From Chryseobacterium gleum (lineage in GTDB: Bacteria > Bacteroidota > Bacteroidia > Flavobacteriales_F > PHOS-HE28), in the NCBI GenBank assembly GCA_945872795.1, contig CAMCAZ010000034.1, positions 1 to 40,507 on the forward strand: a stretch of 40,507 nt of DNA, in the 5' to 3' direction. The notes under the pieces were generated by a model, which saw only the letters and a list, made by a program, of their open reading frames with translations, made no database searches and was not told the origin of the DNA. This document shows positions 1 to 40,507 of the stretch, piece after piece (position 1 is the stretch's first letter; every line of letters begins with the position of its first letter). Position numbers and translations under genes: made by a program.

Positions 1-57
1 GGAACGAATGTAGCGCACCGCCTGGTGGATGTCAGCACCGACCGGACCCAAGTGAGC

Positions 58-65
58 TACCTTCA
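58..65 (+). promoter_or_regulatory. weak -7 box candidate upstream of DUF1328 gene
   Basis: TACCTTCA resembles the Bacteroidota -7 consensus TAnnTTTG with two mismatches and lies 35 bases before the ATG at 101. No convincing -33 TTG is visible, so this is only a suggestion. Confidence 0.2.
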
Positions 66-100
66 TCTGGCCGGATGCATTCACCTCAAAACCTACCATC

Positions 101-265
101 ATGTTACGCTGGGTCATCACCTTCCTGGTCATCGCGCTGATCGCTGCCGTGTTGGGTTTCTCGGGCATTGCAGGCGACGCGGCCTACATCGCCAAGATCC
201 TCTTCTACATCTTCTTGGTGCTTCTGGTCATCTCGCTGCTCTTCGGGAAGAAGATCTTCAAGTAG
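101..265 (+). CDS. DUF1328 family small membrane protein
   Basis: The 54-residue product starts [16 protein letters not shown] and is almost entirely two hydrophobic helices (about residues 4-22 and 32-48). They are joined by the short segment [14 protein letters not shown], and the protein ends in the basic tail FGKKIFK. This layout, the GxAG-A turn and the size match the DUF1328 (YtjA-like) family of inner-membrane proteins, whose function is not established. The ATG at 101 is the only start that keeps the whole first helix. The stop at 265 is followed after 35 bases by the convergent end of the acyltransferase gene. The function cannot be given beyond a small integral membrane protein. Confidence 0.8.
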
Positions 266-300
266 GCGACGCGGGATCACGCGATCACTGCTCACCTTCG

Positions 301-1473
301 TCAGACCGTTCCCTTCCGGAAGGGCCAGCGCTGTTCGAACGCGGCAGGCCTCACCTTGCGGATGAAGGGACCGATGATGCGGTTGGCAACGCGGTTCCGG
401 TGTTTCACATAGAAGAGCAGACCCACCGGCCAGGCGCCCAACGCGCTCTTGGCCTGCTCTGCCGTACGACCGAGGTTGATGCGGCGCAGGCCACGGGTAA
501 GCGCCACTTCGAGCAGGTCGAGCAACATGCGCTGGTAGAGCAGGTGCTCCTGGTTGCGCGCATAGTCGATGCCCACGAACTGCGCGTCCAGCGCATCGCC
601 CAGTACGAAGGCGGCATTGAAGCCCACGAGCCGCCCGTCCATGTAGAAGCCATGGAATACCAACCGGTCGCCCAGTAGTTCCTTCCACCGCGCGTACACG
701 GCCACGTTCAGCCGGCCGAACAGGAAGGGCGCACGCGCCAGCACATTGTCAAAGAGGGTCTGTAACGCGGGGACCTCCTGTTGCACCTCGATGGCGGAAA
801 GACCCCGGATCTCGACCCCCGCAGAGCGCCCCAGGATGGACCGCACCCGCGTGCGGGCCTTGGCAGTAAGGGCGGCCTGGTATCCCTCCAGGTCCTTCCA
901 CGTGGGGCTGATGTCCAGCACCATGTTCACGTCCATGGCCAGGGGATGGTAGCCTTTGTCCTCCAACACCTGCGTAGCTTCCAGTTGGTCAGGGCGCAGA
1001 TCTTTGAAGAGCAGCATGGCCACCTTGGGGTCTAGGCGCTCATCGGCCCGCAGCTGCTCCATGGCCAGTTCCAAGGCACGACGCTGATCACCGGCACTGA
1101 TGCCTGCCACGAAGTGTGCTCCATGGTCGCCGCAGTGAAAGGCATTTCCGCACACCAGTGTGCTCACCTTCAACTCCCGAACGATGCGCGATCCGATGCC
1201 CGCACCCAGCGTGCGTACCGCTGCCCCGTAGTCGCTGCCGTTGTCCTCCAGGTCCAGCAGCTGGAAGCAGGCCACCCCCACGGGCCGGAACTGCGGATCG
1301 TGGAACACCGCATAGCGGAACGCCATGCGACCGGACATGGCATCCTCCAATGCACTCAGTACATCGTAGTGCAGGTAAAGCACGGCATTCTTGGCCACCG
1401 CCTCCCAGTCGGCGCGGTGGATCAAATGGATGGAATCGTGAAGGCTGAGCCTGAGCTGCGGGGGGTCGGGCAT
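301..1473 (-). CDS. FemAB/GNAT-like N-acyltransferase
   Basis: A predicted cytoplasmic protein of 390 residues. The C-terminal half (about 230-370) has the look of the GNAT/FemAB fold: a FHGFYMDGRLVGFNAAF strand pair, then a central DAQFVGIDYARNQ strand, then LYQRMLLDLLEVALTRGLRRINLGR. That order is typical of the Acetyltransf_6/BioF2-like and FemAB-like families, which transfer acyl or aminoacyl groups. The substrate cannot be read from the sequence. I chose the ATG at 1473 (MPDPPQLRL) because the in-frame extension upstream to 1662 is Pro/Ser/Cys-rich and looks non-coding. The gene stands alone, convergent with the DUF1328 gene and divergent from the molybdopterin oxidoreductase. The family assignment is moderate and the substrate unknown. 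Confidence 0.65.
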   Translation of the reverse strand: MPDPPQLRLSLHDSIHLIHRADWEAVAKNAVLYLHYDVLSALEDAMSGRMAFRYAVFHDPQFRPVGVACFQLLDLEDNGSDYGAAVRTLGAGIGSRIVRELKVSTLVCGNAFHCGDHGAHFVAGISAGDQRRALELAMEQLRADERLDPKVAMLLFKDLRPDQLEATQVLEDKGYHPLAMDVNMVLDISPTWKDLEGYQAALTAKARTRVRSILGRSAGVEIRGLSAIEVQQEVPALQTLFDNVLARAPFLFGRLNVAVYARWKELLGDRLVFHGFYMDGRLVGFNAAFVLGDALDAQFVGIDYARNQEHLLYQRMLLDLLEVALTRGLRRINLGRTAEQAKSALGAWPVGLLFYVKHRNRVANRIIGPFIRKVRPAAFEQRWPFRKGTV

Positions 1474-1672
1474 GGAGGAGCGCAGGGGGCAACTGGCAGG
1501 TGCGGGTGAAGGACCGGACGGACCGAATGTACCGCAGGAGGAACAGGGCCTCGTTACATTGCTAGGTACGGAGAACACCCAAGGACCGGGAATGGTTGAC
1601 GCAGCAAAGAACGAGCTGACCAACTTGACCAATTGCCATGCAGTGCGGCTTGGGCCATGCACTTGTCGTCCT

Positions 1673-1684
1673 GTGATCGATCAC
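1673..1684. promoter_or_regulatory. 12-bp perfect palindrome upstream of fdhF/ydeP-like gene
   Basis: GTGATCGATCAC is a perfect 12-base palindrome in the divergent intergenic gap, 56 bases upstream of the -7 box at 1741 and 88 bases upstream of the oxidoreductase ATG. It could be a dimer-binding operator for either divergent gene. No regulator is recognised. Confidence 0.25.
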
Positions 1685-1740
1685 CGCGCGTTCACCGTAT
1701 CGATCGCACCTAACGCACCAGCGTGATCGCCCCCGCTCCC

Positions 1741-1748
1741 TATCTTTC
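1741..1748 (+). promoter_or_regulatory. -7 promoter box for the molybdopterin oxidoreductase
   Basis: TATCTTTC matches the Bacteroidota -7 consensus TAnnTTTG in all but the last base and lies 12 bases before the ATG at 1761. No clear -33 TTG is seen. If used, the transcript would be nearly leaderless. Confidence 0.45.
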
Positions 1749-1760
1749 CCCCGTCCCACC

Positions 1761-4079
1761 ATGAACCCCCGCACGCTCGCCCTTCTCCCTCCAGTCCGCC
1801 ACACTGGCCTGAAGCTGGAGCCGGTGCCCGACCGTGCGGCGGGCATCAAGGCGGTGGGGGTGGCGCTGGCGCATATCCAGGAGGAGGTGGGGGTGCTGGA
1901 TGGGCTGAAGATCCTGAACAAGCTGAACAAGAAGGACGGCTTTGATTGCCCCGGGTGCGCGTGGCCCGATCCGGAGCACCGCAGCGGCTTGGGCGAGTAC
2001 TGCGAGAACGGCGCAAAGGCCATTGCCGAGGAGGCCACTACCAAACGTGTGAACCGTGCCTTTTTCACGAAGCACAGCGTAGAGGAACTGAGCCATTGGA
2101 GCGACTACGAGCTGGGCAAGGCGGGGCGCATCACCGAGCCCTTTATCCTGCGCAAGGGCAGCGTACACTACGAACCAATCTCGTGGGCGGCAGCGATGGC
2201 GCATACCGCAAGCGCACTGAAAGGACTGGCATCGCCGCATGAAGCGGTGTTCTACACCAGCGGTCGTGCCAGCAACGAGGCGGCATATTTGTACCAATTG
2301 TTCGTGCGGCGTTTCGGTTCCAACAACCTGCCGGACTGCAGCAACATGTGCCACGAGAGCAGTGGCGTCGGCTTGGGCGAGACCATCGGCATCGGCAAGG
2401 GCACGGTGAGTTTGGAGGACCTGCACCAAGCCAAGCTGATCATCGTGATGGGGCAGAACCCCGGCACCAATCACCCGCGCATGCTGAGCGCGCTCACGAA
2501 GTGCGTGGCCAACGGCGGCAAGGTGGTCAGCGTGAATCCGCTGCCCGAAGCTGGCACACAACGCTTCGTGGATCCGCAGAGCGTGGGCGAAGTGTTGCGC
2601 GGCGGATCGGCGATCAGCAGCTTGCACATCGGGCTGCGCATCAACACTGATGTTGCGCTCTTTAAAGGCGTGATGCGCCTGCTGCTGGACAAGGAGGAAG
2701 CCGCGCCCGGCACCGCGTTCGATCGTGCCTTCATCGCCGAACGCACCACGGGATACGATGCTTTTATCGCTGACCTGCGCATGGTGGATGTACAAGCCAT
2801 GGCAGATACCTGCGGGATCCCTGTCGCGCAGCTGCACGAGCTTGCGGAGTTGATCGCCAGCACCGATCGCATCATCATCACCTGGGCCATGGGCCTGACG
2901 CAACATGTGAACGCGGTGGCGAACGTGCGGCAGGTAGTGGACCTGTTGCTGTTGCGTGGCGCCTTCGGCAAATCCGGTGCAGGTGCCTGTCCGGTGCGCG
3001 GACATAGCAACGTGCAGGGTGATCGCACCATGGGCATCTACGAGAAACCGTCGGAGCAATTCCTACAGGCCTTGGATGCGCGCTATGCGTTCACTGCACC
3101 CCGTGCCTACGGCTTCGATGTAGTGGATTGCATCGAAGCGATGCGCGATGGTCGTGGCAAGGTCTTTTTCGCGTTGGGTGGAAATTTCATCAGTGCTACG
3201 CCGGACAGCGAGGTCACCGCTCGTGCGCTGATGAACTGCGAGCTCACCGTGCAAGTGAGCACCAAATTGAACCGCAGCCACGTGATCACCGGTGAAGAGG
3301 CGATCATATTTCCGTGCATCGGTCGTAGTGAATTGGACATGCCCCACACCTTGAACGGTACACCGGGGAAGAACGGCAAGCCGCAATTCGTAACAGTAGA
3401 GGACAGCATGAGCGTAGTGCATCGTTCTCAGGGAACCCACACGCCCGCGTCCGAGCACCTGCGCAGCGAGCCATGGATCGTGTGCGCATTGGCCGAAGCG
3501 ACACTCGGCACTGGTGTCCCATTGGATTGGAACGCACTGGCGCAGAACAACGACCTGATACGGGAAGAAATCCAAGCGGTGATCCCCGGCTTTCAGGACT
3601 TCAACAAGCGGGTGCGCGCGCCCGATGGTTTCGTGCTCCCCAACGGTGCCCGCGATGGTGCACGTTTCACCACCCCCGATGGCCGCGCGAAATTCAGTGT
3701 GGATGCCGCGCCGCAATGGACCGTTCCCCAAGGCGCGTTCCTGATGATGACCATCCGTACGCACGACCAGTTCAACACCACCATCTACGGCTTGGACGAT
3801 CGCTATCGTGGCATCCGTGGCGAACGCCGTGTGGTGCTGATGCACGCCGCGGACATGCTAGCCCAGGGCTTAAGCGAGCGAGACCGCGTGGACTTGGTGA
3901 GCAACTACGGCCACGAACGCATCGCCGCCGACTTCTTCGTGCTTCCGTACGAGATTGCGAAAGGCTGCGTGGCCACCTACTTCCCCGAGGCCAATGTTTT
4001 GGTGCCGCTGGAGTTGAAGGCAGAGAAGAGTGGTACACCGGCCAGCAAGAGCGTTGTGGTGAAGTTGCGGAAGCGATAG
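1761..4079 (+). CDS. FdhF/YdeP-family molybdopterin oxidoreductase
   Basis: A 772-residue protein of the formate dehydrogenase alpha-like (FdhF/YdeP) branch of the bis-MGD molybdopterin family, and full length for that group. Near the N-terminus, C63 and C66 form a CPGC pair in place of the usual four-cysteine Fe-S domain. The segment NMCHESS places C197 where FdhF carries its metal-ligating selenocysteine or cysteine. The C-terminal part (about 650-770) looks like the dinucleotide-binding domain, with an RTHDQFNTTIYG motif. No signal peptide is seen, so the enzyme is probably cytoplasmic. It has no adjacent Fe-S, diaphorase or membrane partner subunit, which fits YdeP-like proteins. The substrate is unknown for most members, so formate should not be assumed. 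It stands as a single gene behind the TATCTTTC box. Confidence 0.85.
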   Translation: MNPRTLALLPPVRHTGLKLEPVPDRAAGIKAVGVALAHIQEEVGVLDGLKILNKLNKKDGFDCPGCAWPDPEHRSGLGEYCENGAKAIAEEATTKRVNRAFFTKHSVEELSHWSDYELGKAGRITEPFILRKGSVHYEPISWAAAMAHTASALKGLASPHEAVFYTSGRASNEAAYLYQLFVRRFGSNNLPDCSNMCHESSGVGLGETIGIGKGTVSLEDLHQAKLIIVMGQNPGTNHPRMLSALTKCVANGGKVVSVNPLPEAGTQRFVDPQSVGEVLRGGSAISSLHIGLRINTDVALFKGVMRLLLDKEEAAPGTAFDRAFIAERTTGYDAFIADLRMVDVQAMADTCGIPVAQLHELAELIASTDRIIITWAMGLTQHVNAVANVRQVVDLLLLRGAFGKSGAGACPVRGHSNVQGDRTMGIYEKPSEQFLQALDARYAFTAPRAYGFDVVDCIEAMRDGRGKVFFALGGNFISATPDSEVTARALMNCELTVQVSTKLNRSHVITGEEAIIFPCIGRSELDMPHTLNGTPGKNGKPQFVTVEDSMSVVHRSQGTHTPASEHLRSEPWIVCALAEATLGTGVPLDWNALAQNNDLIREEIQAVIPGFQDFNKRVRAPDGFVLPNGARDGARFTTPDGRAKFSVDAAPQWTVPQGAFLMMTIRTHDQFNTTIYGLDDRYRGIRGERRVVLMHAADMLAQGLSERDRVDLVSNYGHERIAADFFVLPYEIAKGCVATYFPEANVLVPLELKAEKSGTPASKSVVVKLRKR

Positions 4080-4129
4080 GGTAGTGATGAAAGGGTGCCC
4101 TCGTTTACCAATACCTGACACGTTCTGGA

Positions 4130-4558
4130 ATGGGTTTACGTAACCCTTTACCCATGATCAGGGGGTACCAGAGGACCCGGAGCGGTCAACCTGGAATGCG
4201 CTACAGCGAAGAGTTCAAGCGCCATTTGATCGAGGAATACCTGAACGGAACGGCTAACAAAAAGTTCTTGCTGGCCAAGTACGGGGTGCGCGCCAAGGGC
4301 TCATTCCAGCAGTGTATGCGAGAGCTGGGATATGTGGATATTCGCATGGTGGCGGCTGGCGCCAAGCCTGTCGCACTGCAGTCCATGAAGCCCAGTAAGT
4401 AGAAGGATGATCCACCCGAGGCGCTACAGCGTCGGATCGCTGAACTGGAGCGTCAGCTGGAGGATGAGAAGCTTCGTTCGGAAGCCTATGCCCGGTTGAT
4501 CGCATTGGCGGAGCGCGAGCAAGGGATCAGCATCCGGAAAAAGGGCAACACCAAGTGA
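4130..4558 (+). pseudogene. IS3-like transposase OrfA remnant with in-frame stop
   Basis: The first 90 codons include MRYSEEFKRHLIEEYL, followed by NKKFLLAKYGV, which resembles the N-terminal helix-turn-helix of IS3-family OrfA proteins. The frame is cut by TAG at 4400-4402 but continues in the same frame for 51 more codons, KDDPPEALQRRIAELERQL and on to a stop at 4558. This second part has the leucine-zipper-like coiled coil expected at the OrfA C-terminus. A single point mutation therefore seems to have interrupted the gene. The likely original start is the ATG at 4196. Without a working OrfB it cannot transpose by itself. The helix-turn-helix half could in principle still be made as a small DNA-binding peptide, but nothing supports this. 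Confidence 0.55.
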
Positions 4559-4611
4559 TCCGTGAGATGAACGACAGCTATCCGCAGATCAGCCTGGTGC
4601 GGCTTGTGTAG
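4555..4611 (+). pseudogene. IS3-like transposase OrfB 5' stub
   Basis: Starting at GTG 4555, which overlaps the OrfA stop, the frame reads VIREMNDSYPQISLVRLV and then stops. This resembles the opening of IS3-family OrfB (a short start followed by a serine/tyrosine-rich segment before the HTH_21 and DDE domains). Everything after the first 18 codons, including all catalytic residues, is missing. The OrfA-OrfB overlap is typical of IS3 elements. Confidence 0.45.
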
Positions 4612-4638
4612 GTATCGGGCATGTCGATCTGTGTTGGT

Positions 4639-4815
4639 TCACGCCCCATTCCCCTCCTCCTTCGGTTTCGCCTTGCGCGAATACTTCTTCTTGCTGGGCA
4701 CCACCTTCGGGCGGAAGCGGCCGTCCAACGCACCGGCGGCTTTCTGTTCGTCACGCTTCGCGGCACGCTCGATGGCATCGAGCTCCTTCTTGGTGATGCG
4801 CTTCTTGGCGGCCAT
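4639..4815 (-). CDS. 58-residue lysine-rich basic protein, unknown function
   Basis: The sequence begins MAAKKRITKKELDAIERAAK and ends in a run of basic residues around PSKKKYSRKAKPKEE. The first half is a predicted amphipathic helix; the second half is basic and probably disordered. The start lies 22 bases after the stop of the queuosine-precursor transporter on the same strand, so it is probably the last gene of that cluster. I do not recognise a named family. The size, charge and KKKYSRK tail recall small nucleic-acid- or ribosome-associated proteins of Bacteroidota, but that is a guess. Coding support comes from the tight spacing, the clean ATG and the coherent helix pattern. Confidence 0.6.
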   Translation of the reverse strand: MAAKKRITKKELDAIERAAKRDEQKAAGALDGRFRPKVVPSKKKYSRKAKPKEEGNGA

Positions 4816-4837
4816 GGTCTTGCGAAGATCGCTTGCA

Positions 4838-5623
4838 TCAGTCGTTCCGACCGCGTAATGCCTCGGCTCGCATAGCCTGTGCCCGCTCCTTCCCCAGGTA
4901 GCGCTCGATGCCCCAATGTGCCAGGTACACCAAGGGGGTGCTCACGATCGCCACGCTGAACTTGTAGGCGTAGGCCGTCAGCACCAGCGCCGTGGCCATC
5001 GGGAAGCTCATGTCCTTGAGGAGCCAGAACGCTACATAGGTCACCACCACGCTGTCGATGAGCTGGCTGATGAGCGTGCTGCCTGTGGCCCGCAGCCAGA
5101 TCCGTCGGTCACCGGTGAACCGTTTGATGCCACGGAACACGAAGGCATCCACCAACTGCCCCACCACGAAGGCGGCGAGCGAGCCCAGGATGATGTTCAT
5201 GCCCTGGCCGAAGATGCTGGTGAAGGCCGCCTGCATGTCGGGCACGCCCTGCGCCGCACTGCTGCCCAGCCACCAGCCCTGTTCCGGCGGCATGTGGATG
5301 GCGAAGTACATCACCACGAACGCGAAGGTGATGAGCCCGGTGGTCAGCAGGGTGAGGAAACGTACGCCGCGCACACCGTAGTAGTCGTTGATCACATCGG
5401 TCATGATGAACACGATGGGCCAGGGCAGCACGCCCACGCTGAGCACGAAGGAGAGATGCTCCTGCCCCAGGAGCGTGAAGTCGGCCTTGGTGATGCCCAA
5501 GAGGTCCTCCAACTGGAACAGCTTCACGCCGATCATTTCCGCGATCAGGGCGTTGGCCACGAAGAAACCTCCGAGGACCAGGAAGATGCGTGTGGCCTTG
5601 TCGGCGAGGATGGAGTGGATCAT
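4838..5623 (-). CDS. queuosine precursor transporter (QPTR/YhhQ family)
   Basis: A 261-residue integral membrane protein of the YhhQ/Vut_1 (DUF165) family, which takes up the queuosine precursors preQ0, preQ1 or queuine. About six hydrophobic helices are visible. Family landmarks include LPWPIVFIMTDVINDYYG near residue 70, the conserved acidic/Asn segment of the first loop, and SQLIDSVVVTYVAF near residue 195. The ATG at 5623 overlaps the TGA of the upstream MOSC gene in an ATGA junction, which argues for translational coupling and fixes the start; the upstream in-frame extension is a shadow of the MOSC gene. It complements QueG at 30636-31598, which makes queuosine from its epoxide. Confidence in the family is high, but the exact substrate is not known. 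Confidence 0.9.
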   Translation of the reverse strand: MIHSILADKATRIFLVLGGFFVANALIAEMIGVKLFQLEDLLGITKADFTLLGQEHLSFVLSVGVLPWPIVFIMTDVINDYYGVRGVRFLTLLTTGLITFAFVVMYFAIHMPPEQGWWLGSSAAQGVPDMQAAFTSIFGQGMNIILGSLAAFVVGQLVDAFVFRGIKRFTGDRRIWLRATGSTLISQLIDSVVVTYVAFWLLKDMSFPMATALVLTAYAYKFSVAIVSTPLVYLAHWGIERYLGKERAQAMRAEALRGRND

Positions 5624-6435
5624 GCGTGCACAAGATCGCCCACACGGACCGAACCGCTTGCATCGCCCATGGCGTTGATCCCGAACAGCACCTTGTTCCC
5701 CATGCTGCGGTACGTGGCCAGGGTGCGCAGGGGCTCCTTGTCGCGAACGCCGGTGCGCTGGTCGGTGGTGATCACCACGCATCGGGCACAGGGCTTCACC
5801 AGTTGGAAACAGGCATCGCCGACGCGGATGTCCGTCCACCTGTCCTCCTGGAAAGCGGTGCCGCCTGCGATGACGATGTTGGGCCTGAAACGCTCCATGG
5901 GGACCTGTGCCCATGTGCTCTTGTACTCCTGTGCCCAAGCCTGACCGCGAGCGTTCAGGTCATCCAACGATGCTTGTGAAACGATCAAAAAGGGGAAGCC
6001 ATCGCTGAGCGAGGTGAGGCCCTTGGCGTAGCGTCCATCGGTGCGGCGCTTGGTGGCATCGGGCATGTACACCAACTGCACACTGCGGCCCAGCTGCGCG
6101 CTGAACCAGTCGCTCCAGGCGGGTTCGCCCAAGAGGGTCCGCACACGGTCGCTCCAGACCGAGCACATGCGTTCCGATCCAGCGCTCAGGCTCCATGGCA
6201 GATCGAGCGTTGCTCCTGTGCGGATGTCGGTCACCCGGAAGCCCTCGGAACCAGCACTGGTGTGGAGGCATGCCATCGCACCCATTTCACGCTGTGTCAT
6301 GAAGTTGCCCTCTTCGTCCACAAGCATCCAGCGTCGGTCATGCTCCAGGCCGCGGTCGGTGAGCCGGGCTTCCTGCACCGTGAAGCCGCCGAGCGATTTC
6401 ACGGGATGGATGCGGATCTCGGCGATGGTCAGCAT
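5620..6435 (-). CDS. MOSC domain protein (YcbX/mARC-like)
   Basis: 271 residues with an N-terminal MOSC beta-barrel domain (about 1-120, opening IRIHPVKSLGGFTV) and a C-terminal MOSC domain (about 130-270). The KPCARC motif has C216 and C219, followed by VVITTDQRTG. In the YcbX/mARC family a conserved cysteine in this region coordinates the molybdenum cofactor, and members reduce N-hydroxylated compounds. No signal peptide or ferredoxin domain is present; E. coli YcbX has a C-terminal ferredoxin domain, so the electron donor here must be a separate protein. The ATG abuts the TAA of the upstream cytochrome gene with no spacer, and the stop overlaps the transporter start, so the three genes form one transcription unit. 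The substrate is unknown. Confidence 0.85.
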   Translation of the reverse strand: MLTIAEIRIHPVKSLGGFTVQEARLTDRGLEHDRRWMLVDEEGNFMTQREMGAMACLHTSAGSEGFRVTDIRTGATLDLPWSLSAGSERMCSVWSDRVRTLLGEPAWSDWFSAQLGRSVQLVYMPDATKRRTDGRYAKGLTSLSDGFPFLIVSQASLDDLNARGQAWAQEYKSTWAQVPMERFRPNIVIAGGTAFQEDRWTDIRVGDACFQLVKPCARCVVITTDQRTGVRDKEPLRTLATYRSMGNKVLFGINAMGDASGSVRVGDLVHA

Positions 6436-8397
6436 TTATCGGCCATAGCCACTGCGTACCGCCCGAAGCAGGACCACTTCACCGGCGACACGCACGCGGA
6501 TGTAATAGGTACCCGGGACGTCCGGAAGCTTCAAACGCCAGCCGATGTCGCTGCGCTCACTGCGCAGGGCCACCGCGCGTCCGCTGGCATCGTTCACGCC
6601 GATGGGCTCCAAGGGCAGGCCGTTGCGTGTGCCCAGCGTCACCCAGCCGTCGGTGGTGGGGTTGGGGTGCATCTGCACCAGGTCCTGCAGCCGTTCCGGC
6701 AGACCCAGCGGTCCCAGGAGCAGGGAGTCGCCGGCCACCAGCGTGGGGCTTCCGTCGGAGGCGTCGAGCATTTCCCGGAACGCATCGATGGGAGCGCTCT
6801 GCACGCTGAACATCTCCGCGTTCCACAGGGGCGGCATCGGCTGGTAGTACACCTTGGCAAAGGCCCGCAGCGCGCTGGTGGTGCCGTTGAGCGGCACATG
6901 GTAGCGCACGATGTCCGTGCCGCTGCCTTCCGTGCCGCCCGCGTCGCGGTTGAAATCGGGATCGATCAGCGCCGCACCGGCGATCCGGGTGGTGTCATAG
7001 CTCGGGTGCCCCATGCTGAAGCCCAGCGGCACCAACCGGTTGTCTTTGATGGCGTCCTTGGCGCGTTCCAGCACGGTGGTGACGTTGCCGTTCACATCGC
7101 CCATCACCAGCTCATAGATCTGCACCTCATCGCCTGCGCGGATGACGTTGTAGTGGGGTTCGAAACCTTCGTCATGCCCTTCCACCTCGTAGCTGCCATC
7201 GGTGCGGCCGCTCTTGAACACGGTGTCGCCCATGGCATCCAGCACCACGAACTCGATGAAGGCGCGGCGCGAGGGATAGCCGCTCGGGAAGCGATGCCCG
7301 GCGCGGTTCGTGAGCTGCACGCTGTAGAACGCCGTATCCGCCGTGCGGCCCTCAAGGTCCAGGTCGATGTCCAGGGTGCGCTGGGTGAGCAGGTGCCGCG
7401 TGCGGGCGATGGTGCTGTCGAACTGGGCGTCCGTGGCCGGTATCCCCAAGGCGGTCCTGTTGGCCTTCATCAGTTCCAGCATGTGCACGTTCGCTCCGGC
7501 GAGGTGGTGCAGCCCGAAGGGTGTCTGCGCGTTCAGGAACGGATAATCAGCAGCCAGGAGGATCGGGTCCTGCAGGCGGGGCATGTGGCAGGTGTTGCAA
7601 TGCACTTCGGTACTGCTGTAGATGCTGTTCTTCCACTCGTGGTAGGTGGCCTGCTCCACGAACTTGTCCCCGGTGATGTTGCCTTCCAGGTCGATCGTCT
7701 CAGTGACCAGCGTATGACAACCGGCGCAGACCTTGCTGTTCAGGATGTGCGACCCGAAGCCCGGGGTGAAGTTCACGAAGAACTGCATGATCGCCGGGTT
7801 GATCTGATCATCGGAATAGGGCCCATAGACGCGCGCCGAATCGAACTGGAGCTCGCCGCTGAAATAGCTGCCGGCGAGCGACTCGGACTGCATGTGGCAG
7901 GAGAGGCAGCTCACGCCGTCCTGCCCCATGATGCTGGTGTCCAGCATGGCCATGGTGAAGGGCGGGTTGCCCAGCAGGCGTTCCTCGTGCATGCCCAGCG
8001 GCGCGTGGCAGCTCAGGCATTTGTTCTCGATCGCCGTCTGGTGCCCGGGGTTCACCAGCACCTCATGGCTCACCTTGGCCTTGAAGAAGGGGTCCCGCGC
8101 GCTGTTGGCCATCAGGGTGCTGCGCCAGTCGTCCACCACGTTCACATCCCGCCCCTGTCCGTCGATGCTGGCCAGGCCCACAGGGTCTTGCCCGTGGCAA
8201 CCGGCACAACGCCCGGCGGTGGTGAAGTAGGCGCTGATCAGCACTGGCAGGTCGCCCTCGCTGCGTAGCAGGGCCAGCTCCAGCGTGCCGTGCGGACCTT
8301 TCACCGGTCGAACGGCCTCTTTCCAGGCGGCGAACAGGGCCACCACACCCAGCAGGGCAAGGATCAGGACCGAGCGGCGATGTCGAGCGAGGCGCAT
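6436..8397 (-). CDS. T9SS-sorted pentaheme c-type cytochrome
   Basis: 653 residues. The start MRLARHRRS leads into a hydrophobic stretch (about 9-24), which is a signal peptide or membrane anchor. Five CxxCH haem-binding motifs follow, at about C64, C127, C164, C224 and C267. The middle part (300-540) looks like a beta-rich domain. The C-terminus has MHPNPTTDG, an extended strand region and GTYYIRV before the end, which is the type A sorting domain recognised by the type IX secretion system. The protein should therefore be matured with haem in the periplasm and delivered to the cell surface. I chose the ATG at 8397 over the upstream in-frame start at 8484 because it gives the signal sequence directly and lies just behind a -7 box. 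The redox partner is unknown; surface electron transfer is an inference. Confidence 0.85.
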   Translation of the reverse strand: MRLARHRRSVLILALLGVVALFAAWKEAVRPVKGPHGTLELALLRSEGDLPVLISAYFTTAGRCAGCHGQDPVGLASIDGQGRDVNVVDDWRSTLMANSARDPFFKAKVSHEVLVNPGHQTAIENKCLSCHAPLGMHEERLLGNPPFTMAMLDTSIMGQDGVSCLSCHMQSESLAGSYFSGELQFDSARVYGPYSDDQINPAIMQFFVNFTPGFGSHILNSKVCAGCHTLVTETIDLEGNITGDKFVEQATYHEWKNSIYSSTEVHCNTCHMPRLQDPILLAADYPFLNAQTPFGLHHLAGANVHMLELMKANRTALGIPATDAQFDSTIARTRHLLTQRTLDIDLDLEGRTADTAFYSVQLTNRAGHRFPSGYPSRRAFIEFVVLDAMGDTVFKSGRTDGSYEVEGHDEGFEPHYNVIRAGDEVQIYELVMGDVNGNVTTVLERAKDAIKDNRLVPLGFSMGHPSYDTTRIAGAALIDPDFNRDAGGTEGSGTDIVRYHVPLNGTTSALRAFAKVYYQPMPPLWNAEMFSVQSAPIDAFREMLDASDGSPTLVAGDSLLLGPLGLPERLQDLVQMHPNPTTDGWVTLGTRNGLPLEPIGVNDASGRAVALRSERSDIGWRLKLPDVPGTYYIRVRVAGEVVLLRAVRSGYGR

Positions 8398-8404
8398 GGG
8401 GTGC

Positions 8405-8412
8405 GAAAGGTA
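8405..8412 (-). promoter_or_regulatory. -7 promoter box for the pentaheme cytochrome cluster
   Basis: Read on the minus strand, TACCTTTC matches TAnnTTTG in seven of eight positions and lies 7 bases before the ATG at 8397. It is probably the start point of the cytochrome-MOSC-transporter-basic protein unit. Confidence 0.4.
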
Positions 8413-8573
8413 GGAGGAAGGGCCGTGGAAGCGGATGACCGGCCCGGTAGGAACACGCCAAGACCCGGAGCGGTTCACCACCATGCGGGGAAGCCCAAGG
8501 CCGCCGGCCTGCTCGCCGCCAGCCCAAGGATCTAGCGCCTTACGTGCCCTGCGGTCGCGTAAACTTGAACGAT

Positions 8574-8733
8574 GTCAACCACGGACACCTCCCGAAGCCT
8601 CGGGAGAACACGGATAAATAGGAACATACACCGACACTTGTGGAAGGATCGGATGAGGCATGAACTGTACTCCAAGGGCGAGGATCACCTACTCGGGACA
8701 TCCGTGTCCATCCGTGTGGATCCGTGGTTCAAC
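8574..8733. repeat. CACGGAT-rich inverted-repeat element
   Basis: The left edge reads GTCAACCACGGACAC, and the right edge, read backwards, is GTTGAACCACGGATCC. The two ends therefore form imperfect terminal inverted repeats about 160 bases apart. Inside, the unit CACGGAT recurs: once near 8609, and three times in a row on the minus strand between about 8700 and 8727. A perfect 7-bp stem CTCCCGA/TCGGGAG with loop AGCC lies at 8589-8606. Similar CACGGAT-type intergenic repeats occur, from memory, in many environmental genomes, where they are often mis-called as short proteins. No transposase is present, so mobility would depend on a gene elsewhere. Confidence 0.6.
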
Positions 8734-8811
8734 ACATGTACCAAGGCCGATCAGTCCCGCGTTGTTCATCCGCAGCGCCCCGCGTCCATCCCCGCGGCCG
8801 GGTGCTCCCGT

Positions 8812-8819
8812 TACTTTCG
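8812..8819 (+). promoter_or_regulatory. -7 promoter box for MORN-repeat gene
   Basis: TACTTTCG differs from TAnnTTTG at one position and ends 4 bases before the ATG at 8824. No -33 element is obvious. Confidence 0.4.
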
Positions 8820-8823
8820 CCCC

Positions 8824-10476
8824 ATGACCCGGCTCCTCGGCATCCTGTTCGGCACCCTGCTCTCCCTTTCCGCCATGACCCAGTCCGTGGAACCCTTCGT
8901 GGACCATTGGGATGCCAAGAAGACCATCAAGCGCAGCGAAGGCCTGATGGTGAACGGCCGCGAGTGGGGTGAATGGAAGTTCTACGACCGCGATGGCCGC
9001 CTGATGGAACAGGCCGAGTTCAAGTCCGGCGAACGCGACGGCCGGGTGCGCATCTACTACGAGAACGGCCAGGTGCAGCACGACGGCTGGTTCAAGCGGG
9101 GCCAGGAGGACAGCCTGCGCGTGAGCCGCTACCGCAACGGCAGCATCATGGAGCGGGGCCTGCACAAGAACGGCCGCAAGACCGGCGTGTGGGCCTATTA
9201 CCATCCGGACAGCATCCCTATGCTGCGCGAGGTGTGGCAGGATTCCCTGGTGCTCGTCACCGACGCTTGGGACAGTACCGGCATGGCCACCATCGTGGAA
9301 GGCAACGGCGTGCTGCGCACTTGGTTCCCCAGCGGGACGCTACAGGAGGAATGTTCCTATGCCATGGGTGTGCGCGACGGTCCCTGCGTGCTGAACCACC
9401 CGGCCGGCAACCACCAGCAGAAGGGACAGTACCGCGGCGGGGTGAAGGTGGGGCGCTGGGAATATGGCTACTCCAGCGGCAAGCCGGAGAAGATCGAGCA
9501 CTACGTGCAGGGCCGCTTAACCGGCACGTTCCGGCATTGGACCAAGGCCGGTGTCATGGACATTTCCGGACGGTATGCCGATGGCCTCAAGGACAGCATC
9601 TGGACCTGGTACCGCGCCGATGGCAGCCGCGAGATGGAAGGTCCCTTCCTGAACGACCGGCGCGAAGGGGTCTGGAAGCAGTGGCACCCCAACGGCCAGC
9701 TGCAGAGCACCGGCGCCTACAAGGCCGACAAGGAGGAGGGCGAGTGGGTGTATTTCTATGAGGGCGGCCAGTTCTGGAAGAAGGGCCCCTTCACCGCCGG
9801 GGTGAAGAACGGCTTGTGGACCACCTGGTACGAAAGCGGACAGAAACTCCAGGAAGGCCCCTATGTGATGGGTGTGGAGGAAGGGAAATGGACGAGTTGG
9901 TTCGAGAACGGTAACCGGAAGACCGAAGGCAGCTTCAAGGCCGGTCGCATGGACGGCATCTGGGTGGGCTTCTTTCCAGACGGACAGCCCGATTTTGAAG
10001 GCACCTACGCCGACGACCTGAAGAACGGTCCGTGGAAGTTCTACTTCGAGTCGGTGCCCGAGAAGCCCATCGGTGGCCGGGTGCGCGAGGAGGGCAGCTA
10101 CGCGGAGGGCCGCAAGAGCGGGCGCTGGGTCAGCTACAGCGTGAACGGACTGCCCATCAGCGAGGGGCTCTATGCCAACGGCACCCCCACCGGCGCGTGG
10201 ACCTACTACGATGATGCCGGCGTAAAGATGAGGGAGCAGAGCTTCCTTCTCGGCGACCCCGATGGCCCCTGCACCGTGTACGACCAGCGCGGCAGGGTGG
10301 TGCAGCAGATGAACTACCGCAATGGCCGCCTGCACGGCACCATGACCTTTTACGACCGCAGCGGCAACGTCTCCAGGACGGTGGAGTATGAGGATGGGCA
10401 GGTGAAGAAGGCCGCGCCGCCCGCTGTGCCCAAGGTTGGGGCGGCACCGGCCCAGGTGCCTGGGGGAAGGCGGTGA
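8824..10476 (+). CDS. secreted MORN-repeat protein (YwqK-like)
   Basis: 550 residues. The N-terminus MTRLLGILFGTLLSLSAMTQS is a signal peptide. Nearly all the rest is tandem repeats of about 22-24 residues with the pattern G-x-W-x-x-[YF]-[YF]-x-x-G-x-x-x-x-[EQ]-G-x-[YF]. This is the MORN_2 variant seen in proteins annotated as YwqK-family antitoxin; at least fifteen units are visible. The C-terminal 30 residues are Pro/Ala/Val-rich. Such repeats form elongated beta sheets that act in binding or scaffolding at the envelope. There is no toxin gene beside it, so an antitoxin role is not supported. The start at 8824 is chosen over 8572 because it begins the signal peptide and follows a -7 box. 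Confidence 0.8.
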   Translation: MTRLLGILFGTLLSLSAMTQSVEPFVDHWDAKKTIKRSEGLMVNGREWGEWKFYDRDGRLMEQAEFKSGERDGRVRIYYENGQVQHDGWFKRGQEDSLRVSRYRNGSIMERGLHKNGRKTGVWAYYHPDSIPMLREVWQDSLVLVTDAWDSTGMATIVEGNGVLRTWFPSGTLQEECSYAMGVRDGPCVLNHPAGNHQQKGQYRGGVKVGRWEYGYSSGKPEKIEHYVQGRLTGTFRHWTKAGVMDISGRYADGLKDSIWTWYRADGSREMEGPFLNDRREGVWKQWHPNGQLQSTGAYKADKEEGEWVYFYEGGQFWKKGPFTAGVKNGLWTTWYESGQKLQEGPYVMGVEEGKWTSWFENGNRKTEGSFKAGRMDGIWVGFFPDGQPDFEGTYADDLKNGPWKFYFESVPEKPIGGRVREEGSYAEGRKSGRWVSYSVNGLPISEGLYANGTPTGAWTYYDDAGVKMREQSFLLGDPDGPCTVYDQRGRVVQQMNYRNGRLHGTMTFYDRSGNVSRTVEYEDGQVKKAAPPAVPKVGAAPAQVPGGRR

Positions 10477-10553
10477 AACGGAGCTGATCGTACTTGCCGG
10501 GACATCGAATGATGGAAGCTGGCGCCCCCGCTTACCGCTTCCGTTCCCCACCA

Positions 10554-10583
10554 TTGGAAATGCGGGGTGGATCGCTATCTTTG
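10554..10583 (+). promoter_or_regulatory. rimP-nusA-infB promoter
   Basis: TTG at 10554-10556 and TATCTTTG at 10576-10583 are separated by 19 bases. This is an exact match to the Bacteroidota housekeeping promoter layout (TTG, 17-23 bases, TAnnTTTG). Transcription should start near 10590, giving a leader of about 70 bases before rimP. Confidence 0.75.
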
Positions 10584-10606
10584 CGCCGTCAGAAGGCGGA
10601 AGAGGA

Positions 10607-10629
10607 AGAGGGGGCCGCCCCTCTTTTTT
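10607..10629 (+). terminator. terminator-like hairpin in the rimP leader (possible attenuator)
   Basis: AGAGGGG and CCCCTCT form a perfect 7-bp stem around loop GCCG and run straight into six T residues (10624-10629). This is a classical intrinsic terminator placed between the promoter and the rimP start codon, only about 20 bases after the expected transcription start. It could stop most transcripts unless an antiterminating fold or factor intervenes. Confidence 0.6.
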
Positions 10630-10659
10630 GTTCTCCACCCCGGCGGTTCGGTCGTGTAC

Positions 10660-11124
10660 ATGGTTACGGAGCAGCAAGTTCGGCACAGCCTGGAAAGGCA
10701 CCTGGAGGGCACCAGCCACTTCCTGGTGGATGTGGCCGTGCGCCCCGGGCCCAAGGTGGTGGTGGAGGTCGACAACGACAAGGCAATCACCCTGGAGGAG
10801 CTGGCGCGCCTGAACAAAGCGGTGCGCGAGGACCTGGGGGAGGCCGCCGACGACTGTGAACTGCAGTTCAGCAGCCCGGGCATGGGCCGCCCCTTCAAGG
10901 TGGCCCGCCAGTACCACAAGCATGTGGGCCGCGTGGTGGAACTGCTGTTCACCGATGGCCGCGTGCTCGAGGGCATGCTGGTCAGCTATACCGAGAATGA
11001 AATGGGCATCCGCATCCAGCACCCCAGCAAGGTGAAGGGTCGACTGCCCAAACTGGACGAGGAGGTCACCACCTTCCCCCTCGCCGAGATCAAAGCCACG
11101 AAAGCAACCTTCAAGTTCAATTGA
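10660..11124 (+). CDS. rimP: ribosome maturation factor RimP
   Basis: A 154-residue protein matching RimP, which assists assembly of the 30S ribosomal subunit. The N-terminal alpha/beta domain (about 1-75) contains VVVEVDNDKAITLEELARLNKAVRE, and the family signature ELQFSSPGMGRPF follows near 75-90. The C-terminal SH3-like barrel (about 90-154) has GRVVELLFTDGRVLEG. The length is typical. I chose the ATG at 10660 (MVTEQQVRHSLERHL); the in-frame extension to 10567 would run through the promoter and the hairpin. It is the first gene of rimP-nusA-infB, with 7 bases to nusA. Confidence 0.95.
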   Translation: MVTEQQVRHSLERHLEGTSHFLVDVAVRPGPKVVVEVDNDKAITLEELARLNKAVREDLGEAADDCELQFSSPGMGRPFKVARQYHKHVGRVVELLFTDGRVLEGMLVSYTENEMGIRIQHPSKVKGRLPKLDEEVTTFPLAEIKATKATFKFN

Positions 11125-11131
11125 TCGTGCC

Positions 11132-12370
11132 ATGAGCACCGTGAACCTCATCGAATCCTTCGGGGAATTCAAGGACAACAAGAACATTGACCGCGTCACC
11201 ATGATGGGCATCCTGGAGGATGTCTTCCGTGGTGTGGTGAAACGCCGCTTCGGGGAAGAGGCCAATGTGGACATCATCATTAACCCGGACAAGGGTGACC
11301 TGGAGATCTGGCTGAACCGCATCATCGTCGAGGACGGCATGAGCGAGGACGACAACCTGGAGATCGAGCTTGCCGAGGCCAAGAAGATCGAGCCCGACTT
11401 CGAGGTGGGCGAGGAGGTGAGCCAGGAGGTGAAGATCGAGGACTTCGGTCGCCGCAACATCCTGAGCCTCAAGCAGAACCTCCAGAGCCGCATCATGGAG
11501 CTGGAGAAGGACCACCTGTACAATAAGTACAAGGAGCGGGTGGGCGAGATCATCACCGGCGAGGTGTACCAGATCTGGAAGCGCGAGACGCTGATCCTGG
11601 ACGACGAGGGCAACGAGCTGATCATGCCCAAGGACCAGCAGATCAAGACCGACTTCTTCAAGAAGGGCGACAACGTGCGCGCCGTGGTGTGGAAGGTGGA
11701 GATGCGCAACAACACCCCCGTGGTGATCCTGAGCCGCACCGCCCCCGAGTTCCTCGCCAAACTGTTCGAACAGGAGGTGCCCGAGGTGGCCGATGGCCTC
11801 ATCACCATCAAGCGCATCGTGCGCGAGCCCGGTGAGCGCGCCAAGGTCGCCGTGGAGAGCTACGATGACCGCATCGATCCCGTGGGTGCCTGCGTGGGCA
11901 TGAAGGGAAGCCGCATCCATGGTATCGTGCGCGAACTGCGCAACGAGAACATCGACGTGATCAACTTCACGGCCAACGACCAGCTCCTGATCCAGCGTGC
12001 GCTGAGCCCCGCCAAGGTGGGCACCATCAAGCTGGACAACGAGCACAAGCGTGCCGAGGTGTACATGAAGCCCGACCAGGTGGCGCTCGCCATCGGCAAG
12101 GGTGGGCACAACATCAAGCTGGCCGGCCGACTGACCGGTTACGACATCGATGTGTACCGCGAGACCGATGAGGTGACGGACGACGTGAGCATCGACGATT
12201 TCGCGGACGAGATCGATCAGTGGATCATCGACGTACTGAAAGGCATCGGTTGCGACACCGCCCGTTCCGTGCTGGACATCCCCCCGGGTGAACTGGCCAA
12301 GCGGACGGACCTGGAGGAGGAGACCATCAACGAGGTGGTCCGCATCCTTCGCGCGGAACTGGAGGCCTAA
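11132..12370 (+). CDS. nusA: transcription termination/antitermination factor NusA
   Basis: 412 residues in the standard NusA order. An N-terminal RNA-polymerase-binding domain (1 to about 130) is followed by an S1 domain (about 137-205, GEIITGEVYQIWKRETLIL). KH1 carries VGACVGMKGSRIHGIVREL near 250-275, and KH2 carries VALAIGKGGHNIKLAGRLTG near 315-335. A short helical C-terminal tail with an HhH-like KGIGCDTARSVLDIP segment follows. It lacks the long acidic repeats of the E. coli protein, as usual in this phylum. NusA binds RNA polymerase and nascent RNA and modulates pausing, so it could act on the hairpin in its own operon leader. It is co-transcribed with rimP and infB. Confidence 0.96.
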   Translation: MSTVNLIESFGEFKDNKNIDRVTMMGILEDVFRGVVKRRFGEEANVDIIINPDKGDLEIWLNRIIVEDGMSEDDNLEIELAEAKKIEPDFEVGEEVSQEVKIEDFGRRNILSLKQNLQSRIMELEKDHLYNKYKERVGEIITGEVYQIWKRETLILDDEGNELIMPKDQQIKTDFFKKGDNVRAVVWKVEMRNNTPVVILSRTAPEFLAKLFEQEVPEVADGLITIKRIVREPGERAKVAVESYDDRIDPVGACVGMKGSRIHGIVRELRNENIDVINFTANDQLLIQRALSPAKVGTIKLDNEHKRAEVYMKPDQVALAIGKGGHNIKLAGRLTGYDIDVYRETDEVTDDVSIDDFADEIDQWIIDVLKGIGCDTARSVLDIPPGELAKRTDLEEETINEVVRILRAELEA

Positions 12371-12444
12371 GGCAATGGGCTGGAAAGGCGGGACGGCAGC
12401 GAAAGAGGGACCACGGAGAAACGACCACAGGATACAAGCACTGC

Positions 12445-15213
12445 ATGAGCGAAGCGACGGATAAGGGCATACGATTGAGCAAGGTGGCTCGGGAATTCAA
12501 CCTGGGGCTGCACACCGTGGTGGAGTTCCTCGACAAGAACGGCCACAAGGTGGAGAGCAACCCGAACACCAAGATCGCGGGTGATCTCTACGACCTGCTG
12601 CTCCAGCAGTTCGGCACCGACAAGGAGATCAAGGCGAAGAGCCAGCAGGTGGTGCAGCAGCGCCAGGAGCGCGAGACCATCTCCCTGGTGGTGCCCCCGA
12701 CGCCCAAGGAGGAGCCGCCCGCTCCCAAGGAAGTGCCCGTGGCCGCGGCACCCGTGGCGGCGCCCGCACCACCGCCCGCACCCGCACCGGTCACACCGGC
12801 ACCCGCCGCCGAGGCCGTGGAACCCGATGTGATCAAGGCCCGGATCGACAAGACCGTCGGCCCCAAGCACATGGGCAAGATCGATTTGGAGGCCGGCAAA
12901 AAAGGCCCGAAAAAGGTGGTGGCCGAGCCCGTCACGGAGACCCCTGCCCCAGTGGCCGAGGTCCCTGCGCCCGTGGCCGCTGCCCCTGTGGAGGCACCCG
13001 CCGCCGAGGCCCCCGCACCTGCACCGGTCGACCCTTCCGCTTCCTCTGTGAACGTCACGGCATCCGCCGGCGCTTCCACCGAACCGGAGACCATCCGGGT
13101 GAATGTGACGAAGCTCGCCGGACTGAAGACCCTGGGCAAGATCGAGCTCCCGGTGGAGCGCGAGCGCAAGCCGACGGACAAGAACGCCGCCGCCAACGAG
13201 CGCGGCCGTCGCAAACGCATCGTGAAACCCGGTCCGGTGAACATCGACCGGGCGGTACAGCAGGAACAGCGCCCACCGGCCCCCGGAGGCCGTCCGGGTG
13301 AACTGGACGAGAACGCCGTGAAGCGCAAGGTGAGCGAAACGCTCGCCCGCCTCACCGGTGGTGCCAAGAGCAAGGGCTCCAAGCTGCGTCGTGACAAACG
13401 CGACCAGCGCTACCAGCGCTTCGAGGAGGAACAGGCCGCCAAGGAACTGGCCGGCAAGGTCATCAAGGTCACCGAGTTCGTGACGGCGAGCGAACTGGCC
13501 TCCATGGTGGGGGTGAACGTCACCGACATCATCAAGGCCTGTTTCAGTCTGGGCATGATGGTGAGCATCAACCAGCGCCTCGATGCCGAGACCCTCTCGA
13601 TCATCGCCGAGGAGTACGGATTCAAGGTGGAGTTCGTCGGCGCCGACGTGCAGGAGAACCTGATCGACGAGCCCGATGATGAGACCCGCATCGTGCCCCG
13701 TCCGCCCATCGTCACGGTGATGGGTCACGTGGACCACGGTAAGACCTCGTTGCTGGACCATATCCGCAAGGCCAACGTGATCGCCGGTGAGGCCGGTGGC
13801 ATCACCCAGCACATCGGTGCCTACAGCGTGATGCTGGAGAACGGCAAGCGCATCACCTTCCTGGATACGCCGGGTCACGAGGCCTTCACGGCCATGCGTG
13901 CCCGTGGTGCACAGGTCACCGACATCGCCATCATCGTGATCGCGGCGGACGACAGTGTGATGCCCCAGACGCGCGAGGCCATCAACCACGCACAGGCCGC
14001 CGCCGTGCCGATGGTCTTCGCCTTCAACAAGATCGACAAGCAGGGTGCCAACGCCGAGAAGATCCGCGAGGAGCTCTCGCAGATGAACATCCTGGTGGAG
14101 GAATGGGGTGGCAAGTACCAGACCCAGGAGATCAGCGCCAAGAAGGGCATGGGCATCGATCAGCTCCTGGAGAAGGTGCTGCTGGAGTCCGAGATGCTGG
14201 ACCTGAAGGCCGACCCGGGCAAACGTGCCCACGGTGTGGTGATCGAAAGCACCTTGGAACAGGGTCGCGGATACGTGACCACGCTGCTCGTGGACGCCGG
14301 TACGCTGCGCAAGGGCGATGTGATCCTCGCCGGCCAGTACAGCGGCCGTGTGCGGAACATGTTCAACGAGCGGGGACAGCAGGTCACGGAGGCCACGCCC
14401 TCCACGCCGGTCTCCATCCTCGGTCTGGACGGTGCCCCCAACGCGGGTGACCAGTTCCATGTGTTCGAGGACGAGCGCGAGGCCCGCCAGATCGCCACGC
14501 GTCGCCACCAGTTGCAGCGCGAGCAGGGCATCCGGACGCACAAGCACATCACGCTGGATGAGATCGGCCGTCGTCTGGCCATCGGCGATTTCAAGGAGCT
14601 GAACCTGATCGTGAAAGGCGACGTGGACGGCTCGGTGGAAGCACTGACCGACTCGTTGCTGAAGCTGAGCACGGAGAGCATCAAGGTGAACGTGATCCAC
14701 CGCGCGGTGGGACCGATCGCCGAAAGCGACGTGTTGCTGGCCACGGCATCCAACGCCATCATCGTGGGCTTCCAGGTGCGTCCCACCCCGGGTGCACGCA
14801 AGCTGGCCGAGGCGGAGGAGATCGACATCCGCATGTACTCCATCATCTACGCCGCGATCGAGGAGATCAAGCAGGCCATGGAAGGCATGCTGGCACCGAA
14901 GGAGGTGGAGAAGGTCACCGGTACCGCAGAGGTGCGCGAGACCTTCCGCATCAGCAAGGTGGGCACCGTCGCCGGTTGCTACGTGCTCGACGGCAAGATC
15001 GACCGCAAGAACAAGGTCCGCCTCATCCGCGATGGCATCGTGGTCTACACCGGCGACCTCGATACGCTCAAGCGTTTCAAGGACGATGTGAAGGAGGTGA
15101 CCCACGGTTACGAGTGCGGCCTGAACATCAAGAACTTCAACGACATCAAGGTGGGCGATACGCTCGAGGCCTTCGAGATGACCGAGGTGAAGCGCACCTT
15201 GGAAGGATCGTAG
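12445..15213 (+). CDS. infB: translation initiation factor IF-2
   Basis: 922 residues. The N-terminus ([20 protein letters not shown]) is the IF2_N subdomain. A long Ala/Pro/Val-rich linker (about 75-280) contains two related motifs ending in GKIDLE and GKIELP. A second IF2_N-like segment (about 345-400) precedes the GTPase domain, with G1 HVDHGKT at 428-434, G3 DTPGHEAF near 473-480 and G4 NKID near 527-530. Domain II, domain III and the C-terminal fMet-tRNA-binding domain follow to the end. It delivers initiator tRNA to the ribosome. It is the last gene of the operon, 74 bases after nusA and 22 bases before a strong terminator. The linker is variable between species. Confidence 0.97.
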
Positions 15214-15235
15214 GTCCACACCGGACCGTCATGCG

Positions 15236-15260
15236 AAAGGCCGGGGAGACCCGGCCTTTC
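15236..15260 (+). terminator. intrinsic terminator after infB
   Basis: AAAGGCCGGG and CCCGGCCTTT form a perfect 10-bp stem with loop GAGA. The T residues lie in the closing end of the stem, and no further T-run follows. It ends rimP-nusA-infB and can also work on the opposite strand for the SPOR gene. From here to 15492 I see no gene or clear signal. Confidence 0.75.
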
Positions 15261-15492
15261 TGCGTTCCAACGATGCCCGATGGCCACGCACTTCGGTCCG
15301 CCATCGGCCTGGTCGGAGCCTGGCCGCGCCTTGGTTCACTGTGGTGTGCAGTCCTCGGTCGGTGTGTTCACTGCCGGTCCGGACCCCGGCCGATCGGCCT
15401 CATTGCACGATCGTCGCGACGGGTGCAGGTGGGGACGATGTGCAGACCGGGTTGCGCTCGTTCAACGCGAACGCTGATCCGTGTGCGCTACC

Positions 15493-15954
15493 TCAATCCT
15501 CCGCCACCCGCGGCATCTCGATATCGTCCGTAACGATATAGCTGCCGGGATAGATCACTTTCATGTCACGCAGCAGGCGTTCCGCTTCCAACCGGGTGCG
15601 CAGGTCGCCCACGCGGAGCCTGAAATTGGGCGCCAGCCAGCTGAGGTAGGCCGGTGTGTCCGGGTATTTCTGGAGGAAGGTGCGTTTGGTCTCCTCCGCC
15701 GTTCTCCGGTCGCCCAGGAAGACCTGCACCCGGTAGCCCTTGCGGATGTGCTTCACCTCCACGAACTGTTCCATGGTGCCATCGATGCCGGGCGCCACTC
15801 GGAGGGTCACGTCCCCGGGAACGACCTGGGCCACGCTGGGCGTGTCCACGGGGGTCTCGGTGTGGGGTTGGAAGGTGCGCACCGGTGGTGGTTCCTGTGC
15901 CTGGACCTTAGGCCAGATCACAGCGAGGACGAGGGAGAGGAGCAGGGTACGCAT
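15493..15954 (-). CDS. SPOR domain periplasmic protein
   Basis: 153 residues. MRTLLLSLVLAVIWPKVQAQ is a signal peptide ending in the typical AQAQ-like cleavage site. After a Pro/Thr-rich spacer (20-45), the C-terminal region (about 70-145) reads KGYRVQVFLGDRRTAEETKRTF and later FRLRVGDLRTRLEAERLLRDM. This is the two-strand, two-helix pattern of the SPOR domain, which binds denuded peptidoglycan. The protein is therefore periplasmic and may localise to septa. It is divergent from actA, and the shared 202-bp gap carries its own TACTTTTG box and the palindromic operator. SPOR genes at this spot between infB and ACIII are common in the phylum, as far as I recall. Confidence 0.82.
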   Translation of the reverse strand: MRTLLLSLVLAVIWPKVQAQEPPPVRTFQPHTETPVDTPSVAQVVPGDVTLRVAPGIDGTMEQFVEVKHIRKGYRVQVFLGDRRTAEETKRTFLQKYPDTPAYLSWLAPNFRLRVGDLRTRLEAERLLRDMKVIYPGSYIVTDDIEMPRVAED

Positions 15955-15968
15955 GGTGAAGTGCGGTC

Positions 15969-15976
15969 CAAAAGTA
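15969..15976 (-). promoter_or_regulatory. -7 promoter box for SPOR gene
   Basis: On the minus strand TACTTTTG fits TAnnTTTG exactly and lies 14 bases before the ATG at 15954. Confidence 0.5.
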
Positions 15977-16032
15977 TGCCGTGCTGCACCGCCGGACAGC
16001 CAGGGTCGGGACCTGGATCGAGCATCAAATAG

Positions 16033-16049
16033 TTTAGACCGATTCTAAA
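16033..16049. promoter_or_regulatory. Irr/ICE-box-like palindromic operator
   Basis: TTTAGACCGATTCTAAA is an inverted repeat (TTTAGA, 5 bases, TCTAAA). It matches 13 of the 14 fixed positions of the ICE box TTTAGAA-N3-TTCTAAA, known as the target of the Fur-family iron/haem regulator Irr in alphaproteobacteria. It sits almost midway between the -7 boxes of the SPOR gene (56 bases away) and actA (57 bases away). The motif match is direct; the regulator in this organism is unknown. Confidence 0.5.
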
Positions 16050-16106
16050 TAGTGACATCCACGTGGCAAGGAAGCGACCGTTCTGTCCCACGATCGGATC
16101 CCCGTG

Positions 16107-16114
16107 TATTTTTG
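16107..16114 (+). promoter_or_regulatory. -7 promoter box for the act-cox operon
   Basis: TATTTTTG fits TAnnTTTG exactly, 42 bases before the actA ATG at 16157. A -33 TTG is not obvious (TTC near 16080), which would fit a promoter needing activation. Confidence 0.55.
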
Positions 16115-16156
16115 CGGCCGGTCCATAGGGCCATTGTCCCTCCAAAACTGCTCGGA

Positions 16157-17488
16157 ATGCCGCTTGTAGCAAGGATTTCAGATCGTTCCACCGGGCTTCT
16201 CTACGCAACCCTCGCGCTCTTCCTTTCCCTATCCTTCACGGCTGTGCATGCGCAGCCTGCGGACGCGGCGTTGTATGCCACCGGTGAGAAGCTCTTCAAA
16301 GGGAACTGTGGTTCCTGCCACAAGCCCGACAAGGACCTGACGGGTCCCGCACTGAAGGGTGCACGTGCCCGCTGGGAAGGCAAGGGCGACATCTATGCCT
16401 GGATCAAGAACAGCACGGACTACCTGAAGACCGGTAATCCTTACGCCACCGAGCTTTTCGCCAAGTGGAACAAGAGCGTGATGACCGCTCAGGCCGTCAC
16501 CAACGAGGAGGTCGACGCGATCCTGTACTACGCTGATAACTACACGCCGCCTGCTCCGAAGGCTGGTGTGGTGGCCGAAGCTCCTCCAACGGGCCCGAAC
16601 GACGCCGGTCCGGCATGGCTTTGGTTGGTGGTGCTCGCACTGCTCTTCCTGGTCGTGGGCCTCAGCCTCAGCGGGGTGAAGAAAGGCCTGGCCAACGCTG
16701 TACAGGAGACGGAGGGCAAGCAGCCGCTGCCGGACCGCAGCTTCGGGGAGAGCATCCGCGAATGGGCCTGGAACAACAAGGCCATGGCCGGCATCATCGG
16801 CCTGTTCTTCGTGGTCTTCATCGTCTTGAAACTGTGGGACGCCGCCTGGGTCGTGGGTGTCTACGGTGGTGATGAGGTGGAGCACTACAAGCCCGAACAG
16901 CCCATCCTGTTCAACCACACGTTGCACGCCGGAAAGGTGGAGGCCGGTAACCTGGCCATCAACTGCCAGTACTGCCACAGCAGCGCGGAGAAGAGCAAAC
17001 ATGCCGGCATCCCGAGCACCAACATCTGCATGAACTGCCATCAGGCTGTGGAGGAGGGCCGCTCGCCGGAAGGCACCAAGGAGATCGCCAAGATCTACGC
17101 GGCCATCGGCTGGGATCCCGCCACCAAGAGCTACACGGGCAAGGAGGAGCCGGTGAAGTGGGTGAAGGTGCACAACCTGCCCGACCACGCCTACTTCAAC
17201 CACGCCCAGCACGTGGCCGTGGGTAAACTGGAGTGCCAGGAGTGCCATGGTCCCATCGATGAGAAGATGGACGTGGCCGAGCAGTGGGCGCCGCTCACCA
17301 TGGGCTGGTGCATCGACTGCCACAACACCAAGGATGTGAAGATGGCCGGCAACGGTTATTACGACGAGACCATGAAGCGCCTGCACGACACCAAGTTGGG
17401 TGAGCGGGAGCTGAAGCAGTACTTGGAGGACGATAAGATCACCGTGAAGGAGCTTGGCGGCTGGGAATGCGCCAAGTGCCACTACTAA
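16157..17488 (+). CDS. actA: alternative complex III subunit A, multihaem cytochrome (ActA)
   Basis: 443 residues with six CxxCH motifs (C51, C270, C291, C360, C385, C438). A signal peptide (about 1-32) precedes a monohaem cytochrome c domain (about 35-130). A Pro-rich spacer leads to two membrane helices (about 153-172 and 209-226), and then a pentahaem domain to the C-terminus. With two helices between them, both haem regions face the periplasm. The pentahaem part is the ActA electron wire of the quinol:cytochrome c oxidoreductase ACIII. The start at 16157 gives the signal peptide; the extension to 16052 would cross the promoter. It is the first gene of an eight-gene operon. The N-terminal haem domain is additional to the pentahaem unit, and I cannot tell how common it is. 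Confidence 0.9.
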   Translation: MPLVARISDRSTGLLYATLALFLSLSFTAVHAQPADAALYATGEKLFKGNCGSCHKPDKDLTGPALKGARARWEGKGDIYAWIKNSTDYLKTGNPYATELFAKWNKSVMTAQAVTNEEVDAILYYADNYTPPAPKAGVVAEAPPTGPNDAGPAWLWLVVLALLFLVVGLSLSGVKKGLANAVQETEGKQPLPDRSFGESIREWAWNNKAMAGIIGLFFVVFIVLKLWDAAWVVGVYGGDEVEHYKPEQPILFNHTLHAGKVEAGNLAINCQYCHSSAEKSKHAGIPSTNICMNCHQAVEEGRSPEGTKEIAKIYAAIGWDPATKSYTGKEEPVKWVKVHNLPDHAYFNHAQHVAVGKLECQECHGPIDEKMDVAEQWAPLTMGWCIDCHNTKDVKMAGNGYYDETMKRLHDTKLGERELKQYLEDDKITVKELGGWECAKCHY

Positions 17489-17508
17489 GACCGAACACAG
17501 CGCCGCGC

Positions 17509-20751
<3,243 letters not shown>

Positions 20752-20769
20752 GGAAAAGACCAGGACCCC

Positions 20770-22158
20770 ATGCATTCAGAAGCAGCGATCCGACAACCGC
20801 TCATCCTGGGTCACAAGACCTACCACGACATCACCAATGATATCGTGGGTCCGATCGAGAACAAGGCCTCCCGCGGGTGGTACATCCTGTTCACCATCGC
20901 CGCCATCGTTGCCGCCTACGGCACGGGCTGCATCCTGTACCTGATCAGCAAAGGGATCGGTGTCTGGGGATTGAACAAGACGGTGGACTGGGCCTGGGAC
21001 ATCACCAACTTCGTGTGGTGGGTGGGTATCGGCCACGCCGGCACCCTGATCAGCGCCGTGCTCCTGCTGTTCCGGCAGAAGTGGCGGATGGCCATCAACC
21101 GATCGGCGGAGGCGATGACCATCTTCGCGGTGATCATGGCGGCCACCTTCCCCGGCATCCACATGGGCCGGATCTGGATGAGCTACTGGGTGCTTCCCCT
21201 GCCGAACCAGTTCGGTTCGTTGTGGGTGAACTTCAACAGCCCACTGCTGTGGGACGTGTTCGCCATCAGCACCTACTTCAGTGTGTCGCTGGTGTTCTGG
21301 TACATCGGCCTGATCCCCGACTTCGCTACCATCCGCGACCGGGTGACCAAGCCCGGCATGAAGAAGGTCTACGGCATCCTCAGCTTCGGCTGGACGGGCA
21401 ACGCCAAGGCCTGGACGCGCTTTGAGGAGGTGAGCCTGGTGCTCGCCGGCATCGCCACCCCGCTGGTGTTCTCGGTACACTCCGTGGTGAGCTTTGACTT
21501 CGCCACCTCGGTGATCCCCGGCTGGCACACCACCATCTTCCCGCCCTACTTCGTCAGCGGTGCCGTGTTCAGCGGTTTCGCCATGGTGCAGACCCTGTTG
21601 CTGATCATGCGCAAGGTGATGCACCTGGAGGCCTACATCACCCGGAAGCACATCGAGTACATGAACATCGTGATCATTGTCACGGGTTCCATCGTGGGTG
21701 TAGCCTACATCACCGAGCTCTTCATCAGTTGGTACAGCGGTGTGGAGTACGAGAGCTACGCCTTCATCAACCGCGCTACCGGTCCCTACTGGTGGGCCTA
21801 CTGGGCGATGATGACCTGCAACGTGGTGAGCCCGCAGGTGTTCTGGTTCAAGAAGCTGCGCACGCACCTGGGCTTCACCTTCTTCATGAGCATCATCGTG
21901 AACATCGGCATGTGGTTCGAGCGCTTCGTGATCATCGTCACCAGCCTGCACCGCGACTACCTGCCCAGCAGCTGGAACATGTTCCACCCCACCTGGGTCG
22001 ATGTGGGCGTGTTCCTGGGCACCATCGGCATCTTCTCCACCCTGTACCTGCTCTTCGCCCGCTTCTTCCCGGTGCTGGCACTGAACGAGGTGAAGTCCAT
22101 CCTGAAGGGCAGCGGCGAGAGCTATAAGAAGGAGGCCGCACAACATCATCACCATTGA
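20770..22158 (+). CDS. actC: alternative complex III subunit C, NrfD-like membrane protein (ActC)
   Basis: A 462-residue integral membrane protein of the NrfD/PsrC family with about ten hydrophobic helices. The N-terminus LGHKTYHDITNDIVGPIE is typical of ActC, and the first helix bundle has WWVGIGHAGTLISAVLLL. ActC holds the menaquinol-oxidising site of ACIII beneath the ActB Fe-S domain. The C-terminus is a soluble tail ending in HHHH. It starts 18 bases after actB and is followed within 5 bases by actD. Confidence is high from family signature and operon position. Confidence 0.94.
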   Translation: MHSEAAIRQPLILGHKTYHDITNDIVGPIENKASRGWYILFTIAAIVAAYGTGCILYLISKGIGVWGLNKTVDWAWDITNFVWWVGIGHAGTLISAVLLLFRQKWRMAINRSAEAMTIFAVIMAATFPGIHMGRIWMSYWVLPLPNQFGSLWVNFNSPLLWDVFAISTYFSVSLVFWYIGLIPDFATIRDRVTKPGMKKVYGILSFGWTGNAKAWTRFEEVSLVLAGIATPLVFSVHSVVSFDFATSVIPGWHTTIFPPYFVSGAVFSGFAMVQTLLLIMRKVMHLEAYITRKHIEYMNIVIIVTGSIVGVAYITELFISWYSGVEYESYAFINRATGPYWWAYWAMMTCNVVSPQVFWFKKLRTHLGFTFFMSIIVNIGMWFERFVIIVTSLHRDYLPSSWNMFHPTWVDVGVFLGTIGIFSTLYLLFARFFPVLALNEVKSILKGSGESYKKEAAQHHHH

Positions 22159-22163
22159 TCGAC

Positions 22164-22697
22164 ATGTCGAACACGGTCATATACGCGGTCTACGAGGACC
22201 CCGAGCAGTTGAAGGACGGCGCCCGCAAGCTGGTGTCCAACGGGATCAAGGTGAAGGATGTGTACTCGCCCTTTCCGGTCCATGGTCTGGATCCGATCAT
22301 CGGCATCAAGCGCACGCGCCTGGCCATTGTGGCCTTCATGTTCGGCATCTTCGGCACGAGCCTGGCCCTGCTGGGGATCTGGTACTTCAACATCTTCGAC
22401 TGGCCGATGAACATCGGCGGCAAGCCGAGCCAGGCCTTCTACAAGAACCTGCCCGCCTTCATCCCCGTGACCTTCGAGTTCACGGTGCTCTGTGCCGCGC
22501 ACGGCATGGCCATCACCTACCTGATCCGCAACAAGACGCTGCCCGGCATGCCGGCCCGCAACCCGGATCCCCGCACCACGGACGACAAATTCATCATCGA
22601 GGTGCGCAGCGCCGACAACCATGGGCACAGCGTGGAGTCCATCGGCAGCCTGCTCCGCACCACCCCGGTGTTCGAGATCAACGAACGCCAGTACTGA
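22164..22697 (+). CDS. actD: alternative complex III subunit D (ActD, DUF3341)
   Basis: 177 residues. The N-terminal domain has the DUF3341 opening IYAVYEDPEQLKDGARKL and VKDVYSPFPVHGLD. Two membrane helices follow (about 55-77 and 95-118), joined by FDWPMNIGGKPSQAFYKNLPAFIPVTFE. This is the ActD membrane subunit of ACIII, which packs against ActC and has no cofactors. The ATG at 22164 is preferred over the TTG at 22155 that overlaps actC. It is followed by actE after 2 bases. Confidence 0.93.
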   Translation: MSNTVIYAVYEDPEQLKDGARKLVSNGIKVKDVYSPFPVHGLDPIIGIKRTRLAIVAFMFGIFGTSLALLGIWYFNIFDWPMNIGGKPSQAFYKNLPAFIPVTFEFTVLCAAHGMAITYLIRNKTLPGMPARNPDPRTTDDKFIIEVRSADNHGHSVESIGSLLRTTPVFEINERQY

Positions 22698-22699
22698 TC

Positions 22700-23386
22700 A
22701 TGAGCAAGAGCAAGCAAACATCCGGACTTGTCCTCGGCGTCCTTCTGGCCACCGTGCTCCTCATGGCATCCTGCGGTGGCGACCCCAACAGCCCCGGCGT
22801 GGAGTACATGCCTGACATGTACCGCAGTCCGGCCATGGAGGCCTACGTGGACTACGGCCAGGACCCGTATCATTTCGGTGAGGACGTGGCCAAGGAGCAG
22901 CGTCTGCGCCAGAGTGCGCGCAAGCCTGTGGACGGCACCATCGCCTTCAGCAAGGACCCGTCCAAGGCACAGTTCAACATGCCCTATCCCTTCCCTGGAA
23001 CCCCCGAGGGCTACGAGGCGGCCGGCCTGCAACTGAAGAGCCCGATCGCGATGACCGAGGCCACCGTTGAGCAGGGCAAGGTGATCTACGCCAAGTTCTG
23101 CCAGCACTGCCACGGTGAAAAGGGCGAGGGCGATGGCGGTGTGGTGAAGAACGGCAACTATCCGCAGCCACCGAGCTACACGGGCGCACTGAAGGACCTG
23201 CCCGAAGGCAAGATCTTCCATAGCCTGGTGTACGGCAAGAACATCGCCATGGGCTCCCACGCCTCGCAGCTCAACAAGGAAGAGCGCTGGCTGGTGACGC
23301 ACTACGTGAAGTACCTCCAGGCCGGTGGCGTCATGCCCGGCCAGGCTCCGGTGCAGGTGGCCGACAGCACCACTGCAGCACTTTGA
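22700..23386 (+). CDS. actE: alternative complex III subunit E, monohaem lipoprotein (ActE)
   Basis: 228 residues. The signal peptide ends in the lipobox LMASC with C25 as the lipidated cysteine, so the protein is anchored in a membrane on the periplasmic side. A cytochrome c domain with CQHCH (C134, C137, H138) follows the segment VEQGKVIYAKF, and M207 or M211-region methionines could supply the sixth ligand. ActE is the monohaem lipoprotein of ACIII and probably relays electrons from ActA to the oxidase. It is tightly packed between actD and actF. Confidence 0.93.
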   Translation: MSKSKQTSGLVLGVLLATVLLMASCGGDPNSPGVEYMPDMYRSPAMEAYVDYGQDPYHFGEDVAKEQRLRQSARKPVDGTIAFSKDPSKAQFNMPYPFPGTPEGYEAAGLQLKSPIAMTEATVEQGKVIYAKFCQHCHGEKGEGDGGVVKNGNYPQPPSYTGALKDLPEGKIFHSLVYGKNIAMGSHASQLNKEERWLVTHYVKYLQAGGVMPGQAPVQVADSTTAAL

Positions 23387-23413
23387 CCCCAAGACGCTAA
23401 CGGAACAGCAGCG

Positions 23414-24679
23414 ATGAACTTCTCCTTCAGCAAACGGGCCCGCACATTGACCATGACCCTGATCGTGGTCGGCCTCGCGGCCACCCTCTTCGGGATCATG
23501 GGCGACCATACCGACCACCACCAGCGCACTTGGGCGAACCTGTTGGTGAACGGCTTCTTCTTCCTGGGCATCTCCCTCGGGGCCCTGTTCTTCTTTGCCC
23601 TGCAGAACGCCACTGAGACGGGCTGGACCGTGCTGGTGAAGCGCATCTTTGAAGGCATCATGTCCTTCGTGCCCATCGGCGCGATCGTGATGATCGTGGT
23701 GCTCGCAGCGGGTTCTGCCCATGTGCACCACCTCTACCATTGGATGGACAGCACGCTCTATCACCCTTACATGGTGGGCGAGGGCGCTTCGGCCACGTAC
23801 ATGGACGAAGCGGTGCAGGGTTCCGTGGCCAATCCCAACTACGACAAGCTGATCGCGGACAAGAAGGCCTTCCTGAACCAGCCCTTCTTCTGGCTGCGTT
23901 CCCTGTTGTACCTCTCCGTGTTCTTCCTCTTCGGTCGCTGGTTCCGCCAGCAGAGCCTGCAGATGGACAAGGAGACCGGTGACACGCTGGTGAAGCGCCA
24001 CCTGCTCAACTACCGCCGCAGTGCCCTGTTCCTGGTCTTCTTTGCGGTGTTCAGCAGCACCCTGGCCTGGGACTGGTTGATGAGCATCGATACGCACTGG
24101 TTCAGCACCCTTTACGGCTGGTACGCGTTCAGCGGCATGTGGGTGAGCGCCATGGTCACCGCGGTGGTCATCGCGCTGTACCTGAAGCGCAAGGGCCTGC
24201 TTCCCCAGGTGAACAACAGCCACATCCACGACATGGGCAAGTGGGTGTTCGCCATCAGCTTCCTGTGGAGCTACCTCTACTTCAGCCAGTTCATGCTCAT
24301 CTGGTACAGCAACATCCCGGAGGAGGTGACCTACTTCCAACAGCGGATCGATCACCACCCGATGCTGCTGTGGGGCACCTTCTTCATCAACTTCGCCGTG
24401 CCTATGGTGATGCTGATGAGCCGCGACGCCAAGCGCAATCCGCGCTTCCTGATCGGGGTGGGTGCGGTTATCTTTGTTGGCCACTGGCTGGATGTGAACA
24501 TGATGGTGATGCCGGGCGCCCTCGGGCACGATTTCCACGGCATCGGCATGTTGGAAGTGGGCATGTTCCTGGCCTTCCTCGGGGTGTTCATCCGTACCGT
24601 GCTCACCGCATTGACCAAGGCACCGCTGACGCCGGTGAACCACCCGTACCTGGACGAAAGTGTCCATCACCAGATCTGA
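23414..24679 (+). CDS. actF: alternative complex III subunit F, membrane protein (ActF)
   Basis: A 421-residue polytopic membrane protein with about ten helices, similar in plan to ActC (NrfD-like) but lacking its quinol-site signature. Recognisable ActF features are the WANLLVNGFFFLGISLGALFF helix near 40-60, WDWLMSIDTHWFSTLYGWY near 220 and HPMLLWGTFFINFAVP near 315. In ACIII it is the second large membrane subunit and has been proposed to contribute to proton movement. It starts 27 bases after actE and precedes coxB by 57 bases, so it belongs to the same operon. Confidence 0.93.
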   Translation: MNFSFSKRARTLTMTLIVVGLAATLFGIMGDHTDHHQRTWANLLVNGFFFLGISLGALFFFALQNATETGWTVLVKRIFEGIMSFVPIGAIVMIVVLAAGSAHVHHLYHWMDSTLYHPYMVGEGASATYMDEAVQGSVANPNYDKLIADKKAFLNQPFFWLRSLLYLSVFFLFGRWFRQQSLQMDKETGDTLVKRHLLNYRRSALFLVFFAVFSSTLAWDWLMSIDTHWFSTLYGWYAFSGMWVSAMVTAVVIALYLKRKGLLPQVNNSHIHDMGKWVFAISFLWSYLYFSQFMLIWYSNIPEEVTYFQQRIDHHPMLLWGTFFINFAVPMVMLMSRDAKRNPRFLIGVGAVIFVGHWLDVNMMVMPGALGHDFHGIGMLEVGMFLAFLGVFIRTVLTALTKAPLTPVNHPYLDESVHHQI

Positions 24680-24736
24680 TCTCGACATTCCCAAGAACAA
24701 CGGCCCCGTGGTAGGGGTTGATAGAAAGAGCGAACG

Positions 24737-25999
24737 ATGATGAAGTTGTTGATCCTGCTCGTTGTGGTACTGGGGGTGATGGCCATCGCCCAGCTGGTCC
24801 GGGTCTATGAGCTTACCTCCCGTCTGCGTGGAAAGCGCGAGGAGGACATCTCCCCGGCCGATAACCGCATGAACGCCCGCCTGATGTGGGCCTTCCTGAT
24901 CGCCTACTTCGGCTTCTTCCTGTGGTTGGTGGTGGCCTACGGCGACAAGATGCTGCCTGTGGCGGCCAGCGAGCACGGTGCCGAGACCGATTGGCTGATG
25001 GACTTCAATTGGATCATCCTGGCGATCCCCTTTGTGCTTACCAATGTGCTTCTGTTCTGGTTCGCGGGCAAGTACATCCACAGCAAGGAGCGTCGCGCCT
25101 ACTGGCAGCCGCACAACAACAAGCTGGAGCTGATCTGGACCGTGATCCCCGCCGGTGTCCTGGCCGTGATCATCATCTACGGTCTCACCACCTGGAACGA
25201 GATCACCGCCCCTGCCTCCCCGGATGCCGTGGTGGTGGAGCTCTATGCCAAGCAGTTCGATTGGACGGCCCGTTACCCCGGTGAGGATGGTGTGCTCGGT
25301 GCCACGGACTTCCGCCTGATCAATGGCACGAACCCGCTGGGCATCGTCACCCCCGAGAGCATCGCCCAGCGCATGGCCGAGATCGACGCCTCGATCCACG
25401 AAGCGGACAGTGTGCTGGCCAACAGCATCCTCGCGGATACCAAGCGCGGTGAGATGGAGGATCAGGTGGAGCGTCTCCGCCGCACCCAGGCCCGCATCGT
25501 CAATCTGCGCACCCTGATGGACCTGGACATCAAGAAGAAGGGAACGGCCAGCCAGTACCTGTACGGTGCCGATGACATCGTGACCAAGGAGTTCCTGCTG
25601 CCGATCCGCCAGGAGGCCAAGCTGTTGATCCGCAGCCGCGACGTGATCCACAGCGCCTACATCCCGCACCTGCGCAGCCAGATGAACGCCGTGCCGGGCA
25701 TGACCACCACGATGAAAATGGTGCCTACGATCACCACGGACAGCATGCGCACCGTCATAAAGAATGATGCCTTCGAGTTCATCCTTCTGTGCAACAAGAT
25801 CTGCGGTGCATCGCACTACAACATGCAGATGCCGTTGACGGTCACCAGCGCTGCCGACTATGACGCGTGGATGGCCGAGCAGATGAAGAAACCTTTCCAG
25901 GCACCACCCGCCGCCGAGGTGCCTGTAACGCCGGTCGTAGCGGATACCACGGCAGTGCCCGTTACCGCCACCGCACAAGCGTCAGTGATCACGAATTGA
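24737..25999 (+). CDS. coxB: cytochrome c oxidase subunit II (CoxB)
   Basis: 420 residues, longer than typical subunit II. An N-terminal hydrophobic helix and two further transmembrane helices (about 50-70 and 90-112) anchor the protein. The C-terminal cupredoxin domain holds the CuA site CNKICGASHYNM (C352, C356, H360, M363); a lysine stands where many homologues have glutamate. Between strands there is a charged, predicted helical insertion of about 90 residues (195-285) rich in Glu/Arg. Such an insertion is, to my knowledge, usual for Bacteroidota CoxB. The C-terminal tail is Pro/Ala/Val-rich. It receives electrons from ACIII or cytochrome c and passes them to CoxA. No c-type haem domain is fused. 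Confidence 0.93.
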   Translation: MMKLLILLVVVLGVMAIAQLVRVYELTSRLRGKREEDISPADNRMNARLMWAFLIAYFGFFLWLVVAYGDKMLPVAASEHGAETDWLMDFNWIILAIPFVLTNVLLFWFAGKYIHSKERRAYWQPHNNKLELIWTVIPAGVLAVIIIYGLTTWNEITAPASPDAVVVELYAKQFDWTARYPGEDGVLGATDFRLINGTNPLGIVTPESIAQRMAEIDASIHEADSVLANSILADTKRGEMEDQVERLRRTQARIVNLRTLMDLDIKKKGTASQYLYGADDIVTKEFLLPIRQEAKLLIRSRDVIHSAYIPHLRSQMNAVPGMTTTMKMVPTITTDSMRTVIKNDAFEFILLCNKICGASHYNMQMPLTVTSAADYDAWMAEQMKKPFQAPPAAEVPVTPVVADTTAVPVTATAQASVITN

Positions 26000-26006
26000 A
26001 CCCGTT

Positions 26007-26012
26007 AAGGAG
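26007..26012 (+). promoter_or_regulatory. Shine-Dalgarno-like site before coxA
   Basis: AAGGAG ends 9 bases before the ATG at 26022 and only 3 before the in-frame TTG at 26016. It therefore favours the ATG as start. Such sites are uncommon in this window. Confidence 0.4.
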
Positions 26013-26021
26013 CTGTTGACC

Positions 26022-27815
26022 ATGGGTGCCACCACTGCACATTCCGCCGCACACGCGCACGACGCGCACCACCACCACGAGGAGAGCTTCATTTCGAAGT
26101 ACGTCTTCTCGCATGATCACAAGATGATCGGGAAGCAGTTCCTGGTCACGGCGATCTTCATGGCCTGGGTGGCGGTGATCATGTCCCTGATCTTCCGTCT
26201 TCAGCTGGCATGGCCGGGTGAAGGTTTCGCGTTCACGAACTTCTTCCTGGGTGACAAATGGGCCCCGGGTGGGGTGCTCAGTCCCGACATGTACTTGGCG
26301 TTGGTCACCATCCACGGTACCATCATGGTGTTCTTTGTGCTGACGGGTGGTCTGTCAGGCACCTTCGCCAACCTGCTCATCCCCTTGCAGATCGGCGCCC
26401 GTGACATGGCTTCGGGCTTCATCAACATGCTCAGCTATTGGTTCTTCCTGGTGAGCAGCGTGGTGATGTTGGCTTCGCTTTTCGTGGAAGGAGGTCCGGC
26501 TTCCGCAGGTTGGACGATCTATCCGCCGCTCAGCGCACTGCCCCAGACCATCCCAGGTTCTGGTACTGGCATGACCCTCTGGCTGGTGAGCATGACCCTG
26601 TTCATCGCCAGCTCCCTGCTTGGTGGACTGAACTACGTGGCGACCATCCTGAACCTTCGTACGAAAGGGATGAAGATGACCCGCTTGCCCCTGACCATCT
26701 GGGCGATCCTGATCACCGCGGTACTGGGCGTATTGAGCTTCCCGGTGCTGTTGAGCGCTGCTCTGCTGTTGCTGATGGACCGCTCCATGGGCACGAGCTT
26801 CTATCTGAGCGATATCCACGTGGCCGGTGAGGCCCTGGATCACATGGGTGGCAGCCCCGTCCTCTTCCAGCACTTGTTCTGGTTCCTGGGTCACCCGGAA
26901 GTGTACATCGTGCTCCTTCCCGCCTTGGGTATCACGTCGGAGATCATCTCCACCAATTCCCGCAAGCCCATCTTCGGATATCGGGCCATGATCGGTTCCA
27001 TCCTGGCGATCGGCTTCCTGAGCTTCATCGTGTGGGGGCACCACATGTTCATCACGGGCATGAACCCCTTCCTGGGCAGTGTCTTCGTGGCCACCACCTT
27101 GCTGATCGCCATCCCGAGCGCCGTGAAGGTGTTCAACTACATCACCACGCTGTGGCGCGGCAACATCATCTTCACGCCGGCCATGCTCTTCAGCATTGGT
27201 CTGGTGGCGACCTTCATCGCGGGTGGTCTGACCGGTATCATTCTGGCGGATAGTGCCTTGGACATCAACGTGCACGACACCTATTTCGTAGTGGCCCACT
27301 TCCACATCGTGATGGGTATGAGCGCCATCTTCGGGATGTTCGCGGGTGTTTATCACTGGTTCCCCAAGATGTACGGCAGGATGATGAACACCAAGCTGGG
27401 TTATGCCCACTTCTGGGTCACCTTCATCTGCGCCTTCGGGGTCTTCTTCCCGATGCACTTCATCGGCCTGGCCGGAGCTCCCCGTCGCTACTACAGCTAC
27501 AGCGAGTTCCCCATGTTCGATTCGGTCATGGACCTCAACGTGCTGGTGACCGTGTTCGCGATCATCGGTGCCCTGGCCCAGATCATCTTCACCTACAACT
27601 TCTTCTACAGCATGAAGCGTGGCCCGAAGGCCGTGCAGAACCCGTGGAAGAGCAACACCCTGGAGTGGACCACGCCCGTGGAGCACATCCACGGCAACTG
27701 GCCTGGTCCGCTGCCCGTGGTGCACCGTTGGCCCTATGACTATAGCAAGCCTGGCAAGACCGAGGATTGGGTGAGCCAGATCACTCCGCTGGAGCACGAC
27801 GAGGAGGATCATTGA
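26022..27815 (+). CDS. coxA: cytochrome c oxidase subunit I (CoxA)
   Basis: A 597-residue haem-copper oxidase catalytic subunit with about twelve transmembrane helices. The N-terminus is His-rich (HAHDAHHHH). The helix VI motif GHPEVYIVLLPALGI has the CuB histidine, the glutamate of A1-type oxidases and the tyrosine of the cross-linked His-Tyr pair. The CuB histidine pair appears in WGHHMF, and the haem ligands lie in HFHIVMG. It reduces oxygen to water and pumps protons. It ends the act-cox operon; coxC, coxD, haem A synthase and Sco genes are not in this window. The ATG at 26022 is supported by AAGGAG upstream. Confidence 0.95.
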   Translation: MGATTAHSAAHAHDAHHHHEESFISKYVFSHDHKMIGKQFLVTAIFMAWVAVIMSLIFRLQLAWPGEGFAFTNFFLGDKWAPGGVLSPDMYLALVTIHGTIMVFFVLTGGLSGTFANLLIPLQIGARDMASGFINMLSYWFFLVSSVVMLASLFVEGGPASAGWTIYPPLSALPQTIPGSGTGMTLWLVSMTLFIASSLLGGLNYVATILNLRTKGMKMTRLPLTIWAILITAVLGVLSFPVLLSAALLLLMDRSMGTSFYLSDIHVAGEALDHMGGSPVLFQHLFWFLGHPEVYIVLLPALGITSEIISTNSRKPIFGYRAMIGSILAIGFLSFIVWGHHMFITGMNPFLGSVFVATTLLIAIPSAVKVFNYITTLWRGNIIFTPAMLFSIGLVATFIAGGLTGIILADSALDINVHDTYFVVAHFHIVMGMSAIFGMFAGVYHWFPKMYGRMMNTKLGYAHFWVTFICAFGVFFPMHFIGLAGAPRRYYSYSEFPMFDSVMDLNVLVTVFAIIGALAQIIFTYNFFYSMKRGPKAVQNPWKSNTLEWTTPVEHIHGNWPGPLPVVHRWPYDYSKPGKTEDWVSQITPLEHDEEDH

Positions 27816-27872
27816 TCGCCTTCCACGGTGGGTCGATGGCCTGCCGACCAGCACCCGGTGAATCGGGAGCGC

Positions 27873-27908
27873 GCTGAATGTCCGCATCTTTGGGTGCGGA
27901 CATTCAGC
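27873..27908 (+). terminator. 14-bp perfect hairpin after coxA
   Basis: GCTGAATGTCCGCA and TGCGGACATTCAGC pair perfectly around an 8-base loop TCTTTGGG, 58 bases after the coxA stop. There is no real T-run after it (ATTTC). The stem-loop overlaps CATCTTTG (27885-27892), one mismatch from TAnnTTTG and 28 bases before the next gene. It may thus be both the end of the act-cox transcript and a promoter. Confidence 0.6.
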
Positions 27909-27920
27909 ATTTCAGGGGGC

Positions 27921-28550
27921 ATGCGAACACTGGTCTTTCTCGTTCTCATCTGCTGCACCTCCGCTTCGCACGGCCAGTTGCTCGACAGCATCGCCCTGTT
28001 CACCTCGGAGCCGCCCCGCTTCGTGGCCAAGCTCGATATCCGCGGCAGTTTCATCAGCAACCAGAGCGCCCGCATCATGGGCGTGAAGGTGGGGCTGGAG
28101 CACGCCGGGCGCTTCCAGTACGGGATCGGGTACAGCTTCCTGTCCACGCCGGTCTCGCGTGAGGAAGTGCTGGAAGGGTTGGGCCCCACCGTGCTTCATT
28201 TGCGCGTGGGCTACATCTCGCCCTACGTGGACTACGCCTTCTATCAGCGGGGCCCCTGGGAGGTCCGGATCCCGGTGCAGATCGGTATCGGTGGGGCCTC
28301 CACCGTGTACACCGATGCCGAGGGCCGGCAACAGCGGTACCAGCGCACCGGCCTGCTCATCTACGAGCCCGCCATGACCGTTCAGTACCGTTTCCTGAAC
28401 TACTTCGGCGTGGGTGCGGGCTGGGGCTTCCGCTTGGTGGTCCAGACCGGTGACAAGCTGGGCGAGAACCTGAACGCCCCCATCTACACCCTGGGCGTGC
28501 GGGTCTTCCTGGGCGACCTCTGGCGGGATCTGCGCCCTGCTGCCGAATAG
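27921..28550 (+). CDS. predicted outer-membrane beta-barrel protein, unknown function
   Basis: 209 residues. MRTLVFLVLICCTSASHGQ is a signal peptide. The rest alternates short amphipathic strands with aromatic ends, such as GSFISNQSARIMGVKVGLEH, FQYGIGYSFLS, HLRVGYISPYVDYAFYQ and AMTVQYRFLNYFGVGAGWGFRLVV. It ends in a strand-like ALYxLGVRVFLGDLW pattern. This is typical of eight- or ten-stranded outer-membrane barrels of Bacteroidota. No named family is recognised. It is a single gene between the coxA hairpin and ruvB. Confidence 0.65.
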   Translation: MRTLVFLVLICCTSASHGQLLDSIALFTSEPPRFVAKLDIRGSFISNQSARIMGVKVGLEHAGRFQYGIGYSFLSTPVSREEVLEGLGPTVLHLRVGYISPYVDYAFYQRGPWEVRIPVQIGIGGASTVYTDAEGRQQRYQRTGLLIYEPAMTVQYRFLNYFGVGAGWGFRLVVQTGDKLGENLNAPIYTLGVRVFLGDLWRDLRPAAE

Positions 28551-28563
28551 CGCGGCCCTCAGC

Positions 28564-28571
28564 TACTTTTG
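28564..28571 (+). promoter_or_regulatory. -7 promoter box for ruvB
   Basis: TACTTTTG fits TAnnTTTG exactly, 9 bases before the ruvB ATG at 28581. Confidence 0.5.
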
Positions 28572-28580
28572 TACGGCACC

Positions 28581-29606
28581 ATGGCAGAAGGCTTCGATCT
28601 CCGCACTGAACAGCGTTCCGCTTCTGACAAGGAGCTGGAACAGACCCTTCGCCCCAAGCAGTTCGGGGAGTTCGCGGGGCAGAAGGCCGTCACCGACAAC
28701 CTGAAGGTGTTCGTGCAGGCCGCCAAGCAGCGCGGCGAGGCCCTGGACCACGTCCTGCTCCATGGCCCGCCCGGCCTGGGCAAGACCACGCTGGCCAACA
28801 TCATCGCCGCCGAGATGGGCGTGGGCATCCGCATCACCAGCGGTCCGGTGCTGGACAAGCCCGCCGACCTGGCCGGCCTGCTCACCAACCTGGAGGCGCA
28901 CGACATCCTCTTCATCGATGAGATCCACCGCCTGACACCGGTGATCGAGGAGTACCTCTACAGCGCCATGGAGGACTACCGCATCGACCTGGTGATCGAC
29001 GCCGGCCCCAACGCCCGTACGGTGCAGATCGCGCTGAACCCCTTCACCCTGGTGGGGGCCACCACGCGCAGTGGCCTGCTCACGGCCCCCTTGCGCGCGC
29101 GCTTCGGCATCAACAGCCGGCTGGATTACTACGATGCCGCCACGCTCAAGGGCATCATCAAGCGCAGTGCAAGCCTGCTCCACGTGCCCATCATCGACGA
29201 GGCCGCCGATGAGATCGCGCGCCGCAGCCGAGGCACGCCGCGGATCGCCAACGCGCTGCTGCGCCGGGTGCGTGACTTCGCCCAGATCCAGAGCGACGGC
29301 ACCATCGAACTGCCCATCGCCCAGCATGCACTGAAAGCGCTGAACGTGGATGCGCATGGCCTGGATGAGATGGACAACCGGATCCTCGGCGCCATCATCG
29401 ACAAGTTCGCCGGCGGACCCGTGGGCCTGAACACCGTGGCCACGGCGGTGGGCGAGGAGGCCGGCACCATCGAAGAGGTGTACGAGCCCTTCCTCATCAT
29501 GGAAGGCTACCTGCAGCGCACCCCGCGCGGCCGTCTCGCCACCGAGCGCGCCTACCGCCATCTGGGCCGGGTTCCCACGGTGAAGCCCGGGAGCTTGTTC
29601 GAGTGA
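28581..29606 (+). CDS. ruvB: Holliday junction branch migration ATPase RuvB
   Basis: 341 residues, full length. The AAA+ domain has Walker A GPPGLGKT (62-69), Walker B with DEIH (113-116), the sensor segment GATTRSGLL near 160 and the RFGI arginine-finger region. The C-terminal winged helix ends with [17 protein letters not shown]. RuvB forms hexameric rings that drive branch migration of Holliday junctions with RuvA, whose gene is at 38687-39295, about 10 kb away and not in the same operon. Splitting of ruvA and ruvB is usual in this phylum. The ATG at 28581 follows a -7 box closely. Confidence 0.97.
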
Positions 29607-29610
29607 GCCT

Positions 29611-29618
29611 TATCTTTG
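29611..29618 (+). promoter_or_regulatory. -7 promoter box for fic
   Basis: TATCTTTG is an exact TAnnTTTG match and directly abuts the first possible ATG (29619). Transcription would start about 6-8 bases later, inside the palindrome at 29619-29640, so the annotated ATG may not be on the mRNA. Confidence 0.5.
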
Positions 29619-29640
29619 ATGCTATCATTTGATAGTATCA
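29619..29640. promoter_or_regulatory. 22-bp palindrome at fic start, candidate operator
   Basis: GATGCTATCA, two T, TGATAGTATC form a 22-base inverted repeat (29618-29639) with a single mismatched pair, centred on the predicted transcription start. Its position suggests a repressor site, perhaps autoregulatory through the winged-helix domain of the Fic protein itself. Confidence 0.5.
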
Positions 29641-30626
29641 CCGTGCGCCCGCCTTACATCATCAACGCACGTATACTGGAGTTGCTCTTCCAGGTCGGGG
29701 AGCGGATCGGCGCGGTGAACGCAGGTCATCTGGAGAGGCCTTCGCCGTCGCTCCGTCGCCGCAACCGGATACGTACTGTACAGGGAACACTGGCCATTGA
29801 GGGGAACACCCTTTCCGAGGAACAGGTGACCGCGATCCTGGACGGCAGGCGTGTGTTGGCCAAACCCTCCGAACTACAGGAGGTCACCAATGCGATCGCC
29901 GTGTACGAGATGCTGCACCGCTTCAATGTGTACCGGATATCCGATCTGCGGAAGGCCCACGGGTCCTTGATGAAGGACCTCATCGCGGATGCCGGTCGCT
30001 TCCGGGCGCGTGGGGTGGGCATCCTTCGCGGCAGCAGGCTGGCTCATCTGGCCCCACCGGCTTCCATGGTGCCCACCCAGGTCCAGGAACTCCTGCGGTA
30101 TCTGAAGGAGGACAAGGACCCGATGCTGCTCAAGAGCTGTGTGCTCCACTATGAACTGGAGTTCATTCACCCGTTCAGCGATGGGAATGGCCGGATGGGT
30201 CGCTTGTGGCAGACGCGCGCCTTGATGGAGGTTTCGCCTGTCTTTGGTTTTCTCCCGGTGGAGGGTTTGGTGCGCGACGCCCAAGCGGACTATTACCGGG
30301 CCTTGGCTGAAAGTGATGCAGGAGGGAATTGCACGCCGTTCGTGACCTACATGCTCGAGCTGATCGTGGAGGCACTGAAGGACCTGCTTGAGGGTCCGCG
30401 GCCCGTGCTGGAGGCCGTTGACCGGATGGGCCGCTTCCTGATGGACATCGGTCATCGGCCCTTCGCACGCAAGGATTACCTGCAGGCCTTCCCCGAACTT
30501 AGCACCGCTACGGCCAGCCGCGATCTGCGCGACGCCGTGTCCGTGGGATGGTTGAAGCGCGCAGGCGATGGCCGCACCACACTCTACACGGCCACAGCGA
30601 AGGGCCGTTCGAACACCCGCCCCTAA
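29619..30626 (+). CDS. Fic family protein with winged-helix C-terminus
   Basis: 335 residues. An N-terminal segment contains the inhibitory motif T57-L-A-I-E61-G62, the (S/T)xxxE(G/N) signature of class II Fic proteins, which blocks the active site until relieved. The catalytic Fic motif is HPFSDGNGRMGR (184-195) and is intact, so AMP transfer to a hydroxyl side chain of a target protein is expected. The C-terminus (about 275-330, KDYLQAFPELSTATASRDLRD) is a winged helix that could bind DNA. The target is unknown. An in-frame GTG at 29643 would start at RPPYII and is the better start if the -7 box at 29611 is used. It is followed by queG after 9 bases. Confidence 0.88.
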   Translation: MLSFDSITVRPPYIINARILELLFQVGERIGAVNAGHLERPSPSLRRRNRIRTVQGTLAIEGNTLSEEQVTAILDGRRVLAKPSELQEVTNAIAVYEMLHRFNVYRISDLRKAHGSLMKDLIADAGRFRARGVGILRGSRLAHLAPPASMVPTQVQELLRYLKEDKDPMLLKSCVLHYELEFIHPFSDGNGRMGRLWQTRALMEVSPVFGFLPVEGLVRDAQADYYRALAESDAGGNCTPFVTYMLELIVEALKDLLEGPRPVLEAVDRMGRFLMDIGHRPFARKDYLQAFPELSTATASRDLRDAVSVGWLKRAGDGRTTLYTATAKGRSNTRP

Positions 30627-30635
30627 CTTCCCCGC

Positions 30636-31598
30636 ATGACCGATCCCCGCCAGCGCGCGGCCCTGATCAAGGCCAAGGCCCACGAACTGGGTTTTCTGGC
30701 CTGTGGTGTGGCGAAGGCGGGATTCCTGGCACAGGAGGCCCCCCGACTGGAGCAATGGCTGCGGCAGGGGAAGCAGGGGAGCATGGGCTACATGGAGCGC
30801 AACTTCGACATGCGCCTGGACCCGACCCTGCTGGTGCCCGGCGCCAAGAGCGTGATCAGCCTGGCCTACAACTACTTCACCCCGCCGAAGCAACTGGACC
30901 CGGAGGCACCCAAACTGAGCACCTATGCCTACGGACGCGACTACCACAAGGTGGTGAAGCAACGCCTGAAGCCCTTGGTGGCGTTCATCACCGAGCAGTT
31001 CGGGCAGGTGGCGTTCCGCACCTTCGTGGACAGTGCCCCCGTACTGGAGAAGGCTTGGGCGGAGCGCGCAGGCGTTGGCTGGCGTGGCAAGAACACGAAC
31101 GTGATCATCAAGCCAACTCCCAATACCGCAACACCCAACACCTCAACTACCGGCGGCTCCTACTTCTTCCTCTGCGAGGTCATCCTGGACCTTGACCTGG
31201 AGCCCGATGCCCCGGCCACTGACCATTGCGGCACCTGCCGGCGTTGCATCGATGCCTGTCCCACCGAGGCCATCACACCGTACGGCGTGGACGGCAGCCG
31301 CTGCATCAGCCATCTCACCATTGAGCTGAAGGAGGCCATTCCTGCCGAGTTCTCGGGGAAGATGGAGGGGTGGGCCTTCGGTTGTGACATCTGCCAGCAG
31401 GTGTGTCCCTGGAACCGCTTCAGCACCCCGCACCAGGAACCCGAATTCCAGCCCAAGGCCGAATTGATGGGGCTCAGCGCGGATGAATGGCATGGCATGA
31501 CCGAGGTGGTCTTTGAGCGCCTGTTCGAAGGCAGCGCGGTCAAACGGACCAAGTACACAGGCCTGAAGCGGAATCTCCAGTTCCTGCGGCAACATTGA
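30636..31598 (+). CDS. queG: epoxyqueuosine reductase QueG
   Basis: A 320-residue cobalamin-dependent enzyme that reduces epoxyqueuosine to queuosine in tRNA, the last step of queuosine synthesis. The N-terminal corrinoid domain (DUF1730) holds the conserved FVDSAPVLEKAWAERAG segment, with D132 as the likely catalytic acid, and GWRGKNT. Two 4Fe-4S clusters are coded by C198-GT-C-RR-C-IDA-C and C250-DI-C-QQV-C. A low-complexity insert KPTPNTATPNTSTT (159-172) lies between GKNTNVII and GGSYFFL, where homologues have a short turn. It starts 9 bases after fic. Its neighbour in function, the precursor transporter, is 25 kb upstream. Confidence 0.95.
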   Translation: MTDPRQRAALIKAKAHELGFLACGVAKAGFLAQEAPRLEQWLRQGKQGSMGYMERNFDMRLDPTLLVPGAKSVISLAYNYFTPPKQLDPEAPKLSTYAYGRDYHKVVKQRLKPLVAFITEQFGQVAFRTFVDSAPVLEKAWAERAGVGWRGKNTNVIIKPTPNTATPNTSTTGGSYFFLCEVILDLDLEPDAPATDHCGTCRRCIDACPTEAITPYGVDGSRCISHLTIELKEAIPAEFSGKMEGWAFGCDICQQVCPWNRFSTPHQEPEFQPKAELMGLSADEWHGMTEVVFERLFEGSAVKRTKYTGLKRNLQFLRQH

Positions 31599-31647
31599 AC
31601 AGGTCGTGCAACCGCTTTGCGCGGATGATCTGCGCGGAGCGGGACAG

Positions 31648-31863
31648 TCAGCTGCGCATGGTGGTCTGGAACACCTCGATGATCACATCCTTGTAGATGT
31701 GACCGAACGTGGCCAGGCACCAGGCCTTGAGCACCAGCTGGTCGCTATGACCCACCCAACGGCGGGCCTTGATCAATTCCTTCTTGAAGAGGCGCTTGTC
31801 GAAGCTCACTTTCTCCAGCACCTGCTTGCTGAACTCCATCATCTTCCTTCCCTGTTCCATCAT
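31648..31863 (-). CDS. small conserved Bacteroidota protein, unknown function
   Basis: 71 residues, starting MMEQGRKMMEFSKQVLEKVSFD, then FKKELIKARRWV and LKAWCLATFGHIYKDVIIEVF. It is helical and amphipathic with no signal peptide. From memory, small proteins with the EKVSFD and FKKEL patterns are widespread in Bacteroidota and have no assigned function. The start was placed at the ATG at 31863; a second ATG at 31860 follows directly. The gene lies between queG, which is convergent, and the Omp28-type lipoprotein gene, from which it is 153 bases away. Confidence 0.65.
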   Translation of the reverse strand: MMEQGRKMMEFSKQVLEKVSFDKRLFKKELIKARRWVGHSDQLVLKAWCLATFGHIYKDVIIEVFQTTMRS

Positions 31864-31885
31864 CACTCAACGGGTTTTGCGAGGT

Positions 31886-31893
31886 TGAAGGTA
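31886..31893 (-). promoter_or_regulatory. weak -7 box for the 71-residue gene
   Basis: On the minus strand TACCTTCA partly fits TAnnTTTG, 22 bases before the ATG, with a TTTG about 22 bases further upstream. Confidence 0.3.
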
Positions 31894-32016
31894 ATACACC
31901 ACGGACCGCTTCCTCCAAATGGTCAGACCGACTTTCCGTAGGCCTGTCGACCCTGACCGCGACAAGGATAACGCCTGCGGGATGGGATCGGTGTGGCGGT
32001 GTGACGAACGGCGGCC

Positions 32017-32874
32017 TCAGGGCTGGAACTTGCGCTCCTCCGCCTGCATCACCTCGTCGGTGGCGGTGTTGTAGACCCAGGCCACCAGCGCGCACTTGGT
32101 GGTGTTCCAGCTGGGGTTCAGCGCGAAGTCCTCGTAGGCCAGGGACACGGTGTCGCCGGCCTCCACACTGCCGGTCACCACGGGCACTCCCCAGGTCCCG
32201 TTCAGGTTCGTTCGCAACATGTGCGGATGCTCATAGTCGGACACATCGGGAGTTGGGGCCTCCGCATCCAGCTGCCAGTCGACCACACGGTCCTCGGTGA
32301 GGTATACCACCAGGTTGTGGTCGCCGGTCACGGCCTCCACGAAGTGCAGTTTCACCACGGTACTTAAGGCTCCCCCCTCCACGATGATGGTATCGATCCA
32401 GAGTTCGAAGGGCGAGGGTTCGCCGATGACATCAGCGATAGCCGATCCCCAGCTTCCTTCGGACACGATGACACTGCCATCATATGAGGTACGGTTCACC
32501 AACCCGGCGGGGAAGAATGTCACCTGATAGGTCTGCTGATAATCGGTGCCGGCCGGAGTGCGATGATCGGAGTCGTACTGCCCGTCACCGATGGGCGGAT
32601 AGGGCGGGCTGAAACTGCCGGCATGAACGCCGACCAGGATCAGGTCATCCCCGTAGAGGTCGTCCTTCAATTGTTGGGCGATCCGGGCCGCGCGCGGGCA
32701 GTTGTTGCACCGGTGGCCGGTGATGTCCTCCAACAGCACTTTGCGGGTGACGACCTCCGGATCAGGCCCGCCACCATTGCCATTGCCGGGAGGTGTGGGG
32801 TCCTCGACGTAGTCGCAGCCCATGATCAGTGCGCTGGTCAGCGCGATGGTCGCAAGGGTTCGCAGGGTCGTCAT
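32017..32874 (-). CDS. Omp28-related outer-membrane lipoprotein
   Basis: 285 residues. The signal peptide ends in LIMGC with C20 as lipidated cysteine, followed by a Gly/Pro/Asn-rich linker. A thioredoxin-like domain contains GHRCNNCPRAA (C56, C59) and HAGSF. A beta-rich C-terminal domain includes the LNPSWNTTKCALVAWVYN pattern of the Omp28 family. The family was described from a Porphyromonas outer-membrane protein; its function is not settled, but the CxxC suggests a redox-active or copper/thiol role. It starts only 3 bases after the DUF6029-like gene and closes a four-gene minus-strand cluster with a TlpA thioredoxin and a second Omp28 protein. Confidence 0.85.
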   Translation of the reverse strand: MTTLRTLATIALTSALIMGCDYVEDPTPPGNGNGGGPDPEVVTRKVLLEDITGHRCNNCPRAARIAQQLKDDLYGDDLILVGVHAGSFSPPYPPIGDGQYDSDHRTPAGTDYQQTYQVTFFPAGLVNRTSYDGSVIVSEGSWGSAIADVIGEPSPFELWIDTIIVEGGALSTVVKLHFVEAVTGDHNLVVYLTEDRVVDWQLDAEAPTPDVSDYEHPHMLRTNLNGTWGVPVVTGSVEAGDTVSLAYEDFALNPSWNTTKCALVAWVYNTATDEVMQAEERKFQP

Positions 32875-32877
32875 GGA

Positions 32878-34563
32878 TCAGAAGGTACTGGTGATGGACA
32901 AGGTAAGGCCGTTGGCAGCGGGCACCTGTCGGCACACACCGCCCACGCAGAAGATGCCCGCCCGTTGACGGCCATAGTTGAACTGGAAGCGGTTACCGCC
33001 GCGGATGTAACCCACAGAGCCGAGGGGGTAGGCCAATGGTTCCTGGCCTTTTGCCTCCAGTTCCTCGTTGCCCACATAGTTGTACTGCACCATACCCGCC
33101 AGGAACCAGTGCGGGCTGAAGGTGAACTCGGCCAGTGCCGTGGCCCAGTTGCCCTGGTCCTGCTTGGTGCTCAGGTGCTGCAGTTCGAAGCGCACCGAGT
33201 TCTTGTCGGTGAAGTTGTGCAGGCCTTCGAGGATCACGATGTCGGCGTACACCACCGGCTTCCCGGGCTTGCCCTGGATGATGTCGATGTCGTAGGTGAT
33301 GTTGAGGTAGGAGAGCGTGAGCTCCCAGGTCTCGCTCACCTTCTTGCGGATCTCCACGTTCATGTCCTGGAAATAGCGCCGGTCCCCGGGCCGGAAGAAG
33401 GTGGTGGTATAACCCTGGCGGGTGGTGTCGTCGGCAGCGCTCAGCTGCGTGGTGTCCTGGTTGTAGGCCACCGAGTAGTTCACGGCGATCTTGGTTCCGT
33501 ATTTGCCGCCGAGCTTGGTGCCCTTGCGCCATTTGTAGAAGAGCTCGCCCTGTGCGGAGACCTCGCCATTGGGCTGCGTGGCATAGGGGTAGAGCGTGGC
33601 CGGCAGGTTATAGGTATGCTGCTTGGTGAGCGGGGGCAGGAAGTTGATGTTCAGGTCGAAGGGCGTGGCCGCACTGCGATCGCTCTGGTAGAACATATTG
33701 TCGAAGGAGTGGGCACCCACCGAGGCCCCGAAGCCCTTCACGGAGTAGGTGGCATTGACCAGCAGTCCCTGTCCGTTCTTGTAGATGAAGCCGTTCTTGT
33801 TGTTCGGGTCGTTGATCTTGTAGGCGTATTCGGTGTAGATGTTCCACTTGGGTGTGGTGTAGTTCGCCCGCAGGGCCCAGGAGCCCACGTTCTCGGGCAG
33901 CACCAGCAGCGGATCACGGTCCTCCTGGTACTTGCTCACGAAGCTTCCTCCGATGATCAGGTTGTTGGCACTCGTCCAGGTGCTGTCAAAGAATTCGCTA
34001 AGGCTGATCTCCGCGTCCACGCCGCGCACGATGCCGGGTCCCTTCACCGCTTCATTGGCGAAGGTGAGCCGCTGCTGGCCCACGAATCCCTTGAGCTGAA
34101 TGCCGTTGACCGGCTTGAACTTCAGCCGCACGCCGTCCATGGCATTGTCCACGCCGAGGTAGCGCTCCTCGTAACTGCGGAACACCATGCCCTGGCCGAA
34201 CTGCTCAAAGAAGTTGCCCACGGTGACCTCCAGGTCGGCCATGGTGTAGCGCGCATAGCGGAAACCGACGCCGGACCCCGAGTAGGGCACACCGGCGGGA
34301 TAGCCGGCCAATGGCGGGGTATAGCTTTCGAAACGACCACCGGCCTCGAAGGCGCCGTTGGTGTAGATCAGGTTCGCCCAAGCGTTGGCCCCCAGCCGTT
34401 CCGGTGGGACCACGGCACCGATGGCCGAGTCCTCGTTGTAGTACTGGATATCGGTGCTGAAATTCCCGTGGACCTGGCCGCCATCCTGTGCCAGGACCGT
34501 GCCGGCCAGGGTGATCAGGGAAAGGGAGATCGTTCCCCGGACCAGGGGTCGGCTGCTCTTCAT
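32878..34563 (-). CDS. DUF6029-like outer-membrane protein
   Basis: 561 residues. A signal peptide (about 1-27, ending TVLAQ) is followed by many amphipathic strands, for example GNFSTDIQYYNED, ANLIYTNGAFEAGGRFESY, WNIYTEYAYKIND and FLAGMVQYNYVG. It ends in LTLSITSTF with a terminal phenylalanine, as in outer-membrane barrels. Content and cluster position fit the DUF6029 family of Bacteroidota, which often sits with TlpA and Omp28 genes, as far as I recall. The ATG at 34563 follows the tlpA-like stop by 11 bases; the start at 34578 would extend into tlpA. The transported or bound substrate is unknown. Confidence 0.75.
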   Translation of the reverse strand: MKSSRPLVRGTISLSLITLAGTVLAQDGGQVHGNFSTDIQYYNEDSAIGAVVPPERLGANAWANLIYTNGAFEAGGRFESYTPPLAGYPAGVPYSGSGVGFRYARYTMADLEVTVGNFFEQFGQGMVFRSYEERYLGVDNAMDGVRLKFKPVNGIQLKGFVGQQRLTFANEAVKGPGIVRGVDAEISLSEFFDSTWTSANNLIIGGSFVSKYQEDRDPLLVLPENVGSWALRANYTTPKWNIYTEYAYKINDPNNKNGFIYKNGQGLLVNATYSVKGFGASVGAHSFDNMFYQSDRSAATPFDLNINFLPPLTKQHTYNLPATLYPYATQPNGEVSAQGELFYKWRKGTKLGGKYGTKIAVNYSVAYNQDTTQLSAADDTTRQGYTTTFFRPGDRRYFQDMNVEIRKKVSETWELTLSYLNITYDIDIIQGKPGKPVVYADIVILEGLHNFTDKNSVRFELQHLSTKQDQGNWATALAEFTFSPHWFLAGMVQYNYVGNEELEAKGQEPLAYPLGSVGYIRGGNRFQFNYGRQRAGIFCVGGVCRQVPAANGLTLSITSTF

Positions 34564-34574
34564 GGGTGCGGGGG

Positions 34575-35069
34575 TCACTTCTTGCCGACGAGTTCGCGCA
34601 CCTTCTGGTACAACTCGTTCTCGTCGCCGGGTTCATAGTTGTTGTGCTGCCAGACGATCTCGCCCTTCCCGTTCAGCAGGAAGGTATGCGGCACGTTGTT
34701 CACGTTCAGCGCGCGCTTCAGGTCGCCATTGGGGTCCAGTACCACGTCGTAATCCCAATCCTGACCGTTCACGTAGGGGGCCACACGGGCCATGCTGCGT
34801 GCATCATCGATGGACACCGCGATGAGCTTTACGCCGGTCTCCTTCTGCCAGGTGTCGTATTTGTCGGCGATGGCGCTCAGCTCGCGCTTGCAGGGGGCGC
34901 ACCAGGTGGCCCAGAAGTTCACGATGATGGGCTTGCCATCGTTGGACCAGGTGCTGGTGTTCACCTTCTTGCCGTCCAGGGTCTGGACAACAATGGATGG
35001 CATCCTGCCCTGGGCTGAGCCGATCAGGGGGAGGGCAACGAGAAGGAGTGCGGCGATCGAGGTTCTCAT
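34575..35069 (-). CDS. TlpA-like periplasmic thioredoxin
   Basis: 164 residues. A signal peptide (1 to about 20, MRTSIAALLLVALPLIGSAQ) leads to a TlpA/ResA-type thioredoxin fold with IVNFWATWCAPCKREL (C57, C60). IAVSIDDARS, a VVLDPNGDLKRAL segment and the cis-proline loop VNNVPHTFLLNGKGEIV follow. Such proteins reduce or isomerise disulfides in the periplasm, for example in cytochrome c or copper-protein maturation. Here it is bracketed by two CxxC-bearing Omp28 proteins, which are plausible partners. The ATG at 35069 was chosen to begin the signal peptide; the upstream extension runs through the hairpin at 35098-35140. Confidence 0.9.
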   Translation of the reverse strand: MRTSIAALLLVALPLIGSAQGRMPSIVVQTLDGKKVNTSTWSNDGKPIIVNFWATWCAPCKRELSAIADKYDTWQKETGVKLIAVSIDDARSMARVAPYVNGQDWDYDVVLDPNGDLKRALNVNNVPHTFLLNGKGEIVWQHNNYEPGDENELYQKVRELVGKK

Positions 35070-35097
35070 GGGTGTAAAGAAAGGGGTGAAAATGAAC

Positions 35098-35140
35098 GGT
35101 CGGCGCCCGGTGATGCGAACATCGTACCGGAACGCCGACC
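35098..35140 (-). terminator. long nested hairpin between the Omp28-T9SS and tlpA genes
   Basis: On the minus strand GGTCGGCG pairs with CGCCGACC (8 bp), CCGGT with ACCGG (5 bp) and GATG with CATC (4 bp) around a TTCG tetraloop. Only a TT/G internal loop and an AC bulge interrupt it. It fills most of the 92-base gap, and a T-containing stretch (GTTCATTTTC) follows. It may be a terminator, attenuator or mRNA-stability element that sets the ratio of the abundant first gene to the downstream ones. Confidence 0.55.
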
Positions 35141-35161
35141 TGATCATTTATCCCTTGGAAC

Positions 35162-36859
35162 TTACTTGTTCAGGGTCACTTTGCGGCTTGCGCGCACACC
35201 ATCAGCGGTGATGTTCACGAAGTAGATGCCACCGGTGAGGGTGCTCATGTCGATGACCTCGCGCTGGGTGCCGGCGGCCGTGGCACGCGTGGCTTCGAAT
35301 ACGCGCTCACCGAGCACGTTGAACACTTCGATCTGAGCCTTGCCGGACTGTGGTGCATCGAACTGGACGTTCAGCAGACCTTCGGTCGGGTTCGGGAACA
35401 CGCGCAGGCGCTGGTCCAGAGCGTTCTCGGAGATGCCCACGTTGGTGGCCAAGGGTGCGAAGGCGGCTTGGAGAATGTCCTTGGTGGTATTGTTCTGTAC
35501 GAATGCCACGAGGGTCAGGTCCTCCATCTCATTGCCCCAAGCGTTGTAGTTGCCGGGTGCAGGGTTGCCGAACACCATGGTGTGCGACTGGGTGATGGTC
35601 TGCGTCTGGCCACCGGTCAAGGTCGCCAGATTGTTTCCCTGCGCGTTGGCCAGCATCTTGCGCTGCACGTAGTTGAACACATCCTGGGTCGTGGTGGATG
35701 CAGCGTAGTTATAGCTGTTCTCCACGATGGCGATGTGCAGGCGGTGGGTGCCTGAGAACGTGGCGTAGGGTGTCACTTCAGCGGTCACGTTGATCTGGTT
35801 GCCGACCGTGGAGTAGGAGAGACCGAGGTTCACGAAGGCATCAATGTCAGCCTGTGACTGGATGTAGGCGGCCGAAGTGGCGGTCATGGGCTTGCCGTCG
35901 ATGAACAGATCGGGAATGCCGGTCACACCGTAGTAATTGCGGCGGGTAAGCGCATCGGGGTTGTAGCTGGGGTCGTTTCCAGGGCTGGGGAAGTTCTGGT
36001 GGTACTTGATGGCGGCCACATTGCTCCCCAGTTCATTGGTGTTCAGGCCTGACGTCACCGGACCAAAGGTCACGTTCAGACTGGCACAGGGAGGGCAGGT
36101 GGAACTGGTGAACTGCTCAATGATCGTGACCCGTTCCACGCTCTGAGTAGCCACGCCGATGGTCCCGGTGAAGCTGTTGTTTGCGGCCACACCGTCACCG
36201 GCGATGTTGCTGATCGTGATGTTCAAGGTGTGGGTGCCGACCGTGGCGTTCCATGGGGTGGGATGGGTATAGTTGTAGGTGCCGCCGGGCTGGATCGTGG
36301 TCGCGATCGGGGTGCTCAGTGCAGCTCCACCGTCCACAGCATAGCTCAAGGTGAACCCGGTCACAGGAGTGGTTCCCGTGTTCAGTACGGCTCCGGAAAT
36401 GGACAACGGCCCTTGGGCCACCACGCTGTTCAATCCGAGGTCGCCCAGTCCCAAGTCAGTGCCAAGGAATACCGATGACTGCTGAGAATCGGTGAAGATG
36501 CCGTTGCCCGTGGCTACGACCGTCCCGCCAACGCTCACCGTGTAACCGCCGTCGCCATATGCGCAGCAGAGACCATCACCATAGCTGTCTTCCACGGTCA
36601 CAATGAACTGGGTGCCGTTCGGCACGCAGAAGGTGACCGGTGCTTGTGGGAACTCGCCGTTCGCAGCAGCATCCGTGTAGGGGCCACCGGAAGCGAACTC
36701 CGGAGAACCGCCAGGGCCGGTCACGGACCAAGTGGTCTCGGAACCGTAACGGTCCAAGGTCAGGGTGAACGTCACCTGGGTCTGCCCGGAGGGGCATTGG
36801 GCCTGGGCCTGCAGCATGCTCAGGCCGAGCCCTGCGATCACGAGTAGAGACTTCTTCAT
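35162..36859 (-). CDS. Omp28-related protein with T9SS sorting domain
   Basis: 565 residues. The signal peptide MKKSLLVIAGLGLSMLQAQA is followed by a beta-rich N-terminal domain (about 25-135), a CARDB/Ig-like domain (about 140-235) and an Omp28-type thioredoxin-like domain with TSSTCPPCASL (C255, C258) and YYGVTGIPDLFIDGKP. The C-terminal type A sorting domain has LRVFPNPTEGLLNV and GGIYFVNI and ends ASRKVTLNK. It should be exported by the type IX system, whose translocon gene sprA is at 39312. It is the first gene of the minus-strand cluster with tlpA, the DUF6029-like gene and the second Omp28 gene. The specific function is unknown. Confidence 0.88.
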   Translation of the reverse strand: MKKSLLVIAGLGLSMLQAQAQCPSGQTQVTFTLTLDRYGSETTWSVTGPGGSPEFASGGPYTDAAANGEFPQAPVTFCVPNGTQFIVTVEDSYGDGLCCAYGDGGYTVSVGGTVVATGNGIFTDSQQSSVFLGTDLGLGDLGLNSVVAQGPLSISGAVLNTGTTPVTGFTLSYAVDGGAALSTPIATTIQPGGTYNYTHPTPWNATVGTHTLNITISNIAGDGVAANNSFTGTIGVATQSVERVTIIEQFTSSTCPPCASLNVTFGPVTSGLNTNELGSNVAAIKYHQNFPSPGNDPSYNPDALTRRNYYGVTGIPDLFIDGKPMTATSAAYIQSQADIDAFVNLGLSYSTVGNQINVTAEVTPYATFSGTHRLHIAIVENSYNYAASTTTQDVFNYVQRKMLANAQGNNLATLTGGQTQTITQSHTMVFGNPAPGNYNAWGNEMEDLTLVAFVQNNTTKDILQAAFAPLATNVGISENALDQRLRVFPNPTEGLLNVQFDAPQSGKAQIEVFNVLGERVFEATRATAAGTQREVIDMSTLTGGIYFVNITADGVRASRKVTLNK

Positions 36860-36913
36860 CTAAATGGGGGTTTAGGACGTGTTCTAAGAACGGTGCATGA
36901 AATGCTCCAAGGC

Positions 36914-36921
36914 CAAATGTA
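36914..36921 (-). promoter_or_regulatory. -7 promoter box for Omp28-T9SS cluster
   Basis: On the minus strand TACATTTG fits TAnnTTTG exactly, 54 bases before the ATG at 36859. The leader between them contains the short palindrome GTTCTAAGAAC (36881-36891 region). Confidence 0.45.
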
Positions 36922-37033
36922 GTGGAGAGGTGTACCTTTTGGCGGGGTTTGTGAGGAAGGCCTTGGGATCCTATCTGGATCACGGAATGGGATGCATCCT
37001 CCCTCGTGCATGGCGCACAAGCCCCACACTCAT

Positions 37034-37041
37034 TAGATTTG
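37034..37041 (+). promoter_or_regulatory. -7 promoter box for T9SS cargo gene
   Basis: TAGATTTG fits TAnnTTTG exactly, 48 bases before the ATG at 37090. Confidence 0.45.
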
Positions 37042-37089
37042 TACCACGGCCTGACCAAAGGTTTTTGGCAGGGCATCAAACCCGGAACC

Positions 37090-37854
37090 ATGATGAACCT
37101 ACGCTACGCTTCTTCTTTCGCTCTCATCCTGTTCCTTACCGGGGTTCATGCTCAGGAGTTCATTTCCCTGCAGGACCTCGATGGCAACGTGGTCAACGGG
37201 ACCATGGTGGTGCACGTGGGCGATGTCAATGACGGGGTGTTCGAGGAGGACATCACGGCCACCTTGGTCGCTGGTGCCACGCGCAACATCAATGTGCGTC
37301 GCTATGAGGTGGATGTACAACCGGCCACGGGTAATTATTTCTGCTGGGGTGTATGCTACGGTCCACAGGATGCCGGTGCCCTGCCGGTATGGAATGCGCA
37401 GGGTCAACATGCGCTGGCCTTGAGCGCTGGTGTGGTGGTCACCAATTTCCATGCGTACCACGAGCCTCGTGCACAGGTGGGGAACAGCACCTACCGCTAT
37501 GTCTGGTTCGATACCACAACCCCGACGGACAGTGTTTGGGTGGATATCCAATTCCAGGCCATCGACAATGTGGGTGTGGAGGAACTGGTCGCTTCGGCCT
37601 CCATCAATGCTTTCCCCAATCCATCGAAGGGGGAGGATGTTCAGTTCCAGCTCGATGTGCGCAACGTGGACCAGGCCTTGGACCTTGTGGTCTTCAACGC
37701 GCTGGGTGAGCGTGTGCGCACCATCACCGTTCGTCAGGGTCAGCCCTTGGTGAGGTTATCCACGGCGAACATGTCCGAAGGCATGTACTTTGCGAGCGTC
37801 CAGCGCGCAGGCACGACCCTCGCCACGAGGCGCTTCGTGGTCACCGGTCGCTGA
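37090..37854 (+). CDS. T9SS-sorted secreted protein, unknown function
   Basis: 254 residues. MMNLRYASSFALILFLTGVHA is a signal peptide. The middle domain reads YEVDVQPATGNYFCWGVCYGP and NSTYRYVWFDTTTPTDSVWVDIQF. This layout, with two closely spaced cysteines in FCWGVC, recurs from memory in small T9SS-sorted proteins of Flavobacteriales. The C-terminal sorting domain has INAFPNPSKGEDVQF, LVVFNALGERV and SEGMYFASV. The protein is predicted to reach the cell surface or medium. The start is one of two adjacent ATGs (37090 or 37093). Its last 14 bases overlap the end of the convergent sirtuin gene. The function is unknown. Confidence 0.8.
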   Translation: MMNLRYASSFALILFLTGVHAQEFISLQDLDGNVVNGTMVVHVGDVNDGVFEEDITATLVAGATRNINVRRYEVDVQPATGNYFCWGVCYGPQDAGALPVWNAQGQHALALSAGVVVTNFHAYHEPRAQVGNSTYRYVWFDTTTPTDSVWVDIQFQAIDNVGVEELVASASINAFPNPSKGEDVQFQLDVRNVDQALDLVVFNALGERVRTITVRQGQPLVRLSTANMSEGMYFASVQRAGTTLATRRFVVTGR

Positions 37855-38542
37855 TCGACCTGATCAGTTGAAAGGCCAGTGCGGGTATGCCTGCACTGGC
37901 CTTTTGCTTGATGTGCTGCAGGGGGCGGGCGGGCAGCGACAGTTCGCCCGGGTCCACCACATGCAGGTGTGCCTTGTCGGGCAGCAGGTACACCAGTCCA
38001 GCGGCGGGGTAAACGTTCAGCGAGGTACCCACCACGATCAAACGGTCGGCCCGGTGGACCAATGCGGCCGCCTCGTGGAGCAGGGGGACCTCCTCCCCGA
38101 ACCACACGATGTGCGGACGCAGTTGGGATCCCAGTGGACAATGGGCTCCCCAAGGGAGTGATGGACCGATCACGGGCACCACCCAGGAGGGGTCGACGGT
38201 GCTGCGGGCCTTCCGTATCTCGCCATGCAGGTGAAGCACCCGGGTACTTCCCGCCCGTTCGTGCAGGTCGTCGATGTTCTGGGTGACCACGTCCACGTGG
38301 TAATGCTCCTCCAACCTGGCGATCGCCTGGTGGGCGGCATTGGGCTGCGCGAGGGTCACCTGCTGGCGCCTCAGATCGTAGAAGTGCAGCACTTTCTTCG
38401 GGTCCTTTTGCCAGGCCTGCGGGGTGGCCACGTCCTCGATGGGATATTCCTCCCACAGGCCGTCCGCATCGCGGAATGTGCGCAGGCCGCTTTCGGCGCT
38501 CACCCCCGCGCCGCTGAACACCACGATACGCTCCCGCTCCAT
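37841..38542 (-). CDS. NAD-dependent protein deacylase, sirtuin (CobB-like)
   Basis: 233 residues of the SIR2 family. The NAD-binding motif GAGVSAESG (11-19), TQNID (87-91) and catalytic H106 in HLHGE are present. Y55 and R58 (YDLR) form the Y-x-x-R pair of class III sirtuins that prefer succinyl- or malonyl-lysine, so the enzyme may be a desuccinylase. The zinc tetrad is missing: only one cysteine lies in the region between HLHGE and RPHIVWFGE. The ATG at 38542 gives a normal start at MERERIVVFS. The last ~15 codons contain the terminator hairpin of the convergent T9SS gene. Its own promoter is uncertain (TATTTTG 8 bases upstream, with one base short spacing). Confidence 0.9.
   Translation of the reverse strand: MERERIVVFSGAGVSAESGLRTFRDADGLWEEYPIEDVATPQAWQKDPKKVLHFYDLRRQQVTLAQPNAAHQAIARLEEHYHVDVVTQNIDDLHERAGSTRVLHLHGEIRKARSTVDPSWVVPVIGPSLPWGAHCPLGSQLRPHIVWFGEEVPLLHEAAALVHRADRLIVVGTSLNVYPAAGLVYLLPDKAHLHVVDPGELSLPARPLQHIKQKASAGIPALAFQLIRSISDR
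37871..37905 (+). terminator. intrinsic terminator embedded in the sirtuin coding end
   Basis: AAAGGCCAGTGC and GCACTGGCCTTT form a perfect 12-bp stem with a 10-base loop, ending in TTTT. It lies 16 bases after the stop of the plus-strand T9SS gene and is therefore its terminator. On the other strand the same bases encode residues KASAGIPALAFQ of the sirtuin. Confidence 0.75.
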
Positions 38543-38593
38543 AGCTGCCAAAATAGCACCTTGGTGGCGCGCCCTCGATAACCGACATTCCCT

Positions 38594-38601
38594 TATTTTC
38601 G
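38594..38601 (+). promoter_or_regulatory. possible -7 box for ruvA
   Basis: TATTTTCG differs from TAnnTTTG at one position. A second candidate, TACTTTTA, lies at 38638-38645, 41 bases before the ATG. I cannot decide between them. Confidence 0.3.
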
Positions 38602-38674
38602 TACCCTTCATTTCCACAAGCACACCGCCCATAAGGCTACTTTTACCCCCTTCCACGTTTGAATACTTCACTTC

Positions 38675-38680
38675 GGAGGG
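38675..38680 (+). promoter_or_regulatory. Shine-Dalgarno-like site before ruvA
   Basis: GGAGGG ends 6 bases before the ATG at 38687, a canonical spacing that supports this start. Such sites are rare in the window. Confidence 0.4.
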
Positions 38681-38686
38681 ACCAGG

Positions 38687-39295
38687 ATGATCGACAGCCT
38701 GAACGGTGACCTATTGGAGAAAACCCAGGACCATGTGGTGCTGGAGTGCCATGGCGTGGGCTACCTCGTGCAGGTGAGCGCCAGCACCTTGGAGCGGCTT
38801 CCGGCGGCTGGCAAGCTGCGCATGCATGTGCACTATGCCGTGATGGTGGATGTGCGTTCCGGCTCCAGCGACCATCGCCTCTACGGTTTCCTGAACGCCG
38901 ACGAGCGTCAATTGTTCCGTCGCCTGATCGATGTGCAAGGCGTTTCGGCGACCATCGGCATGGCCATCCTGGGGGCACGCAGTGCACAGGACATCCACCG
39001 GGCCATCCTCACGGGCGATGTTCCGGTCCTTCAGTCGGTGAAGGGCATCGGTCCGAAACTGGCGCAACGGATCGTAGGCGAACTGCAGGGCCGGCTTGCC
39101 GGTGTGGCCATGCCACAAGGTGTGGGCGGACCATCAGCGGGCAATACGCTCAAGGCGGAGGCGTTATCGGCACTGGTCTCCCTGGGCCTTGATCGCATGA
39201 AAGCCGAACGTTCGCTCCATGCCGTGCTTCAAGAGCATGGTGAAGCGCCTCCCGCATTGGAATCCTTGATCAAGTTGGCGCTGAAGAATCTCTGA
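38687..39295 (+). CDS. ruvA: Holliday junction branch migration protein RuvA
   Basis: 202 residues, normal length. The N-terminal OB fold opens MIDSLNGDLLEKTQDHVVLECHGVGYLVQVS. The middle domain has two helix-hairpin-helix motifs (about 70-145: LIDVQGVSATIGMAIL and SVKGIGPKLAQRIVGEL) that bind the four-way junction. The C-terminal three-helix domain (about 155-202) contacts RuvB. The adjacent downstream gene is sprA, 16 bases away; the ruvA-sprA pairing is conserved in the phylum. RuvB is coded at 28581-29606. Confidence 0.97.
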   Translation: MIDSLNGDLLEKTQDHVVLECHGVGYLVQVSASTLERLPAAGKLRMHVHYAVMVDVRSGSSDHRLYGFLNADERQLFRRLIDVQGVSATIGMAILGARSAQDIHRAILTGDVPVLQSVKGIGPKLAQRIVGELQGRLAGVAMPQGVGGPSAGNTLKAEALSALVSLGLDRMKAERSLHAVLQEHGEAPPALESLIKLALKNL

Positions 39296-39311
39296 GACCC
39301 TGAACGGAGCG

Positions 39312-40507
39312 ATGAAGGCAAAGGTGGTCCTATGGCGTTGGCGTTCGCAGTTCATGCGGATGCTCCTCGTTGCCGCCGTGCTCCTGATCGCAGGCGCCAT
39401 CAAGGCCTCCGGCTTCACAGGCCTGATCCTGCAGGTGGATTCCCCGGACGTGGACCTCGTGTGGCCCATCACCGATCCGCTGACCCCCGGTGACCCGGGT
39501 ACGGGCCGCCTGAACCTCTCGGACCCGGAGAACATCGAGAACACGGTGGTCTACGATCCCGTCACCGGGCAGTATGTGGTGCAAAGCTCGGTGGGCGGGT
39601 CCTTCGACTACCGGCCGCCGATGAGCATGTCCTTGGAGGAGTACTTGGAGTATGACATGGAACGGTCCATGGACAACTACTGGCTGGACCGCGTGGAGCA
39701 GGACAGCGAAAGTGCGCAGAAGCAGCTGATCCCCAAGATCAAGGTGAGGGGCGAGGCCTTCGACCGGATCTTCGGTGGCAACACCATCGACATCAAGCCA
39801 CGCGGATCGGCCGAGGTCATCTTCGGTGTGAACATCAGCAAGACCGAGAATCCCCGGATCCCGATCGATCAGCGGCGGATCACCACCTTCAACTTCGACC
39901 AGCGGATCCAACTGAACCTGGTGGGGAGCATCGGTGAGAAGCTGAAGATCAACACCAACTACAACACGCAGGCCACTTTCGACTTTGAGAACCAGGTGAA
40001 GTTGGACTACACCGGTTATGAGGACGAGATCATCCAGAAGATCGAGGCGGGTAACGTGAGCCTGCCTTTGCGCGGCACGCTGATCCAGGGTAGCCAGAGC
40101 CTGTTCGGGCTCAAGACCGAGCTTCGCTTCGGGCGCCTGACGGCCACGGCCATCTTCAGCCAGGAGAAGGGCCAGCGGCGCAACGTGCAGGTGGCGGGTG
40201 GTGCACAGACCACCAACTTCGACATCAAGGCCGATGAGTACGAGGCCAACAAACACTACTTCCTCAGCCACTTCTTCCGCCAGCAGTACGAGAACGCACT
40301 GCGCACGCTGCCCACGGTGAACAGCGGTGTGCAGGTGACCCGCATGGAGATATGGGTCACCAACGTTCGGCAGGATTTCCAGCAGAACCGGAACGTGGTG
40401 GCCTTCACAGACCTGGGTGAGGATGCCAGCGCGGCGGCCATCGCCGAGGGGCGCTTCAGCAATGACCTGCCTCCTGGGCTGGTCACCGATGGCCCCGTGA
40501 ACTTCGC
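39312..40507 (+). CDS. sprA: type IX secretion translocon SprA (5' part, cut by window end)
   Basis: The first 398 codons of a gene that runs off the window; SprA proteins are usually over 2,000 residues. After a signal/anchor segment (MRMLLVAAVLLIAGAIKA, about 15-32), the sequence has landmarks of the SprA (Sov) N-terminal region. These include YWLDRVEQD, IPKIKVRGEAFDRIFGGNT, IDIKPRGSAEVIFGVNISK, NTNYNTQATFDFENQVKLDY and IEAGNVSLPLRGTLIQGSQ. SprA is the giant outer-membrane barrel through which type IX cargo leaves the cell, and in gliding relatives it is also needed for motility. Three T9SS-tagged proteins are coded in this window. It starts 16 bases after ruvA and probably shares its transcript. 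No stop codon is seen up to base 40507. Confidence 0.93.
   Translation, partial: MKAKVVLWRWRSQFMRMLLVAAVLLIAGAIKASGFTGLILQVDSPDVDLVWPITDPLTPGDPGTGRLNLSDPENIENTVVYDPVTGQYVVQSSVGGSFDYRPPMSMSLEEYLEYDMERSMDNYWLDRVEQDSESAQKQLIPKIKVRGEAFDRIFGGNTIDIKPRGSAEVIFGVNISKTENPRIPIDQRRITTFNFDQRIQLNLVGSIGEKLKINTNYNTQATFDFENQVKLDYTGYEDEIIQKIEAGNVSLPLRGTLIQGSQSLFGLKTELRFGRLTATAIFSQEKGQRRNVQVAGGAQTTNFDIKADEYEANKHYFLSHFFRQQYENALRTLPTVNSGVQVTRMEIWVTNVRQDFQQNRNVVAFTDLGEDASAAAIAEGRFSNDLPPGLVTDGPVNF

Follow-up and report, generated by a model that had tools for sequence, protein, structure and literature searches.

The window, i.e., the whole stretch of 40,507 nucleotides analysed here (contig CAMCAZ010000034.1 of the Chryseobacterium gleum assembly GCA_945872795.1), carries a plus-strand cluster encoding an alternative complex III (ACIII) and a cytochrome oxidase. 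The head of the cluster is actA (16157..17488), the multihaem cytochrome c subunit, in whose translation we read six CxxCH motifs. It is followed by actB (17467..20751), which codes for an Fe-S/molybdopterin-like subunit, actC (20770..22158) for an NrfD-like membrane subunit, actD (22155..22697; PF11821), actE (22700..23386) for a monohaem cytochrome c, and a probable actF (23414..24679), named from its position only, as it has no Pfam match at 1e-5. Next come the genes of cytochrome c oxidase subunit II (24737..25999) and subunit I (26016..27815). A divergent gene on the minus strand (15493..15954) encodes a SPOR-domain protein that scores just below the Pfam cut-off. Between the latter and actA, at 16033..16049, lies the palindromic 17-mer TTTAGACCGATTCTAAA, to which no strand can be given. 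The -7 box of Bacteroidota has the consensus TAnnTTTG. One such box is found on the act side (TATTTTTG; 16107..16114, plus strand), 57 bp after the operator, and a -7-like box is found on the side of the SPOR gene (CAAAAGTA, or TACTTTTG on the minus strand; 15969..15976), 56 bp from it. A scan of positions 15400-16800 with Rfam gave no match at the gathering score.

The ICE box, TTTAGAA-N3-TTCTAAA, is the site bound by the haem-responsive regulator Irr in alphaproteobacteria. The preliminary description of this DNA had noticed the palindrome and proposed that it is such a box, by which iron or haem would control ACIII. The 17-mer and the ICE consensus are indeed equal at 13 of 14 positions, and the site is far above chance, since the operator is the sole match in the window to TTTAGAACGATTCTAAA at ≤3 mismatches, where 0.01 are expected. 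It is also not a motif of random density across the genome: when the whole assembly (3.32 Mb in 102 contigs) was scanned with TTTAGA-N5-TCTAAA at ≤1 mismatch, we found the pattern in two places, the operator and a site upstream of sufA, and obtained no match with the control pattern. The second site, TTTAGACTGATTCTAAA, is located 13 bp 5' of the start codon of sufA, in a cluster of Fe-S assembly genes ordered sufA, B, C, D, S.

The same few genes account for all exact sites in the genus. There are 54 of them in 35 genomes, and none with the reversed-pattern control. We inspected every one, and all could be placed: 26 at sufA, 4 at sufC, 16 at actA (in one case the contig stops short of ActA), and 8 at the gene of an orphan response regulator (RR) by rnz. 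Three genomes (G004, G005, and G032) are devoid of an exact site, and the first of these has four sites at two mismatches.

To cover a broader range of taxa, we assembled a non-redundant set of sequences upstream of ActA, using 78 act loci, mostly of uncultured Flavobacteriales, and the loci of our sampled genomes. We excluded cases where the alignment started beyond residue 45 of ActA or where the last 80 bases duplicated another sequence. The resulting 72 upstream regions (up to 300 bp) contain 27 exact, 23 one-mismatch, and 8 two-mismatch sites, against 0.01, 0.29, and 3.9 expected from shuffles of the same regions, so half of the two-mismatch class may be due to chance. The site is kept at 0-1 mismatch in all 28 non-redundant upstreams of close relatives (ActA identity ≥55%). 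It is lacking in 14 of 73 upstreams, mostly Bacteroidales-like, Chlorobiota, and Taibaiella. A less biased sample, with one genome per family for 23 other families of the class, shows the act site at 0-1 mismatch in 16 of the 20 families that have ActA with ActB (G049, G050, and G056 were omitted because no ActB adjoins their ActA). We did not find it in families G041, G048, and G055, and in G054 only a degraded version is left, TTTAGAATCAATACAAA, located by eye 58 bp ahead of a -7 box. At suf, 17 of the 22 testable families have a site at 0-1 mismatch in the 300 bp preceding sufA or sufB, another three have one at two mismatches, and two have none; G042 was not counted because its fragment of sufB has no sequence upstream. 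The consensus in the class is TTTAGAATnATTCTAAA. In some act loci, including those of Neptunitalea, Gilvibacter, and Aureitalea, one arm has changed and the site is asymmetric, as in TTTAGAATnnTTATAAA; other Flavobacteriales show TTTAGAATnnTTTTAAA. The spacing classes (see below) are unchanged at these loci, which include L178, L179, L194, and L198.

We then measured the distance between the end of each act site and the -7 box, searched downstream as TAnnTT[TC]G. Among the 59 upstreams with sites at ≤2 mismatches, 48 show a distance of 56-58 bp and 8 a distance of 45-48 bp, the last 3 having no -7 box at 40-70 bp from the site. Within 110 bp after these sites there are just three additional -7 boxes. 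Families, when counted once each (n = 16), are distributed between 56-57 bp (6), 45-46 bp (7), and 43 bp (1), with no box in 2. The two spacing classes are thus about one helical turn apart, and the helical phase of the upstream site relative to the promoter is fixed, as it is for phased activator sites. In the 28 upstreams with ActA identity ≥55%, the mean frequency of the majority base is 0.985 in the arms of the palindrome, 0.52 in its five central bases, 0.59 in the 57-bp spacer, and 0.40 in the 40 bp to the left. A spacing that stays constant while the sequence drifts is the pattern expected of an activator touching RNA polymerase. This fixed-phase, activator-like placement before ACIII, found in most act-bearing families sampled, is what is new in our results.

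The geometry on the other side of the operator is loose, as is shown by -7-like boxes at 34-35, 53-56, or 78-80 bp, or at odd distances, and by the lack of any such box within 110 bp in 26 of the 59 loci. The operator had been described as midway between the two divergent promoters. This is accurate in the window (57 versus 56 bp) but is not a conserved feature, because only the act side is fixed in relatives. The sites at suf and RR are placed differently relative to the -7 box. A site at ≤2 mismatches is present in 39 of 42 sufA upstreams; in 33 of these 39, its first base follows the last one of a -7 box by 5-14 bp. Similarly, the RR gene has a site in 43 of 48 upstreams, and in 32 of the 43 it lies 5-7 bp after the -7 box. 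At both genes the box should overlap the expected start of transcription, as predicted from the -7 box, which points to repression there.

The motif corresponds to the core of a published Fur box. In PMC5609570, the Fur box of Riemerella anatipestifer is ATTTAGAATTATTCTAAAT, in place of which the abstract gives the consensus of E. coli. The 17-mer of the window shares 14 of the 16 fixed positions of the core, and TTTAGAATnATTCTAAA is common to the two within the same phylum. The experimental basis of the Riemerella box includes electrophoretic mobility shift assays (EMSA) in which purified Fur bound four promoter fragments, including that of sprT, whose box is poor (PMC5609570). It also includes ATTTAGAATTATCCTAAAT at rhuB, again with EMSA (PMC10986502), and a haemophore gene whose expression rises when fur or the Fur box is mutated (PMC11967795, whose relevant passages do not spell out the box). 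Known targets there include HmuY/HmuR and TonB receptors, and the suf genes are iron-responsive. The likeness has limits, because the printed table of PMC5609570 comprises iron-uptake and other genes but not ACIII, and the passages on Riemerella describe no phased upstream site. Given the agreement between the motifs, we consider it very probable that the iron regulator Fur binds the palindrome, which is most likely a Fur box rather than an Irr box. The proposal of an operator of the Fur-superfamily type thus looks sound.

The candidate reader is widespread, since a Fur-family protein was found in all 58 genomes, and the match is strong in 56 of them. Only a weaker paralogue was seen in the two others, the window's genome and G003. 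Some genomes carry a shorter divergent paralogue, and 31 of the 35 genomes of the genus have a single Fur-family match. The strong copy adjoins purA in 29 of 30 loci, and purA is cut by a contig edge in both the window's genome and G003. The gap in the window's genome is therefore best explained as an assembly gap, and we set aside a real absence of Fur. For one Fur from the genus, the best Fur model gives 80.8 bits and the PerR model 70.2, and the two Irr models, with cut-offs of 170 and 150, give 32.8 and 34.1; all these scores are under the strict cut-offs. The best matches of this protein in the PDB are Fur proteins, followed by PerR. None of the 30 Fur loci has a box better than two mismatches.

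The third recurrent target, RR, is an orphan response regulator of the NarL/LuxR type encoded beside rnz (L215:1495-2172, minus strand; orthologues in L212-L257), with a receiver domain just below the Pfam cut-off. In the genus, each of the 30 fetched genes has a box with 0-3 mismatches that starts 22-30 bp ahead of the coding sequence, the copy in the window's genome having three mismatches. Orthologues occur in at least 14 of the 23 other families, and 12 of 14 have the box at ≤2 mismatches. All 45 orthologues in the alignment keep three cysteines, of which C106 lies at the receiver's end and C126 and C150 are in the linker, and none of the 3 aligned paralogues has them together; the orthologues were chosen by their similarity to the copy of the genus, and include a second copy from G039 and omit a partial one from G005. 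There is no close RR match among the matches listed for G001, G007, G017, and G030, nor among those listed for 9 of the 23 other families, 7 of which show rnz without RR. G017, a genome rated 100% complete, has rnz without RR and still has an exact act box and a sufC box at two mismatches. Likewise, of the 9 families with no close RR match listed, 5 still have a suf box at 0-1 mismatch. Since suf and act boxes persist in genomes lacking it, we rejected RR as the sole regulator and do not regard it as the main reader of the site. It is probably a target of Fur and possibly a co-regulator.

Published expression data bear on the effect of iron. In Elizabethkingia, rich iron raises the levels of a quinol:cytochrome c oxidoreductase cluster 4.1-8.6-fold (PMC7221216). 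We read this cluster as ACIII on the basis of its gene names, the paper itself labelling it bc1. In Riemerella, RAYM_00020, named "cytochrome c oxidoreductase quinone-binding subunit 1" and thus ACIII-like, drops in poor iron, and does so further in the absence of fur; it is missing from the Fur-box table (PMC5609570). Both trends would agree with an activation of act by iron-loaded Fur. The data on suf are less favourable: the authors of the Elizabethkingia study report increased expression of Fe-S synthesis genes when iron is abundant (PMC7221216), which is the opposite of the predicted repression of suf by iron-loaded Fur. In the Riemerella data, suf genes rise in low iron even in the fur mutant (SufB, 1.87 in the wild type and 1.85 in the mutant), as do HmuY and HmuR (6.71 and 7.69; 7.89 and 8.44), so that this RNA-seq does not isolate the control by Fur (PMC5609570). 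Our literature search returned no paper on the transcriptional control of ACIII by Fur and none joining ACIII, Fur, and iron limitation.

Fur acts as a direct activator in other phyla, and CRP is a phased upstream activator. The act site resembles these cases in being upstream of the promoter and in having spacings about one helical turn apart. We propose that iron-loaded Fur would touch RNA polymerase from a position some 60-70 bp upstream and so switch on act-cox when iron is plentiful. At sufA and the RR gene, where the box lies over the predicted start, the same protein would repress. Upon iron shortage, the cell would thus build less of an iron-rich respiratory complex and more of the Fe-S assembly machinery. 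As a whole, the explanation in which a Fur box is read by the purA-linked Fur, activating act-cox and repressing sufA and RR, seems to us probable from the comparison of sequences. The link between iron and ACIII that had been put forward is well supported by this comparison, and suggests that iron supply directly sets the cellular amount of ACIII. If true, Fur would be a direct switch of a central respiratory complex, and iron would be saved without a small RNA. The phased site also leads to clear predictions for mutants in promoter spacing, and the motif can be used to find Fur targets across Bacteroidota genomes.

Other proteins could read the operator. The RR might do so itself, as an autoregulated protein sensing the Fe-S or redox state by its three invariant cysteines. 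The box before all 30 genes of the genus and before 12 of 14 in other families would fit this idea, as would the restriction of the cysteine triad to orthologues. Yet G017 and several families with no close RR match listed keep boxes, and the likeness to the published Fur box would have to be a coincidence, which makes this alternative improbable. An operator common to Fur and RR, with RR sensing Fe-S clusters, replacing IscR/SufR in this branch of Bacteroidota, and co-setting the levels of Fe-S assembly and ACIII, is rather doubtful. One could also take the site for a true ICE box, read by a homologue of Irr (or PerR) responding to haem or peroxide. Irr, PerR, and Fur boxes share their geometry, the palindrome is nearly identical to that of alphaproteobacteria (hence the 13 of 14 positions), and act and suf, like the targets of Irr, are linked to haem and Fe-S proteins. 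Nevertheless, there is no Irr-like protein here by model score, the Irr models being far behind Fur (PerR is close behind it), and no sign of haem sensing. Most genomes of the genus have one Fur-family match, and the motif is the core of the Riemerella Fur box. Irr, the reader originally suggested, is thus not retained, and we regard an Irr- or PerR-type reader as quite improbable. Finally, a regulon made of suf, the main target of Rrf2 proteins, and of an Fe-S respiratory complex would suit a regulator like IscR or SufR. We rejected it because the window's genome has no Rrf2 match. Such a match is lacking in 13 of the 58 genomes, this one included, and 11 of the 13 still have a suf box at 0-1 mismatch, a phyletic pattern that comes close to refuting the idea and leaves it the faintest of chances.

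A different objection accepts Fur as the reader and questions its role at act, where it could be a repressor, have an architectural function, or leave the site mostly unbound. The induction of ACIII by iron would then be indirect, through the supply of haem or Fe-S clusters or through a small RNA. Many respiratory genes of Elizabethkingia are iron-induced (PMC7221216), and the fall of the ACIII-like subunit of Riemerella in low iron takes place even without fur (PMC5609570), as one would expect in such a case. On the other hand, a good distance separates the act box from the -7 box downstream of it, and the two spacings differ by about one helical turn, as befits an activator, and at suf and RR the box is instead on the predicted start. 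We see the indirect scenario as unlikely, though deserving serious weight, and direct activation of act-cox by iron-loaded Fur remains our preferred reading.

The other genes preceded by the box give some idea of the extent of the putative regulon. In five genomes of the genus, searched at ≤2 mismatches to TTTAGAATNATTCTAAA, we found 12 sites (7 suf, 3 act, 1 RR, and 1 methyltransferase gene) and no control match. None of them precedes an iron-uptake gene, which is odd for a main Fur and leaves two options: either Fur has a narrow role in the genus, or its boxes at iron-uptake genes are weaker. In other families the motif was seen at iron-uptake genes (feoA, a TonB receptor, HmuY-like). Twenty genomes outside the genus, hand-picked and many of them chosen for already having boxes, contain 46 sites at ≤1 mismatch versus 2 for the control. 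The genes concerned include feoA, a TonB-receptor gene, nqrA, a 2-oxoacid:ferredoxin oxidoreductase, genes of HmuY-like proteins (one above and one below the Pfam cut-off), and genes of DUF4856 lipoproteins. Two of these lipoproteins had been considered imelysins, an identity that we dropped since Pfam assigns them to DUF4856. A box near hemA (L348) is a weak assignment because a nearer divergent gene shares the region. The loci with boxes before feoA, HmuY-like, DUF4856, hemA, nqrA, and oxidoreductase genes are L373, L381, L066, L374, L376, L348, L369, and L372. G047 has an exact box upstream of a haem oxygenase gene (L005), which we did not count as support because this genome also yields one control match. 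Judging from the nature of these genes, the set outside the genus looks like an iron regulon. A Fur-like box was also observed upstream of a methyltransferase gene that is apparently alike in two families (L421:1501 and L361:1501), a likeness judged by eye from the translations, with Pfam run on L421 only.
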